Part shown: one piece after another, positions 1 to 61,053 of the stretch
Layout of the letters: every line of letters begins with the position of its first letter
Position numbering within the stretch: the first letter of the stretch is position 1
DNA from: Candidatus Saccharimonadota bacterium
GTDB lineage: Bacteria; Patescibacteriota; Saccharimonadia; Saccharimonadales; UBA4665
Direction of reading: 5' to 3'
DNA length: 61,053 nt
Assembly: GCA_028286405.1 (NCBI GenBank)
Contig: JAQBRP010000011.1
Location: forward strand, 1-61,053
Notes under the pieces: generated by a model
Databases searched by the model: none
Told to the model about the DNA's origin: nothing
The model's input: only the letters and a program-made list of their open reading frames with translations
Program-made: the position numbers and the translations under genes

Positions 1-99
1 GAGGCCCATGTCGCCTTCTTTGGCCTCAAAGTCAGCCGTCAGCTTGCGCTGCTTAGCAGTTAAGCCGTAGGCATTTGTTCCCGTTAATGTAATGACCAT
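1..99 (-). CDS. holA: DNA polymerase III delta subunit-like protein, N-terminal fragment (runs off left edge)
   Basis: Reverse frame reads MVITLTGTNAYGLTAKQRKLTADFEAKEGDMGL...; HolA-like N-terminus; TACAAT 8 nt upstream of ATG. Confidence 0.5.
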   Translation of the reverse strand, partial: MVITLTGTNAYGLTAKQRKLTADFEAKEGDMGL

Positions 100-135
100 T
101 ACAGAGTATTGTACCCCATTAACAGCCTCGGAAGG

Positions 136-200
136 CACTCCAGAAAGTAGTATATGTTTGATACCAAATTAGTATCAAACATATACTACTTTCTGGAGTG
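136..200. repeat. Palindromic repeat copy 1: perfect 29-bp inverted repeat with 7-nt loop
   Basis: cactccagaaagtagtatatgtttgatac-caaatta-gtatcaaacatatactactttctggagtg. Confidence 0.95.
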
Positions 201-272
201 TCCGCGGCCGAGCAGTGTAACAATTGGTACAGTACTTCGGTACGGAGTTTGTTATACTCTGTTCACTACCTT

Positions 273-2453
273 ATGGCGCGAGTGATTATTGTTTCTAACC
301 GACTGCCCGTCAGCGTCAAAAAACAAGACGGTAAACTAGTGTTTTCACAGAGCACTGGTGGCGTTGCTACTGGCCTGGCTTCTTATGCCAATAATCCGAA
401 CAATCGCTGGATCGGTTGGCCGGGCATTGCCAGCGATGAACTGACGCCAAATGAAAAGCGCGAAATTAGCCGCGAGCTAGCCCGCCACAACTGCTTGCCC
501 GTATTCCTCACTAAAAAGCAGATCGATGACTTTTACAACGGCTACAGCAACAGCATTCTATGGCCCCTATTCCACAACCTCCCGGTGCAGGGCAAGAAGC
601 ACCGCGAACAGTGGTGGCAGGGCTATCGCAAAGTGAACAAACTGTTTAGCGACGCGGTGCTTAAGGTCGCCCAGAATAATAGTCGCATTTGGGTGCACGA
701 TTACCAACTACTGCTGGTACCCGAGCTACTGCGCAGTGCTAATCCGGCTGCTAACATCGGCTTCTTTTCGCATATTCCCTTTCCGCGGCCCAAAGTATTT
801 ACTAAACTGCCCGAGGCCAAAAAACTAATCACCGGCATGCTCGGCGCTCGGCTGGTTGGCTTTCATACCACTGGTTACGTTAATAACTTCCTCGACACCT
901 GCGAGGAGCTCGATATTGGTACCGCCGGTAATGGCCAGATTCTGCTGGGCAACCGTATTATTCGCATAACTGATATGCCCATGGGCATTGATTACCAAAA
1001 GTATGCCGAGTCCGGCAAGTCAGCGGCCGTACGCGCCGCCGTACTGAAGTACAAGCTGCGCTACCGGGGCCAAAAAGTGATTGTGGCCGTCGACCGCCTT
1101 GACCCGTCCAAGGGCCTGGTGGAGCGCCTAGAAGCCTACCGCGAGTTCCTCCAGAACAATCAACGCATGCTGCGTGGCAAAGTAGTGCTCAGCATGGTGG
1201 CCGCCCCGTCGCGTACCGACATAGCTGTCTACAAAAAGCTCAAAATCAGACTCGACGAACTGGTGGCCGAAATCAACGCCGAATTTGGTACCAGGCGCTG
1301 GCAGCCCATCGACTACATGAACGTCTCGCTCCCCTTCGAAGAAGTCAGCGCCCTGCTGCAAATTGCCGACGTGGCCTTTATTGCACCTATGCGCGACGGC
1401 ATGAACCTGGTCGCCAAAGAATATGTAGCCAGCCGCCGTAAAAATGGCGTACTTATTTTAAGTGAAACCGCCGGAGCCGCTCAGGAGCTCAGTAATGCCC
1501 TGCTGGTAAATCCTGCCCACCGGGCCAGTGTTGTGGATGCCCTCGAAAAGTCGCTCACCATGCCAAAACGCGAACTTAAAAAGCGCTTTACCGCCATGCA
1601 AGAACAGCTATCGGCTAACACCGTGCAAAACTGGGCCGGCACCTTCATGAAGACCCTGCAACAGCCGGTACCCGGTACGCAAGTTATCCGTACGCCCAGC
1701 CTAACAACTGCCCGCGCTGCCAAAATTAAAAACAACTACAAAGTAACCAGCAAGCGCCTACTGTTGCTCGACTATGACGGCACCCTAATGCCGCACACCG
1801 AACACTATTCACACGCTGCGCCGCCCAAAAAGCTGCTCCACTTACTGGAATCTCTGTCGAATGACGAAAAAAACGAGGTGGTACTCATTAGCGGCCGCAG
1901 CAAGGGCGATTTGCAGGAGTGGTTTGGCAATGCCAACATTAACTTGATTGCCGAGCACGGCGCACTGATTAAATCGGCTGGTCACAAGACCTGGCACGAA
2001 ACCGTGCAATCCGGCCGCCGCTGGAAAAAGACCGTACTACCAATTTTGCAGACCTATACCGACCTAACGCCAAACGCCAGCATTGAAGAAAAGCAGTACT
2101 CACTGGTGTGGCATTACCGCCAGTCACCGGCCTTTGCCGCCCAGAAGAACTTGCAGATTCTGCACCGGGTACTACGCCCCCTCACCCGCCAGTTTGGCCT
2201 GGAGCTATTTAATGGCAGCAAAATACTAGAAATCAAAGATCCGGGTATTAACAAAGGCAATGCCGTGCGTCGCTGGCTGCGTCGTGAGCACGATTTTGTG
2301 CTGGTCATTGGCGACGACTTCACCGACGAAGATATGTTTGCTGCCGTACCAGCCAGTGCTACCACTATAAAGGTGGGCCGCGGGCGCACGATTGCCAGCT
2401 ACCGGGCCGCCAACTCCGAGGAGATCATAGACCTGCTCACCCAGCTTAAGTAA
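273..2453 (+). CDS. otsA: Bifunctional trehalose-6-phosphate synthase/phosphatase (OtsA-OtsB fusion)
   Basis: GT20 N-terminus (VIIVSNRLPVSV, GGVATGL, WVHDYQLLLVPELL) fused to HAD phosphatase (LLLLDYDGTL, VVLISGR, VIGDDFTDEDMF); start set to internal ATG because the track start lies inside the palindrome. Confidence 0.9.
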   Translation: MARVIIVSNRLPVSVKKQDGKLVFSQSTGGVATGLASYANNPNNRWIGWPGIASDELTPNEKREISRELARHNCLPVFLTKKQIDDFYNGYSNSILWPLFHNLPVQGKKHREQWWQGYRKVNKLFSDAVLKVAQNNSRIWVHDYQLLLVPELLRSANPAANIGFFSHIPFPRPKVFTKLPEAKKLITGMLGARLVGFHTTGYVNNFLDTCEELDIGTAGNGQILLGNRIIRITDMPMGIDYQKYAESGKSAAVRAAVLKYKLRYRGQKVIVAVDRLDPSKGLVERLEAYREFLQNNQRMLRGKVVLSMVAAPSRTDIAVYKKLKIRLDELVAEINAEFGTRRWQPIDYMNVSLPFEEVSALLQIADVAFIAPMRDGMNLVAKEYVASRRKNGVLILSETAGAAQELSNALLVNPAHRASVVDALEKSLTMPKRELKKRFTAMQEQLSANTVQNWAGTFMKTLQQPVPGTQVIRTPSLTTARAAKIKNNYKVTSKRLLLLDYDGTLMPHTEHYSHAAPPKKLLHLLESLSNDEKNEVVLISGRSKGDLQEWFGNANINLIAEHGALIKSAGHKTWHETVQSGRRWKKTVLPILQTYTDLTPNASIEEKQYSLVWHYRQSPAFAAQKNLQILHRVLRPLTRQFGLELFNGSKILEIKDPGINKGNAVRRWLRREHDFVLVIGDDFTDEDMFAAVPASATTIKVGRGRTIASYRAANSEEIIDLLTQLK

Positions 2454-2457
2454 ATAC

Positions 2458-2718
2458 TTACAGTCCCTTAAATAAATCTTCGAGGCTTATTTTGAGGCTA
2501 CGGCTAATCTTAAAAAGAGTGGCGATGGTGGGCTTGCGCCGACCCTGCTCAATAAATCCCATGTGCGATCGGTCAATATCACTTTTAGCCGCTAATGCCT
2601 CTTGAGACATGCCCTGCTTGCGCCTGGCAACGGCGATGCGCTTGCCCAATTCGGCATAGACCGCTTCTACGGATTTATTGCGGATTCGGAAGCGCTTACT
2701 ATTGTCATCGCTAAACAC
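2458..2718 (-). CDS. XRE-family HTH transcriptional regulator
   Basis: IAVARRKQGMSQEALAAKSDIDRSHMGFIEQGRRKPTIATLFKISRSL. Confidence 0.85.
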   Translation of the reverse strand: MFSDDNSKRFRIRNKSVEAVYAELGKRIAVARRKQGMSQEALAAKSDIDRSHMGFIEQGRRKPTIATLFKISRSLKISLEDLFKGL

Positions 2719-2814
2719 AAGTTAAGCTTAGAAAGATGATGCAATTTCAACCACTGACAAATGTCAGAGTTTAGTATATATTTATTGCTATAACAACTAA
2801 TTACTGGAGATACT

Positions 2815-3375
2815 ATGGCAAAGCAAAAGGAAGCAAAGCAATCATGGTTCAAGCGACACAAAGTACTAACCGTTATTCTGGCCCTCGTGGTAATAGGCAT
2901 TCTGGCCTCAGCACTTGGTGGCGGAGACGGTTCCAAAGGTAAGTCTTCAAATACCGCAAAGGCAGACACCGCAACTGTCGCTAAAGTTGGCGAAGCCGCT
3001 CGTGACGGGCGCTTTGAATTCACCGTTAAAAGTGTCGAATGCGGCAAAACTGTCGTCGGCGACAACCCTTACCTGACCAAGACAGCTCAGGGGCAATACT
3101 GCTTGCTAAATGTGAGCGTTAAGAACATTGGCGATAAAGCACAGACGCTGTTCTCGAGTAATCAAAAATTACTGAATGCTCAAGGCCAAGAATATTCGGC
3201 TGACGATACGGCCACCATTTACGCAGCTCCAAGCGGCGCTTCATGGCTCAACGACATCAACCCTGGCAACAGCGTTGACGGCACCATTGTATTCGACCTA
3301 CCGAAAGATCAGACACCAGCATCAGCCGAGCTGCACGACAGTGCCTTGTCTGGCGGCGTTAAAGTCAACCTGTAG
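2815..3375 (+). CDS. Membrane-anchored DUF4352-like protein
   Basis: N-terminal TM helix; secreted beta-rich domain (GEAARDGRFEFTVKSVECG...CLLNVSVKNIGDKAQTL). Confidence 0.65.
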   Translation: MAKQKEAKQSWFKRHKVLTVILALVVIGILASALGGGDGSKGKSSNTAKADTATVAKVGEAARDGRFEFTVKSVECGKTVVGDNPYLTKTAQGQYCLLNVSVKNIGDKAQTLFSSNQKLLNAQGQEYSADDTATIYAAPSGASWLNDINPGNSVDGTIVFDLPKDQTPASAELHDSALSGGVKVNL

Positions 3376-4249
3376 TACGTTTTGGCTTTTGGCAGTGGGG
3401 GCACAGATGTGTCCCCCGCCCCGCAACGCGAGTTTTGATAATAGTGGTTCCGCAACGCGGGCAAGCCTGCCCTTCGCGGCGGAAAACGTTGGCAAAGGTC
3501 ATATAGCTGCCCTTGTTGCCCTCGGCATCCACGTAGGTGTGATTACTGCTGCCACCTTTATCGATGCTCAGTTGCAGCACGTCGCGTAAGCTCGTGTATA
3601 AAGCTTTAAATTTGGCGGGACCCAGGTCGCGAACCAGCGTTGTGGGGTGAATTTTGGCACCCCACAAGCTCTCGTCAGCATAAATGTTGCCAACGCCAGC
3701 CACCACGGTTTGGTCGAGCAGTACGGCCTTAATATTGCTGTTTTTACGGCGCAGTAGTCGGTCGCGGAATTGTTGCCAGGTAAAATCAGCGGCCAGCGGC
3801 TCTGGGCCGACTTTTTTGAAAAAGTCGAGCTGCAGTATTTCGGCAGTTGGCAGTAGGCGCACCCAGCCAAACTTGCGCTGATCATTAAAAAATAACGAGC
3901 TGCCATCGGTGAATTGCAGCGTGACGCGGGTTGATTTGTCGGGCAGCCTACCTACCAAGCTAGCACTCGGGTGCCCGGCACCAAAGTGCGCACTGTCACT
4001 GTTAAACACCAGCTGGCCGGTCATTTTTAAATGAATAATCAGCGAGTATTTTGACGATAATTCAATCAGTAAGACCTTGGCGCGTCGGGTCACCGCGACC
4101 ACACTCGCCTGAATTAAAAATTCGCTCACATCTGCTGGGGCGTTTGGGAAACTTTTGGGGTTATCAAATTGTACGGCAGACACGGTGCGGCCTGGCAGCA
4201 AACGCTGCAGACCCACTTTAACAGTCTCAACCTCTGGTAACTCTGGCAT
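3365..4249 (-). CDS. mutM: Formamidopyrimidine-DNA glycosylase
   Basis: MPELPEVETVKVGL N-terminus; C-terminal zinc finger CPRCGTTIIKTRVAGRGTHLCPHCQ. Confidence 0.95.
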   Translation of the reverse strand: MPELPEVETVKVGLQRLLPGRTVSAVQFDNPKSFPNAPADVSEFLIQASVVAVTRRAKVLLIELSSKYSLIIHLKMTGQLVFNSDSAHFGAGHPSASLVGRLPDKSTRVTLQFTDGSSLFFNDQRKFGWVRLLPTAEILQLDFFKKVGPEPLAADFTWQQFRDRLLRRKNSNIKAVLLDQTVVAGVGNIYADESLWGAKIHPTTLVRDLGPAKFKALYTSLRDVLQLSIDKGGSSNHTYVDAEGNKGSYMTFANVFRREGQACPRCGTTIIKTRVAGRGTHLCPHCQKPKRTTG

Positions 4250-4256
4250 ATCTCCC

Positions 4257-4264
4257 AGTATACT
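4257..4264. promoter_or_regulatory. Palindromic -10 AGTATACT shared by divergent mutM and the 4273 gene
   Basis: TATACT reads on both strands, 7 nt from mutM ATG and 8 nt from the 4273 ATG. Confidence 0.7.
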
Positions 4265-4272
4265 GTAGGCAT

Positions 4273-4509
4273 ATGGATTCCCTTTTTAACATCTTAAAGC
4301 GCAAAGACTACGATATGCCTCCCGAAGTGGCCGCTATTAAGCAGTACATTCGCGACGAGTTCCACGCGGAAGTTGAGGTATTGCTACGCGAAAAGGACAT
4401 CGTAATTGTGGGCCGAAGCTCGGCGCTGATTGGCAGCCTGCGACTGCACGGGCCGCACATTAAAAAAGCCGCTCAAACAGATAAGCGGCTGGTGTTTCGA
4501 ATTGGCTAA
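4273..4509 (+). CDS. Small hypothetical protein (DUF721-like fold suggested)
   Basis: 78 aa ORF with leaderless-type promoter TATACT-8-ATG. Confidence 0.6.
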   Translation: MDSLFNILKRKDYDMPPEVAAIKQYIRDEFHAEVEVLLREKDIVIVGRSSALIGSLRLHGPHIKKAAQTDKRLVFRIG

Positions 4510-5088
4510 TTACAGACTAGTGTTGTCGGTCAGATCGCCAAAGCTGGGGATTTGAGCTTCAAAAAGTGCCAGGGTTAGCGGCAGGTTGCCCTTATAGGTT
4601 TTGACACCACCACAGCTGGTTGCCCAAAAACGCTGGATGGTCTGGCTGCCATCGTGTATTTCGAAAATGTAGCGCTGGCCAGTAGGACAGTAGCCTCGGT
4701 CATCTTTGAGACCCTCGTCGGTATTACCCTCTGTAAAGCCGGCCCGGCTGAGGGCACTCAGGAATTCGCCAAATGCATTGGTAGTGACCGGATAAGTGCT
4801 ACTGGCTACGACATTGCCATCAAAACCTTGTGAGACATCCAGAGTGGCCGTTTGGTTGGTGATACTAATCTGAGCTTCGTTGTGGCTCTCAGCGGCAGTT
4901 ATGGGGCCAATAATGGTCTCTGTTACCGTCACATTACTATCGTCGACGTAGCTGATGAGTTCGCGCTTGGTTTCGGGTACCTTACTATCGCCACCACTGC
5001 GCATAATCAGCGCAATTACCACAAACAGCAGGACTATAACCAGTCCGATGCCGACAATGTAGCGTAGATTTCGTCCTTCACCGTACAT
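4510..5088 (-). CDS. Hypothetical single-pass membrane protein
   Basis: N-terminal TM YIVGIGLVIVLLFVVIALIM; intact ORF. Confidence 0.6.
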   Translation of the reverse strand: MYGEGRNLRYIVGIGLVIVLLFVVIALIMRSGGDSKVPETKRELISYVDDSNVTVTETIIGPITAAESHNEAQISITNQTATLDVSQGFDGNVVASSTYPVTTNAFGEFLSALSRAGFTEGNTDEGLKDDRGYCPTGQRYIFEIHDGSQTIQRFWATSCGGVKTYKGNLPLTLALFEAQIPSFGDLTDNTSL

Positions 5089-5207
5089 ATATAACTTATA
5101 GTACCACAGTTAATTGTATTTGGCAATAGTGTTTCGGTACTCTAACAGGGGGGCGAAGCCCGATCGATAATACTTTTGGTTAAAATCTGCCATAATGGAG
5201 CAAGACT

Positions 5208-5648
5208 ATGAAGCTTACCTATCAAACCGGTGTTGCCGCCCTGATTCACCTGGCCGTCATTAGCCTGTTTAACATCTTAAACGGGGTACATTCCAGTGTG
5301 CAGACGTGCACCAACGCCAGTAACGACTGCGTGGGTAATATTATTACCTCTATGCTGTACTTTATGCTGCTCACCTTCTGGTTCGCCGCTTTGTGGATTT
5401 TGGCTGCTGCCGCCCAAGATCGGCGCAGCCGCAAGTTAGCATTTTTACTGATTGGTTGTGAGGGTCTCGTTATAATGGTGTCCCTGTTCAACGCCCAACA
5501 CCATAACAGTTGGCTGGGCCTCATAACTAGCCTGGTTGATGCTGCTCTGGCTACCTGGGTTGCGCTGCTGGCCCTGCGCATATTTGTTGCTGGGGGTGGT
5601 CGGGTTACCGCCTCTACGCGCAGCCGACGCCGACGCTTATCTAACTAA
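5208..5648 (+). CDS. Hypothetical multi-pass membrane protein
   Basis: 146 aa, several hydrophobic helices. Confidence 0.55.
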   Translation: MKLTYQTGVAALIHLAVISLFNILNGVHSSVQTCTNASNDCVGNIITSMLYFMLLTFWFAALWILAAAAQDRRSRKLAFLLIGCEGLVIMVSLFNAQHHNSWLGLITSLVDAALATWVALLALRIFVAGGGRVTASTRSRRRRLSN

Positions 5649-5650
5649 CA

Positions 5651-5917
5651 CTATTCGCAAACATCCGACTGGCTCTTGAGTAGACTGCCGAGAGTGCCAG
5701 AAGAATCGCAGAGATCGTTTTTAACGTTCAAGTTCTCGCCCGCCTGACTTTGCAGGCTCGTCAGCGTGTTCTTAGCATCACGCACTTCTTGCAGGGCTCG
5801 GTACGCGACTAAACCTGTTACTGCTAGTACGGCAATAAATATCACACTAAAGAAAACCAAGAAAAAATTTAGTACTTTAACTTGCCGAGACAACTTTCGT
5901 ATAAGGGCTTCGTCCAT
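5651..5917 (-). CDS. Hypothetical membrane protein
   Basis: 88 aa, one TM (VLNFFLVFFSVIFIAVLAVTGLVAY). Confidence 0.55.
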   Translation of the reverse strand: MDEALIRKLSRQVKVLNFFLVFFSVIFIAVLAVTGLVAYRALQEVRDAKNTLTSLQSQAGENLNVKNDLCDSSGTLGSLLKSQSDVCE

Positions 5918-5919
5918 CG

Positions 5920-6354
5920 TTATAACTCCTTTATTGCGTTACAGAATTCTTGAGGATACTTGCGAAGCAATCGCTCTGCTGCAACTTCGGGCGTACACCA
6001 TGCGAACTCTTGCTCGGGGCCATTCGGATCAAGTGTAATAACCGAATCGGCCGGCAATTGTACTCGATACGGCATAAGTATCAGTGGCACCCGCGCATCA
6101 CCGACGGGTATGGTTATGTTACTCAGAACAGTAGCCATGTGCTCTGCTGGACCGTCATAAGCAATGCCGATTTCTTCTTGTAGTTCACGCCGCAGCGTTT
6201 GCACAAAATCTTCACCTGGCTCCATACGACCACCAGGCAGGTCCCAGTGAGCTGGATTGTCATCCCACGCTGGTACAGCCAGCAACAAAATTTCGCCCTT
6301 TTCGTTTTGCGCCACTGCTTTGATGCCAATTTGGAATAGCTGCTCCGTCGCCAT
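5920..6354 (-). CDS. NUDIX hydrolase
   Basis: Nudix box region GGRMEPGEDFVQTLRRELQEEIGI; SD AAGGAG. Confidence 0.9.
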   Translation of the reverse strand: MATEQLFQIGIKAVAQNEKGEILLLAVPAWDDNPAHWDLPGGRMEPGEDFVQTLRRELQEEIGIAYDGPAEHMATVLSNITIPVGDARVPLILMPYRVQLPADSVITLDPNGPEQEFAWCTPEVAAERLLRKYPQEFCNAIKEL

Positions 6355-6369
6355 GTTATCTCCTTACAT

Positions 6370-6831
6370 TTACGTTCGTAGGGTAGCGATTAGTCGCTGG
6401 GGGTCGATGAGTAAATCAAGCGCATCGTTGATCGATGGCATGACAATATCAGAATTTAGCAGTGTTTGGATGTGGACTCCTTCTGCTTGCAGTGTAACTA
6501 TGCGGAGTGCCACGGTCTTCATTAACTCTAAATCTATGAGGCCATTTCCGATCGACACACACGTTTCAGCATTAAACTCTGCTGCGAGATTCTTCTTAGC
6601 TGTAGCGTCGGCAGCCAGTCTCCATTCAATGCCGAGCTCACGGCTCAGCTCATCCGCGTCATTGCGAGTATTACCAGTGAAGAACACTATTTTATAGTCA
6701 GCGGAGCGCAACTTCTGTAAACGCTCTTTAACTCCTTCAGGTATGACTCCCGCGACCGATAATGTACCGTTCAGGTCTAGAATAATGGTTTCGATTGTAA
6801 GTGGATCGCGGCCCGGAATATTAAATAGCAT
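6370..6831 (-). CDS. HAD hydrolase of the soluble P-type ATPase-like group
   Basis: IETIILDLNGTLSVAG; IVFFTGNTRNDA; VSIGNGLIDLELMK. Confidence 0.75.
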   Translation of the reverse strand: MLFNIPGRDPLTIETIILDLNGTLSVAGVIPEGVKERLQKLRSADYKIVFFTGNTRNDADELSRELGIEWRLAADATAKKNLAAEFNAETCVSIGNGLIDLELMKTVALRIVTLQAEGVHIQTLLNSDIVMPSINDALDLLIDPQRLIATLRT

Positions 6832-9485
6832 TATAGTTCACCCCAGTTATCGCCGATGGTGACATCAACATCGAGGCGCACCGGCAGCTTGTATACATCT
6901 TGCATGGCTGTCTTGAGTAAGTCGGCAATTTGGTTGGCGACGGGCTCGGGGCACTCCACTAAAATTGAGTCGTGAATCTGTAATAGCTGGCGGCAGTTGT
7001 TGTGCTGGGCAGCCAGTAACTTGTCGACCTCGATCATGGCCAGCTTCATAAGGTCGGCTTCGGTTCCCTGAATCGGCATGTTAATGGCCGCCCGTTCGGC
7101 ACCAGAACGCACCATGAAGTTACTGGAGTGAATGTCGGGCATTGGGCGGCGACGGCCAAGCAACGTTTCGACGTAGTTATCTTTGCGAGCTTGTTCGAGC
7201 ACCCGGTCCATATAGTCGAATAGTGGTCGGCGCAGGTCTTTGTAGCGCTTAATGAAGCCGGCTGCCTGCTCAAATGTCATATTGGCGGCAATGGCTAGAC
7301 CGTGCGGGCTCATGCCATACAAAATACCGAAGTTAATAACCTTAGCCGCTCGGCGCATTTGCTTGGTGACGTCTTCTGGCTCGCGTTCGTATACCTGGGC
7401 GGCGGTGGTTAGGTGAATATCGGCACCGCGGTTAAACATTTCGATGAGCTCGGTGTCTTTGGCTAGCACCGCAGCGAGCCGCAGCTCAAACTGTGAGTAG
7501 TCGGCGCTGACTAGCTTCATGCCCTTCCCGGCTACAAAGGCGGTACGGATGTGTCGGCCCAGGTCGGTGCGAGTTGGAATGTTCTGCAAGTTCGGATCGG
7601 TCGAACTTAAGCGGCCAGTTTGGGCCACCGTTAAGTTGAAAGTGGTGTGTACCCGTGAGTTTTCGTCGACCAGTTTAGGCAGCGTGTCGACGTAGGTGCT
7701 TTTCAGCTTGGCCACTTCACGATACTGCGTAATAAGATCAATGATTGGGTGTTGCCTACGCAGCTTGTCGAGCTCGCTGGCCGCTGTTGAGTAGCCGGTT
7801 TTACCCTTTTTAATACCTTGAGTGGGCAACTCTAGTTTAGTGAACAGAATTTCCGCTAGCTGACCGGGGCTAGCGATATTAAACTCCTGATCGGCGTGGC
7901 CGTAAATTTGCTGCTCGTAATCGGAAATGGCATCGTCAATTTGCTCGGCGAACTTAGCCATGTACTTGGTGTCCAGCTCGATACCGGTGTGCTCCATGCG
8001 GGCCAGCACTGGAATAACCGGCCATTCAACGTCGCGTACTAGTTCTGGGAACTTCGGAATCAGTTTAATACCGATTGCCTGTTGTTCGTATAATGCCTTA
8101 ATAACAGATACAATCTCGGCCGCCCGGCTTATTAATTCGTCGTTGTCGAGATCTTCAAACGATGAGCCTTCGTAGCCGAGGTCGGCTTGGGCTAGCTCGG
8201 TAAGTGTTTGTTCCCGGCGCAAGCTATCGAGCACAAACGAACCAATTAATACGTCGTGCTCAACCGCCGGTAGCTTTTTGCTGCCCAGCTCGATGAGCAT
8301 TTTGAGGGTGGCTTTAACATCGTAGCCCACCAATGATTTTGCTGATTCGAGCAGTTCCACAACTGCCTTGGCTGGCAACTTGCTGAGGTCCAAGGTGTAG
8401 GTGGTCTTACCATCGGTGCTCAGTATAAGCAGTTGCGGATTACGCCCATGCTTGCCGCCGCAACGGGAGTGCACAAATAGCGTTTTTGCCTCTGATACCT
8501 TCAATCCGTCGAGGGCAGCTTTGGTGCTTACCATAGTGTTCTTTCCAACCGGTAGATCCGAATTAGTGCTGGGCCGATCTTCGACAGCCACCTGCATGAT
8601 TTCTGGTAGCTGGCGGGCTAGCGAGCGGAACTCCAGTTTTTGCAGTAGTTCTAACAGCTCAGCCGGGTCACACTTACTGCCATCAACTTCTTTTAAGTCG
8701 AGCTTAATGGGTGCGTCAGTCCAAATGCGGGCCAGCTCTTTACTAAGGTAAGCTAGGTCTTTGCCGGCTTCCAGTTTTTTGCGCAATGAATCCTTGACTA
8801 GGGCTAAGTTGTCATACACGCCATCGAGCGTTTTGTACTCTTGCAACAGATCAAGCGCGCCTTTTTCACCAATGCCAGGAACGCCCGGAATGTTGTCGGA
8901 GGAGTCGCCTTTTAATGACTTAAGGTCCAAAAATTGATCCACGGCGATACCGTACTTGGCCGTAAAGCTCTTTGGTGAATACAATTCGATGTTGCTGAGG
9001 CCTTTTTTGAGGGCGTACATGTGCACATGGTCGTTCACCAGCTGCAGCATATCGAGGTCGGAGCTGATCAGCATGGTGTCGATTCCCTGGTCGGTGGCCT
9101 GCACCGCCAATGCTCCCATAATGTCGTCAGCTTCGTAATCATCGAGTTCGTACAGCGGCCAACCGAAAGCTTCCAGTAGTTGATGTAACACCGGTATTTG
9201 CTCATAAAAATCGGCGGGGGCTGGTTTGCGACCGGCTTTGTATTCCGGGTACAGTTCCAGGCGTCGACGTATGTTGGTTTTGGGCTTGTCCCAGGCCACT
9301 GCTACGTAGTCGGGCTTCAGTCGCTTAATAACTTCTAGCGCCATGCTAGCGAAGCCAAATACACCGCCGGTAGGGGTACCGTCTTTGGTGCTCAAGTTGG
9401 GCATAGCATAGTAGCCACGGTAAAACACGCTCTTGCCGTCAATCACTACCAACCGCTTTGCGCTTTTGTTTACCTCTGTTGCCAT
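6831..9485 (-). CDS. polA: DNA polymerase I
   Basis: 5' nuclease domain (VVIDGKSVFYRGYYAM) and family A polymerase motifs (SADYSQFELRLAA, RRAAKVINFGILYG, IHDSILVECP); start trimmed to MATEVNKS. Confidence 0.95.
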   Translation of the reverse strand: MATEVNKSAKRLVVIDGKSVFYRGYYAMPNLSTKDGTPTGGVFGFASMALEVIKRLKPDYVAVAWDKPKTNIRRRLELYPEYKAGRKPAPADFYEQIPVLHQLLEAFGWPLYELDDYEADDIMGALAVQATDQGIDTMLISSDLDMLQLVNDHVHMYALKKGLSNIELYSPKSFTAKYGIAVDQFLDLKSLKGDSSDNIPGVPGIGEKGALDLLQEYKTLDGVYDNLALVKDSLRKKLEAGKDLAYLSKELARIWTDAPIKLDLKEVDGSKCDPAELLELLQKLEFRSLARQLPEIMQVAVEDRPSTNSDLPVGKNTMVSTKAALDGLKVSEAKTLFVHSRCGGKHGRNPQLLILSTDGKTTYTLDLSKLPAKAVVELLESAKSLVGYDVKATLKMLIELGSKKLPAVEHDVLIGSFVLDSLRREQTLTELAQADLGYEGSSFEDLDNDELISRAAEIVSVIKALYEQQAIGIKLIPKFPELVRDVEWPVIPVLARMEHTGIELDTKYMAKFAEQIDDAISDYEQQIYGHADQEFNIASPGQLAEILFTKLELPTQGIKKGKTGYSTAASELDKLRRQHPIIDLITQYREVAKLKSTYVDTLPKLVDENSRVHTTFNLTVAQTGRLSSTDPNLQNIPTRTDLGRHIRTAFVAGKGMKLVSADYSQFELRLAAVLAKDTELIEMFNRGADIHLTTAAQVYEREPEDVTKQMRRAAKVINFGILYGMSPHGLAIAANMTFEQAAGFIKRYKDLRRPLFDYMDRVLEQARKDNYVETLLGRRRPMPDIHSSNFMVRSGAERAAINMPIQGTEADLMKLAMIEVDKLLAAQHNNCRQLLQIHDSILVECPEPVANQIADLLKTAMQDVYKLPVRLDVDVTIGDNWGEL

Positions 9486-9532
9486 ATCAACAGTATAGCT
9501 CACGGTCGCCAGTCGCCGTATACTAAAAATAT

Positions 9533-10555
9533 ATGAAGCGCTTACTGCATTACGCCTGGCCCCTATTACTGTTGGTAGCCGCCGTGTTGGCCCCTGATGT
9601 GGCCACAACCATCACCTTGTTGGTGGGTGCCGTGGCCTTCGCCGTGCTGATTCTGCTGCGCAACAAGGGCCTAACCAAGATCATGGATGAGCTGGCTGGC
9701 CTGATTGCCAACCGTGGCAAGCTGCAGCCAACCAGTAGCACACTAGATCGCAGCCTGTTACGATTGCACCGTCATCTGTTACTGCTCGCCGGACTCGCTG
9801 AATTAGTAGTGTTTCTGGTGTGCGTACTGGGCGACCTCGACATCACCGTCGCACGCAACTACGCACTGCTGATTCTGTTGGCCCTAGCACCGCTGGGGTT
9901 AGAAATGGAGTTAGCCGTGCTGGTTCGTGGCCGCCGTAAACGTTCGGCCGAATCAGTTAGTACGGCACTGAGCTACGCCGTTGAAGATGCCTATGCCCTA
10001 TTGGCAATCTTGGGCCTCAGCTTAGTCGGCACACTGTGGCTAGACATTCCGCCTGCCCTATCAGCTCTGCAGTTGCTGGTTATAACTTGTGTCGCACGGC
10101 CCCTGTTATCTGGTAGTACGTTACAGCGTGCCCCACACCGCACCGACCGTCGCTGGCGCATCTTTTTTGCCACCTTCACGGTGTATGGCACCTTTATATT
10201 CTTCTTTATTCGCCACTACCTGGAGCCGCGCTTCGCCGACCTCACCAACCCCATAACTTGGCAGGCCACCACCGTTGCCATGGTGACTTTTATAGCCTGT
10301 CAGGCAATCATGCTGGCCTTTAACCCCAAGGCACCAAAAGTAATCGCCTACCGCTTGGCGATTTTACTGACCGTTGTACTCGGTATTTCCTACCTACCCT
10401 TTGTCCAAGACTACCTGATGACCGCTGGCCTAGCGGCCGCCGACTGGGTATGGGTCATTATTGGCAGCCTGTTTTACGCTGCCCTTTGCCTGCTGCAGTA
10501 CCACACCCAGGCGCATAGCCGCCAAGCCGTACTGGAACTACACCGTACAAATTAG
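9533..10555 (+). CDS. Hypothetical polytopic membrane protein
   Basis: 340 aa, many TM helices; TATACT-8-ATG. Confidence 0.65.
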   Translation: MKRLLHYAWPLLLLVAAVLAPDVATTITLLVGAVAFAVLILLRNKGLTKIMDELAGLIANRGKLQPTSSTLDRSLLRLHRHLLLLAGLAELVVFLVCVLGDLDITVARNYALLILLALAPLGLEMELAVLVRGRRKRSAESVSTALSYAVEDAYALLAILGLSLVGTLWLDIPPALSALQLLVITCVARPLLSGSTLQRAPHRTDRRWRIFFATFTVYGTFIFFFIRHYLEPRFADLTNPITWQATTVAMVTFIACQAIMLAFNPKAPKVIAYRLAILLTVVLGISYLPFVQDYLMTAGLAAADWVWVIIGSLFYAALCLLQYHTQAHSRQAVLELHRTN

Positions 10556-10569
10556 GTACAATAGAGCTA

Positions 10570-11139
10570 ATGAGCGAAACAGATAAAAAAGTTATTGTAC
10601 TAGTTGGCATGCCTGGAGCCGGTAAGAGCTCGTGCGTAGACTTTATGGAAAGCAAAGGGTGGCCGGCAGTTTACTTCGGCGGTATCACCGTTGACGAGGT
10701 AAAAGCCCGCGGTCAAGAAGTAAATGAAGCCAACGAAAAAGTCGTGCGCGAAGAGCTACGTGCCCAAGGCGGCATGGGCGTCATGGCTGACCGCATTATC
10801 CCGAAGATTGAGGCCTTGTTTGATCAAGGCTACACCACGGTTATTGCAGACGGTATGTACAGCTGGGCCGAGTACAAAATATTCAAAGAAAAATATGGCG
10901 ATAACGCCGTTATTATAGCCATCACCGCTTCTCGCAAGCTGCGTCACGAACGTCTGGCCCATCGTCCAGTTCGCCCCTTCACCGACGAAGAAGTTACTTC
11001 ACGCGAATATGCCGAAATTGAAAACATCGAAAAAGGCGGCCCGATTGCTAACGCCGACTACACCCTGGTTAATGACGGTGGCGTCCCTGTAATGACAGCC
11101 GCTTTAGACAGCATCCTCAAACAAGCCGGCGCCCTCTAA
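10570..11139 (+). CDS. P-loop nucleotide kinase (UPF0200/dephospho-CoA-kinase-like)
   Basis: VIVLVGMPGAGKSS Walker A and kinase-like LID region. Confidence 0.75.
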   Translation: MSETDKKVIVLVGMPGAGKSSCVDFMESKGWPAVYFGGITVDEVKARGQEVNEANEKVVREELRAQGGMGVMADRIIPKIEALFDQGYTTVIADGMYSWAEYKIFKEKYGDNAVIIAITASRKLRHERLAHRPVRPFTDEEVTSREYAEIENIEKGGPIANADYTLVNDGGVPVMTAALDSILKQAGAL

Positions 11140-11217
11140 CGTCATCTTCTTGACAAAAAAGCATAAGCATGCTAGTATGCATGTATTCCTCACATAATAT
11201 AAAAACAGGAAAATAAC

Positions 11218-11457
11218 ATGATACTCGGCGGCGAAGCCCCTCAACAATTCGAACGGCTTGACGCAAATCATGTTGCGTCCTTACGTCGGTATATCGCTTA
11301 TCGCAAACAGGTTAACACGAGGAATGACGCCGCCCACCCTCTCCAAGATGACCCTGCTTTCTCTCACTCCCCTGAGCCACGAGCAGAAATTGACGCCCAC
11401 GAAGAACAAGCCCGTACTGCTTTTGAGCAATCGAAAGACGATCAGCTAGTTTCCTAA
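11218..11457 (+). CDS. Small hypothetical protein
   Basis: 79 aa ORF with upstream TTGACA-17-TAGTAT promoter. Confidence 0.5.
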   Translation: MILGGEAPQQFERLDANHVASLRRYIAYRKQVNTRNDAAHPLQDDPAFSHSPEPRAEIDAHEEQARTAFEQSKDDQLVS

Positions 11458-11458
11458 A

Positions 11459-12667
11459 TTATTTGATGTAGTCGTGCAGCTTTTTGGCATCGCGGTGCTT
11501 GCGCAGTTTGGCGAGCGCTTTAGCTTCAATCTGACGAATACGTTCGCGGGTGACGCTGAATTCTTGGCCAACTTCCTCTAGGGTGTGGCTTTTGCCGTCT
11601 TCGAGGCCGAAGCGAAGCTTGAGGATTTTTTGCTCGCGTTCAGTAAGCGCGCCGAGCATGTCTTTAACCTGCTCTTTTAAGAGCTGGTTGGTGGCTGATT
11701 CCTCGGGACTAATGGTGTCTTCATCTTCGATGAAATCGGCTAGGACGGAGTCTTCTTCGTCGTCACGGATTGAGGCATCAAGGCTGGAAATATCCTGCTT
11801 AATCTTCATGATGTGCTCGACTTTGTCGACTTCAATTTCCATTTCCTTGGCGATTTCTTCGTTGCTTGGCTCGCGGTTGAGTTCTTGAGTTAGGCGACGT
11901 TGGGTACGGAGCAACTTGTTAATGGTTTCTACCATGTGCACCGGAATTCGGATGGTACGTGCCTGATCAGCGATGGCACGAGTAATGGCCTGACGAATCC
12001 ACCAAGTAGCGTAGGTACTGAACTTAAAGCCCTTGTCGGGGTCGAACTTTTCGACGGCACGCAGCAAGCCGGTGTTGCCTTCCTGGATCAGGTCGAGCAA
12101 GTCCAGCCCACGACCGACGTAACGCTTGGCAATCGAGACCACCAGACGCATGTTAGCTTCAGCCATTTCGTGCTTGGCTTTGGGGTCGCCAGCGACAACA
12201 CGGTGTGCCAGGGTCAGCTCTTCTTCGGCGTTAAGCAGCGGAATTTTACCGATTTCGCGTAGGTACAGGCGAACGGAGTCGTCGGCGACATCGTCGTCGA
12301 CGTAAATTGGCTTTGAGGTATCTTCGACAACTTCCTCTTCGGCCTCTTCTTCGGCTGCCCAGTCATTAGTGAAGTTGGCGGGATCGGGCTCGGTGGTAGC
12401 TGTTATGACGATGCTGGCATCGGCCAGTTCGGTGTACAGTTCGTCGAGGATCTCGGTGTTTCCGGGCGCGTCAGGAATAACGTCAAAAATATCGCGCTGG
12501 GCGATGGTACCGTCCTTTTTAGCTTGCTTAAACAGCTGCTGCTTGCGCTCGGTGTAGTCTTCTTGAACGGCTTTTTTGCTTACTTTGCCAGTCTTAGCTG
12601 GCTTGGCTGCTTTAGCAGCGTCTTTAGCGGTGTCTTTTGTGGGCTTATCTTTTTTACTTTGGGCCAT
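11459..12667 (-). CDS. rpoD: RNA polymerase primary sigma factor
   Basis: [57 protein letters not shown]-terminal [18 protein letters not shown]. Confidence 0.96.
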
Positions 12668-14429
12668 ATTTGCCTCCTGCGGTTAAGCGTAATAATTCGT
12701 CGAGTTCGCGTGCTTTGATGAGCAGCGATGCCATGAGTTGCTCATCAGCGTCGTGCATTTGATGAGCTAGATTTAGTTTTTGCGTTTTGACATATGTTTC
12801 CACCAGGCGGGCCTGCAATCGAGCGACTTCGTAATGAAGTTCAGTAAGCTCGAGACCTTGGTAGAGCTCTTCGTAGAGTAATGCTTCTATTTTAACATAA
12901 TCTGACACAGATTGCAGCTCTTTAGCCTTCTCTGGCTGGCCGGTGAAGTCCGGGTGCTTCTTTAAAAATGCTAATAATGTGCGGGCGTTGTCGTTATATA
13001 GCATGTCTGCCTGCAGCGAACCGAGGTCTTCGCGCAGACCAGGTTGCATAAGAATGAGGGCCATAAAACGGTCCTGCATGCGTTGCTGTTCGAAGGTTTG
13101 CTTGTCGGTTGGTTCCAGCACGGCTTTAATTTGGCGCTTACGCGGTGGCTCGTTGGTAGCCGTGGTTTGGGCAAATTTTTGGTCTAATGCTTGACGGCTG
13201 ACCCCTATAGTTTTGGCAATGGATACTAAATAGTGGTCTTTTTCGACGGGATCGTCCAGGGCCCGAACTACGGGCAGCAGCACGTCACTAAACTGACGCT
13301 TGCCTTCGGCGCTGGTAATGTCCAGCAGCTGCTGGTAGCGAGCCATTAGCCAGTCGAGGGCGTACTGATTTTCGTTAATTACCGCTTGCCACAGCGCCGG
13401 GTCTTGCTTAATCAGCTCATCAGGATCTTTGCCGGTGGGGATGGTAATCATGCTCAGCGAAACTTTGACTTTAGAGGCAATAGGAATTGCCCGCTCGGTG
13501 GCATTCAGGCCTGCTTTGTCGGCGTCAAAGCTCAGGCGGATGTCGCCGGTAAAACGGCTCAGGGCTTTGAGGTGCGGCTCGGTTAGTGCCGTACCGGCTG
13601 TGGCTACCACCTGTCGCACACCAGCCTGGTGGCTGGCAATAACATCGAGGTTACCTTCGGCGATCACTACAAAGCCGCTCTTGCGAATAGTTTCTTTGGC
13701 CAGGTGTAAACCGTACACATGGCGGCTTTTGTCGTACAGCGGTGTTTGCGGGGTGTTGATATATTTGGGAGCATCTTTGTCATCAGTCAGCTGGCGCGCC
13801 GTAAAGCCAATCACCTTCCCCTGAGCATCTTGCAGCGGAATCATTAAGCGGCCGCGGAACATGTCGGCCAGGCCACGGTAGCGCTGAGCGCTGAGGCCAG
13901 CCTGCTTAATTTCTTGTTCGGTGAACTTTTTACTCTTTAAAAAGTCGACCAGTGCGGTCCCATTATTGGGTGAGTAGCCCAGCCGCCACTCTAGCGCCGT
14001 CTCTTTAGTAAACTGCCGCTTAGTAAATACATACTCCAACGCGACTTTGTTTTGCGAAAACTGCACCTGGTAAAAGTGGGTAGCGGCTTCGAGTGCCGCC
14101 AGTAACCGCTCTTTGTTTGGCCCTTTAGACTGGCCTTGCGGGCCGCGGAACTGCTCAATATCAATGCCCGCTTTGCGGGCCAAATGCTCAAGCGCACCTT
14201 TAAAGTCGAGGCCTTCGACTTCCATAACAAAACTAAACATGTCGCCACCGCGACCAGACGAAAAGTCGTGCCAGATCTGTTTTTCGGGGCTAACTACAAA
14301 GCTCGGCGTCTTTTCGCTACTAAACGGGCTGAGCCCCTTCCAGTTGCGGCCGGCACGCTTAAGCTGGACGTATTCACCAATTACATCCTCAATCGCTAAG
14401 CGTTGTTTAACTTCCTCAACGGCGTCCAT
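12654..14429 (-). CDS. dnaG: DNA primase DnaG with degenerate zinc-binding domain
   Basis: [56 protein letters not shown]; Toprim region [17 protein letters not shown]; overlaps rpoD by 14 bp. Confidence 0.95.
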
Positions 14430-14515
14430 ATCTGTTCATATTGTACGCTACTGCTGTGCGCCGAAGTAAAAAGCCGCTTGGGGACAGCAAGTCGCTTGTG
14501 GTTAAATAGAGCTAT

Positions 14516-15139
14516 ATGCAACCGCAACAGCCTACCCCGCCGAATCATTCGGGTAATTACGATTTTATTTTGAACCCCGCCGCTCAGCCTCGTAAAACGG
14601 TGCTCGGTGGTGGCAGTTCAATGGCCATGCGTGCCCTGGTGGTGGTCGGTGGTTTATTTGTGTTGGCAATCATTGCGGCTGTACTGATGCAATTTTTAGG
14701 CAAAAGTAGTGGTGGCTTTGATAAGTCCGCCATGCTCAGCGTGGCCCAAGACCAAACCGAAATTATTCGTTTGGCTACTCGTGGCACAGCCGATAGTAAG
14801 CTACAACCCACCAAGAACTTTGCCATTACCGCTAGCCTGGGAATGGCCACTGAGCAGGCAGAACTGCTCCAATACCTGGCTGCTCATGGTTACAAGCCCG
14901 GCGACAAAGATTTGCTCCTCAAGCAAAGTGCCCAAGTCGATACCCAACTTGATGGTGCCGTCAGTTCGAGCACCTTCGACACGGTGTATGCCGGCATCAT
15001 GAAGCAAGAATTGCAAACCTATCAGCAAGATTTGAGCACCGCCTACAGCAGCGCCAAAAGCGCCAGTGCCAAAGCCGCGCTTAAGGCTCGCTACGCCACC
15101 GCCGACATGCTGGTTACCCAGTTAACTGGCGAGAACTAG
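14516..15139 (+). CDS. Hypothetical membrane-anchored protein
   Basis: TM helix MRALVVVGGLFVLAIIAAVLMQFL; 207 aa. Confidence 0.6.
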   Translation: MQPQQPTPPNHSGNYDFILNPAAQPRKTVLGGGSSMAMRALVVVGGLFVLAIIAAVLMQFLGKSSGGFDKSAMLSVAQDQTEIIRLATRGTADSKLQPTKNFAITASLGMATEQAELLQYLAAHGYKPGDKDLLLKQSAQVDTQLDGAVSSSTFDTVYAGIMKQELQTYQQDLSTAYSSAKSASAKAALKARYATADMLVTQLTGEN

Positions 15140-15456
15140 CCGCCCGTTACTAACAAGTAGCTGTGCCGAATAAGATCCTGTACCTGATCCCACTCCAGCT
15201 GACCGGTTAGGATTATAGTGTTCCAATGCTTCTTATTAAGGTGGTCGCCCTCTACGACGCTTTCGTACTCTTCGCGTAGCTTTACCGCTAGCCCTGGGTC
15301 GCACTTTAAGCTGAGGCGCAGTGGTTCCTTGCCCTCACTAATCAGGGCAAACATTTTGTCATCCGCTTTGTACACAGCGACGCCCTCGCCGAACGGGTAC
15401 TCGCGCACAGCACCGGGCATACCTAAAATATAATCTTCGACAGTTTTGTGATCCAT
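15136..15456 (-). CDS. MmcQ/YjbR-family protein
   Basis: YPFGEGVAVYKADDKMFALI...LRLSLKCDPGLAVKLREEYESVVEGDHLNKKHWNTI. Confidence 0.8.
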   Translation of the reverse strand: MDHKTVEDYILGMPGAVREYPFGEGVAVYKADDKMFALISEGKEPLRLSLKCDPGLAVKLREEYESVVEGDHLNKKHWNTIILTGQLEWDQVQDLIRHSYLLVTGG

Positions 15457-15580
15457 TGCCTAAATTGTAGCAGACACACCCGGATTACATCTGTTACATC
15501 GTGCTTGTGGTTTGACAATTTGACAATGTGAGTATAATGAATCTTAGTTCAATATAAGGTGTTTTAACGGGGAGACAGCT

Positions 15581-18010
15581 ATGAAGTTCAATTCGCGCTA
15601 CAGCGTTTTTAAAAACACAAAAAATCGCATTATTAATTTGAGCACTGCTTTAGTATTGGCAGTTACCAGCATGAGCGGCGCAGCGCCGCTATTTTTCAGC
15701 CAAAATGCATTGGCGGCTGGCGTTGGTGCAGTTCCAGCCTACAGCACCGTTCCAGCAACAATGCCCGGTTCTTTTGTGAGCCTTGGCTATCAAGCCACTC
15801 AGACTTCTGAGCTTGGTGATTACATTCAGCTCGGTGGTACCGGCACTCGGATTGCCGACTCTGTCGATGTTAGTCTGACTAACTGGGCTTGTGAGAACGA
15901 CGCTACTCGTCTTAGCACTGAAGCTTGTTTAACGAGTGACGGTTCGACTTACTCGCACCCCGTTACACTTAACCTCTACAATGTCGACAACTCAGGTACC
16001 ACACCTGCTGTTGGTAGCCTCATTAAGTCGGTTACTAAAAGTGTAGCCGTTCCCTACCGTCCTTCATACGATCCAACTAACTGTGCTGCCAGTGACCCTG
16101 CAACAAACGCACCATTTGGTGGCAAGTGGTACGACAGCGTAACCGGTACTTGTACTAACGGTAAGGCCTTCACTACTTCGTTTGACCTGAGCTCATATGA
16201 GCTAACTCTGCCAAACGACGTGATCGCCACAGTCGCTTTCAGCACCGCTGGTGACGGTCCATTCGATTCACTGAACGTCAGCTTGGCATCAACTGGCCCA
16301 ACCGTTGGCGTTGATGTTGATGACAATGCCCTGTTTTGGAACACTTCTTTCGCTCCTAACTACACCGACGGTGGCGCAGCTGGTGTTGGCACCCTTCGCC
16401 AAGACGACAACTGGGCTCCTTACACTCCAGTCATGCAAGTAAATGTCCTTCCTGTCCCTAGCACTGTATATGTTGATGCGAACTACACGGTCAGCTCTGA
16501 CGGCAGCCACATCTTTGGCTACGACGCATTTAGCACAGTCCAAGACGGCGTTAACGCTGTAGCTGCAGGCGGAACCGTTTCGGTTGCTGCTGGCACCTAC
16601 ACTGGTGCAATCAATGTTACCAAGCCGGCTTCAATTGTTGGTGCAGGTGTTGCAAGTACTATCTTTAACATCACCAGCAACACAACCTACGGCCAAGGTG
16701 TTTCGGTTAATGGCCAAAACGGCGTAACCATCAGCAACATGACCTTTAATGCCCCTGTTGGCACACCAGTTTCTTACGCCTTCCAGGCTTACCAAAGCTC
16801 AAACGTAACACTAACTAACTTAGTATTTAACGGTCCCGGCAAGTCAACGACTCCTCGCTTTGGCGGTGTCGACTTCAACAGCGTGAACGGTGTAACAATC
16901 AACAATGTTACCTCTCGCAACTTCAGCAAGAACGGCTTCTCGTTCACTTCACGCTACGCCGTCAGTGACCAGCTCACTCAGAATGTATCGCTGACTGGCA
17001 TTACCGCCGACAACAACAACTGGGCAGGCGTAGCCTTCTACACCGTTGGTAACGACCACAGCCCAACTTCAATTGGTGGTACCGGTGACATTAACGGCGT
17101 CAGCTTCAACGGCGCTAACACTGTCACGAACAACACCAAGGGTATCGAAGTTGTTGGTGATAGCGACGCAAACATTGCCGCTTCAGCCATTCCTCGTTGG
17201 GGAGTTACTGGCGTCGGTACCAGCGTTGTTTCACTAGCTGGCGTTACCTTCACTGGCAATAGCCAAGATGTAGTCAGCAAGCAGAAGTACTCTCTATACC
17301 AGCCCTCTGCTACTCCAGGTGCTGTTGAGGTAACTATTCCTGCTGGAACTACGGTGACTGCCACCGGCGGCACATGGGATGGCGTCATTAACGCTCCTGT
17401 TGTTCAGTCGGTTGACTCAGTAACCATTCCTGGCCTTTCGGGCTACACCACTACACCAGTCATGGTCATCGAAGTTGGCTCAGATACCGTTAGCCTGACC
17501 TTCGATAAAGCTGTCCAGTTAGTCTTCCCTGGCCAAGCTGGCAAGCAGGTTGGCTTCTTCAAGAACGGTGTCTTCACCGAAATCGCCAACGACTGTAGCC
17601 AATACTTGCCCAGCCTAGACGCAAACTTGCCAGCTGGCGGTGACTGTAAGACCACCGATGGTAGCGGCAACTTAGTTGTTTGGACTAAGCACTTCACTAC
17701 CTTCGCAACCTTCACTCGCACAGCTATACCAGCCAGCACCTCATCTTCAAGCACCACAAAGAAGACTACTGTAGCTGCTAGCGCCTCAAGCCCAGCCAGC
17801 GCTGCGGTTGAGAATGTTGCCAGCGTACTTGGTATTTCGTCTGGTGTTGCCGGTGACGCGACTAAGACTCCTGCTACTACCAATAAGTCGAATCAGAAGA
17901 CAGATGACTCATCAGCCTTCCTGATTCTTGGCTGGTACTGGTTACTCGTACTCGCTGTTGCCGGTATCCTCGGCTATGCCTTCCTGGCTCGCCGCGCTGA
18001 CCGCGCCTAA
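15581..18010 (+). CDS. Secreted/anchored surface protein with right-handed beta-helix region
   Basis: Signal peptide; VDANYTVSSDGSHIFGYDAFSTVQDGVNAVAAGGTVSVAAGTYTGAINV; C-terminal TM + RRADRA. Confidence 0.8.
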   Translation: MKFNSRYSVFKNTKNRIINLSTALVLAVTSMSGAAPLFFSQNALAAGVGAVPAYSTVPATMPGSFVSLGYQATQTSELGDYIQLGGTGTRIADSVDVSLTNWACENDATRLSTEACLTSDGSTYSHPVTLNLYNVDNSGTTPAVGSLIKSVTKSVAVPYRPSYDPTNCAASDPATNAPFGGKWYDSVTGTCTNGKAFTTSFDLSSYELTLPNDVIATVAFSTAGDGPFDSLNVSLASTGPTVGVDVDDNALFWNTSFAPNYTDGGAAGVGTLRQDDNWAPYTPVMQVNVLPVPSTVYVDANYTVSSDGSHIFGYDAFSTVQDGVNAVAAGGTVSVAAGTYTGAINVTKPASIVGAGVASTIFNITSNTTYGQGVSVNGQNGVTISNMTFNAPVGTPVSYAFQAYQSSNVTLTNLVFNGPGKSTTPRFGGVDFNSVNGVTINNVTSRNFSKNGFSFTSRYAVSDQLTQNVSLTGITADNNNWAGVAFYTVGNDHSPTSIGGTGDINGVSFNGANTVTNNTKGIEVVGDSDANIAASAIPRWGVTGVGTSVVSLAGVTFTGNSQDVVSKQKYSLYQPSATPGAVEVTIPAGTTVTATGGTWDGVINAPVVQSVDSVTIPGLSGYTTTPVMVIEVGSDTVSLTFDKAVQLVFPGQAGKQVGFFKNGVFTEIANDCSQYLPSLDANLPAGGDCKTTDGSGNLVVWTKHFTTFATFTRTAIPASTSSSSTTKKTTVAASASSPASAAVENVASVLGISSGVAGDATKTPATTNKSNQKTDDSSAFLILGWYWLLVLAVAGILGYAFLARRADRA

Positions 18011-18028
18011 ACAAAAACCCTAAAATAA

Positions 18029-18060
18029 AATCCCCTGCTTTAGCTGCGGGGGATTTTTTT
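18029..18060 (+). terminator. Rho-independent terminator
   Basis: AATCCCC...GGGGGATTTTTTT. Confidence 0.85.
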
Positions 18061-18622
18061 ATTCCTGTTCGTTTTTGAGATATTCGAGATAGTACTGTAG
18101 CTCGGCAATCGAGGCCTGGATGTCGTCGAAGGCACGGTGAACTTCCTTCTTTTCGAACTGCACGCCGTACTTGCCCTGCATAACAATTTTGAGACTGCTC
18201 ACGTCCAGCATACGGTAGTGCAGCTTTAAATCGAGCGCTGGCCACCACTGTTTAATAAAGTTGCGGTCATTGTGGATGCTGTTGCCGCCTAAAATTGCCG
18301 GTTCGTCACCGAAATGCTCCTGCACCAGCGCCATTAGCTCTTGTTCAACTTGCTCGCCGGGTTTGCCCTGCTCTAGCTTTTGAACAAACTCATCGCGGTT
18401 AGCCGGATAATCGGCCCACCAAATGTTCTTTTGCATGCGGTCGACAACCACATCTTTGGGCTGACGCACGCAAGCTTCGTAGCTGGCAATTGTCTTAAAA
18501 TTAAAGTCGGTAACTTCGGCGGCGACTTCTAAAATTACATCTTGCTCGGCGTCGAGGCCAGTCATTTCTAGGTCCACCCACAGGATTTTGGTGGGTACGG
18601 CGTGTTTGTTGATATCAGACAT
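18059..18622 (-). CDS. orn: Oligoribonuclease
   Basis: ILWVDLEMTGLDAEQDVILEVA; HRAFDDIQASIAELQYY. Confidence 0.92.
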   Translation of the reverse strand: MSDINKHAVPTKILWVDLEMTGLDAEQDVILEVAAEVTDFNFKTIASYEACVRQPKDVVVDRMQKNIWWADYPANRDEFVQKLEQGKPGEQVEQELMALVQEHFGDEPAILGGNSIHNDRNFIKQWWPALDLKLHYRMLDVSSLKIVMQGKYGVQFEKKEVHRAFDDIQASIAELQYYLEYLKNEQE

Positions 18623-19394
18623 TTGTAAACTCCTTGATCCAATCATACGTTTCATCAAACAGTTTTAATAGGTCTTCATCTGAATTCATAAAATTGTGGC
18701 TAGCACCAGGAATAATGACATGCACTTTAGGCTCTTGTGCTGCCTGCGCGTATTTTGCCCCAAACTCAACGAGCATGCCTTGGCCCGCGGTAATAATCTT
18801 TAGTGGGTAGTCTTTTTTTGCCCAGTCAGAGGTATCACCCATAGTCGCCTGCTCATTCATGATCGCTTCGGGTTCAATGTAACCCTTGCCATCAAGATAG
18901 AGCTTAAAGCCATCAACACTTTGAACACGAGCTTCTTTTTCCCATTTTTTGCCAAGCGGGCTACTAAACACTTCCCCGTGCGTTGGATCCCAAAGCACGG
19001 CTCCGTCGAGGCTAGCTTGTGAACGAAGAAGCGTTAGGCCACCGTAGCTATGCCCAACCGCAAACAACTGTTTGACGTCCTGCGCTCGCAGGTAATCAAC
19101 CGCTGTACCAAAGTCGCTCGCATGCACATCGAGGGTGCAGTCAGCGAGGTCTCGCGTATTCGGGTCGTCGTCATATAAGAATAGCCTGAGGCTAGCAATA
19201 CCGTGCTCAGATAAGTGATGGGCCGCTAGGTATTGCATTGGCCCATTACCTGATCCCGGTAACCCGTGAATCAGTACCGCTAAGGGTTGGTCGAACGATC
19301 CCCTCAGGATACCTTTAATTTTCAGACCCTCTGTATCCGGTAGATCAATGAAAATTGTTTTTTCTGGGGCGGGTCGAAAACTGAAGTCACTCAT
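18615..19394 (-). CDS. Alpha/beta hydrolase
   Basis: VLIHGLPGSG; LFAVGHSYGG; IIPGASHNF; start trimmed to MSDFSFRPAP. Confidence 0.8.
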   Translation of the reverse strand: MSDFSFRPAPEKTIFIDLPDTEGLKIKGILRGSFDQPLAVLIHGLPGSGNGPMQYLAAHHLSEHGIASLRLFLYDDDPNTRDLADCTLDVHASDFGTAVDYLRAQDVKQLFAVGHSYGGLTLLRSQASLDGAVLWDPTHGEVFSSPLGKKWEKEARVQSVDGFKLYLDGKGYIEPEAIMNEQATMGDTSDWAKKDYPLKIITAGQGMLVEFGAKYAQAAQEPKVHVIIPGASHNFMNSDEDLLKLFDETYDWIKEFTNV

Positions 19395-19425
19395 TGCTAG
19401 TAGTATACCGTTTACCAGGGGTAAA

Positions 19426-19459
19426 CAAAAACTCCGGCCACCTCTCTCGGTGCCGGAGT
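19426..19459 (-). terminator. Rho-independent terminator (minus strand)
   Basis: ACTCCGGC/GCCGGAGT stem with A-run on + strand. Confidence 0.75.
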
Positions 19460-19482
19460 CTTTGAACATAGTAGGAAAGGTT

Positions 19483-20061
19483 TTAGCCGCGGACAGCTTT
19501 GAGGGCTTCAGCAAACTTGACCAGACTCTCTACCTGAGTCGTTAGGTTGGCCTGTGGGCCGTAGGGGTTGTCCTGTAATTCGGCTTTCAGTACGCCAGCT
19601 TCGTCGATGGCAGCGCCGACTTGGTCGGTGAAGAACAGAGCCTGTGGCAGCGCTACAGCCCCAACGCCTGGCAAAGCCATGCGTAGGTTAGCAACCGCTT
19701 GTGCCCCGCCGGTTGAACCGTGGGCCACTAAAGCAACGGGCTTGTTTTCCATTTGGTAGTCAAGCACATCAATGGCGTTCTTCAGGACGCCCGTAATCGA
19801 ACGATTGTACTCAGGAGTTACCACAACGTAAGCGTCAAATTCAGCGACTTTGTCGAGCCACTTCTGTACTTCGGGAACTGCCTGGCGCTCGGGGTTGTAG
19901 CGCGGGCTGATTGGTTCATTAAAAAAAGGCATCGGATAGTCGCGTAGGTCGAGTGTTTCGACTTCGGCTTTTTTGCCAACTTCTTGAACGGCCCAAGTAG
20001 CTAGTTTGTCAGTCATGCGACCTTCACGTGTAGCGCCAACAATTACGGCGATCTTTGTCAT
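19483..20061 (-). CDS. NADPH-dependent FMN reductase-like flavoprotein
   Basis: IAVIVGATREGRMTDKLATWAV; VVVTPEYNRSITGVLKNAIDVL. Confidence 0.88.
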   Translation of the reverse strand: MTKIAVIVGATREGRMTDKLATWAVQEVGKKAEVETLDLRDYPMPFFNEPISPRYNPERQAVPEVQKWLDKVAEFDAYVVVTPEYNRSITGVLKNAIDVLDYQMENKPVALVAHGSTGGAQAVANLRMALPGVGAVALPQALFFTDQVGAAIDEAGVLKAELQDNPYGPQANLTTQVESLVKFAEALKAVRG

Positions 20062-20148
20062 ATATTCCCCTTTATGCTATATTTTGTATAGTTACCTATC
20101 GAGTATAGAGTACATTACTATACTTTGTAAAGTATTGGACCCACAATC

Positions 20149-20484
20149 ATGAATACTACATCTGTTACTTCACTTGTTGAGCCGAAGGTCGGCTGTATTG
20201 CTGGTGCCATGGAAATTATTGGCAACAAATGGACAGCCCTGATTTTGCGCGACCTAATGAGCGGCTCCAAGCGCTTTTGCGAGCTCGAAAAAACTGTCGG
20301 CAACATTAACCCCCGTACCCTGTCGCAGCGCCTAGACGACCTCGAGACCCATGGCATTATTACTAAGCAGACCTTTGCCGAAGTGCCACCACGCATTGAG
20401 TACACCCTGACCAGCAAGGGTCACGATTTATTGCCTATCCTCAAGCAGATGGCTGCTTGGGGTAATAAGTACTCTGAAGTTTAA
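20149..20484 (+). CDS. HxlR-family winged-helix regulator
   Basis: GCIAGAMEIIGNKWTALILRDLMSGSKRFCELEKTVGNINPRTLSQRLDDLE. Confidence 0.9.
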   Translation: MNTTSVTSLVEPKVGCIAGAMEIIGNKWTALILRDLMSGSKRFCELEKTVGNINPRTLSQRLDDLETHGIITKQTFAEVPPRIEYTLTSKGHDLLPILKQMAAWGNKYSEV

Positions 20485-20879
20485 TTCTTTTCGAAATCAA
20501 GCGCTGCCGAGTTAATACAAAAATGCTGCCCGTTTGGCGAGCTATCATCTGGAAATAAATGGCCTAAGTGGCTGCCGCAGTTGGCGCAGGTTACTTCGGT
20601 GCGGCGCATACCACCGCTGTTATCGTCACTTAAAACGAGTGCGTCATTGCTAGCGGCCTCCGAAAAGCTCGGCCAGCCAATTAAACCGGGCAACGTCGAC
20701 TCGTATTTAGCGTCGCTTTTGAATAATTCTATGCCGCAAGCACCACAGCGGTAGACGCCATGCTCATCGTTGTATAAATATTTGCCGCTGCCAGGCGCTT
20801 CGGTACCCTGCTCGCGCAGTACATGGTACTGCTCAGGGGTTAGTTTGGCTTTCCACTCATCTTCAGTGAGTTGCTGCAT
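20481..20879 (-). CDS. msrB: Peptide-methionine (R)-S-oxide reductase
   Basis: CGACGIELFKSDAKYES...GWPSF...GQHFCINSAALDF. Confidence 0.93.
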   Translation of the reverse strand: MQQLTEDEWKAKLTPEQYHVLREQGTEAPGSGKYLYNDEHGVYRCGACGIELFKSDAKYESTLPGLIGWPSFSEAASNDALVLSDDNSGGMRRTEVTCANCGSHLGHLFPDDSSPNGQHFCINSAALDFEKN

Positions 20880-20891
20880 AGGGATGCCGCC

Positions 20892-21362
20892 TTACTTATT
20901 CTTCTCTTTGTCGAGTTTTTCGAGGTGAAAGAACTTAATAATGGCGTAAATGACGACCATAATAAACAGGAAGTCGACAATGGTGTACACCACGGCACCC
21001 CAGCGGAGCGTGGCGGTATTTGCACCCCAAGTGACCACTGACTGCTTGGCACTCAGGGCGTCACCGTTCAGCACGAGTTTGAATAATTCGTTGACGATGT
21101 TGGCGTTCAGCGAGTCGACAATGACCTTGAGCTGCGTACCAACAACAATACCGACGGCCAGGCCGACAACGGCGTGTTCGCGCAGGAAGCCAATGAAGCC
21201 ACCGACCGCTTTGGGTGTCACTAAATCAACCACAATCTCGGCCTTTTCACGCGGCGACGTTTTGCCACGCTCACTCTCCGGCTGACTAATGCGTACTGCA
21301 CCACCGGTAGTGTTTACCTGCATGGTTTCGCCTTTTTTAAGTTTGCGTCTTCGATTTGGCAT
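20892..21362 (-). CDS. mscL: Large-conductance mechanosensitive channel
   Basis: GFIGFLREHAVVGLAVGIVVGTQLKVIVDSLNANIVN; two TM helices. Confidence 0.85.
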   Translation of the reverse strand: MPNRRRKLKKGETMQVNTTGGAVRISQPESERGKTSPREKAEIVVDLVTPKAVGGFIGFLREHAVVGLAVGIVVGTQLKVIVDSLNANIVNELFKLVLNGDALSAKQSVVTWGANTATLRWGAVVYTIVDFLFIMVVIYAIIKFFHLEKLDKEKNK

Positions 21363-21414
21363 ACTGTTATTATACCGTTACACCGGTGTTGGCACAACGT
21401 ACGCTTTTAGAACA

Positions 21415-21479
21415 CACTCCAAAAATAGGTATACATGGGTTACTAAATTAGTATCAAACGTATACTACTTTCTAGAATG
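21415..21479. repeat. Palindromic repeat copy 2 (degenerate)
   Basis: cactccaaaaataggtatacatgggttact-aaatt-agtatcaaacgtatactactttctagaatg; related to copies at 136 and 45380. Confidence 0.8.
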
Positions 21480-21525
21480 ACTACGGACTGGGGATTAGCG
21501 ATAACCCACGCAGTAAACGTACTGC

Positions 21526-23205
21526 TTACATCTGTTCCGGTGCAACAATACCGAGCAGTGCCAGGCCATCGTGTAAGGTGTTGGCGTAATAGTGCAGCAG
21601 TTGCAAGCGAAGCGCTTCGCGCTCGTCACCGATCACCCGGTTGTGCTCATAAAAACGATTAAACGTCTGGGCTAGTTCGTATAAATAGGTGCAGATGTGG
21701 TGCGGCATTAGCTCATTTGTAGCCAGTTCGACCGCTTCGTGGTAAGTAGTAATCTTGCGCACGAGCGAGCGTTCGTCGTCGGTTAAGTCGGAAAATACAA
21801 ACGTGTTATTAAATTCTGTGTTCGCTTTGCGCACAATGCTGCGGGCCCGAGCGTGAGCGTACTGCAAATAGGGTCCACTATTGCCTTCCAAGGCAATTGA
21901 TTCCTGTGGATCGTAGGCAATATCACCGCCCACACGGCTTTTAGCAAATGCGTATTTAACAGAGGCCAGCGTGGTTTCTTCGGATGGATTGGTGTCACCG
22001 GCGGCACCAGCTTGGCGAGCCGCCTCGAGAATTTCGAGGGCGGTTACAATGTTGCCTTTGCGGGAGCTCATTTTTACCCCGCCCTGCAGCTTTACGAAAC
22101 CGTGCGTCAGGTGCCGAGTACGTTCGGCTAGCTCGGGCACAAATCGCTTCAAGGCAGCCAGCACTACCTGCATGTACTGGATTTGCTCATTGGCAGTAAT
22201 AATAATTGACTGGTCAAAGTGATAATCTTGCCACTTAATCAGGCTCAGCCCAACCTCTTTAGCCTCATAGGTCGGCAGTCCAGCGCTGTTAATAAACACC
22301 CGGGTATGCAAACCATCCTGTTCGCCGGCAAACACCACTGCCCCGTCGCTTTCGGTAAACACACCCTGAGCTTGCTGTTCGCGAACGGTCTGCAACCCCA
22401 GTGAGGTGACTTCGCTTTCGGGAATGTAGCGGTCAAACGGCACTACCTGTAATTGATCGTAAAGTACCTTAAAGTAGTCGTAGCTCCACTGCCGGGTAGT
22501 GTAATAAATTTGGGCAAACGGGCTGTCGTGATCACCACTGCTGTGCAGTTCGTAGACCCTTTTATTAACTTCGACGATTTCGGCCTTGGATGCTTCGTCG
22601 TCTTCGTAGGCGTTGTTGCCTGCAACGTAGCGCTGACCGAGCCAGGTTGAGCGCTGGGCTTCGGGAATGTCGGCTAGCTTCTCGGGGTTCTCGCCGCCGA
22701 GTTCACGCAGAATTGCCCACAGGCTTTTGCCAACATGCAGCCCAACATCACCGCCGTAATTGAGGCGAATAGTTTCGGCACCAGCGTTCTGCACCAAGCG
22801 GGCGATGGTGTCGCCTACCAGCGTGGTGTACAGGTGGCCGGCGTGCAGCGGCTTAAAGGGATTGGGGTCGGAGTACTCAACCAGCACCTTTTTGCCCTGT
22901 AGCGACTGTTCAGCCGGTGCCTGCAAACCGGCAACCAGCGCAGCGTCGGTCAAACGAATATTAATAAAGCCGGGTCCGGCAATCGACACTTCCTGTATCT
23001 GTTCTGGAGCGTTTTCACGAATTTTTGCGGCTAGCGTTTCGGCGACTTCACGCGGGTTTTTACCCAGCGGTTTGGCAAGCTGTAATGCCACATTAGTGGC
23101 AAAATCGCCGAATTGCTCATCAGGACGCGTTAGCGTTACCGGCTGCTGCACATCGAACAATTCTTGCACCACGCCAGCAATGGCCGTTTGTAGTTCTTGT
23201 TTCAT
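21526..23205 (-). CDS. argS: Arginyl-tRNA synthetase
   Basis: VEYSDPNPFKPLHAGHLYTT; KMSSRKGN; DALR-type C-terminus. Confidence 0.96.
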   Translation of the reverse strand: MKQELQTAIAGVVQELFDVQQPVTLTRPDEQFGDFATNVALQLAKPLGKNPREVAETLAAKIRENAPEQIQEVSIAGPGFINIRLTDAALVAGLQAPAEQSLQGKKVLVEYSDPNPFKPLHAGHLYTTLVGDTIARLVQNAGAETIRLNYGGDVGLHVGKSLWAILRELGGENPEKLADIPEAQRSTWLGQRYVAGNNAYEDDEASKAEIVEVNKRVYELHSSGDHDSPFAQIYYTTRQWSYDYFKVLYDQLQVVPFDRYIPESEVTSLGLQTVREQQAQGVFTESDGAVVFAGEQDGLHTRVFINSAGLPTYEAKEVGLSLIKWQDYHFDQSIIITANEQIQYMQVVLAALKRFVPELAERTRHLTHGFVKLQGGVKMSSRKGNIVTALEILEAARQAGAAGDTNPSEETTLASVKYAFAKSRVGGDIAYDPQESIALEGNSGPYLQYAHARARSIVRKANTEFNNTFVFSDLTDDERSLVRKITTYHEAVELATNELMPHHICTYLYELAQTFNRFYEHNRVIGDEREALRLQLLHYYANTLHDGLALLGIVAPEQM

Positions 23206-23232
23206 TAGCTACTAGTATACAACAGAGGCGGT

Positions 23233-23958
23233 CTACGACCGTCGCTTAGCCAGTTGCGGGAAGGCCGAAGCTTGGTGTGGGTCGACCAGCCGTAGTAAAC
23301 GAGCGCCGGCCCAGACCACCGAGTACAGACTAATCAGCAGCGCAAAGAAGCTGATAACCGTTACGAACATGGTCGGATAATCCTCGGGACGCAGCACACG
23401 GTCCGATATGTCGAATAGCAGCCCCGCCGGGTTAAAAATAACGTCCCAGCTGTTCCAGCGCAGGTCGCGACCGATGTAAATTGCAAAGCTGCAGACCAGC
23501 AATGCGCCAGCAATCCAGGCGTAAGCCGCAGCCGCATGCAGCCGACGACGCAGTTCGTGATGTATCAAAATCAGGCTGCAAAACCCAAGCAGTACACCCA
23601 GGTAAATCAATGAGGTAAACAGCACGGTGGCATATAAAATATCCGCCTGGGCTACATTGCGCAGATGAATAAAGTCACTAATCATGTAAAAACTATTGGG
23701 CACAAACATCAGCCACAGCAGTGACCAGCCCATTGGTTCCCAAGCCGACCAGCGCTTAGAACGCAGGACGTGCACCAAGCGAATGGCAATCACCAGTGGT
23801 ACGGCCGCCAAAAACAAGTTCCAAACTAGGTAGTCGTATCTAAGTGATTGGCTGTGGTAGGCCCCGTAGCCAAACAGCCCAATACTGACAGCCATGGCAA
23901 ACAGTAACGAGAGTATAAACTGCCGACGGGGATTTAAATTACGGAGCATCCCAAGCAT
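23233..23958 (-). CDS. DUF1361-like membrane protein
   Basis: Polytopic; FVPNSFYMISDFIHL and GRDLRWNSWDVIFNP. Confidence 0.75.
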   Translation of the reverse strand: MLGMLRNLNPRRQFILSLLFAMAVSIGLFGYGAYHSQSLRYDYLVWNLFLAAVPLVIAIRLVHVLRSKRWSAWEPMGWSLLWLMFVPNSFYMISDFIHLRNVAQADILYATVLFTSLIYLGVLLGFCSLILIHHELRRRLHAAAAYAWIAGALLVCSFAIYIGRDLRWNSWDVIFNPAGLLFDISDRVLRPEDYPTMFVTVISFFALLISLYSVVWAGARLLRLVDPHQASAFPQLAKRRS

Positions 23959-23973
23959 AGTCCCATTATACCG

Positions 23974-24147
23974 CTAACGTTTGCTAGATTGGTCACTGGT
24001 AGCAATTTGGTCCGCCAGCTGAGCGGCTTGCTGGTACTGCTGTTCATAGTTTTTCACCTGGCCAAGCGCCATATTCATAGTGGCACTCATAATATACCAA
24101 TACCCTGCTGCCACTATAACTCCGGTCACTAACGCCATCTTGATCAT
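23974..24147 (-). CDS. Small membrane protein (57 aa), not in supplied ORF track
   Basis: MIKMALVTGVIVAAGYWYIMSATMNMALGQVKNYEQQYQQAAQLADQIATSDQSSKR; TATAAC 8 nt upstream. Confidence 0.5.
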   Translation of the reverse strand: MIKMALVTGVIVAAGYWYIMSATMNMALGQVKNYEQQYQQAAQLADQIATSDQSSKR

Positions 24148-24195
24148 TACCCTGAGTTATAGCAGCCCTATTGGCCGGGTGCAAGCAGCAGCGTT

Positions 24196-24639
24196 TTACT
24201 CGCCACGCTCTTTTTTGCGCTGCTCGGGCGTTTCGTTGGGCCGAGCGTAGTCGTCTTCTAAGCGCCAAGTGGTTCCCTGCTCGGGAGTCGAAACTTCTAG
24301 GATATCGCAGTCGGTAACACCGATAAGTCGATGTTTTTGGCCAATTTTAGTACTGTAACCCTGTCCTGGCTGCAGTTCGGTCTGCACCAGCTCACCGACT
24401 TCATTTTCCCAAATCACGGCCGCTTGCCCATTCATAACTGTCCAGCTCTCTTGTTTTTCGTCGTGCACTTGCAGACTTAAACGAGCGCCAGCGTTAATGT
24501 GAATAATCTTGCCAATGTAAGGTGCATCAGCTGGTACCCAGTGAACTTCGTAGCCCCATGGCTTATCTACACGCTTGGCGTAAGCATCAGTACTAAAATT
24601 ACTGGGGTCGTAAGTGGGGGCTTGTTGGGTGTCATCCAT
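24196..24639 (-). CDS. Cupin-domain protein (mannose-6-phosphate isomerase type II-like)
   Basis: KPWGYEVHWVPADAPYIGKIIHINAGARLSLQVHDEKQESWTVMNG. Confidence 0.85.
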   Translation of the reverse strand: MDDTQQAPTYDPSNFSTDAYAKRVDKPWGYEVHWVPADAPYIGKIIHINAGARLSLQVHDEKQESWTVMNGQAAVIWENEVGELVQTELQPGQGYSTKIGQKHRLIGVTDCDILEVSTPEQGTTWRLEDDYARPNETPEQRKKERGE

Positions 24640-24640
24640 A

Positions 24641-25669
24641 TTAGTCGTCCAGGCTCTTCTTAAACTTTTCTATTAAATCCACGGGGGCGGGGTTCAATCC
24701 GTTAGCCAGCGCGGTATACAGCGATACAAAGTCACCGAAGGCGACCGTCCACAGCAGCTGCTCCAGGGGAGTTTTGCCTTCGGCCTGCACCACGATTGGT
24801 GCTGGGCGTTTGCCGCTCAGCAGGCGTTCGCTGACTTCGAAACGCTTTTGCACACGAGGGTGCTCCAAGTTGGAACGCAGATCAATCACGGCGTAGGGCT
24901 TGTCGACCGGCTGCTCGGACCAACCTAGGAATTCATTGTGGTTAAACTCGGGGTACTGCCCCCACCAGGCGACTTGCTTGGCGTTTTCGTTAAAGCTAAT
25001 CTTCCATTTGTAAGCAGCGGGCCACAGTTTTTGACCACCATACACCACGACCGATTTGCCGATTACGTCGAGGGCAATCTGCTTAGCCCGGTTATCTTTG
25101 CCCGGCACCGTAGGTAGCCACGGCTGCACAGCTTGCTGCAAAAAGTCAGCGGCACCTTCTAGCTCCGCTATGGTATCAGCGGCCAAAAGACCGGCTTGGT
25201 CAAGCAAGACCAGCAATGCCTTAAGGTTATAGAGCACCGCGTAGCGAGGCTGGGCGGCTTTTGGCAGTAGGGCTAGCGGATAGTTTTTTTCACGTGCTAA
25301 GTCGGCCAGCTTGCCACCGCCGGCAATGACGGCAATTTGGGCACCTTTGGCTTCAGCCTGCTCAATGGCACTCAGTACTTCTTCGGTGTTACCGGAGTAG
25401 CTAGCGGCAATAAAGTAGGTTTTAGGGCCAACGTACGCCGGAACATCGTAGCCGCGAACGACTTCAAATGGCTTGCTGTAGCCCGGCCAACTTTGGCTTA
25501 ATAAGGCGGCTAGCGCCGAGCCGCCCATGCCGGCATACACAATGTTATCGGCTTCTACTTGATCCTGAAAAACTTCGAATTCATGACCGAGCTGCTGGTA
25601 CTGCTTTTCGGCGATACCGAGTGCGTCTGCGGCATCATGCTCGTGAATGTAACGTAAGTCGTCTAACAT
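24641..25669 (-). CDS. Bifunctional phosphoglucose/phosphomannose isomerase-like SIS-domain protein
   Basis: GMGGSALAA; AASYSGNTEEVLSAIEQA; start trimmed to MLDDLRYIHEHD. Confidence 0.85.
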   Translation of the reverse strand: MLDDLRYIHEHDAADALGIAEKQYQQLGHEFEVFQDQVEADNIVYAGMGGSALAALLSQSWPGYSKPFEVVRGYDVPAYVGPKTYFIAASYSGNTEEVLSAIEQAEAKGAQIAVIAGGGKLADLAREKNYPLALLPKAAQPRYAVLYNLKALLVLLDQAGLLAADTIAELEGAADFLQQAVQPWLPTVPGKDNRAKQIALDVIGKSVVVYGGQKLWPAAYKWKISFNENAKQVAWWGQYPEFNHNEFLGWSEQPVDKPYAVIDLRSNLEHPRVQKRFEVSERLLSGKRPAPIVVQAEGKTPLEQLLWTVAFGDFVSLYTALANGLNPAPVDLIEKFKKSLDD

Positions 25670-25744
25670 AACCCTCCAAACCCCTTGTGCTTTATGCGTA
25701 TCTACCGCTATAGTATATCCTAGAAAACTACTAAGGGGGACGTA

Positions 25745-26320
25745 ATGTTTGGGCACCAAGACGACCAAGATCAACACCATCATCACGATGATCAACAACC
25801 AATGGAAGATGTACTCAGCGAACCAGCTGTGGACAGTGTATTAAGCACCGAGCACCATGGCGGCACGGTCGTAACCAGCGACAGCGACGAGGATTTTAAC
25901 CCTGCCCTGCCACCAAGCGACCACGCTTTCGGCGATTCGAGCGCACAAGACGTCACATCACCAACTGACGCCGCACCACAAGACGTCACAACGCCTGTTG
26001 TCCCCGACGAGCCAGCGTTTGCACCAGTTGCCGACGCGGCCGATGACGTGGTTGCGCCAACCGATACCGCTAACGGCGACCTGTTAAGCATCAAACAACG
26101 CGTACTAACCGACCTCTCACCACTGGTTGGTCACCTCGACCAGACGCCAGAAGAAAAGTTCCGCACCACCATGTTGATGATTCAGGCCAGCGACAACCAG
26201 GCCTTAGTCCAAACCGCCTACGAAGCCGCTCAAGCCATCACCGACGAGAAGGTCAAAGCCCAAGCCCTGCTCGACATCGTGAACGAAATTAACTACTTCA
26301 CTCAGCAACACGCCAGCTAA
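25745..26320 (+). CDS. Acidic hypothetical protein with His/Asp-rich N-terminus
   Basis: MFGHQDDQDQHHHHDDQQPMED...; SD AAGGGGG. Confidence 0.65.
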   Translation: MFGHQDDQDQHHHHDDQQPMEDVLSEPAVDSVLSTEHHGGTVVTSDSDEDFNPALPPSDHAFGDSSAQDVTSPTDAAPQDVTTPVVPDEPAFAPVADAADDVVAPTDTANGDLLSIKQRVLTDLSPLVGHLDQTPEEKFRTTMLMIQASDNQALVQTAYEAAQAITDEKVKAQALLDIVNEINYFTQQHAS

Positions 26321-26360
26321 GCTGCCGCTTGCATCTGTGGTAGTTTTTTAATTGCGCATG

Positions 26361-26410
26361 AAAAAGACCCGCACTGTTGGTCCACACCGGAAGGTGTGGG
26401 ACAGTGCGGG
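26361..26410 (-). terminator. Terminator for the minus-strand pair 28284-26480
   Basis: CCCGCACTGT...CCACACC ggaa GGTGTGG...ACAGTGCGGG then TCTTTTT on minus strand. Confidence 0.85.
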
Positions 26411-26479
26411 TGCGCCGAAGGGCGACTCACGATCGGACGGATCGTTAACGTTTCACAAACTAGGACAGGGGGACCCGCG

Positions 26480-27058
26480 TCAGTTCGGGTACTCGATTTG
26501 CACCGGATACACCGCGTTGTAACGCTGGCCATCGGCCGTGCGGTAGTGCAGGCTAACGTTGTTGTTCCGACTAACGTCGAAACCACGAACATCGGCTTTC
26601 AGCGCTGGGCCAACACGTACAACCAAGACATGCGCCTCACGGCGATTCTTGGTTGACGACAAGCAGTAGCCCTTAACGGGCGTCAGCTGCTTGCTTTTGC
26701 CGGCCGCCGTAATACGCTGTACTGCACCTGCAGGTGCCACGAACGCTCCGTCGAACTGGAGTGGCGCGGCATCATGGTCGGTGACAAGCTGTACTCGGTC
26801 CAGTAATACCGGTGAGTCACTGGTGTTGACCAGATCGATTACGTAGGCATCCTGGAGCTTGTCGGCGCGGGGGCGAACCATGCCGAAGCTAATCGACCCC
26901 GTCGGCGTTTCCAGCGGCCCACCGAGCTTTTCACGCTCGCTTACCTGATACTGGCATACGCCAGCCGCGGGCGGTGGTTCGGGCTTGTCGTCCCGACAGG
27001 CCGTCAGCAACAGCAGTAGTACCGCTGCCACCAACAGCTTCACGGTGCCTGACGGCAT
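26480..27058 (-). CDS. GC-rich putative lipoprotein
   Basis: LLVAAVLLLLLTACRDDKPEPPP lipobox; TGA stop. Confidence 0.7.
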   Translation of the reverse strand: MPSGTVKLLVAAVLLLLLTACRDDKPEPPPAAGVCQYQVSEREKLGGPLETPTGSISFGMVRPRADKLQDAYVIDLVNTSDSPVLLDRVQLVTDHDAAPLQFDGAFVAPAGAVQRITAAGKSKQLTPVKGYCLSSTKNRREAHVLVVRVGPALKADVRGFDVSRNNNVSLHYRTADGQRYNAVYPVQIEYPN

Positions 27059-28284
27059 CGCTTTGTCCGGTGCTCGGAGCGCGGGTAGCAGCCGCTCATG
27101 TCGCCGTGGTGAGGCTTGATGAACGACGGGTACAGCTTCGCAGAGTCGCTGACAAACTGTGCGTCGCCGCTGAGGCAGAACTTATGCTTGTGCCCCTTAT
27201 CGAACTCCAGACGCACCTCTGTCCCGGTGTCGTACTTGGCTGAGACCGTCAACGAGCTGCCCAGCGCCGAAGCCTTCACCGAGCTGGAGAACGTCACCCC
27301 TTGGGAGGTGGTGATGTGGTCCTGCTGCTTGTTGGTGAAGTACATGACGTTAGAGTTGCCCGTCGTGCACGGCTTGTAACCGGTGTTGAGCGTCTTGATG
27401 TCGCCCGTCCACTGGCCCGAGGACTCGGTGAAGCACTTCTGCTCACCAGTTCCCAAGTACGACCCAAAGTACGAGTTGTACGACTGGGCCGTGCACTTGT
27501 AGGCGCTCGATACCGCCAGTTCAGGTGCGATCAGCCTGGCGACCCGCGGATGCCTCTTGGTGGCGTTGAGCTGACGTCCCGATTCGAAGCCGGTGCTGCC
27601 GCCGATGGCGATCTCACCTGCCCCGCCGAAGCCGCCCTTCTCTAGGCCAACGATCGCTTTGACGTTGCGAACCGAGGCGGCGTTCAGCGTGTAGTGCGTC
27701 GTCATGTGAAGCACCGCCTGGCTGTACATCAGGGGCGGGGTGACGACGCTGACCGCCGTGTTAGCCACGCCGGTAGCGACCGTTCCGCCACCTTGCCGAC
27801 TGCTGGGTCGGGCCGACAGGGTTCCGTCGTAGACCTTGGCAGGCGTGAACCGGCTCGGCACAAGTTGCCTCGAAGCCTTGTAGTTCACCCCAACCATGCG
27901 CACGAAGAACTTCCCTCGCTGGTCGTAGACGTGTGCCAGTAGGTCGAAGTTGACCCGACCGCCGTGCCGCTTGGCGTAGGTAGACAGACCGCCCGTGCGA
28001 CACACCTGCAGGCTGTAGCCGCCCCGCTTGCTGGTGCGCATGCCATCGAGTGGCTTCTCCTTGCCGTGCAGCGTCACGATGATGCCGTAGCGCTTGAGGG
28101 CCTTGCCACCGCTGCTGATCGCTCGCCCGTGGAGGGTGATGGCGGAGCACGAAGAGGCTTCGGCTTCGCCCATCGAGGGTGTTACTGCGACGAGGAAAAA
28201 CGCTGCGAGACAGCTCATCACCAAACTGGCGATGGCGTTGTGTCGCAACCCCTCCCTCATCCTAGTTGTGAAGTTTCCAGACAT
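27040..28284 (-). CDS. GC-rich secreted hypothetical protein
   Basis: Signal-peptide-like N-terminus; Cys-containing ectodomain; SD GAAGGGAGAG; TGA stop. Confidence 0.7.
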   Translation of the reverse strand: MSGNFTTRMREGLRHNAIASLVMSCLAAFFLVAVTPSMGEAEASSCSAITLHGRAISSGGKALKRYGIIVTLHGKEKPLDGMRTSKRGGYSLQVCRTGGLSTYAKRHGGRVNFDLLAHVYDQRGKFFVRMVGVNYKASRQLVPSRFTPAKVYDGTLSARPSSRQGGGTVATGVANTAVSVVTPPLMYSQAVLHMTTHYTLNAASVRNVKAIVGLEKGGFGGAGEIAIGGSTGFESGRQLNATKRHPRVARLIAPELAVSSAYKCTAQSYNSYFGSYLGTGEQKCFTESSGQWTGDIKTLNTGYKPCTTGNSNVMYFTNKQQDHITTSQGVTFSSSVKASALGSSLTVSAKYDTGTEVRLEFDKGHKHKFCLSGDAQFVSDSAKLYPSFIKPHHGDMSGCYPRSEHRTKRCRQAP

Positions 28285-28409
28285 CTGACTCTCCCTTCAA
28301 GAGAAAGAACGACCACGTTGGCCGGACTCAGAGTACATGTCTCAATTAATATTATACACTTTTTGTCAACTTCATGAACTTACTACTGTCCTCACGTTTT
28401 AGATAATAC

Positions 28410-28445
28410 AAAAATAACCTCGGAATGAATCCGAGGTTATTTTTA
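28410..28445. terminator. Bidirectional rho-independent terminator
   Basis: AAAAATAACCTCGG aatgaat CCGAGGTTATTTTT. Confidence 0.85.
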
Positions 28446-28501
28446 CCGTTTACGGGAAGAGTAGCGAAGCGCTGAGAAACCCCGAAGGGTGTCTCATTTC
28501 C

Positions 28502-30178
28502 TTACATCATGCCCATGCCGCCGCCCATACCAGCACCCATGCCGGCTGCGCCAGCATCAGACTTTGGTTCGGGAACGTCGACTACTAGTGCACCCATAGT
28601 CATGGCCGTACCGGCAACCGAAACAGCGTTTTGGACTGCTTCTTTAGTGACGCGAGCGGGATCAATGACTCCCTTAGCCTTCATGTCGACAAGCTTTGCT
28701 GGGTTGTTCACGTCCACACCAAATCCTGGCTTACCCGCCCGTACTTGTGGCAGCCATTCGTCAGGATTAAGGCCGGAGTTGGACAATAAGATTCTAAATG
28801 GCTGCTCAAGCGCTCGTTTTAGCAAGAATTTGCCGTTATTGTAGGCTACATCGTCGTCGCCCACGATCAGTTTCTGATCTTGAGTAATGCCGTCTGCCAA
28901 GTTAATCAGCGTTACACCACCACCAGGCACAATACCTTCGGCGAGAGCTGCTTTAACGGCCGCAACAGCGTCATCGACGCGGAACTTCTTTTCTTCAATT
29001 TCGGTTTCGGTAGCACCACCGACTTTAATGACGGCAACCTTGCCACTGAGTGCAGCCCGGCGCTTTTCCAGGAATTCTTTGTCGTATTCGCTGGTAGCGG
29101 CATCGGCTTGGGTTGCCAGCTGCTTGGTACGAGCGGCAACTTCGGCTGGGCTAGCGCCACCTTCGATGATGGTGGTTTCGTCTTTCGTAACAATCACGCG
29201 GCGGGCGGTACCGACTACGTTTAGGTCGACGTTTTCAAAGGTCATGCCACGGTCATCAGTAATTACTTCAGCGCCAGTCAAAATAGCAATGTCGTTTAGA
29301 ATGTCCTTGCGGCGGTCGCCAAACGAAGGAGCCTTAATTGCTACGGTGTTAAATACACCTTTGAGGCGGTTCAAGATGAAGGTGCCGAGGGCTTCGCCTT
29401 CGACATCTTCGGCAATCAGTACTAAGTCTTTTTTGCCGGACTGGGCGATTTTTTCGAGTAATGGCAGGAATTCTTGAATAGAACCGATTTTTTTATCGGT
29501 AATAATCACAGCTGGCTTGTCGTAAATGGCTTCCATACGCGAGGTGTCGGTCACCATGTAGGGGCTAACGAAGCCACGGTCGAAGGTAAAGCCTTCAACG
29601 ACTTCTTTTTCGAGCAAGAGTCCCTGCCCTTCTTCAACGGTAACGACGCCGTCTTTGCCAACGCCCTCCATGACTTCGGCAATAAGCGTTCCAATTTCAG
29701 TGTCGCCGGCGCTGATGCTAGCAACTTGGGCTACGCGCAACATCTTGCCTTCGATTGACTCAGCCATGCCGCTAAGCTCGGCTAACACCTCTTGGGCAGC
29801 AGCTTCCAGGCCCTTGCGTAGCAACATAGGGTTGTGCCCGGCAGCGATCAGCTTATTGGCTTCGTTCAGAATGTGGTAAGTCAGCACGGTTACGGTGGTA
29901 GTACCATCGCCAGCGACGTCGTTCATCTTGGAAGCTGCTTGTTTAATAAGCTCGGCACCAACTTTTTGGCCCAAGGTTTCGTCGTCAACATCAGCCAGTT
30001 CAACACCTTTAGCGACGGTTACACCATCGTGGGTGACGGTTGGGTTACCGAATGACTTACTAATAACTACGTTGCGGCCTTTGGGGCCCATGGTGGTTTT
30101 AACTGCGTTATATAAAATTTCGGCACCGGCCAGCACGCGGCGGCGGGCGTCATCATCGTAAAATACTTTTTTTGCCAT
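28502..30178 (-). CDS. groL: Chaperonin GroEL
   Basis: [27 protein letters not shown]-terminal GGM-rich tail. Confidence 0.97.
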
Positions 30179-30190
30179 GTAGTTGCTCTC

Positions 30191-30457
30191 CTATTTAACC
30201 GTTGCCAGAATGTCTTCTTCTTTTACTAAAATGTACTCGGTGCCTTCGACTTTGACGTCGGTGTTGCTGTATGACTTATAAATAATGCGGTCACCAACTT
30301 TAACTTGCGTTGCAGCTGGGCCAACAGCCACAACCTTAGCAGTTTTGGGCTTTTCGGCGCTGTTTTCGGGTAAATAAATGCCACTGGCGGTTTTAGTTTC
30401 GGCCTGCTCGGCGGTCGCCACGACATAGTCGCCCAGGGGTTTCAGTGCTCCTGCCAT
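30191..30457 (-). CDS. groS: Co-chaperonin GroES
   Basis: LGDYVVATAEQAETKTASGIYLPENSAEKPKTAKVVAVG. Confidence 0.95.
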   Translation of the reverse strand: MAGALKPLGDYVVATAEQAETKTASGIYLPENSAEKPKTAKVVAVGPAATQVKVGDRIIYKSYSNTDVKVEGTEYILVKEEDILATVK

Positions 30458-30487
30458 AATAAATCCTCCTTGCTTGTCTGATAAGTA

Positions 30488-30514
30488 TTAGCACTGTCGG
30501 GTCGAGAGTGCTAA
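30488..30514. promoter_or_regulatory. CIRCE element upstream of groES-groEL
   Basis: TTAGCACTg-N9-GAGTGCTAA; one mismatch to consensus. Confidence 0.9.
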
Positions 30515-30557
30515 CTCACCTCTTATCATAACGGAGGTATGAAGTGACTGTCAAGAA

Positions 30558-31259
30558 TCAACCTGCGGCAGCACTGGTACCAGTATTGCCGTCAAAGTCA
30601 GTTACCTCAGCTGCTCCGATAAGCTCAATCAGGTCTGACGTATTGAACCACTCAGTTGCGAGCTTCGCTTGGGCTTCGTAGGTGGCGAAGTCAGAAAAGA
30701 CAACATACAACTGACCTGCAGCTACCACTTCGGGCGCTGTGGGAATGATATCCTCTGGTAATTCATAGGCGTGGAGACCTGTGGGTGATAGAAGAAACTT
30801 GATTGAACTGCCATCACTCTTTATAGCCTCCCCAAAAACATCGCGCGTTGGAATATAGGCAGGACGTGATAAGTCCACAGCACTAGTCTCATCGAACTGC
30901 TTCGGTGCATTTTCCTTAATGTTTGCTAGGTACATGGCGCGTAGCGCATCACCCGCTGCTTCCCACTGTACAGTCGGAAAGTCCAAAACCATACGTGCAA
31001 TCGGCGTCTCAGTCTCCTGCTGGCCTGCTGGCATTAGCGCAACGGCGACGTGTCGCTGCAAACCCTGCCCATAGTCTTTGAGTCCCAGCTTGCGGGGTCG
31101 GCTACTGTTCTCGACCTCGCCAATTTGCATCATGGCATTGCGTTTTTCGGCGAATAGCCACTTTTTATGCGCCTCTGTAATAGCCTGCGCTAGTTGCAGA
31201 CTTTCAAATGAGCTGGGATCGGAATCTCCAGCAGTACCGGGGTAACCACGTTGACTCAT
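30558..31259 (-). CDS. Hypothetical protein (module protein A1)
   Basis: 233 aa; TTGACA-17-TAATAT promoter reading into ATG with almost no leader; TGA stop. Confidence 0.6.
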   Translation of the reverse strand: MSQRGYPGTAGDSDPSSFESLQLAQAITEAHKKWLFAEKRNAMMQIGEVENSSRPRKLGLKDYGQGLQRHVAVALMPAGQQETETPIARMVLDFPTVQWEAAGDALRAMYLANIKENAPKQFDETSAVDLSRPAYIPTRDVFGEAIKSDGSSIKFLLSPTGLHAYELPEDIIPTAPEVVAAGQLYVVFSDFATYEAQAKLATEWFNTSDLIELIGAAEVTDFDGNTGTSAAAG

Positions 31260-31269
31260 ATCAGTACTT

Positions 31270-31321
31270 ATATTAAAAGTTTATCTGTATTTTGTCAATA
31301 TTTGGTAATAACACATACTAT
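31270..31321. promoter_or_regulatory. Divergent promoters with overlapping -35 (TTGTCAA)
   Basis: +: TTGTCA-18-TACTAT; -: TTGACA-17-TAATAT; the -35 hexamers overlap by 5 nt. Confidence 0.6.
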
Positions 31322-31366
31322 GCTATTATTACTTCGTTCTGTCCAGAACCCGACCCGAGGAGAATA

Positions 31367-31729
31367 ATGTCCCCCACCCGCACCATGGATGCACCTGCCA
31401 TCGGCACCGTGCTCCTCCCCAAGGTTTCGCCCAACGACGAGACCGGCAAGCTCGTGCAGCGCGTAAAGACCCCCCTCAACATCACCCCCAAGGTCCTGCG
31501 CGACATGGAGCTGGCGGCGCTCGACCTCGATGTACCACCGACGGTGGCACTCGGTGACGAGCCCGGCGTCTTCATCTTCGAGTTCGACCCCGACACCGCC
31601 GAGAAGGCCATCCCCGGTCTGCTGAAGATCGTCTTCGAGGAGTTCGCAGTGCGTGACCAGCGTCACCGGAACTACCAGGAGTCCGGACCGGTTACTGCCG
31701 TCTACGGCGAGCTCAAGCAACACGGCTGA
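31367..31729 (+). CDS. GC-rich small hypothetical protein (module protein B1)
   Basis: SD GAGGAG; strong G/C third-position bias; TGA stop. Confidence 0.65.
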   Translation: MSPTRTMDAPAIGTVLLPKVSPNDETGKLVQRVKTPLNITPKVLRDMELAALDLDVPPTVALGDEPGVFIFEFDPDTAEKAIPGLLKIVFEEFAVRDQRHRNYQESGPVTAVYGELKQHG

Positions 31730-31734
31730 CAGAA

Positions 31735-31808
31735 CCACCCCAAAAAAGCCGGCCGGCTTCCCAGCATACTATCTGCAGAGTGCTGCGGGAGCCGGCCTGG
31801 TGGGGTGG
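31735..31808. terminator. Long GC hairpin, terminator-like on the minus strand
   Basis: CCACCCC...GGGGTGG and GGCCGGCT...AGCCGGCC stems; minus strand reads GCCGGCTTTTTT. Confidence 0.65.
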
Positions 31809-31884
31809 CAAGCGGACTGAGTCGATCAGGATTATTTTTTGACCACCCGGTCACCAAATAACCCCAGAATCCTCGTCCGCTTGC
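31808..31884. other. Second structured hairpin element
   Basis: GCAAGCGGAC/GTCCGCTTGC, AGGATT/AATCCT and TGACC/GGTCA nested stems. Confidence 0.65.
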
Positions 31885-31911
31885 AACACATACTTACTTA
31901 AGAATTTTTGG

Positions 31912-31937
31912 CTCATGCATGATGCATGAGTTTTTGT
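31912..31937 (+). terminator. Terminator-like hairpin
   Basis: CTCATGCA tga TGCATGAG TTTTT. Confidence 0.75.
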
Positions 31938-31948
31938 TTGGCAAAATA

Positions 31949-32590
31949 CTAAAGATCGACAGCGCTAGCCGAACCGTCAGGGTTCACGGTGATTTCACGC
32001 TGCTTTATAGCATGCCAGTTAATCAAATCTTGGCTCAGGCCCGAAACAAGGGTGATTCCAGGCTCAAAGTCTGCATCGAAGGCGGCCCACGACAGATCTA
32101 CTGAGCCGACCACGCCTCCATCTTGCGAACTGCTCGTTGGTTTGGATTCATACATACTGAGAGCATTGATAGCATAGCGACCAACGATGGCAATCGATTT
32201 ACCATTTACCTTCATTCTTTCGACGTATACATCACTCGGTAACTCAAAGGCTTCCAAAGCCTCTTCGTCTTCCTCGTTGTAATCCTCCGGGACTGGGATA
32301 TGAAAGCGAAGGCGCTCGCTGGCCGTCTTATTCACCAGCACAAATGACCGAGATGACTGCAGCGCACTACTGAGCAACGGTACTTCTAGAGCATCGGGAG
32401 CAAGCCACAGTCGGTATTTAGTCGACTGCTGATTCTGAGCCACACTATCTTCAAGCTGAAAGCCCTTGAAGACGTCTACCGCATCCTTTATTAAGCCTAG
32501 GCGCAATATAGTAGCCTGTACTAGAAGACGCTCTTTGCTACGAGCATTGAAATCATCACGAAAATCTGGTGATAAGTTTGGTTGTGACAT
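31949..32590 (-). CDS. Hypothetical protein (module protein A2)
   Basis: Start at MSQPNLSPDF; no SD; C-terminal half shows by-eye resemblance to A1. Confidence 0.6.
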   Translation of the reverse strand: MSQPNLSPDFRDDFNARSKERLLVQATILRLGLIKDAVDVFKGFQLEDSVAQNQQSTKYRLWLAPDALEVPLLSSALQSSRSFVLVNKTASERLRFHIPVPEDYNEEDEEALEAFELPSDVYVERMKVNGKSIAIVGRYAINALSMYESKPTSSSQDGGVVGSVDLSWAAFDADFEPGITLVSGLSQDLINWHAIKQREITVNPDGSASAVDL

Positions 32591-32597
32591 TAGTAGT

Positions 32598-32648
32598 ATA
32601 ACAACAAAAAAATCAACTATTGTCAATAGCTACCGCCAGTAGTATACT
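32598..32648. promoter_or_regulatory. Divergent promoters with overlapping -35 (TTGTCAA)
   Basis: +: TTGTCA-17-TATACT; -: TTGACA-17-TGTTAT. Confidence 0.6.
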
Positions 32649-32683
32649 GTTGTGGTCCTGTTCCTCCTTTAGATTGGAAGCAC

Positions 32684-32998
32684 ATGTCCGTAGCCAGTGT
32701 GAACGATGACATCGTCATCGACCTCAGCCAGGCCCCGTACAAGGTCATCGCCGACAACTTCGATCGCCTCTTGATCACCATCGGGAAGCGCCGACACGTC
32801 GTACGCGTCAAGATCACCGATCGCACCACCAGGTCCCGCCTCGTCGTGGGGATCGACCTCAGGTCGGTGTCGCCGCAGCGTCGACAGAAGTTCCGCGAGG
32901 AACTGATCGCCGGCATCGAGCACGACACCCAGCACCGAGCCAACAACCCCGAGCCCTACGCCGTCGCCGGAAGGAAGAAGAACAAGGTCATGACCTGA
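32684..32998 (+). CDS. GC-rich small hypothetical protein (module protein B2)
   Basis: 104 aa, GC-rich third positions, TGA stop, own promoter. Confidence 0.65.
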   Translation: MSVASVNDDIVIDLSQAPYKVIADNFDRLLITIGKRRHVVRVKITDRTTRSRLVVGIDLRSVSPQRRQKFREELIAGIEHDTQHRANNPEPYAVAGRKKNKVMT

Positions 32999-33009
32999 CC
33001 AGGACCCAT

Positions 33010-33054
33010 GGAGGGTGCGTGGCAACTGCCACCCGCGCGCGCCACGCGCCCTCC
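33010..33054. other. GC-rich hairpin (14-bp stem, one G-U)
   Basis: GGAGGGTGCGTGGC...GCCACGCGCCCTCC. Confidence 0.75.
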
Positions 33055-33058
33055 GCCC

Positions 33059-33129
33059 CTGGGTTCGATAATACTTGGAGACACACCGTCTCTTGCCCAC
33101 AGCAATCCCCCAAGCATTATCGAACCCAG
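33059..33129. other. Long hairpin (19/20-bp stem) just upstream of the 33148 gene
   Basis: CTGGGTTCGATAATaCTTGG...CCAAGcATTATCGAACCCAG. Confidence 0.8.
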
Positions 33130-33147
33130 TCACCTATAGTAGAACTT

Positions 33148-34071
33148 ATGATGTTTACGAAACACAAACACTTTAGCCCTCAGTTTAACCGCCAAGTACT
33201 AATGAGCGGCGCTGAGTACATGAGCAATCAGCTGGCCCTTAATCCCTACATGGACTCCAGCGTGCCGTTTGACGTGAAAAAAGCCGTACAGCAGCACACT
33301 GGCATCTGGAAAGCACTCGAGAGCATTGGCATTGCAGTTATTAAGCGTGACGCACCAAAAGACTGTCAGGACGGCATTTTTACCGCCAACGAGGGCCTGC
33401 TAGGCGTCGACAACAAAACCATCCTAATAGCTCGCTTGCCCAAGGGCCGCGAACAAGAAACGCCCTATTTCGACAATATCTTCCGGGAACTCGATAAAAC
33501 CGTGCTCTACCTGCCTAATACCGATTGGTTTTTTAGTGGTCAGGGCGATGCCCTGCGCTACGGCCCGTATCTGTTAGCCGGTCAACAGTTCCGCACTGCG
33601 CCCGGCCCTGAGGTGCACGCCTTTATTGCCGAGCATTTAGGCTACGAAGTGATTAGCCTGCAGGCTAAAGCGCTGCTAAACGACGATGGCTCACGCAACA
33701 TGAACGACGTTACGGGCTTACCTAACAGCGAGTTCTACGACATTGATTACGCCATAGCACCTATTCGCTGGCCATCCGCCACCCAAAAAGGTCTACTGGT
33801 CGTATGCCGTGAAGCGCTTGAGCCTGAAAGCCTCGATAAAATCATAGCCCTGCCAAACACTGAAATCATCTGGGCACCCTACGACGAAGCTACTGGTGTG
33901 AGCGCCTGCAATCTGGTGGCCACCGGCGAAGCCGTCGTTATGAATGCCGGTGCGCCAGTACTCGAAAAAGCTCTGCGCAAGGCGGGCTTACACGTTGTCA
34001 CCACGGTGAATGACGAGCTCAAAAAGAATGGGGGCTCGGTGCGCTGCACCACGCTCACCACCCTACACTAG
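33148..34071 (+). CDS. Amidinotransferase/arginine-deiminase superfamily protein
   Basis: DGIFTANEGLL and C-terminal GGSVRCTTL catalytic-Cys motif; TATAGT-7-ATG. Confidence 0.75.
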   Translation: MMFTKHKHFSPQFNRQVLMSGAEYMSNQLALNPYMDSSVPFDVKKAVQQHTGIWKALESIGIAVIKRDAPKDCQDGIFTANEGLLGVDNKTILIARLPKGREQETPYFDNIFRELDKTVLYLPNTDWFFSGQGDALRYGPYLLAGQQFRTAPGPEVHAFIAEHLGYEVISLQAKALLNDDGSRNMNDVTGLPNSEFYDIDYAIAPIRWPSATQKGLLVVCREALEPESLDKIIALPNTEIIWAPYDEATGVSACNLVATGEAVVMNAGAPVLEKALRKAGLHVVTTVNDELKKNGGSVRCTTLTTLH

Positions 34072-35379
34072 TTACTTCTTACCGAGGCGCTTTTTGAGTA
34101 CAGTGTGTGCTGTGCCAATTTCGTCCCAAGGGTGCTCACCATCGGCGTGCTCAATGGTCTTTTCGTGGCCTTTGCCCAGGAATAACACCGTGTCGCCCTT
34201 CTGGGCGCGGTCTACGGCAAATTGCATGGCTTCGGGGCGATCGTGGATCAAAAACAGGTCTTTGTCACGTACTTTGCCAGTTTTTTCGACGCCCGCGGCT
34301 ATGTCGGTCGCAATTTGGTCGGGGTCTTCTTGGCGGTCGTCTTCTTCACAAATAATTACTTCGTCGGCGTATTTACCGGCTAGTTCACCTTGCAGCGGAC
34401 GCTTACCTTTGTCGCCGCCGCCCAAGGAGCCAAATAATACAATCAGCTTGCCTTTGACGGTTGGTCGTAAGTCTTTGAACAGTTTTTCGAAGCTGTCGGG
34501 CGAGTGAGCATAGTCGACAATCACGCTAAAGTCCTGCCCTTCCTCGATGGTTGTCATGCGACCTTCCACGCTGCGCAGCGCGGCAATGCCCTTTTCGACC
34601 TGTTCTTTGGTTAAGCCAACTACATGCCCAACGCAAGCGGCAGCCAAGGAGTTATAGACGTTAAAACTGCCGGGCAGCTGACAAATGATATCGTAGGTCT
34701 CATCCCCGATTTTGGCTTTGTAGCTAACCCCTTCCGGCGTCAGCTTCACGTCAGTGGCTTGCACGCTGCCCTTATCAATACCGTAGGTTATGGGGTGCTG
34801 AATGTCGCTGGCGAACAGATCAGCACTGGGGTCGTCGGCGTTAATAATGCCAGCCCGCAACCCCTGCTTGTTGGCATTGGTCAGCTTGAACATTTTGCGC
34901 TTGGCGTTGCGGTAGCGCTCGAAAGTACCGTGATAAGCCAAGTGCTCGTGGGTAATATTGGTCATAACAGCCACGCTGTAAGGCACGCCCCAGACGCGAT
35001 TTTGAGCCAAGGCATGCGAGGTGGTTTCCAGCACCAGCCATTCTACGCCAGCCTGTTTAAAGAATTTCAGCCGTTGCATTAACTCGGGCACCGTTACGTT
35101 GGTCATGTGGTGCAGCTGCGGCTTAATATCGTCGCCAACGCCCCAGCCAACCGTGGTGTTGAGGCCAACTTTGTAACCAGCTTCGTGCAGCATGCGGTGA
35201 ATTAAAAAGGCTGTCGAGGTTTTGCCGTTGGTACCGGTAACGCCAATGACCTTTAAGCCCTTCCCCGGAAAACCATTGATGGCATTAAAAAATACCGCTT
35301 CGCCGAGGTGGCCGTAGGGTTCAATAGACTTAAAAAGCTGATGTGGAATCAGCTTTTTAACAAGTTTGCGGGAATTCAT
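34072..35379 (-). CDS. murE: Mur ligase family, UDP-N-acetylmuramyl-tripeptide synthetase-like
   Basis: GVTGTNGKTSTAFLIHRML; TSHALAQNRVWG; DYAHSPDSFEKLF; GKGHE. Confidence 0.88.
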   Translation of the reverse strand: MNSRKLVKKLIPHQLFKSIEPYGHLGEAVFFNAINGFPGKGLKVIGVTGTNGKTSTAFLIHRMLHEAGYKVGLNTTVGWGVGDDIKPQLHHMTNVTVPELMQRLKFFKQAGVEWLVLETTSHALAQNRVWGVPYSVAVMTNITHEHLAYHGTFERYRNAKRKMFKLTNANKQGLRAGIINADDPSADLFASDIQHPITYGIDKGSVQATDVKLTPEGVSYKAKIGDETYDIICQLPGSFNVYNSLAAACVGHVVGLTKEQVEKGIAALRSVEGRMTTIEEGQDFSVIVDYAHSPDSFEKLFKDLRPTVKGKLIVLFGSLGGGDKGKRPLQGELAGKYADEVIICEEDDRQEDPDQIATDIAAGVEKTGKVRDKDLFLIHDRPEAMQFAVDRAQKGDTVLFLGKGHEKTIEHADGEHPWDEIGTAHTVLKKRLGKK

Positions 35380-35410
35380 ATACCCCAGTATACAGAACTA
35401 GCCTGCTGTA

Positions 35411-36937
35411 CTATTCGTCGTTGGCTAATTGACGATCAACCCGAGCCCCTACGGTAGCGGCACGCTTCCGGGCATTGCGCCGATCACTGCGCACAGCTTT
35501 CGTTATAGGCCTATAGTGCTTACGTCGTTCACGGCTTTCCTTATCAAGGCCAAAGGAAAGGGTTTTGGCACTAGCTTTTAGCCAGTCGATGGGCTCAACG
35601 GCTGCGGCCGGAGTAGCGGGAATCTCCTGCCCCTCGCTGTCTACCTTTTTAGGAGCTTCTTTATATGGGTGAAACCGCTGCGGTACACCCCTGTGGACAG
35701 GCTGCTCCCTAAGCTGGGCACCAGCAAACCGGTCACCCTGGTCGACATTAGCCATAATTTCATCAATAGTCATCCGGCTACCATCATCATTACGCTGCGT
35801 TTTGTTACGCTTAAAGATTTTACCTAATCTGCCCCTAGTCCTCTCGGTGCGACTGGTGGTGGGCTGTTCTTCTTCGGGCGCCTCTGCAGAGCCCTCTTCG
35901 ACTAACACATGCTCTGGCTCTGGTTGTGGTGCGTCAACTGATCCCCCGTCGCGGAGCCAGTCCCAGCTGGGATCAACCCAGTCCAACGACTCCTCTACTG
36001 GCTCTTCGACGCCATCATCGATGAGTGATCGATAGTGATCGATGAGTGCCGCTCCTGTCCGGGTAGGAGTTTCAGGCTGGCCAGCAGGGACAGGTGCATC
36101 CTCGAAACTAATGACTGAATGTTCAGGTGTGCTACCAGGGAGAACTACGATTCGACGAGGGGTAGGCGTTGCCACCTCTGGCTCAGAAGATACTTCGTCC
36201 TGTGGCTGCTCCACGACTACTGGTTCTAGTTCAGCTTGATGCTCAAGTTCGCTCTGTTGTTCTGGCTGTTCTATGGGCTCCGAAACAGGCTCCTCTGACT
36301 CCTTACGAGCTTCCTCTACGGCGGCGCGGGCTTCATTGGCTTGCTTAGTTTTAACTGCCTTTTCAGTAAAGTAGGTAATGGTTTTATCGATGTCATTGTC
36401 ACGAGCAATACGTTGATCAACGAGTTCAAACATATCACGGTACTCAGTAATGGTCTTAAGTTGGTCGCTGCTGCTACGTGTTAACTCGAGTAAACGGTCC
36501 TTCAGGGCTTGCGAAGGGTTCAAGTCGCCTTCTTTGGCAGCCTTAGCGGCTTTAGCGTGGGCTACCATAAGTTCAAAACGAGAAGTTGGCTTTTGCTTTT
36601 CGTGTGCTTCGCCGGCCTGGTCAATCCTGGTAAGATCAGCCTCTAGAGTAGCCCTGTTGGCTTCGCCTTCAGAGGTAGGGCGCTGGCTAAGATAATCTTC
36701 GAGGTCGCTCAAAGCACGACCACGCACATTAACTTCAGTGTGCGAACCATCGCTGTCGGGTAGTTCGCCTACCCAACCATCAAGTAACCCCTGCTGGTGG
36801 CTAGCGATAGTAGCATCACGCTCAGCCTCTTCACGACGTTGGCGAACACTAATTACACGGTGGGCCTCTGCCTGAGCTGAGCGGGCTGCACTAAAATCAA
36901 CTTCTTGGGGATTGTACTGAATTGGCATTTCACTCAT
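35411..36937 (-). CDS. Large charged hypothetical protein
   Basis: 508 aa, Glu/Arg-rich; TTGACA-17-TATTAT promoter; SD AAGGAAAT. Confidence 0.6.
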   Translation of the reverse strand: MSEMPIQYNPQEVDFSAARSAQAEAHRVISVRQRREEAERDATIASHQQGLLDGWVGELPDSDGSHTEVNVRGRALSDLEDYLSQRPTSEGEANRATLEADLTRIDQAGEAHEKQKPTSRFELMVAHAKAAKAAKEGDLNPSQALKDRLLELTRSSSDQLKTITEYRDMFELVDQRIARDNDIDKTITYFTEKAVKTKQANEARAAVEEARKESEEPVSEPIEQPEQQSELEHQAELEPVVVEQPQDEVSSEPEVATPTPRRIVVLPGSTPEHSVISFEDAPVPAGQPETPTRTGAALIDHYRSLIDDGVEEPVEESLDWVDPSWDWLRDGGSVDAPQPEPEHVLVEEGSAEAPEEEQPTTSRTERTRGRLGKIFKRNKTQRNDDGSRMTIDEIMANVDQGDRFAGAQLREQPVHRGVPQRFHPYKEAPKKVDSEGQEIPATPAAAVEPIDWLKASAKTLSFGLDKESRERRKHYRPITKAVRSDRRNARKRAATVGARVDRQLANDE

Positions 36938-37095
36938 GATTGGGATTTCCTTATTTACTATTTACTTCTGGCTAGTTTTTGATTTATGTATTGAATAGTT
37001 TCATAATAGCAAAAATGTAGTGATTTGTCAATATCAAAAAACTGAATTGTTGTATTGTCAAGTAATTCTCTGCCCGGTTTGCTACACTGTAGACA

Positions 37096-38154
37096 ATGAT
37101 TGTTTTAGGCATTGAAACTAGCTGTGATGAAACGGCCGCCGCCGTTGTTCGCGATGGCCACGAGTTACTCAGTAATGTGGTGGCTTCTAGTATGGACATA
37201 CATGTGCAGTATGGCGGCGTCGTGCCAGAAATTGCTGCTCGTAGCCATATTGAAGTAATCACCCCTGTTATTCAGCAAGCGCTGGATGAAGCCAACTGCA
37301 CTTGGGATGATATTGACGCCATTGCTGTCACCTACGGTGCTGGCCTAAGCGGCAGCCTGTTAGTCGGTGTTATGACCGCTCGCACCTTGGCCATTGCCCA
37401 CGACAAACCGCTGTACGCCTGCAATCACGTGGAGGGCCATGTGTACGCTAACTTCTTAACTGACACTTCCCTGCCCGATTACAGCTTGCGCTCGGCACAA
37501 CCGGGATTCCCGATGTTAGCCATTATTGTATCTGGTGGGCACAGCCAACTGGCGCTGTTCCGCGACCATTTTGATTATGAATTACTGGGACGCACCCAAG
37601 ATGACGCCATCGGTGAAGCCTTCGATAAAGTGGCCAAAATTACCGGCCTGCCCTACCCTGGTGGCCCTTCGGTAGAAAAAGCCGCCGCCAGCGGCGATCC
37701 TCACGCTATCAAGCTGCCCAAGGCTAAGGTGGGCAAGTATGACTTTAGCTTCTCGGGTCTCAAAACAGCCGTTTTAAGACAGGCCCAAGCGCTGATTGGT
37801 GAAGATTACACCTTCCCCTCCTTCAAGCTGGCAGAGCGCCTCTCCGAGGCCCAGAAGAACGATATTGCAGCCAGCTTCTGCCGCGTAGCCTGCGAGACCA
37901 TTGTCGACAAGGCGGTACTGGCCTGTGAGGAGTTCGCGCCTAAGAGTGTCGTAATCGCTGGTGGTGTCGCTGCTTCACGAGAGTTACGCAAGCAGCTAAC
38001 CGAGCGTCTCCCCTTGCCTATCGAATTCCCGGCCTTTAAACTGTGCACTGATAATGGGGCCATGATTGCCACCTTGGGCTGCTTTAAGGCTATGCGCGAT
38101 CAGCCGACGGCTGACCCGTTGACTCTCGATATTGCTCCCAATCTTTCGATGTAA
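37096..38154 (+). CDS. tsaD: tRNA N6-adenosine threonylcarbamoyltransferase
   Basis: MIVLGIETSCDETAAAVV; YACNHVEGHVYANF; IIVSGGHSQL. Confidence 0.97.
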   Translation: MIVLGIETSCDETAAAVVRDGHELLSNVVASSMDIHVQYGGVVPEIAARSHIEVITPVIQQALDEANCTWDDIDAIAVTYGAGLSGSLLVGVMTARTLAIAHDKPLYACNHVEGHVYANFLTDTSLPDYSLRSAQPGFPMLAIIVSGGHSQLALFRDHFDYELLGRTQDDAIGEAFDKVAKITGLPYPGGPSVEKAAASGDPHAIKLPKAKVGKYDFSFSGLKTAVLRQAQALIGEDYTFPSFKLAERLSEAQKNDIAASFCRVACETIVDKAVLACEEFAPKSVVIAGGVAASRELRKQLTERLPLPIEFPAFKLCTDNGAMIATLGCFKAMRDQPTADPLTLDIAPNLSM

Positions 38155-38168
38155 CCCATACTCCTCCT

Positions 38169-38202
38169 GTGTTATTAACTTTTCATGAACTTTTAATAAC
38201 AC
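38169..38202. other. 34-bp palindrome upstream of valS
   Basis: GTGTTATTAA-cttttcatgaactt-TTAATAACAC. Confidence 0.7.
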
Positions 38203-38241
38203 GTTTCCCTTCCGGTAACAGAGGTGGTATAGTGGCTTCAT

Positions 38242-40794
38242 ATGAAATTACCAAAAGTCTACGAGCCAGGACAGTACGAGTCAGATATCTACGCCCTCTG
38301 GGAGAAAAGTGGTGCTTTTCGCCCTACCGACAGTGATAAACACTTCAGCATTGTTATGCCGCCGCCCAACGCTAATGGCAATCTGCACATCGGTCACGGC
38401 CTGACACTGGCAATTGAAGACGTCATGATTCGCCATCACCGATTAAAGGGGGAAAGCGCTCTGTTTGTACCAGGTGCAGATCACGCTGGCTTCGAAACCT
38501 GGACGGTGTACGAAAAAGAGCTCGCCAAGCAGGGAAAGAGCCGATTCGATTTTTCACGTGAACAGCTGTATGAGCAAATTTGGGACTTCGTATCATTAAA
38601 TAAAGGCAATTATCAGCAGCAGTTCCGCCAGCTCGGTGCCAGTGTAGATTGGGAACATTACACCTATACACTGGATGAAAAAGTCGTAAAACAAGCTCAC
38701 GCCACTTTCCGCAAAATGTTCGAGCAATCATTAATTTATCGAGCCGAAAAGTTAATAAGTTACTGTACATTTCATGGTACTGGCTTTGCCGATATTGAAG
38801 TTACGCACAAGGAAGAGCAGGGGCATTTATGGTACATTACCTACCCCCTCACTGATGGCAGCGGAGAACTCACCGTCGCCACGGCTCGTCCCGAAACACT
38901 GTTTGGTGATGCCGCTGTTGCGGTTCACCCCGACGATAAGCGCTACAGTAAATTCCTCGGTAAAACGGTCAAGCTACCCCTGACGAATCGTGAGATACCG
39001 GTTATCGCCGATGACTTCGTGGACCCTAAGTTCGGTACCGGTGCGGTGAAAATTACGCCCGCCCACAATCAGACCGACTTTGAAGTAGGCAAGCGCCACG
39101 ACCTGCCTATGATTCGTGTTATTAACTCTGAAGGTTTCATTAACACCGACATGCCCGAAGCCTACCGAGGCCTAACCGTTGACGAAGCTCGAGAGCGAAG
39201 TGTGGCTGATCTGAAAGAGCAGGGGCTGCTGGTTAAAACTGAGGCTATCGTCCACAGCGTCGGCCACTGTTACAAATGCGATACCGTCATTCAGCCCCTG
39301 TTACGTGAGCAGTGGTTCGTTGATATGCAAACCTTGGTTAAGCCAGCCATTGCAGCCCTCAAAGCAAATAAAATCAGCTTCCAGCCAGCCGCCAAACAGC
39401 AGCAACTGATTACCTATTTTGAGAACACTCGCGACTGGAACATCAGCCGCCAAATTGCCTGGGGCATTCCGATTCCGGCCTTCCAGAATGTTGATGAGCC
39501 AGACGATTGGATTGTCGACGAACGGGTAGCGGAGGAGTTTTTGCAGGTCGGGGACAAAACCTATCGCCGTGATCCTGACGTATTTGATACGTGGTTCTCG
39601 AGCAGTTCATGGCCCTACGCCACGCTGAACTTCCCCGACGGCGAAGAGTTCAAGAAGTTCTACCCATTATCGGTCATGGAAAGCGGCCACGACATTCTGT
39701 TTGCCTGGGTATCGCGCATGATCGTGTTTGGCCTGTACAACACCGGTGAAGTGCCATTCACGAGCGTGTACCTGCATGGCATGATCCAAGATGAACACGG
39801 TCAAAAGATGAGCAAGAGTAAGGGCAACGTCGTGAACCCAATCGAGAAGGTGCTGCAGTACGGCTCTGACGCCTTCCGCATGGGCATTATTGCCGACGAG
39901 ACCGCTGGCGCGAACCGACCTTATGATGAGTCCAAGCTGGTTGGTGCCCGTAACTTCGCCAACAAACTGTGGAATATTGCTCGCTACATTGAGTCACTGG
40001 TTGGTGACGTAACAGAGCGGGAAGCGCCAAAATCACAGTCCGCGGCCGATCACTGGGTACTCGGCAAGCTACAGCAGACTCAGGAACGGCTGACCAAGCA
40101 GCTCGACAGTAATCGCCTGAGCGAAGCCTATGACACGCTGTACCACTTTGTATGGGACGACGTAGCCGATTGGTACATTGAAGCCAGCAAGGCACAGCCA
40201 AACCTGCCGCTGCTGATGCACGTACTGGAATCCACACTACTGCTAGCGCATCCATTTGCCCCCTTCCTAACAGAGACAATTTGGCAAACACTAGCCTGGG
40301 AGCAAGATTCAATTTTGGCTAAACGTACCTATGCCGAGCCACTCGACTTTAGTAAGCAGCAGATGGCTAACTTTACCGAAATTATGACAATTGTCAGCGA
40401 AGTCCGCTTAATTCTGAACAGCCTGAAAGCCAGCGGTGTCACGCTGCACTACACCGACGCACCATTCATTACTGATAACGCCGCCAGCATCAAGCAGCTG
40501 ACCCGTTTACGAGCAGTGGTTGAGGCACCAAGCGGAACCGGCCTGAGCCTGACCAGCACCAAGCACAAGACCTGGCTGGACATCGACCAAGCAACTGCTG
40601 CTGCCTACGTCAAAGACCTAGAAGAGCAGGGGACCAAGCAGGCTGCCGCTATCAAACAACTCGAGGGCCGCCTGGCCAACAAGGGCTACGTTGCTAACGC
40701 ACCAGAAGCAATTATTGCTCAGACTAAGGCCCAGTTAACAGAGGCCAAACAAGTGCTCGAGAACATTGAGCGCGAAAAGCTGCGCTTTAGCTAG
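38242..40794 (+). CDS. valS: Valyl-tRNA synthetase
   Basis: PPPNANGNLHIGHGL; KMSKSKGN; class I aaRS length. Confidence 0.96.
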   Translation: MKLPKVYEPGQYESDIYALWEKSGAFRPTDSDKHFSIVMPPPNANGNLHIGHGLTLAIEDVMIRHHRLKGESALFVPGADHAGFETWTVYEKELAKQGKSRFDFSREQLYEQIWDFVSLNKGNYQQQFRQLGASVDWEHYTYTLDEKVVKQAHATFRKMFEQSLIYRAEKLISYCTFHGTGFADIEVTHKEEQGHLWYITYPLTDGSGELTVATARPETLFGDAAVAVHPDDKRYSKFLGKTVKLPLTNREIPVIADDFVDPKFGTGAVKITPAHNQTDFEVGKRHDLPMIRVINSEGFINTDMPEAYRGLTVDEARERSVADLKEQGLLVKTEAIVHSVGHCYKCDTVIQPLLREQWFVDMQTLVKPAIAALKANKISFQPAAKQQQLITYFENTRDWNISRQIAWGIPIPAFQNVDEPDDWIVDERVAEEFLQVGDKTYRRDPDVFDTWFSSSSWPYATLNFPDGEEFKKFYPLSVMESGHDILFAWVSRMIVFGLYNTGEVPFTSVYLHGMIQDEHGQKMSKSKGNVVNPIEKVLQYGSDAFRMGIIADETAGANRPYDESKLVGARNFANKLWNIARYIESLVGDVTEREAPKSQSAADHWVLGKLQQTQERLTKQLDSNRLSEAYDTLYHFVWDDVADWYIEASKAQPNLPLLMHVLESTLLLAHPFAPFLTETIWQTLAWEQDSILAKRTYAEPLDFSKQQMANFTEIMTIVSEVRLILNSLKASGVTLHYTDAPFITDNAASIKQLTRLRAVVEAPSGTGLSLTSTKHKTWLDIDQATAAAYVKDLEEQGTKQAAAIKQLEGRLANKGYVANAPEAIIAQTKAQLTEAKQVLENIEREKLRFS

Positions 40795-40853
40795 ATAGCT
40801 TTACCTTGACTAATTCAATATTTGTAGTAAAATAAGCTTTAATTGGAGACATC

Positions 40854-41183
40854 ATGTTAAAGCACTTACCAACTACTTATGAAATCGCCATCCAAGAGCC
40901 AGAAAGCCAATACGGTCCCGCTTATGATCGACTTTGGACTGCTGTTAGTGGCTTTGACACTTCTACCACCGTGCATGATCAAATTGCTGCGATAGTGCCA
41001 GAACTTGCTCCCAATGCCGACAGCTACACTGTGCGACTACTGGGCACTGTCGAGGTTAAAGAACTCGCCAAGAGTGCCGTCAAGCCAGACACACCCGAAG
41101 GCTTTCGACCCCGTAACGTCGGACACTTAACGGTGCAGCACGTTAAGTACGAACTAGCCGACCCTCAACTGTTTCACAACTAA
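40854..41183 (+). CDS. Hypothetical protein
   Basis: 109 aa ORF with SD TTGGAG. Confidence 0.55.
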   Translation: MLKHLPTTYEIAIQEPESQYGPAYDRLWTAVSGFDTSTTVHDQIAAIVPELAPNADSYTVRLLGTVEVKELAKSAVKPDTPEGFRPRNVGHLTVQHVKYELADPQLFHN

Positions 41184-41191
41184 AGTGCCCG

Positions 41192-42031
41192 TTAATCGGC
41201 AAGCTCAAGGGCTTTGCGGACATTAGCAGCCGACTCTTCTGGCCGTGCGTAATCGAACCAAACTACACGAAGGCCGTGCTTTTCGGCGGCTACCAGATTG
41301 GTTTGGGTATCGTCTACAAACAGGATTTCGTCTACCGGTACGCCAGCTTGCTCAACAGCGTAGCTGTAAATTTGCGACTCGGGCTTGATCATACCGATAA
41401 CTGAGGAATCGACAATCACATCGTAGGGCAGGGTAGGGATTTTGCCGAGTTTTAATAACTCGTCGAGCATTCCGGGCATAATGTTGGTCAGTAAGCCAAT
41501 GCGGTAGTGCTCTGCCACCCAGGCAAGGGTCTGGTGCATGTCTAGAAGCGGCTCAGCGGCTTCGAGGTAGTATGACGCCCAATCGAGCGACTCGATGCCT
41601 AAACGACCGGCTACGGCGGCATTAAAGTCGTCGAGCGTCATGGTGCCGCGGCAAACTTCATCATTGAAGTGTAAATAAGCCATTTCGACTTGTTCGGGGG
41701 CTAACCCATGGTCTTCGGCTACGCGAGCGGAGGCCCGCTGGTAAAAGCGCACCAGGCAGCCATTGACGTCAAAATAGACAAACGTTAGGCCACTCTTAGA
41801 CTTACCGTAGCTACGACTACTGCTGCCAATGCCTAACAGATCATCGAGCGACATTTTAAGCGCCCCGGCAATGCTCTGAATCGTGAAAATGGAAGGGGAT
41901 CTAATGGCTCCGCGCTCGATTTTAGCCAGCGTCGAAAAGCTCAAATTAGCGGCATGACACAGCTCTTGCTGCGTTAAGCCTGCACTACGTCGCACCTCTT
42001 GCAGGCGTTTGCCCAACCCCTTCTCGTCCAT
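41192..42031 (-). CDS. XRE HTH domain fused to HAD-superfamily hydrolase
   Basis: RLQEVRRSAGLTQQELCHAANLSFSTLAKIERG then FVYFDVNGCLV...GLLTNIMPG...ILFVDDTQTNLVAAEKHG. Confidence 0.85.
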   Translation of the reverse strand: MDEKGLGKRLQEVRRSAGLTQQELCHAANLSFSTLAKIERGAIRSPSIFTIQSIAGALKMSLDDLLGIGSSSRSYGKSKSGLTFVYFDVNGCLVRFYQRASARVAEDHGLAPEQVEMAYLHFNDEVCRGTMTLDDFNAAVAGRLGIESLDWASYYLEAAEPLLDMHQTLAWVAEHYRIGLLTNIMPGMLDELLKLGKIPTLPYDVIVDSSVIGMIKPESQIYSYAVEQAGVPVDEILFVDDTQTNLVAAEKHGLRVVWFDYARPEESAANVRKALELAD

Positions 42032-42086
42032 GGCCATATAATACCAGTGCTACGGCTGTTGCAGCAAGCAAAATAGTATTAAACGG

Positions 42087-42269
42087 CTAATCTAGTGAAA
42101 CAAGTGTGTTGAGCAGGATGATCATGATTAAGAAAATCAGTCCAAACGTGATGGCCACCAGTGTCCAAACGCTGGCTGCGTTACCATAACCCACGCGGCG
42201 ACCGAGCTTAGAGTAGGCAAGACCGGCTGCGCCGGCTGCCACACACAGTGAAATAAGTACGTTTCCCAT
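42087..42269 (-). CDS. Small membrane protein
   Basis: 60 aa, two hydrophobic segments; TACACT-7-ATG. Confidence 0.55.
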   Translation of the reverse strand: MGNVLISLCVAAGAAGLAYSKLGRRVGYGNAASVWTLVAITFGLIFLIMIILLNTLVSLD

Positions 42270-42282
42270 TGGTTACAGTGTA

Positions 42283-42675
42283 CTAAAACGCTAATGTTTT
42301 AGCCATGGCATCGAGGGCGGCGATGTCTGGTTCCCCATTGGTATCGGGCTGGGCGTAATAGCCAGCAGCCGTATGGAAGGGAACTAGGTGCACATGGACA
42401 TGCGGCACATCGGTACCGATGACCTTAACACCGACGTATGGCACGTTTAGCACCTCTCGCAAATGACGACCAACCTTTTTAACGGTGTCCATGACCGCTT
42501 GGTAGTCCTCATCTGACAAATCCCACAAAAACTCCACCTGAGTTTTGGGAATAACCAGTGTATGGCCGGGTTGGGTTGGATAAATATCGAGGAAGGCTAG
42601 GGTTTTTTCGTCTTCGTAGATTTTTTGGCAGGGGATTTCGCCCTTGATGATTTTGGTGAAAATTGAGTCTTGCAT
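42283..42675 (-). CDS. HIT-family protein
   Basis: DSIFTKIIKGEIPCQKIYEDEKTLAFLDIYPTQPGHTLVIPK; VPHVHVHLVP. Confidence 0.93.
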   Translation of the reverse strand: MQDSIFTKIIKGEIPCQKIYEDEKTLAFLDIYPTQPGHTLVIPKTQVEFLWDLSDEDYQAVMDTVKKVGRHLREVLNVPYVGVKVIGTDVPHVHVHLVPFHTAAGYYAQPDTNGEPDIAALDAMAKTLAF

Positions 42676-42785
42676 GGTTCTATTGTACGTCATGAAGAGT
42701 TCATGAAAACCAGAAAACCTTATGCTTGCCTGACTGTAAAACTAGCCTACACTGGCCAGAAGTAGGGGAGAGAAAGTGAGTTCGC

Positions 42786-45359
42786 TTGCGCCTCTGGATA
42801 GTGCTGGCCGTTTTCCTGCTATCACTTACTCGTAGCCTGTCGGCGAGTGGCACCTCGCTAGCTAATGCTCCCGATATTCCGTGGGCCCAACCGAGGGCCA
42901 TGGCCCTCAATAACACCGGTCCAGTAGCCGTGGCTGAAACAGAACATAGTTATGCCTGCACAGCCATGGCCTTTCGCCTAATTGATGACCTCAGTAAACG
43001 CTTGCGCCAAGGCTGTTTTGTGCAATCGGCTATTGGACTCATTGATCCCGACCAAAGTGTCGCCATATTCACCGGCACCGACGAGGGTGAGCTAATCAAA
43101 TTTGGTGGGCAATCGGCAGCCCTGAGCATTTTGCCCTATTCGGCAAGCGTGGGCCGCTTTGGCGGTTTTCCGGGGATGGGCACATATATGTACCTGTATA
43201 CGTATTTTCCGGGAGCGCTCCAAAGTGAAGGTATTCCGCAGTATGGCCGCTATAAGTCAGTGGTTTCGCAACCAAACTTTGTAGTAACAGACGAGGCTGG
43301 GCAGCCGCTGCCGGTAAACTCACAGGCGTTGGGCTACGCGCCACGAGGGCAGTGGATGGTAACCGAGTCGCCGGGCAATGCACTGGTTCGCATTAATCTG
43401 GCCGATTTCTCAATTTTACCGTTTGGTAAGTCGTTTGATACGCCGGGCATGCCCTTTGCTGGGCATACTGCTAGCCTGGCCGTTACCGGCGATGGTCGTT
43501 ACGCAGCAGTGGCCAGTACGGAGTTTTCGAGCTTTAAGGTGTACGATCTCGCTGCCTGCACAACTCCCAAGGCCTGTCCGGCGCACGACTACTGGCAATA
43601 CGTAAAAACCCAGATTGGGAGCAATCTGAGCCGTATTTCGCAGGTTAGCTTCGTCCGTGATGACCTGATTAGCTTTAACGCCACCAATGGCTCACAGACA
43701 AATAGCTATCTGTTGGCTCCGAGTGGTCAAATCACCTCACTACTACCCTATCTGGGACTGGGCGACTCATACGCCTCCGGGCAGGGAGCCTGGAACTACC
43801 TTGCCGGCACCGATACCGCGGTGAACCACTGCCACCAATCAGCTCATTCGTATCCGCTGCGGCTCGACGGCCGTTCTGTCGCCTGCTCAGGGGCACGCAG
43901 CCGCGACATTATTAATCAATCAGCCAACTACAGCGGCCAGGTCAGTGATCATCGTAGCGCCAAATCTCGCGAGGCCGACGGCAGTGAAACCAGTATTTTG
44001 CACGACTTTACACCGGGATACCTGGCACAACAAGCGTTTGTGACTGCCTACCAGCCAGGGGTGATCACGATACAAATCGGCGGTAACGATGTTGGGTTTA
44101 AAGATATGTTGCTACGCTGCGTCAGCCCCGGCGACTGCTATCAGACATACGAGGATCGTCTGGAAGCCGAGCAGACAATTGCCCACAACTACTCAAAATG
44201 GGTCGACCTATTTAGGCAACTGCAGAAAACAGCGCCGGCTGCTCGCCTATACGCCCTTGGCTACCCGCAGATTGTCACAACGGGTGGCAAATGCGGGCTG
44301 AACGTTCATTTAACGCCTGGCGACATCGACTTTGCCCGCCAGGTAACCGCCTACATTAATGGTGTCATTCAAAAAGCTGCGGCTGCAGCCGGCGTGCAGT
44401 ATGTCGATGTTAGCAGCGCGCTAGCCGGCTATGAACTCTGTAGTAGTGCAGCAGGTAACGTAGCGGTTAACGGTGTAACTGCCGGCAATGATACGCTGGG
44501 CGTACTGGGGCAGGAGAGTTTTCATCCAACCGCCTTCGGGCACGAACTGATCGAGCAGGCAATCAGACGGGCTACTCATAATTTTGCAAACACTCCAAAG
44601 CTAGCTAGCAACCCGGGCCAGGCAGTTCCAGCCCCCAGCGGCAGCGACCCACTACTACAAGCACCGCGGTCGGGTCGGCCAGTCAAAACAATCAGCCCAG
44701 CCAGCGGCATGACGAGCAGCGGGGTAAAGGGCGGCTCGGTAACAATTGATCTTGTCGGGGCCGATTACGGGCTACGCCCCAACACGACATACACCGTACA
44801 GATCGGCCAGACGACGACCAGCCCCGCACAAACTGATAGCCAGGGCGATATACAAACCACCGTGCCAATACCTCCGGCCGTCAATCCGGGCATCCAGCCC
44901 GTGGTGGTTTCAGGCCTCAGCCAAGGAGAAGACCCCGTAACCATTACTGATACGACGTACGTCGGGCATAGCCCCACCGATTACGACGGCGATGATGTCC
45001 CCAACCCGCAAGATTCCTGCCCATTAGTCGTGAACTCCGGCAGTGACGATGATCATGACAACCTCGACGATACCTGCGATTCCGAGTTCACGTTGCCGAC
45101 CAGTAAGCATTCGTCTGCAGCCGATGCCGGTGGGGGTCTCCTTAAGTTAAGCGTTCAGCACATAATGAACGCTGCACATTTTGGGCCAACAAAAAATGAT
45201 AACTCGGCTCCTCAAACTGCGGTGCTGAGCGCGGCCACGGCAACACCGCATTACGGGGGCACACGGGGTCAATACTACACTTGGTTATTGTTGCTACTGG
45301 TACTGGTAATCATGCTCTTGGTTGTATGTTGGATGAGAAGGCGAGGGGACCGAGGCTAG
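42786..45359 (+). CDS. Secreted SGNH/GDSL-type hydrolase with TSP3-like repeat and C-terminal membrane anchor
   Basis: LGLGDSYASGQGAW; IGGNDVGF; SFHPTAFGHELI; DYDGDDVPNPQDSCP; terminal TM + RRRGDRG; TTG start in track. Confidence 0.85.
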   Translation: MRLWIVLAVFLLSLTRSLSASGTSLANAPDIPWAQPRAMALNNTGPVAVAETEHSYACTAMAFRLIDDLSKRLRQGCFVQSAIGLIDPDQSVAIFTGTDEGELIKFGGQSAALSILPYSASVGRFGGFPGMGTYMYLYTYFPGALQSEGIPQYGRYKSVVSQPNFVVTDEAGQPLPVNSQALGYAPRGQWMVTESPGNALVRINLADFSILPFGKSFDTPGMPFAGHTASLAVTGDGRYAAVASTEFSSFKVYDLAACTTPKACPAHDYWQYVKTQIGSNLSRISQVSFVRDDLISFNATNGSQTNSYLLAPSGQITSLLPYLGLGDSYASGQGAWNYLAGTDTAVNHCHQSAHSYPLRLDGRSVACSGARSRDIINQSANYSGQVSDHRSAKSREADGSETSILHDFTPGYLAQQAFVTAYQPGVITIQIGGNDVGFKDMLLRCVSPGDCYQTYEDRLEAEQTIAHNYSKWVDLFRQLQKTAPAARLYALGYPQIVTTGGKCGLNVHLTPGDIDFARQVTAYINGVIQKAAAAAGVQYVDVSSALAGYELCSSAAGNVAVNGVTAGNDTLGVLGQESFHPTAFGHELIEQAIRRATHNFANTPKLASNPGQAVPAPSGSDPLLQAPRSGRPVKTISPASGMTSSGVKGGSVTIDLVGADYGLRPNTTYTVQIGQTTTSPAQTDSQGDIQTTVPIPPAVNPGIQPVVVSGLSQGEDPVTITDTTYVGHSPTDYDGDDVPNPQDSCPLVVNSGSDDDHDNLDDTCDSEFTLPTSKHSSAADAGGGLLKLSVQHIMNAAHFGPTKNDNSAPQTAVLSAATATPHYGGTRGQYYTWLLLLLVLVIMLLVVCWMRRRGDRG

Positions 45360-45379
45360 CCCCCGCCGCATGTTAATGG

Positions 45380-45444
45380 CACTCTAAAAACAGGTATACG
45401 AATGATACTAAATAAGTATCATTCGTATACCTGTTTCTGGAGTG
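45380..45444. repeat. Palindromic repeat copy 3 (28/30-bp stem, 5-nt loop)
   Basis: cactctaaaaacaggtatacgaatgatact-aaata-agtatcattcgtatacctgtttctggagtg. Confidence 0.95.
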
Positions 45445-45580
45445 CTAGTTTTGTGGGAGGGATTATAGCTTCACGCCGGCAAGCCTCTTAATTTTGTATG
45501 AAGGGCTTGTCGGGTTCGGCATATGCTGTCCGCTAATCGCGGCCATCATCGAACCCGTTCAGTAATCTCTCGCTCACCAA

Positions 45581-45708
<128 letters not shown>

Positions 45709-45808
45709 GTGTTGAGATATTGTAACAGATAAGCCGGTCGGCGGGAGACACTAGCATCAGATGCCAGAACATGCTAAAATTACCCCTGTTACTTTGGACG
45801 AAGTACAT

Positions 45809-45885
45809 GGACGCGTAGCTCAGCTGGATAGAGCGTCGGCTTGCGGAGCCGAAGGTCGTAGGTTCGAACCCTGCCGCGTTCACCA
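45809..45885 (+). tRNA. tRNA-Arg (anticodon GCG), CCA encoded
   Basis: GGACGCG/CGCGTTC acceptor; TCGGC TTGCGGA GCCGA anticodon arm; GTAGGTTCGAACCCTGC T arm. Confidence 0.95.
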
Positions 45886-45898
45886 ATTTTGCAAATTC

Positions 45899-45924
45899 AA
45901 AAAGACCCCCGAAGGGGTCTTTTT
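45899..45924 (+). terminator. Rho-independent terminator after tRNA-Arg
   Basis: AAAAAGACCCCcgaaGGGGTCTTTTT. Confidence 0.9.
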
Positions 45925-46013
45925 ATGTGATAAAAATAGGTCGAATCCTGTGAGATTTCTCATAGCATTAGCAGTAACAGCCCCCGTATGCTGCAAGTGT
46001 AGAGGAGTTCTAC

Positions 46014-46091
46014 ATGAAATTATCATTAATCAAACAACGGATCCCCAAGCAGAAGCAGCCCGACGCTTGGCGTAAATTTATCGAATACTAA
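46014..46091 (+). CDS. Putative 25-aa microprotein
   Basis: SD GAGGAG; MKLSLIKQRIPKQKQPDAWRKFIEY. Confidence 0.4.
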   Translation: MKLSLIKQRIPKQKQPDAWRKFIEY

Positions 46092-46187
46092 CTAGTACTG
46101 CCGCCTTTGGCGGTTAAGATCTTGTTGGACTTTTTTCGCTTGGGCTTCGGCTTTCCGTAAACGTTCAAGGGCTTCCTCGAAGGTCAT
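46092..46187 (-). CDS. Putative 31-aa microprotein
   Basis: SD AAGGAGGG; MTFEEALERLRKAEAQAKKVQQDLNRQRRQY. Confidence 0.45.
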   Translation of the reverse strand: MTFEEALERLRKAEAQAKKVQQDLNRQRRQY

Positions 46188-46300
46188 GAGGGATCCCTCC
46201 TTATTAAAAACTAACTATACCAGCACGGGACAGGGCATTCAGTTACTTATCTAACAGCCATGTAAGGTATACTTAAGGAAACCATAAGCTTATTGAGACT

Positions 46301-47077
46301 ATGCCTGACCCCAGCCAACCAGCCCCGAATCCGTTTGATCGCCCATCGGCCCGCGCCGCAGGTAGTATGCCAGTGCAGCGCGGTAACTACGGCATCCCGC
46401 CACGCCGCCCAGCGCCGCTGGCGCAGCCAGCCGGTCCGCGCATGATGGATATTGTACCGGGCCAGCGGATGCGACCCGTCGCTCCCATCCCGACACCAGT
46501 TACACCACCACCGCCCGTACCAGCATCGGTGCCGAGCCAGTCGGCGGCTATGGCTGAGCAGATTTCGGTCACTCGGCCAGCGCCGCGGCCACTGTACACC
46601 AACACGCCAGCCCCGGCAGCACAGCCTGAGCTAAGGCGGCAACAGAGAAGGATATTACCAAAACTTCGTTTAGCGCTGCTTGTGGTTGCCACCCTGCTTA
46701 CCTTAGGGGGGATCATCCGTTGGGCTACGGCTGGTAGTATTTCTAATGACCTTATTGCGGCGGGTGCCGTATCGGCCAACGATGGCAACAGCATGACCAT
46801 TCAGTTCACGGCCGACGACGGTAAGTTACACAAGTTCACTGACAAAAGTAATAGCAAACTGATCCCCGGTAGCGCCCTGCAGGTAGCCTACCGCTCGGGT
46901 GCAGCAGACAATAGCGCTAAGCAAGTAGCGCCCATACAGTCGGCTCATAGTTTAGGCGTTTCATTGTTCTTGACTGGCGTTTTACTACTTGCTGCTAGCG
47001 GTATAGTAACCCTCGCTATGCACCGTAAGCCAAAAACTGTCCACACAGCCTCAGTCGCTCATCCTGTTACTGTTTAA
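46301..47077 (+). CDS. Proline-rich membrane protein
   Basis: Pro-rich N-terminus, two TM helices flanking an OB-like segment. Confidence 0.6.
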   Translation: MPDPSQPAPNPFDRPSARAAGSMPVQRGNYGIPPRRPAPLAQPAGPRMMDIVPGQRMRPVAPIPTPVTPPPPVPASVPSQSAAMAEQISVTRPAPRPLYTNTPAPAAQPELRRQQRRILPKLRLALLVVATLLTLGGIIRWATAGSISNDLIAAGAVSANDGNSMTIQFTADDGKLHKFTDKSNSKLIPGSALQVAYRSGAADNSAKQVAPIQSAHSLGVSLFLTGVLLLAASGIVTLAMHRKPKTVHTASVAHPVTV

Positions 47078-47147
47078 GCTGTAAGAAACTTCATAGTTAA
47101 CGAGCCGGCAGACTGCTAGGCTTACAGTAATAACTAAGGAGGCGACC

Positions 47148-47237
47148 ATGCGAAAAACTCATCTGACCAGCCAACGAACATTCAACCAACAAAACCGCCA
47201 AGCCGAGCGCTGGTGGCGTCAACTCATCGAAGAGTAA
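47148..47237 (+). CDS. Putative 29-aa microprotein
   Basis: SD AAGGAGG; MRKTHLTSQRTFNQQNRQAERWWRQLIEE. Confidence 0.45.
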   Translation: MRKTHLTSQRTFNQQNRQAERWWRQLIEE

Positions 47238-47240
47238 GTT

Positions 47241-48149
47241 CTAAACCTCTCGTCTTTTCTGGAGCAGGTGGTCGGCTTCGGTCAAGTTTTGGCCGCTGAG
47301 ACTGCGTGGCCATAGTTTGCTATCTTTCACGGTGGCAATTTCAACAGAGTAGATAACTACCTGAATTTGTAAGTAAATCCAGGCCATGAGCCCTAGGGTA
47401 GTAGCAAACAGGGCACTGTAGGTGGTGGCCAGGTGCTCCGATTCGCGCGTTAGGACAATAACGCCCACCATTTGCAAAACAGCTATGCCGATGGCACAGA
47501 TAACAGCGCTGAGGCGGAACTTACGTCGGGGTAGGCTTAACGGTAGGCTCATGCGGAAAATCAGCATAAACACGGCGTACAGTATGCCTAGGTTGACCAG
47601 CACCGAGACAATCGCCGAGGACCAGCCGCGGCCAGCGGATGCCGTCCAACCCGCTAGCAAGGCTGCTGCAATAAAGCCGCCGCCGCCGCCGAATATAAGG
47701 CCAGCACTGCGCAGCAGCGAGCGCGGGAAGCCGCTCCGCTTGGCCAATGGCACGTGCCAGATGTGGTTAACAGCGTGGCGGAAAGCATCAGCGATACCTC
47801 GAGCACCATACAGGGCAAACAGTAAACCGATCGCTAGGGCAAGGCCGTTCTTGCCAAAGCCTCGTACGCTATCGTCAAGTGCTTGGGCAAAAACAGGGAA
47901 GTACCTGGAAACGCTCTCCACTAAGTCGTGGCCGAATTCCGGGTTGTTGTGACCGATGATGCCAGCCACCGTAGTTAAAATCAGCAAGAGCGGGAAAAGT
48001 GACAGAAATCCGTAATAGGTGACCAGTGCTGCCTGGTAGCCAGCCTGGTCGTCGCTATATTTTTTAATAACTGCATGCATGAATGCAGTTGGCCGGTGGC
48101 GTCGCTGGAAGGCGTCGATAGCGCCTATGGTTTTTTGCACAATGTTCAT
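47241..48149 (-). CDS. YihY/BrkB-family membrane protein
   Basis: YSDDQAGYQAALVTYYGFLSLFPLLLILTTV; polytopic. Confidence 0.88.
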   Translation of the reverse strand: MNIVQKTIGAIDAFQRRHRPTAFMHAVIKKYSDDQAGYQAALVTYYGFLSLFPLLLILTTVAGIIGHNNPEFGHDLVESVSRYFPVFAQALDDSVRGFGKNGLALAIGLLFALYGARGIADAFRHAVNHIWHVPLAKRSGFPRSLLRSAGLIFGGGGGFIAAALLAGWTASAGRGWSSAIVSVLVNLGILYAVFMLIFRMSLPLSLPRRKFRLSAVICAIGIAVLQMVGVIVLTRESEHLATTYSALFATTLGLMAWIYLQIQVVIYSVEIATVKDSKLWPRSLSGQNLTEADHLLQKRREV

Positions 48150-48305
48150 AATTTACTTGTAGCCATTGTAACAGGGCGAGAGCCGTACGATAAGCTGTGG
48201 ATATCTTATGCACAGGCCACGCCAGTGTGAAATTACTTACAGTCTCCTCTAAGACATAAGCTTAATACTAATAAGTACCAAAAACTTAAAAGGGGGCCAA
48301 AAACC

Positions 48306-48431
48306 ATGTCCGACTACGAAGCAGACGAGTTCATGGAACAAATCGAAAAATGGGATGCCAAGCATGCCAAACATAACTTCCTAGAGCGCATGGAACGAAA
48401 GCTCAATCGCAAAGAGCATTCGGGACGCTAG
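48306..48431 (+). CDS. Putative 41-aa microprotein
   Basis: SD AAGGGGG; MSDYEADEFMEQIEKWDAKHAKHNFLERMERKLNRKEHSGR; downstream terminator. Confidence 0.5.
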   Translation: MSDYEADEFMEQIEKWDAKHAKHNFLERMERKLNRKEHSGR

Positions 48432-48476
48432 CAATCAGCTAGAGCATTCAGGGCACCTCACTCGAACATTTAACCT

Positions 48477-48503
48477 AAGCCGCCCTCCGGGGCGGCTTTT
48501 TTT
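48477..48503 (+). terminator. Rho-independent terminator
   Basis: AAGCCGCCCtccgGGGCGGCTTTTTTT. Confidence 0.9.
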
Positions 48504-48508
48504 GCACA

Positions 48509-49129
48509 CTAGAAGCGGATTCGCCACATCAGGCTATCAATGGCATCACGCTTACGCTCCTCAAGCGGCAGACGCCCGCTGAGCAGGCCGACAATGTCAT
48601 CTTCGTCTTTGGGGTCGTAATAAATGGTGGTCAGCGTAGAGAAGCGCTTAAGCGGCATAAACACAATGCTCGAGAAGGCCCCCTCGGTCATTACTGAAAA
48701 AGACCGAAAGCCACCATAGTTGTAGTACTTGCCACCGATAGTCAGGCCCGTTTCGTCCAGACGGTAGTCGAGTTCTCGCGGCTGCCTGCGACCGTACACC
48801 CCAAGCGCCAAAGCTGCCAGCACAATAACCACCGACGAAACAATATCCTTAGTAACTACCCACACCAAGACGGCAACGACGACTGCACCCAGAGCCAATA
48901 GACCGTACCAGCCGCCGGATTTTTGGTGGGCGACGAACTCGCTGGCTGTCCAGGTAATAGCGTCATCGAGTGCATTTGTAGGCTGCGCTTGAGCTACGGG
49001 TGCCGCTGAGGCGGGCGGGGTAGGGGCCTGGGGCGTTGGCGTTGGCTGCGCAGCGCCGGGCGCAACAGTATCACCGGGCTTAAATTGCCAGGTGACGCCC
49101 TCGTCATTAGGTTGCTTCGTCCCATCCAT
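48509..49129 (-). CDS. Hypothetical membrane protein
   Basis: Two TM helices; TACAAT-7-ATG; start MDGTKQPND. Confidence 0.65.
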   Translation of the reverse strand: MDGTKQPNDEGVTWQFKPGDTVAPGAAQPTPTPQAPTPPASAAPVAQAQPTNALDDAITWTASEFVAHQKSGGWYGLLALGAVVVAVLVWVVTKDIVSSVVIVLAALALGVYGRRQPRELDYRLDETGLTIGGKYYNYGGFRSFSVMTEGAFSSIVFMPLKRFSTLTTIYYDPKDEDDIVGLLSGRLPLEERKRDAIDSLMWRIRF

Positions 49130-49212
49130 AAGCATTATTGTACAGAATCGACCCCTGGTTTGCGAATGCCGCCTAGGCTTGCTATAATCACCCCTGTTAT
49201 CGCATCACTCAC

Positions 49213-49302
49213 GGAAGGGTGTCCGAGTGGTTTAAGGAACTGGTCTTGAAAACCAGCGTGCCAGCAATGGTACCGAGAGTTCGAATCTCTCCCCTTCCGC
49301 CA
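49213..49302 (+). tRNA. tRNA-Ser (anticodon TGA), CCA encoded
   Basis: GGAAGGG/CCCTTCC acceptor; CTGGT CTTGAAA ACCAG; long variable arm. Confidence 0.95.
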
Positions 49303-49357
49303 GATTAGGCTAGATTCAATCTGTTAAATAAGGTAGAATTGGTTGACGCTCAGGCAA

Positions 49358-49450
49358 GGAGAGGTACCCAAGTGGCTTAAGGGGACGGTTTGCTAAATCG
49401 TTAGAGGGGCGCAAGTTCCTGCGAGGGTTCGAATCCCTCCCTCTCCGCCA
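49358..49450 (+). tRNA. tRNA-Ser (anticodon GCT), CCA encoded
   Basis: GGAGAGG/CCTCTCC acceptor; ACGGT TTGCTAA ATCGT; long variable arm. Confidence 0.95.
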
Positions 49451-49490
49451 AATAAATAGAACCAGCAGTAATGTTGGTTCTATTTATTTG
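49449..49490 (+). terminator. Hairpin abutting tRNA-Ser(GCT) 3' end
   Basis: Perfect 16-bp stem CAAATAAATAGAACCA/TGGTTCTATTTATTTG. Confidence 0.85.
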
Positions 49491-49508
49491 ATTGCCAACC
49501 CCATAAGA

Positions 49509-50216
49509 TTATAGGCAATCCGGCTTGAGGTTATATAATCCCTCCCTCTTCCCAATCGATTGTGCAAACACCAAAACATCCACCCGCGCCGCGCCCGCGC
49601 CCAGCAGGGCAGCAGTAGCCGCCTTAACCGAAGCCCCAGTCGCCAAAACGTCATCTACCAACAGAACATGGCGCCCTTGAATACTTTCTTGTCTCTTTAC
49701 GTGCAGCACGTTCTGTAGTTGGGTCAGCCGCTCACGGCGATCCGAACCAAGCTGGTGCTGTCGGCCATGTCGAACTAGTAGTGAAGCTCGTGAGCACCGA
49801 CTCAGCCGAACGATCTGCTTGGCCAGCAAAGCCGCCTGATCATAGCCGCGTTGCCGTATGTGCTGGGCTGTAGCGGGCATGTGGATAACGAGAGTGTCCG
49901 GTGGGGGCGCATAAACGTTCATCATGCGCTCGGCCATCACCTTAGCAGCCGACTGATTACCCAAAAACTTCAGGCTAGCCACCAACTGCTTGGCAACACC
50001 CTGGTAATCGGCGGCGGCCGTTATTGAACCGCAGCCACTACGCTGCAGGCAGGCAGAGCAGACAATTCCATCGATGGCCGCATAGCACTCAAAACAGGTA
50101 CCCGGCGGTTGGTGCAGCGCTTTTGCGCAGACCCCACATAGCAACGAGCCCTCGCGGCGGCAGGACAGGCAATCGTCAGGAGCGAACAGGGAAGTCAAGG
50201 TGTCGATTAGGCTCAT
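49509..50216 (-). CDS. ComF-family phosphoribosyltransferase-like protein
   Basis: N-terminal CxxC zinc motifs; HVLLVDDVLATGASVKAA PRPP motif; RQRGYDQA. Confidence 0.88.
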   Translation of the reverse strand: MSLIDTLTSLFAPDDCLSCRREGSLLCGVCAKALHQPPGTCFECYAAIDGIVCSACLQRSGCGSITAAADYQGVAKQLVASLKFLGNQSAAKVMAERMMNVYAPPPDTLVIHMPATAQHIRQRGYDQAALLAKQIVRLSRCSRASLLVRHGRQHQLGSDRRERLTQLQNVLHVKRQESIQGRHVLLVDDVLATGASVKAATAALLGAGAARVDVLVFAQSIGKREGLYNLKPDCL

Positions 50217-50340
50217 GTTGTGATTATTGTGTTGTAAATAGTTATGTTAAAGTTGCGTACCGGTTAATAGCTAAGCTATACTGCCAATAACATAAAAACG
50301 CAAATCTCATTTCATTAACTGTTAATTATTATTTAGCAGA

Positions 50341-50370
50341 TTGGCGCTCATGTCTTTCGAGCACCGCCAA
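50341..50370. promoter_or_regulatory. CIRCE-like N9 palindrome in the hsp20 5' region
   Basis: TTGGCGCTC-N9-GAGcacCGCCAA directly before SD AGGAGGG. Confidence 0.45.
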
Positions 50371-50387
50371 CCAGGAGGGTAACAATT

Positions 50388-50867
50388 ATGGCACGCCGTA
50401 ACCGCGACGACGACCTACTATTAGAAGAAGATGAATTGACCGCCGCCTTTTTGGGCGACGACGAAATTGATGTGCCTCAGGGTGGCGCTGCAGCAAATGC
50501 TGGCAGCCCAGCTGACGATCAATGGGACGAAGACGAAGCCGTTCCCGGCCAGTTAGCTGTCGACGTTTACGAAACCAAGGAACGCTTAGTTGTTAAGGCC
50601 CGCACTGCTGGCGTTAACAAGAGTGAACTCGACGTTAGTATTAGCGACAACCAGCTAACCATCCGCGGTACACTGAGCGCTGGCAACGAAGACGGGGTAG
50701 AGAACTACTTCCTGCAAGAGTGCTACTGGGGCGAGTTTAGCCGCACTATCGCACTGCCAGTTCCAGTTAAAGAAGAAGAGATTGAAGCAGTCCTCAAGGA
50801 CGGCGTCCTGACCATTAGCTTCGGCAAGTTGAAGCAAGACACGGTCAAGAAGATCCAAGTCCTGTAA
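50388..50867 (+). CDS. Hsp20/alpha-crystallin small heat shock protein
   Basis: LAVDVYETKERLVVKARTAGVNKSELDVSISDNQLTIRG...VLKDGVLTISFGK. Confidence 0.93.
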   Translation: MARRNRDDDLLLEEDELTAAFLGDDEIDVPQGGAAANAGSPADDQWDEDEAVPGQLAVDVYETKERLVVKARTAGVNKSELDVSISDNQLTIRGTLSAGNEDGVENYFLQECYWGEFSRTIALPVPVKEEEIEAVLKDGVLTISFGKLKQDTVKKIQVL

Positions 50868-50886
50868 ACAAACATCAAGCCAAACA

Positions 50887-50916
50887 AATACCCCCTCTCG
50901 CGAGGGGGTATTTTTG
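50887..50916 (+). terminator. Rho-independent terminator after hsp20
   Basis: AATACCCCCTCtcgcGAGGGGGTATTTTTG. Confidence 0.9.
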
Positions 50917-50933
50917 TATACGCAAGCTACTGC

Positions 50934-51389
50934 TTAGGTAACGTTGTCGAGTACAAAGTGCACGATGAACTGAGCCAGGGCGACGATGATTAAACCGACG
51001 ATAGCGTAGATCAGGGTGTTCTTAGCACCAGATACATTGCTGCTGTCACCACCTGAAGTGATGTAGCGGAAGCCACCAACGATGATCATGATGACGGCAA
51101 CTACACCAACGATAACCGACAGAAAGTTAACGACTTTGCTAGCAATGTCCTGAATACCGGTAACGCCACCATTACTTGTGGTGCTGCAGGTTTGGTTGTT
51201 ATTGGTGGTTGCAGAATTAATGCCCTGGTTAAGACTGCCCTGGATACCATTATTACAGCCGCCGATTGGTTCAGCGTGTGCTGCAACTGGTGCCAGCGCC
51301 AAGGGAGCAGCCATAGCAAGTGGCAGCATGAGAGCCATTACATAGTTTTTGATTTTTTGAAGCATAGAATACCTTTCTTTAACATTCAT
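50934..51389 (-). CDS. T4SS pilin (VirB2/TrbC-like), paralog 1
   Basis: Signal peptide; GGFRYITSGGDSSNVSGAKNTLIYAIVGLIIVALAQFIVHFVL. Confidence 0.85.
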   Translation of the reverse strand: MNVKERYSMLQKIKNYVMALMLPLAMAAPLALAPVAAHAEPIGGCNNGIQGSLNQGINSATTNNNQTCSTTSNGGVTGIQDIASKVVNFLSVIVGVVAVIMIIVGGFRYITSGGDSSNVSGAKNTLIYAIVGLIIVALAQFIVHFVLDNVT

Positions 51390-51433
51390 TCTTTTTTATA
51401 TCACAGCGCAAGGGGTGTAGCAATACCAATCAC

Positions 51434-51835
51434 CTAGACATTACCCAGTACAAAGTGCACGATGAACTGCGCTAGGGCAACAATGATTAGGCCAACGATG
51501 GCGTAAATAATCGTCTTTTTCGCTGCCGCTACGTTGTTGGCATCACCGCCAGAAGTTATGTATTTAAAGCCGGCCACCACAATCATGATGACAGCGGCGA
51601 CACCGACAACCACCGACAAAATATTAACAATGTTGGATAGCAGATCACTAACACGGGCATCGTCGCCACCACCGCACCCCTTGCCACCACTCGCCAGTCC
51701 TATGCCTTGGCAAGCGTACGACTTTGAGGTGTCAACATCGGCATACACAGTGGGCATGGCTAAAACAGGTGCCAGCATGGTTAGCGCCAGTAGAAGTGCG
51801 GTCAAACTTGCTTTGAATCGAGTTATTAATTGCAT
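51434..51835 (-). CDS. T4SS pilin (VirB2/TrbC-like), paralog 2
   Basis: AGFKYITSGGDANNVAAAKKTIIYAIVGLIIVALAQFIVHFVLGN. Confidence 0.85.
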   Translation of the reverse strand: MQLITRFKASLTALLLALTMLAPVLAMPTVYADVDTSKSYACQGIGLASGGKGCGGGDDARVSDLLSNIVNILSVVVGVAAVIMIVVAGFKYITSGGDANNVAAAKKTIIYAIVGLIIVALAQFIVHFVLGNV

Positions 51836-51843
51836 GGGATCCT

Positions 51844-52236
51844 CTATATTCTATTAATAATAAATACTACCAGCGTACGGGCAAGGGCTAATACGGCCAA
51901 GCCGACTGCGGCATAAATAAGTGCCCGCCGCGCGCCAGCCACATCTTCACTACTACCGCCAGAGGTGATAAACCTCAGACCGGCTAAGACGATGATTATA
52001 ACGGCCGCCAAGCCGCCTATAAAGGCCACGATATTAACAACTTTAATAATAAGTCCGTGGGGGCCACTAATTGGATCGGCTCCGGTACCCTTATCTTCAC
52101 ACACAGCCGAGCCATTGCCCGTGGTGCAATCAACTCCACTAAACGGATTCCAGGCAGCAGAGGCGTGCGGGCTTGCCAGCAACATGAACACACCGACAAG
52201 CAGCGTGAGCAGCAGGAGGGTACGGATTATTTTCAT
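51844..52236 (-). CDS. T4SS pilin (VirB2/TrbC-like), paralog 3
   Basis: MKIIRTLLLLTLL start; AGLRFITSGGSSEDVAGARRALIYAAVGLAVLALA. Confidence 0.8.
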   Translation of the reverse strand: MKIIRTLLLLTLLVGVFMLLASPHASAAWNPFSGVDCTTGNGSAVCEDKGTGADPISGPHGLIIKVVNIVAFIGGLAAVIIIVLAGLRFITSGGSSEDVAGARRALIYAAVGLAVLALARTLVVFIINRI

Positions 52237-52556
52237 GTCAGAGCCTTGGCCACCACAATAACGATACCTTGGGCCAGGATGGTAACTGCCAGACCAATCA
52301 AAGCAAACATAATAGTTGATTTTGCTTTGGTTACACCCTGTGGATCGCCCTGAGACAAAATGTAGCGCATGCCGCCAATGGCAACAAACAGCACGCAAAT
52401 CGCGGCAACAATGCCTATTACTACCTGCAGAATGTTCTGAACAATTGATCCATCCGCTACCGAGGTGGGTTGGGGCAGGCCCTTGACGCAGACTTCGCTG
52501 GTGTTTGAACAGGTTCTACTAACGCCGATGGCTACCTGCTTGAGCAAATCCAGCAT
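52233..52556 (-). CDS. T4SS pilin (VirB2/TrbC-like), paralog 4
   Basis: GGMRYILSQGDPQGVTKAKSTIMFALIGLAVTILAQ; ATGA overlap with paralog 3. Confidence 0.8.
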   Translation of the reverse strand: MLDLLKQVAIGVSRTCSNTSEVCVKGLPQPTSVADGSIVQNILQVVIGIVAAICVLFVAIGGMRYILSQGDPQGVTKAKSTIMFALIGLAVTILAQGIVIVVAKALT

Positions 52557-52559
52557 CTG

Positions 52560-52934
52560 TTAGCCCAGCCTATTCCCAATGAATGAAACGAAGGCAACGG
52601 CAACAATGGCTATGGCTAAGCCAACCAGGGCGTTCAGAATGGTCGACTGCGCCTTACTGGCCTGGTCGGGGTTACCTTGGCTGGTGGCATACATAACGCC
52701 ACCGTAAATAACAAAAATAACGGCAATAAGGCCGGCCAGCCGTAACAGGTCGTCTATTACAGCCAGTAAAATTAGCGGGATGTCGCTGCCAACACCCGCT
52801 TTTCCGGGGAGCAAATTAAATTCTTTAATATTGCACTGGCTGTCCAATTTTAAATATTTGTACCAGGGAACAAGGCCCAAGAAGTTGCTCGGCTTACAGG
52901 TAGCAGCAAACTGCATGAGTAAAGAGTTAAACAT
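52560..52934 (-). CDS. T4SS pilin (VirB2/TrbC-like), paralog 5
   Basis: GGVMYATSQGNPDQASKAQSTILNALVGLAIAIVAVAFVS. Confidence 0.8.
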   Translation of the reverse strand: MFNSLLMQFAATCKPSNFLGLVPWYKYLKLDSQCNIKEFNLLPGKAGVGSDIPLILLAVIDDLLRLAGLIAVIFVIYGGVMYATSQGNPDQASKAQSTILNALVGLAIAIVAVAFVSFIGNRLG

Positions 52935-53578
52935 TATAGAATGCCTCCCGGTATTAGCCACGACAACATGCCAAACAGTAGGATGTAGGCAACAATGGCG
53001 ATCAAGGCGTTTCTAATGTGGTTTTTGCCATTAGCCGCTTTTTGGGGATCACCAGCCGAGGTCATGACTTGAATAGACCCAATAATAATGCCGATGACCA
53101 CAGCTAAGCCAACCAATACGGTCAGCAGCTTAATAAAGGGGTTTACGTAGTTAGAGATAATATTGCAGGCCGACTTACCACAGTTACTTGATGCAAAATC
53201 GATGGCCGGGTCACCGCTACCCGTACCGCTCGTTGCTCCCTCGGCTGCGGCTTGGGACTCGGCTACGGCTTCGGCGTGAGCTTCAACGTTGGTGCCCGGC
53301 TTAGAAGTACATTTTGCCTTGTAGGTAGTTGCGGTGTCAGCGAGATCCATTAAGCAGTTCCCCTGTATGGCAAAGCAAGGATCATTAGTGGCCTTCGTAA
53401 GATCAGATGAACCATCTTTATAGGTCTTTTTGGTCTTATTGAAGTCAAATTTCTTGGTACAGGCGTTGGCTTCTTTTTGGGTTTGAGCTTTGGCAGCGTA
53501 AACTGGCCCCGCATGTAATAGGAGCAGGGAACTGGTGAGGAGTAGGGTGGCTAGGAATAATTTTGCGAGTCGTTGCAT
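52934..53578 (-). CDS. T4SS pilin-like, paralog 6 with Cys-rich N-terminal extension
   Basis: GSIQVMTSAGDPQKAANGKNHIRNALIAIVAYILL; start MQRLAKLFLATLLL. Confidence 0.75.
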   Translation of the reverse strand: MQRLAKLFLATLLLTSSLLLLHAGPVYAAKAQTQKEANACTKKFDFNKTKKTYKDGSSDLTKATNDPCFAIQGNCLMDLADTATTYKAKCTSKPGTNVEAHAEAVAESQAAAEGATSGTGSGDPAIDFASSNCGKSACNIISNYVNPFIKLLTVLVGLAVVIGIIIGSIQVMTSAGDPQKAANGKNHIRNALIAIVAYILLFGMLSWLIPGGIL

Positions 53579-53712
53579 GTTTATCTTCTTTTTTAGAACT
53601 ATAACGTCATTTGGCGAGGTTTGCAAATGAATTACTGCCAGCCGCTGAGAGACATAGGCCCTTTATTTACACGCCTCTTTGATGTTTAATAAACATAAGA
53701 GAATCGCTCGTA

Positions 53713-56700
53713 ATGAAAAAAACCAAGAGACTAATATTGTTGATTGGGGTGGCACTCACCATGTTAGCCCCTCTGTCCGGCTTGTTCCCCTTCTTTGAGG
53801 GTAGGGTATCGGCGGTCACCGACCCTGCGGGGGGTGGCGCCGGAACTACTTATACTGCAGATGAAATTGAGGCCCAGCTAAAGTCATACGTATATATGCA
53901 CGCCTTTGCCGACTGTATTGATTGGAACAAGTCCAGCTATTGGGACTCACACCAAACCGTTGATGGCGAACAGGCCACAAATTGGGTATTTTTTGACAAG
54001 GGTGAGACCCAACTTGGTCTATTCGATGGTGACGATTACAACGGCATGCGGAGCTGTAACGACCCGAACTGGGTACGCGATGCATTTTCTTTGTGGGGAG
54101 TGCAGGATCCTATAGAGGCCATCTGTAACTCGGGGTTCCAGGGAGACGCGTTCTATAGTGTCGATACACCGACATCAGTGAGCCCTACATGCGCTGACGC
54201 CGATAGCTACGGGATAGATGACAAGACCACGCTCAACACATTCAAAAAGTACATTAACGGCCTTTATTACAAGAGTGCTAACTCTACTGCTTGGCCGCTT
54301 TTGACAAACAGCATGAGCTATATGCTGTACCGTTACGACTTTGAGAAGCTTTGTAAGGCAACGGCCGACCCAAGCCTAGACGATTTATCGGACACCACGA
54401 TCTGGAAAAACCCTCGTTACTTCCGCCTGACCGACGCCGATGGCGTAACCAAAATCAGCTATTCGACCGACAGCAAGCACAATCACGATACGCCAATAAA
54501 GGCCTACATTGGTGATAATTTGGCGGCAGTGACAAAAAGCTGTAAGGAACTGGCCGAGGGCGCCTCGCTGAATGCACCAGTCTTTGCTATCAATGTGCCA
54601 GACGGCCTAGGAAGCTCTTCCTTTGGTTCAGGTAACTTGGACTCAGCCGATGGCATTGGGCTGACCGACGATGATTGCGGCGGCTTTAGCTTAAACCCCC
54701 TCAAGGTCTTATCTGGCAACTGGGCTAAAAGCACCGTCGACTGGCTGGTCTGTGGTTTTGTGAAAACTATGTCCGATGCGGTTAAGGGGTTTGATGGTGC
54801 CATCGCCGGCATGCTCTGTATTGATGAGTCTGACATTTTCAGTGGCGCTACCTCTACCTGTTCATCGGGTGGCAGTAGTGACCCCAATAGCAGTGCCGGG
54901 TTTTACGCCGCTTGGAATACGTTCCGGATTTTGGCTCTAGGCCTACTAGTTATCGGTGGCTTGGTGATGATTATTTCTCAGGGCCTAGGATTTGAGATTT
55001 TTGATGCCTACACCGTTAAGAAAACACTCCCGCGCATTTTGTTTGCCGGAATCGCCATATCACTGTCGTGGCAGTTCTTGCAGTTTGTTGTCACCCTCTC
55101 TAATGGGCTAGGTATTGGTATTCGAGCGCTTATTTATCAGCCTTTCTTAAGTTCCGGGATAGATGGTGTGGCCCTAGGCTCAAAAGAGTTTGGCGTGGGA
55201 GCCGTTTTAGGCCTGGGGGGGCTGGCAGTATTCGGCGCACTTGGCCTACTTAGCTTTGTTGGCACGGCCTTACTGGCAATTTTGATTGCCTTTATTGTCA
55301 TCGTCATTCGAAACATCGTTGTCATACTCCTGATAATCATTGCGCCTTTGGCGCTAGCCGCATACATACTGCCCAACACCGAAAAGTACACTAAGAATTG
55401 GTGGGAGTGGCTATTTAAAGCCCTGTTAATGTTCCCGATGATTACCGGTCTGATTGCCGTTGGGCACGTTTTTGCGGCTATTACTTCAGCCAAAGGCGGA
55501 ACCTTCTCGAGCTTCTTAGCCCTGGCTGCCTATGTAACACCGTACTTCTTAATTCCGCTGACCTTCCGCTTCGCGGGCGGCCTGATGGCTACGCTTGGCG
55601 GCTTTGCCAACGACCGCAGCCGTGGTGGATTCGACCGCCTCAAGAAATACCGTAGTGGCCAATCAGAAAAGCGCCTCGGCTACTACGGTCAAAAATATGG
55701 TAATCGGATTACGCAAAAACGAGCAGAAGCAGTCAGGAAACTTAATGAAAGCGCCTCTGGTCGAAGCAGACTAACAGGAGCAGCTATGCGGTTTGCCGGT
55801 CGCAAGGTTGGTGGCTTAGGGGACATTGAAGAGCGCATGTCCGCCATCCAAGCAGCGGCCTCTAAGCGAGCTAACGACCAAATAGCTACCGGTAAAGACG
55901 ATTCGTATCGCGGCCTAACGGTGAGTAAAAGACTACTCAGGTCAGGTGCCTTTGAGCAGCAGCTCGGAGCCCAACAGGCGGCAATGCGGGCCGGTACGTT
56001 GCGCGATGAAGACACGCTCGTACGTGATAATGATGGTACGCGGCAATATCGCTCCCTGGGCGGCGCTTGGGTCAACGAGGCCGATGTCCTCAACGCCCAT
56101 CAGGAGTATAAGGGTGATGTTGGCGCTCAGCAGGCGGCGCTGTCTTACGAAATGCGTAAAGCGGCCGAGAACAATCAGGTTGATGGACTCACCGAGCGCT
56201 TTACGAACGTCGCAAATGGTTGGGGCATGACGAAAAACCAGGCACAGGGAGCCTGGATCGGGGCTGGTTTCGAAAACCAAAACCAGCATCTTGCGCTTAA
56301 ATACACCAAGCTTGACTTTGACGGCAGTGGCAAGGTAGCTGGTTCCCACGTAGATGATGCTGGTTTGCTTACCGAGATGTATGAAAAGAAGGGCAGCTAT
56401 CCATTGAGTCAAATGAGTGCGCATACTATCGATGTCGCCACCCAGGCCGCCACCCAGGCAAGGGCAAGGCTGCTCGAGAATCCAGCCGATGCCACGGCTC
56501 AGGCGGACTTCGACAAAGCAAAGTCCGTTGCAGAGACATTTATGCACCAGCTTGGTGGTGGGCAGCGTGACGACGGAGGCGCACCTCTTGAGCCTAACGC
56601 ATCAACCACCTCAGGTAGCGCACGTATGGTGAACGCCAGTGGCGCTGGTCACGTCAACGAAGCCGTCTACCGCCTGGCACGAGAGACCGGTGTTATTACG

Positions 56701-56769
56701 ACCCCCCCCAACAACCCGCAGTCACCAGGATCTCCGCAGACTAATCCGCCTCGGACACCAGGGTCATAG
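53713..56769 (+). CDS. VirB6/TrbL-like T4SS membrane protein with large ectodomain and cytoplasmic tail
   Basis: Signal peptide, ~300-aa extracytoplasmic domain, polytopic core, hydrophilic C-tail. Confidence 0.8.
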   Translation: MKKTKRLILLIGVALTMLAPLSGLFPFFEGRVSAVTDPAGGGAGTTYTADEIEAQLKSYVYMHAFADCIDWNKSSYWDSHQTVDGEQATNWVFFDKGETQLGLFDGDDYNGMRSCNDPNWVRDAFSLWGVQDPIEAICNSGFQGDAFYSVDTPTSVSPTCADADSYGIDDKTTLNTFKKYINGLYYKSANSTAWPLLTNSMSYMLYRYDFEKLCKATADPSLDDLSDTTIWKNPRYFRLTDADGVTKISYSTDSKHNHDTPIKAYIGDNLAAVTKSCKELAEGASLNAPVFAINVPDGLGSSSFGSGNLDSADGIGLTDDDCGGFSLNPLKVLSGNWAKSTVDWLVCGFVKTMSDAVKGFDGAIAGMLCIDESDIFSGATSTCSSGGSSDPNSSAGFYAAWNTFRILALGLLVIGGLVMIISQGLGFEIFDAYTVKKTLPRILFAGIAISLSWQFLQFVVTLSNGLGIGIRALIYQPFLSSGIDGVALGSKEFGVGAVLGLGGLAVFGALGLLSFVGTALLAILIAFIVIVIRNIVVILLIIIAPLALAAYILPNTEKYTKNWWEWLFKALLMFPMITGLIAVGHVFAAITSAKGGTFSSFLALAAYVTPYFLIPLTFRFAGGLMATLGGFANDRSRGGFDRLKKYRSGQSEKRLGYYGQKYGNRITQKRAEAVRKLNESASGRSRLTGAAMRFAGRKVGGLGDIEERMSAIQAAASKRANDQIATGKDDSYRGLTVSKRLLRSGAFEQQLGAQQAAMRAGTLRDEDTLVRDNDGTRQYRSLGGAWVNEADVLNAHQEYKGDVGAQQAALSYEMRKAAENNQVDGLTERFTNVANGWGMTKNQAQGAWIGAGFENQNQHLALKYTKLDFDGSGKVAGSHVDDAGLLTEMYEKKGSYPLSQMSAHTIDVATQAATQARARLLENPADATAQADFDKAKSVAETFMHQLGGGQRDDGGAPLEPNASTTSGSARMVNASGAGHVNEAVYRLARETGVITTPPNNPQSPGSPQTNPPRTPGS

Positions 56770-56784
56770 GAATAGTGAGTATAC

Positions 56785-57834
56785 ATGGCAGCGTATAAAG
56801 TAATCCAGGACATTGAGGCCGAAGACAAGCTGGTGGGACCGCTCGGGTTCCGGCAGTTTGTGTACTTTTTGATAGCCGCGTTTCTTGGATACCTGAGTTT
56901 TATCTCGGTAGCCAAAGGTGTGCCTTTTTTGCTCGTACTGTTTGTGCCGCCAATGTTATTTTGTTTGTTTTTTGCCTGGCCCTGGAGCCCCGATCAGCCG
57001 ACCGAAGTGTGGGCCTTGGCCCGGATTCGTTTTTGGTTTAAGTCGCGCAAGCGAGTGTGGGACCAGTCCGGTGTTAAGGAATTTGTAACCGTTACCGTAC
57101 CGAAGCAAGTTGAGCGAGTGTACACCGATGGCTTATCGCAAACAGAGGTCCGCAGTCGGCTGCAGGCCCTAGCTAACACCATCGATAGTCGTGGCTGGGC
57201 AACTAAAAACGCCTACATTACCGCGCCCACTCGGGTCATACAGCCTGGTCAGCCAGGAGCAACCGACCGACTGCTCGACTTTAGCGCCATGCCGCAGGAG
57301 GTTTCGACGCTTGATGTGCGGGCTTCGGACGACATTTTGGACGAAGTAAACAATCCGATGGCCTACCAAATGAACAGCATGATTGACGCCTCTACCAAGG
57401 CGCACCGGGCAAGTTTAATGGATCGCCTGCGACAGCAGGGGGCTTCGGTACCGCCACTGCCGGCACCGGCCGAGCCGACTTGGTTTATGCAGCAACCCGC
57501 CGGACAACCAACGACCTTACCGCCAGTGGTTGACGTGACCACAGCTGTCGACACGCCGATGGATCAACTACCGGCTAAGCAGCCTGCAGGCACCAGTCAC
57601 CTCAAGAATGTGCAGCCCGTTTTGCCCACCGATCCGCTAACGCAACCACCGGCCACAATTGTGCCGCCAGAACCTGTTGCAGCGCCGATAAAACCTGTCC
57701 CTGCGCAGTCCGATCCTGCTATACTAAACTTAGCTCATGATAACAATCTTGATGTAGCTACATTGGCCCGCGAAGCGCGTAAAGTCCGCGGCCTCGATGC
57801 ATCAGATGGCGAGGTAGTGATATCGCTACATTAG
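56785..57834 (+). CDS. PrgI-family/VirB3-like T4SS protein
   Basis: YKVIQDIEAEDKLVGPLGFRQFVYFLIAAFLGYLSFISV. Confidence 0.8.
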   Translation: MAAYKVIQDIEAEDKLVGPLGFRQFVYFLIAAFLGYLSFISVAKGVPFLLVLFVPPMLFCLFFAWPWSPDQPTEVWALARIRFWFKSRKRVWDQSGVKEFVTVTVPKQVERVYTDGLSQTEVRSRLQALANTIDSRGWATKNAYITAPTRVIQPGQPGATDRLLDFSAMPQEVSTLDVRASDDILDEVNNPMAYQMNSMIDASTKAHRASLMDRLRQQGASVPPLPAPAEPTWFMQQPAGQPTTLPPVVDVTTAVDTPMDQLPAKQPAGTSHLKNVQPVLPTDPLTQPPATIVPPEPVAAPIKPVPAQSDPAILNLAHDNNLDVATLAREARKVRGLDASDGEVVISLH

Positions 57835-57860
57835 CGCGTGTCTTAGGTGGGTAAACATAC

Positions 57861-58751
57861 ATGAATCCTCAACAACCAACAAATCCCCAGTCTCAACCCC
57901 CAGTCGCACCAGCACCCCAGGTGTTTGTGCCTGGTGCTCCGCAGCCGCAAGTGGTGCAGCCGGGTGTCGCGCCCGTACCGCAGGTTGGTAAAGTAGCCGG
58001 TGCCACAACTCCTAAAAAGGCTAACCCCAATAGTACCCAGAACACTTTGCAAATTGCCGAAATTCGTGACGGCATTGTCATCATGAACGACGGTTCGTTC
58101 CGCTCGGTAGTTATGCTCAAGAGCATTAACTTTGACTTGATGAGCTCCCAAGAGCAAGAAGCGGTGGAGTATAGCTACCAGGGGTTTTTGAACTCGTTGT
58201 ACTTCCCAATTCAGATCTTTGTACGTTCGCAAAAAGTCGACCTGCAGCCCTATATCGAAAAGCTTGATCGCATTCGTATTGAACACGACAACATGCTGCT
58301 GGCGCTGCTCATGGAAGACTACATTGGCTACATTGATCAGTTGAGCCAGCAGGCCAATATTATGGACAAGAAATTCTACATTGTTATTCCATTCTTCCCC
58401 CACGAAGACCTCAAAACGGCCGCCCTCGACCAAAGCAAAAACTTCTTTAGCGGCCTGACCAGCATTTTTAGCAACAAAGAGGTGCACGTCACCATTAACG
58501 AAGCCGATCTAGAAGCCGCTAAAACCGAATTACGTAACCGCGTGCAGGCGCTGTTGAATGGCTTATTACAGAGCAGTATTCAGGGACTACCGCTTGATAC
58601 GCAGGAGCTGATTGAGCTGTATTACGACACCTACAACCCCGACACCGCTACCCGCCAAGAACTCAAGAACTTCAACGACCTAACGGCCGACGTAGTAACT
58701 AAAGGGCAGGGTATGGCCCCCCAACAACACCTGCAGCGGGAGCTACAGTAA
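57861..58751 (+). CDS. TraC-like (VirB4 N-terminal-like) T4SS protein without Walker motifs
   Basis: IAEIRDGIVIMNDGSFRSVVMLKSINFDLMSSQEQEAVEYSYQGFLNSLYFPIQIFVRSQKVDLQPY. Confidence 0.75.
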   Translation: MNPQQPTNPQSQPPVAPAPQVFVPGAPQPQVVQPGVAPVPQVGKVAGATTPKKANPNSTQNTLQIAEIRDGIVIMNDGSFRSVVMLKSINFDLMSSQEQEAVEYSYQGFLNSLYFPIQIFVRSQKVDLQPYIEKLDRIRIEHDNMLLALLMEDYIGYIDQLSQQANIMDKKFYIVIPFFPHEDLKTAALDQSKNFFSGLTSIFSNKEVHVTINEADLEAAKTELRNRVQALLNGLLQSSIQGLPLDTQELIELYYDTYNPDTATRQELKNFNDLTADVVTKGQGMAPQQHLQRELQ

Positions 58752-60665
58752 ATGGCTAAAAAACAGCAAATCGATCCGATTGCCATTGCCCAGGCGCAGC
58801 GCGCCCGCGAAGAGCAAGAAGTCCAAGCCGCTTTCCAGAAGGGCATTACGGCACTACGCGACTTTATTGCGCCCAGCTCACTCGAAATTAGCAGCACCCA
58901 CTTCCAAATGGGCACTCGTTTTGCGCGCACCTACTACATCTACGGCTACCCCCGTCAGTTGTACACTGGCTGGACCAGCAGCATGGTCAACCTCGACGAA
59001 GTGATCGACATGAGCATGTACATTTACCCGGTCGAAAGCCAGGTGGTACTCGAGAACCTGCGTAAAAAAGTGACGCAGCTAGAAGCTGGCATTCAAATTG
59101 ACTCCGAAAAGGGGCGTGTCCGCGACCCGGGCAAGCAAGCGGCGATTTTAGACGCCGAAGAAATGCGCGACAAGTTGCAAGTTGGCGAAGAGCGCTTCTT
59201 TAGGTTTGGCTTTTACTTCACGCTGTACGGTGGCTCTATGGAAGAGCTAGAATTCGTGGCCCACAAAGTGGAATCAATGCTCGGCCAGCAATTAATTTAC
59301 AGTAAGCCCGCTACCGCTCAGCAGGAACAGGCGCTTAACAGCTGCATACCGCAATTTACCGATCAATTACAGATCCGCCGTAACTTTAGTACCGGTGCGC
59401 TGAGCACGACCTTTCCGTTTACCTCAGCCGATCTGTCGCAAGAAAATGGCATTCTGTACGGCATTAACATGCACAACTCTGGCCTGGTCATTTTTGACCG
59501 CTTTAGCCTAGAAAACGGTAACTCGGTGGTCTTTGCTAAGTCTGGTGCCGGTAAATCGTTCGCCGTGAAGCTAGAAGCCTTACGCAGCATGATGTTCGGC
59601 ACCGAAATATTTATTATTGACCCCGAAAACGAATACCAACGCATGTGTGAAGCCGTTGGCGGTGCCTACGTTCGGCTGAGTTTGAGCTCTAGTACCCGAA
59701 TTAACCCCTTTGACCTGCCAAAAGTGGTCGACAGCGAAGAAGCCGACAATGCGCTGCGTTCCAACCTTATTACGCTGCACGGCCTGCTACGCCAAATGAT
59801 GGGTGGAGCCCAGGCCCAAATGGTCGGCGGGAATTCTCAGATATCGCCAGCCCTGACACCATCCGAAGAATCCGACCTGGATGCGGCCTTAATTGAAACC
59901 TACGCCAAGGCCGGCATTACCAACGATCCGCTAACACATACCGCCACGCCGCCGACTATTGCCGACCTATATGACACGCTGCTGCACATGGGCGGCTTTG
60001 GCCCACAGCTGGCTCAGCGCCTGCGCAAGTACACCACCGGCACCTTTGCCGGCATCTTCAGTCAGCAGAGCAATGTGGACGTTAACAACCCTATGGTGGT
60101 GTTTAATATTCGCGACCTGGAAGACGAATTGCGCCCGGTTGCCATGTACATTGTGCTCAACTACATCTGGAACAAGACCAAATCCGACCAAAAGCGTCGC
60201 ATGCTGATTGTTGATGAGGCCTGGCAGCTCATGAAATACGAAGACTCGGCCGCTTTCTTATTCAGCTTAGCTAAGCGGGCTCGTAAGTATAACTTGGGTA
60301 TCACGACCATTACCCAGGACGTCGAAGACTTTATTGGCAGTCGCATGGGCCGCGCCATTGTAGCCAACGCCAGTATGCAAATTTTGCTGAAGCAGTCGGC
60401 ATCGGCGGTCGACGTACTAGCCGACGTGTTCCGCCTGACCAGTGAGGAGCGTAAGCGCCTCAGCCAATTCCCAGTCGGACAAGGTTTATTCTTTGCAGGA
60501 CAGAACCACGTACATATTCAAGTTGTTGCTAGCCCAACAGAGACGGGGCTGATCACAACCAACCCCGACCAAGTGCGGCAAATCAACGAAGCCGCGGCCG
60601 CGGGTGAGTTTACGCAAGTGGATGGCACGATTGACCTCAACAATCGCCTGCATCCCGGTGTATAA
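58752..60665 (+). CDS. virB4: VirB4-family T4SS ATPase
   Basis: VVFAKSGAGKSFAVKLEALRSM Walker A; RRMLIVDEAWQLMKYED Walker B; ITTITQDVEDFIGS. Confidence 0.92.
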   Translation: MAKKQQIDPIAIAQAQRAREEQEVQAAFQKGITALRDFIAPSSLEISSTHFQMGTRFARTYYIYGYPRQLYTGWTSSMVNLDEVIDMSMYIYPVESQVVLENLRKKVTQLEAGIQIDSEKGRVRDPGKQAAILDAEEMRDKLQVGEERFFRFGFYFTLYGGSMEELEFVAHKVESMLGQQLIYSKPATAQQEQALNSCIPQFTDQLQIRRNFSTGALSTTFPFTSADLSQENGILYGINMHNSGLVIFDRFSLENGNSVVFAKSGAGKSFAVKLEALRSMMFGTEIFIIDPENEYQRMCEAVGGAYVRLSLSSSTRINPFDLPKVVDSEEADNALRSNLITLHGLLRQMMGGAQAQMVGGNSQISPALTPSEESDLDAALIETYAKAGITNDPLTHTATPPTIADLYDTLLHMGGFGPQLAQRLRKYTTGTFAGIFSQQSNVDVNNPMVVFNIRDLEDELRPVAMYIVLNYIWNKTKSDQKRRMLIVDEAWQLMKYEDSAAFLFSLAKRARKYNLGITTITQDVEDFIGSRMGRAIVANASMQILLKQSASAVDVLADVFRLTSEERKRLSQFPVGQGLFFAGQNHVHIQVVASPTETGLITTNPDQVRQINEAAAAGEFTQVDGTIDLNNRLHPGV

Positions 60666-60701
60666 TTAGAACTATAAGCAGTTTGAGAAACAACAAAGAC
60701 G

Positions 60702-61053
60702 ATGGGTGAACCCGCATATAAATTGCCCGAGGAGGACAGGCCGGATATTCGGCCTCATTTGCGTGAGCAAGAAGCGCGCCCCCAACTCGGTGTTATTGAA
60801 GGGGGCGGTGAAAGCTCCCCCCGATCCGAAGGGCACCTCCGTAGTGTAGACGACGAAGACGAAGCCCCTGAGAATGATGAACTCGGCACAGGCTCAAGTA
60901 GCGGCCCGTCGCAGCGCGGTTTTTACAGACCGGAGGGTGGTTCGGGCTCAACAAAGGGTGGTGCTAATACCGAAGCCGTCACACAGAATGCCGAGGGCCA
61001 ATCGCGTCTCTCTAAGTTCAAAAATCGCTACTTCGAAGGAGCCGGTAAATTCT
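60702..61053 (+). CDS. Hypothetical protein, hydrophilic N-terminal fragment (runs off right edge)
   Basis: MGEPAYKLPEEDRPDIRPHLREQEARPQLGVIEGGGESS... open to window end. Confidence 0.6.
   Translation, partial: MGEPAYKLPEEDRPDIRPHLREQEARPQLGVIEGGGESSPRSEGHLRSVDDEDEAPENDELGTGSSSGPSQRGFYRPEGGSGSTKGGANTEAVTQNAEGQSRLSKFKNRYFEGAGKF

Follow-up and report, generated by a model that had tools for sequence, protein, structure and literature searches.

Close to the beginning of a 61,053-nucleotide stretch of DNA from a Candidatus Saccharimonadota bacterium (contig JAQBRP010000011.1; "the window" below, always at its full length) lies a conspicuous palindrome, which raises the question of what kind of element it is and what, if anything, recognises it. 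The original prediction had taken it for the founding copy of a dispersed repeat family, possibly REP- or MITE-like or recognised by a recombinase. Our genus-level comparison comprised two genomes: the source genome (G000; 636 kb in 20 contigs, 75% complete) and a Saccharibacteria MAG (G001; 90% complete).

A palindrome family in intergenic DNA

The arms at 136–164 and 172–200 are exact reverse complements around the centre CAAATTA, as predicted, and as single-stranded DNA this copy folds with z = −14.7 (0 of 200 shuffles were equally good). The two relatives which had been placed at 21415 and 45380 are also real, intergenic and present as described, and matches to the arm motif were found 6 times within the window against 0.23 expected. 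The relevant features of the window are as follows.

136..200: copy 1, perfect 29-bp arms around a 7-nt centre, between a reverse-strand gene (start ~101) and otsAB (start 273)
144..170: left 27-bp palindromic unit of copy 1, AAAGTAGTAT-N7-ATACCAAATT, 3 mismatches to the G001 unit
166..192: right 27-bp palindromic unit of copy 1, AAATTAGTAT-N7-ATACTACTTT, 1 mismatch, overlapping the left unit by 5 bp
273..2453, forward strand: otsAB-like trehalose synthesis gene (Glyco_transf_20, Trehalose_PPase), whose 5' region carries copy 1
20892..21362, reverse strand: mscL, whose start is 53 bp away from copy 2
21415..21479: copy 2, between the argS 3' end and the mscL start, with spacers in which the arms have diverged
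21445..21471: right palindromic unit of copy 2, 1 mismatch
42786..45359, forward strand: GDSL-hydrolase gene, with its 3' end 21 bp from copy 3
45380..45444: copy 3, with the CAGGTATAC arm variant, in a convergent gap between the GDSL-hydrolase gene and a tRNA gene

A model of the 65-bp element trained on the source genome alone (R1) detected 8 copies there (E-values 6e−20 to 5e−14), 3 of them in the window (contig C14) and the other 5 at C1:27433, C7:25138, C9:34367, C17:12530 and, in reverse, C9:25214; no weaker match was seen in the 20 contigs up to E = 5. An unbiased self-blastn of the same contigs recovered this family with exactly these 8 members. All 8 copies are solitary and intergenic, which would be expected by chance with a probability of ~1e−7 in a genome that is 86% coding; 4 lie between divergent genes, 2 between co-directional and 2 between convergent genes, and 6 have at least one gene start downstream. 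The idea of a dispersed palindromic family thus held up, and our literature searches found no description of one like it; the label "founding copy" is unsupported, as 136–200 is only the most symmetrical member. In the window Rfam matched tRNAs only. At 33059–33129, where a 350-aa ORF starts, a separate inverted repeat was seen, with 20-bp arms (95%) and a 31-nt loop.

Core orientation in these copies corresponds neither to GC skew nor to gene strand, and the two copies on C9, 9 kb apart, have opposite orientations; we therefore rejected a reading in terms of replication polarity. With its inverted arms and an asymmetric centre of 7 nt, the element does resemble the core site of a Xer/dif-type or other tyrosine recombinase, and yet the 8 dispersed copies in both orientations do not behave as a single site, the arms flanking the core are variable, and the one tyrosine-recombinase (Xer-like) gene found in the source genome is adjoined by a different palindrome. 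We consider a recombinase site extremely improbable, and this part of the original prediction was abandoned. The different palindrome is a 54-bp perfect palindrome with one relative (C2:317–370 and C4:293–346), the C4 copy lying between an HTH-regulator gene and that recombinase gene.

Half-sites and hairpin

We found that a 27-bp palindromic unit, AAAGTAGTAT-N7-ATACTACTTT, occurs twice in the 65 bp, the two copies overlapping and each half being itself palindromic (AAAGTAGTAT-N7-ATACTAATTT). Alignment of the 16 half-elements gave CACTC-yar-AA-(G)TAGTATA-c-gtttg-a-TACTAA, in which conserved blocks are set apart by a variable 7-bp stretch. Conservation was 237/256 (93%) in the half-site blocks and 78/112 (70%) in the spacers (Fisher P = 6e−8, a value which treats the copies as independent although they are related). 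Pairing between the arms within the spacers was at the level of chance (32 pairs against 31.3 expected; shuffled-partner permutation P = 0.36). Since spacer pairing equals expectation and the blocks are better conserved, it is the DNA blocks, rather than the hairpin, that are conserved. The copy at 21415 illustrates this: its blocks are intact, there is no hairpin in mid-arm, and its fold is unremarkable (z = 0.03).

The block centres fall at 17, 28, 38 and 49 of the 65 bp, in steps of 11, 10 and 11 bp. The element is therefore not primarily a hairpin, which the original prediction had put at its heart, and consists of four half-sites one helical turn apart with free spacers, as is found in operators of ribbon-helix-helix (RHH) proteins; a protein array would read DNA at this spacing.

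These observations bear on whether the hairpin is a transcription terminator or an RNA element. Copy 1 has a perfect 29-bp stem, such short hairpins are common elsewhere, and the unit in G001 ends in A/T runs as bidirectional terminators do. The copies in the source genome, by contrast, have no T-run, 4 of the 8 lie between divergent genes, copy 2 is unfolded, the spacers show no preference for pairing, and the element has no Rfam match. As the copies are not stable hairpins with a T-run downstream of genes, we rejected an intrinsic terminator, in agreement with the original prediction; the wider terminator or RNA reading is very unlikely.

Distribution and probable spread within the genus

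Allowing ≤ 2 mismatches, the unit AAAGTAGTAT-N7-ATACTACTTT was present in G000 and G001 and absent from 292 further genomes of the order, while the reversed control pattern was present in 3. Its specificity is confined to the fixed N7 spacing: AAAGTAGTAT...ATACTACTTT hairpins with a free loop gave > 100 matches across GTDB and were set aside as generic A+T-rich hairpins. R1 ranked G001 first among 98 relatives (best foreign match E = 9e−5). A model of the short form (R3) was trained with three G001 copies, one of which, linked to an RHH gene, had been found by looking there before it entered the training; R3 recovered two further, untrained G001 copies (E = 1e−6 and 6e−5), while in 28 other genomes no match was better than 0.07. 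G001 therefore holds at least 5 copies (C87:25151, C52:581, C76:10926, C76:15538 and C87:8553), all in a single-unit form of ~45 bp, whereas all 8 copies in G000 are double. The arm variants GTAGTATA and C(A/G)GGTAT both occur in both genomes. The exact core pattern had no match in GTDB r220 or IMG/VR, so the double form is seen only in G000, and blastn of the element against phages and plasmids gave chance-level matches only.

No site common to the two congeners is known. G001 has no element in the conserved gaps holA/otsA (the first gene being what we take to be holA), argS/mscL, LT/ksgA and ndh/FAD-oxidase, and the rpe/tkt gap of G000, which is far shorter, has none either. Given the lack of a known shared site and the several empty orthologous gaps, the copies have spread or been lost within each lineage. 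Copies are uniformly double in G000 and uniformly single in G001, which makes it more likely that sites were copied within each genome than that they arose independently.

Such behaviour could be that of a non-autonomous mobile palindrome of MITE or REPIN type, copied by a transposase, with the single units REP-like, the inverted double units REPIN-like and the neighbouring RHH gene a passenger or an accidental neighbour. Prokaryotic MITEs are short and intergenic with terminal inverted repeats (PMC10969869), as is our element, and its positions likewise differ between related genomes. REPs and REPINs, which are associated with RAYT transposases, are dispersed extragenic palindromes in single and inverted double forms (PMC3116915, PMC3733652). 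Our family shares the dispersed extragenic placement, has GTAG inside the unit, and shows 20–40-bp palindromes both singly (G001) and as overlapping doubles (G000), the all-double and all-single genomes being what within-genome copying would give. Unlike REP/REPIN families, it is A+T-rich with conserved half-sites and free spacers, and it has at least 8 copies rather than hundreds (8 in G000, about 5 in G001). RAYT (Y1, PF01797) was found in neither G000 (75% complete) nor G001 (90%), and scored over the cut-off in 5 control genomes. The element is close to REP/REPIN in anatomy and fails on RAYT and on copy number, which counts against the REP-like label. The MITE-like label survives in part: the copies behave as mobile elements would, with no known shared position and empty orthologous gaps, but a classical MITE is not supported, as G000 copies have no target-site duplication > 2 bp (0–2 bp, as at random places) and a non-exhaustive search saw no transposase partner or parent element. 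In addition, substitutions are concentrated in the spacers instead of decaying evenly, and it is unlikely that chance placed an RHH gene beside the element in both species. We regard plain mobility as possible, though clearly less probable than the protein-binding explanation given below. In a relative, G005, two adjacent Y1 transposase genes were seen at C1:642082–643188; no link to our family was found.

The neighbouring RHH gene and the candidate binding protein

One copy in each species lies beside a gene of the same type. In G000 this gene is:

C7:24771–25061: orphan ribbon-helix-helix (RHH, CopG/Arc-like) gene, 96 aa, RHH_1 above the Pfam cut-off

The C7 copy is 77 bp upstream of its start, with an apparent promoter ~60 bp downstream of the element. 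The nearest match in G001 (45% over 42 residues) is an RHH gene with the element GCACTCTAAAAACGGATATCATTTGATACCCGTTTTACAAGGGTGC in its own upstream region (C76:10926–10967), so that a site adjoins the RHH gene itself, as in autoregulation, in both genomes. The two genes are at unrelated loci (LT/ksgA in G000, beside a groEL neighbour in G001), and both gaps are 0–20 bp wide in relatives without the gene. The G000 and G001 proteins have H in the DNA-contacting strand where those of other genomes have N, and they group at 83/77 support, subject to a long-branch warning. Among their nearest NCBIfam models, none of which reached its cut-off, are aCcr1 and VapB.

Elsewhere in the order, RHH genes are of a ParD/CopG-like type and are preceded by different short operators. 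A second low-copy palindrome family in G000, CATACAAA...TTTGTATG, resembles those operators and has 6 copies in mixed contexts (C18:12299–12331, C18:3429–3473, C10:2925–2980, C12:1130–1175, C16:47910–47954 and C1:21711–21761). G014, of another genus in the same family, has 7 copies of an AAATCCC...GATATATGTATATC...GGGATTT palindrome (C1:19846, C1:23642, C2:16832, C2:19229, C2:202181, C2:559767 and C2:782956), 5 of them between convergent 3' ends and one in the pepN/nusA gap, which is also the site of a G000 copy; the sequences there are unrelated, no other position was found to be shared with a relative, and we treated this as a chance coincidence. As G014 has no RHH gene of the G000/G001 type, we rejected this protein as the general agent of such families and claim its link to the element for the G000/G001 genus only.

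Our leading explanation, held with medium confidence, is that the 65-bp element is a double palindromic binding site whose likeliest ligand would be the orphan RHH protein of C7:24771–25061. RHH dimers would dock on half-sites that recur every 10–11 bp along one face of the helix, probably cooperatively over the two overlapping units, and the protein may control its own gene through the adjacent site. At other copies it could act on local promoters or, where a copy lies between 3' ends, have a chromosome-organising role, and sites would have been copied separately to new intergenic places, as single units in G001 and double units in G000.

Several points weaken this RHH-operator reading. Copies flanked by 3' ends (2 of 8 in G000, 1 of 5 in G001) have no promoter to control, which argues against a pure regulon and keeps a structural role or plain mobility open; the lack of a known site common to the congeners is unusual for a regulon; in G000 some 60 bp separate the element from the apparent RHH promoter downstream of it; orthology of the RHH genes rests on 42 aligned residues; and the genus is represented by two genomes, with G000 75% complete, so the true cognate protein could lie in its missing part.

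The element could also be the operator of an unrelated transcription factor, with the RHH gene as one of its targets. The unbiased scan that recovered our family also picked up known operator families, 6 of the 8 copies are upstream of at least one gene start, and in G001 TATAAT-like boxes come after the element at both orn and tkt. The convergent copies and the lack of known common targets between the congeners speak against such an operator, no other candidate regulator is linked to the copies, and we think it unlikely. The recovered families include three NrdR-box-like palindromes (ACACTGTATATAC...) in G014 (C2:24253, C1:7257 and C1:13311) and CIRCE, the operator of HrcA, found in G000 at C6:1759, C6:3527, C6:6005 and C9:36125 before hrcA, dnaK, dnaJ and a clp gene. 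The latter sites amount to an HrcA regulon of the ordinary kind in Saccharibacteria, and they serve as a positive control for the scan. CIRCE has a 9-bp spacer and is found only before heat-shock genes. Our family resembles it as a low-copy palindrome family with GCACTC/GAGTGC-type ends, whereas its CACTC ends are separated by 55 bp and the genes concerned are unrelated.

We see a likeness in mode of working, and not in membership, to SegB of the Sulfolobales, an RHH centromere-binding protein whose imperfect palindromic sites lie both in front of its own operon and at tens of places across the chromosome, the 13-bp motif (TCTAGA-S-TCTAGA) lying mostly inside genes and the protein having a ParA-like partner (PMC12284271). 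Here, by contrast, the sites are 45–65 bp long and intergenic, there is no adjacent SegA-like partner, and RHH binding is predicted.

To our knowledge, almost nothing is known of the regulators and chromosome-binding proteins of Saccharibacteria. A self-spreading module is conceivable, if rather improbable, in which the RHH gene's own binding site has been copied into new intergenic places, bringing the nusA, ksgA, murJ, otsAB and mscL regions under one regulator or one chromosome-organising protein and passing from single to double sites within a genus. As a candidate protein and the complete detectable set of sites can be named in two genomes, regulation and mobility can be directly tested against each other. 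Overlapping half-sites for a protein can give rise to a striking hairpin as a by-product, which calls for caution where REP or MITE elements are called from symmetry only.

Follow-up and report, generated by a model that had tools for sequence, protein, structure and literature searches.

The 65-bp palindrome at 45380-45444 belongs to a family of eight copies dispersed in the genome of a Candidatus Saccharibacteria bacterium, and we read these palindromes, with a probability of roughly one half, as dispersed four-box putative operator arrays for a CopG-type ribbon-helix-helix (RHH) protein, whose arms would be kept alike at the DNA level, partly by template switching. The window (the whole stretch of DNA that was analysed, 61,053 nucleotides) is contig 14 (C14) of a 636-kb assembly, about 75% complete, of a Candidatus Saccharibacteria MAG, hereafter G000. 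It was compared with a single congeneric genome, G001, also a Candidatus Saccharibacteria MAG. De novo scans of G000 covered about 449 kb of stretches and whole-genome searches covered the remainder; apart from RHH_1 and the tRNAs, genes were named by reading the sequence and not from a database result. The features of the window that are needed here are the following:

136-200, no strand: palindrome copy 1 (c1), A/A subtype, with 29/30 pairs, lying upstream of otsA, by sequence a trehalose-6-phosphate synthase-like gene
21415-21479, no strand: palindrome copy 2 (c2), heterotypic, with B/A arms that agree at 20/30 positions, flanked by an argS-like gene and the one next to it (both on the minus strand)
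42786-45359, plus strand: 857-aa ORF (ORF call) that has hydrophobic stretches at its N- and C-termini and stops 20 bp short of copy 3
45380-45444, no strand: palindrome copy 3 (c3), B/B subtype, arms 45380-45409 and 45415-45444, loop 45410-45414
45394-45430, no strand: four GTAT/ATAC boxes of copy 3, starting at 45394, 45405, 45416 and 45427, in exact 11-bp steps
45622-45708, minus strand: tRNA gene on the far side of copy 3 (Rfam tRNA match, 55.4 bits)

Copy 3 is a 65-bp palindrome with the letters CACTCTAAAAACAGGTATACGAATGATACT / AAATA / AGTATCATTCGTATACCTGTTTCTGGAGTG (left arm / loop of 5 nt / right arm). Its stem has 28 Watson-Crick pairs out of 30, the two mismatches falling at arm positions 6 and 8, both in the outer stem, and covariance model R1 scores it at 86.9 bits (E 2.4e-18). 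Its length is far above what chance would give, and in the roughly 449 kb scanned just a few other hairpins come close. Copy 3 is located in a convergent intergenic region because the tRNA gene, on the minus strand, faces the upstream plus-strand gene across it. The preliminary description had reported that the mid-stem of copy 3 differs from that of copy 1 on both arms with pairing kept, and this was confirmed: both arms are altered at six positions (12, 13, 14, 20, 22 and 23), and the left arm alone at positions 6, 8 and 30. The copy 2 that it listed is likewise real, with arms that disagree at 10 of 30 positions.

Other inverted sequences were also seen. The stretches 45616-45711 and 49210-49305 are similar to each other in inverted orientation (80% over 96 nt), the first of them holding the tRNA gene, and a perfect terminator-like hairpin lies near each (45581-45620 and 49449-49490). 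Near the end of another contig of G000 (C2:317-370, locus L036) there is a perfect palindrome with 26-bp arms, TTTTGCAATATACCATATAAGCTATA/TT/..., whose sequence is unrelated to the copy 3 family.

A covariance model built from six copies found eight full-length copies in G000 (E 3e-20 to 4e-12), at C14:134, C14:21413, C14:45378, C1:27431, C7:25136, C9:25212 (C9a), C9:34365 (C9b) and C17:12528. All eight are intergenic: C7, C9b and C17 lie between divergent genes, copy 3 (with the tRNA gene) and C9a in convergent regions, copy 2 and C1 between tandem genes, and copy 1 at a contig edge, and no common function is evident among the genes flanking the eight copies. All copies start with CACTC and end with GAGTG, one base differing in copy 2 and C9a. 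Arm mismatches number 10 in copy 2, 10 in C9a, 7 in C1 and 6 in C7. About six shorter relatives (about 44 bp), carrying two boxes 10-11 bp apart and not four, were found in G001 from both directions (models R1 and R2).

The family was not seen beyond the genus, apart from one CACTC...GAGTG palindrome each in G064 (C87:6633-6684) and G163 (C53:8423-8466), which belong to other Saccharibacteria genera and could be distant relatives or chance. An order-wide family of the form CACTC-N3-AAA...TTT-N3-GAGTG was considered and discarded, with 3 of 393 genomes matching beyond G000 against 2 for a reversed control pattern; the G064 and G163 matches to this pattern are themselves palindromic. A core-pattern scan of genome contigs returned 96 matches spread over many unrelated bacteria, a large share being Clostridia and Bacilli by record titles; among the matches examined, one G001 record alone has the CACTC end, and relatives are confined to G001 records. 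A few searches of the open-access literature, incomplete in coverage, found no description of Saccharibacteria elements of such a kind.

Compensatory changes are commonly accepted as proof that an RNA structure has been selected. In our eight copies covariation is real but modest. In fact, 10 of the 30 stem pairs have changed on both sides, the covariation score was reached by none of 500 shuffles, and sliding the partner by 1-3 columns destroyed it. Since related copies can exceed such shuffles, whole arms were permuted among copies, which gave p = 0.035 for all positions, or 0.010 without an orientation assumption. The signal is carried by the outer 19 positions (p = 0.010 with the orientation assumption, 0.003 without it) and is absent from the inner 11 (p = 0.42 / 0.30 in the same order). 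It is strongest at arm positions 6-8, a non-box triplet (p = 0.007 / 0.002), where five different triplets occur and the two arms match in 6 of 8 copies. When copy 3 is omitted, p rises to 0.17. These p-values by region, together with the copies that have 6-10 mismatches, therefore indicate that pairing is held loosely and mainly in the outer half. The covariation that the preliminary description proposed to look for across all genomic copies is present beyond chance in the eight, but it is modest, limited to the outer half, and sensitive to the removal of copy 3.

Conservation of the primary sequence is no weaker than that of the pairing. Fifteen of the 30 arm positions are invariant or nearly so in the 16 arms (1-5, 10-11, 15-19 and 27-29, reading CACTC, AA, GTATA and TAC), and GTATA and TAC are the same in 16 of 16. 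The earlier claim that selection acts on the hairpin rather than on the primary sequence is contradicted by these positions, and also by the three copies that tolerate 7-10 mismatches and the further one with 6.

The palindrome might act as RNA, that is, as a terminator, a 3'-end stabiliser or a small structured RNA whose stem is preserved by compensatory changes. We regard this as very improbable, even though copies 1 and 3 fold very stably (-56 to -58 kcal/mol with flanks) and copy 3 and C9a are in convergent regions. At least 3 of the 8 copies (C7, C9b and C17) are found between divergent genes, which argues against a terminator, and no U-run follows the stem, so that an intrinsic terminator was rejected. 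At the gathering score, tRNA and tmRNA genes were the sole Rfam matches in the loci searched. Moreover, G-U on one strand would be expected among the mismatches of a stem selected as RNA; the wobble mismatches have no strand preference (majority-class sum 19 against 19.2 expected), and therefore nothing points to RNA. On the Rfam result, the wobble result and the copies in divergent regions, the RNA element was set aside. Selection could act instead on the hairpin in its DNA form, extruded as a cruciform or folded in a single strand, with a nuclease, a relaxase or a replication protein recognising it. This is a somewhat less improbable proposal, in favour of which is the covariation of the non-box triplet 6-8, which would not be needed if the boxes were read as duplex; however, covariation is lacking in the inner half, which must extrude first, and copy 2, C9a, C1 and C7 depart from pairing at 6-10 positions.

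The paired changes of copy 3 suggest another origin. Arms fall into two subtypes, A (GTAGTATA) and B (CAGGTATA in G000, CGGGTAT in G001), and alongside A/A copies G000 has a single B/B copy, which is copy 3, and two that are heterotypic and the most mismatched, copy 2 and C9a. Since A and B are both found as homotypic copies in G001 as well, the difference between copies 1 and 3 at arm positions 12-14 probably predates the split of the two species. Over its outer eight positions (CACTCCAG) the right arm of copy 3 resembles A, and over the inner 22 it is identical to the left arm of the same copy; judging from these letters, a single template-switch event in which the inner left arm was copied onto the right would give exactly this pattern. 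Multi-base compensatory changes in hairpins are known to be made by template switching (PMC8794818), and we infer that copy 3 is best explained by the copying of an arm in one event and not by a series of compensatory changes selected in an RNA. Of the two alternatives offered by the preliminary description, template-driven maintenance fits copy 3 better and repeated selected compensations fit worse; its interpretation is, overall, partly supported.

The favoured operator reading starts from the periodicity of the conserved letters. GTAT at arm positions 15-18 and ATAC at 26-29, with their mirror images, form four boxes in exact 11-bp steps; in copy 1 the 11-bp array scan places them at 150, 161, 172 and 183. 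In 449 kb of G000, the scan for three or more GTAT/ATAC boxes spaced exactly 11 bp apart gave 14 triples, which are the palindromes themselves and, for the remainder, tandem arrays; every other spacing from 7 to 16 bp gave 0-1. The tandem arrays are a second kind of 11-bp-phased array, made of CATACAAAACT-like units with 3-5 boxes (C18:3433, C10:2923, C18:about 12297 and C12:1123; loci L031, L044, L051 and L046). They lie upstream of CAAX protease-like, glutaredoxin-like (divergent from ATP synthase genes) and serS-like genes, and are possibly sites of another regulator.

The copy on contig 7 adjoins a gene for a CopG-type RHH protein of 96 aa (C7:24939-25040; PF01402, above the curated cut-off), the palindrome lying 77 bp upstream of its ATG. 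This is the only RHH_1 gene found in the G000 assembly, which at about 75% completeness may be missing others, and transposase genes as well. The best RHH_1 gene of G001 (C76:10731-10841) also has a palindrome, a shorter one, about 61 bp upstream of its ATG. Two traits of RHH (CopG) operators are present: repeated or inverted boxes with helical spacing in the palindromes, and a site upstream of the RHH gene at both of these loci. The two loci are in unrelated neighbourhoods (ksgA in G000, groEL in G001), and the two proteins are 46% identical, the G001 protein being slightly closer to that of G012 (51%), so that strict orthology is not established. A point against the operator reading is that this linkage was noticed post hoc and involves a single gene in G000 and a single gene in G001.

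A wider sample of RHH genes bears on the same spacing. RHH relatives were collected from 295 Saccharibacteria genomes and the 200 bp upstream of the best 30 were inspected; removal of this genus and of near-duplicates left 25 independent loci. A GTAT/ATAC pair 11 bp apart is present upstream in 16 of the 25, and one 22 bp apart, twice 11, in 10, while any other spacing from 5 to 33 bp is found in at most 4. The 11-bp pair occurs in 1.2% of random windows and in 9 of 340 upstream regions of other genes (2.6%), with no peak at 11. In these other Saccharibacteria the boxes often overlap apparent -35/-10 elements, as expected of autorepression. On the strength of these upstream regions, 11-bp GTAT/ATAC boxes appear to be an autoregulatory operator code of Saccharibacteria CopG-type RHH genes.

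According to the operator reading, each full-length copy would offer RHH dimers four GTAT/ATAC boxes of alternating orientation, framed by CACTC...GAGTG and spaced by 11 bp, close to one turn of the helix; at all copies the dimers would sit next to one another on the same face of the DNA. The contig 7 gene, with a copy upstream, would probably regulate itself, and bound copies elsewhere may tune neighbouring promoters or help to organise the small chromosome. Two causes would keep the arms alike, the symmetry of the site and an occasional copying of one inverted arm onto the other through template switching when the DNA is replicated. Known RHH operators are short and can do without perfect arms of 30 bp, terminal CACTC or matched triplets outside the boxes. 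The operator reading leaves the symmetry of the whole 30-bp arm, with its CACTC ends and non-box triplets, and the spread to eight places unaccounted for. In addition, the palindromes of G000 and G001 are some 60-77 bp upstream of the RHH start and off the core promoter, unlike the boxes of many other RHH genes.

The palindrome might instead be a non-autonomous mobile element (MITE- or REP-like) moved by a transposase acting in trans, the linkage to the RHH gene being coincidental or the gene a passenger. We consider this possible, though doubtful. It agrees with dispersed copies that share conserved CACTC/GAGTG ends and with the orthologous G001 sites examined (argS, ndh/FAD, ksgA and pepN), which have no palindrome; at ksgA, the RHH gene and the palindrome stand between it and its upstream gene in G000, and neither is there in G001. 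On the other side, the arm pattern (up to one mismatch) was found nowhere outside the palindromes of the roughly 75% complete G000 assembly, and the lack of lone arms means that the assembly holds no full-length element with these ends; a full-length transposon with the arms as its ends was discarded for that reason. PF01797 (Y1_Tnp, the RAYT transposase of the GTAG type) had no match in G000 (about 75% complete), G001 or G064 and was found in 5 control genomes. No recognisable target-site duplication was seen by eye at the copy flanks, where old ones could have decayed, and the invariant positions include internal boxes, not the ends alone. PLSDB plasmids gave no match, phages no significant match and viral contigs none by pattern, and a phage or plasmid origin was rejected.

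There is a bolder form of the operator reading, which we hold to be rather unlikely: an RHH protein of the genus and its 11-bp-phased palindromic operator would make up a portable module. The gene would travel with the palindrome to new loci (ksgA in one species, groEL in the other) and seed dispersed multi-box palindromes, and so a chromosome-wide binding network with arms kept symmetrical by template switching, in an ultra-small and probably host-dependent bacterium.

To our knowledge, gene regulation in the Saccharibacteria phylum has been little studied, and the apparent rule of an 11-bp spacing between GTAT/ATAC boxes in front of CopG-type RHH genes offers a concrete and testable operator code across Saccharibacteria. 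More generally, this family illustrates that paired changes among the copies of a single genome can have a better explanation in a symmetrical binding site for a protein together with arm copying.

Several known systems resemble the family in part. REP/REPIN sequences with RAYT transposases (PMC3733652, PMC3116915, PMC2817692) are also short, dispersed extragenic palindromes, imperfect in mid-stem. REPs are defined as 20-40 bp units that occur in many copies, chiefly in tandem or convergent intergenic regions (PMC3733652), whereas here there are 8 copies of 65 bp, at least three of them between divergent genes, with no unpaired GTAG/CGTC tag at the hairpin foot, no common tag in the flanks and no Y1 transposase found; this assignment was rejected. 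MITEs share the inverted-repeat, non-coding structure and the patchy occurrence between relatives, but here a target-site duplication and a parent transposon with the same ends were not found. Quasipalindrome correction by template switching (PMC8794818) likewise yields multi-base paired changes in one event, and the chimeric right arm of copy 3 fits it, with the difference that here the process is deduced from few copies, without strain-level ancestors. From CopG/RHH_1 (PF01402) operators the palindromes differ in being 65-bp and near-perfect, with four boxes, conserved CACTC ends and a putative binding protein. Direct or inverted repeats, bound by tetramers, are the usual targets of RHH proteins (PMC7156744), and the likeness to such operators lies in short, regularly spaced boxes and in a copy upstream of the protein's own gene; it extends to CdbA, an RHH protein that binds more than 500 chromosomal sites (PMC7156744), in the many places of the chromosome where sites are found.
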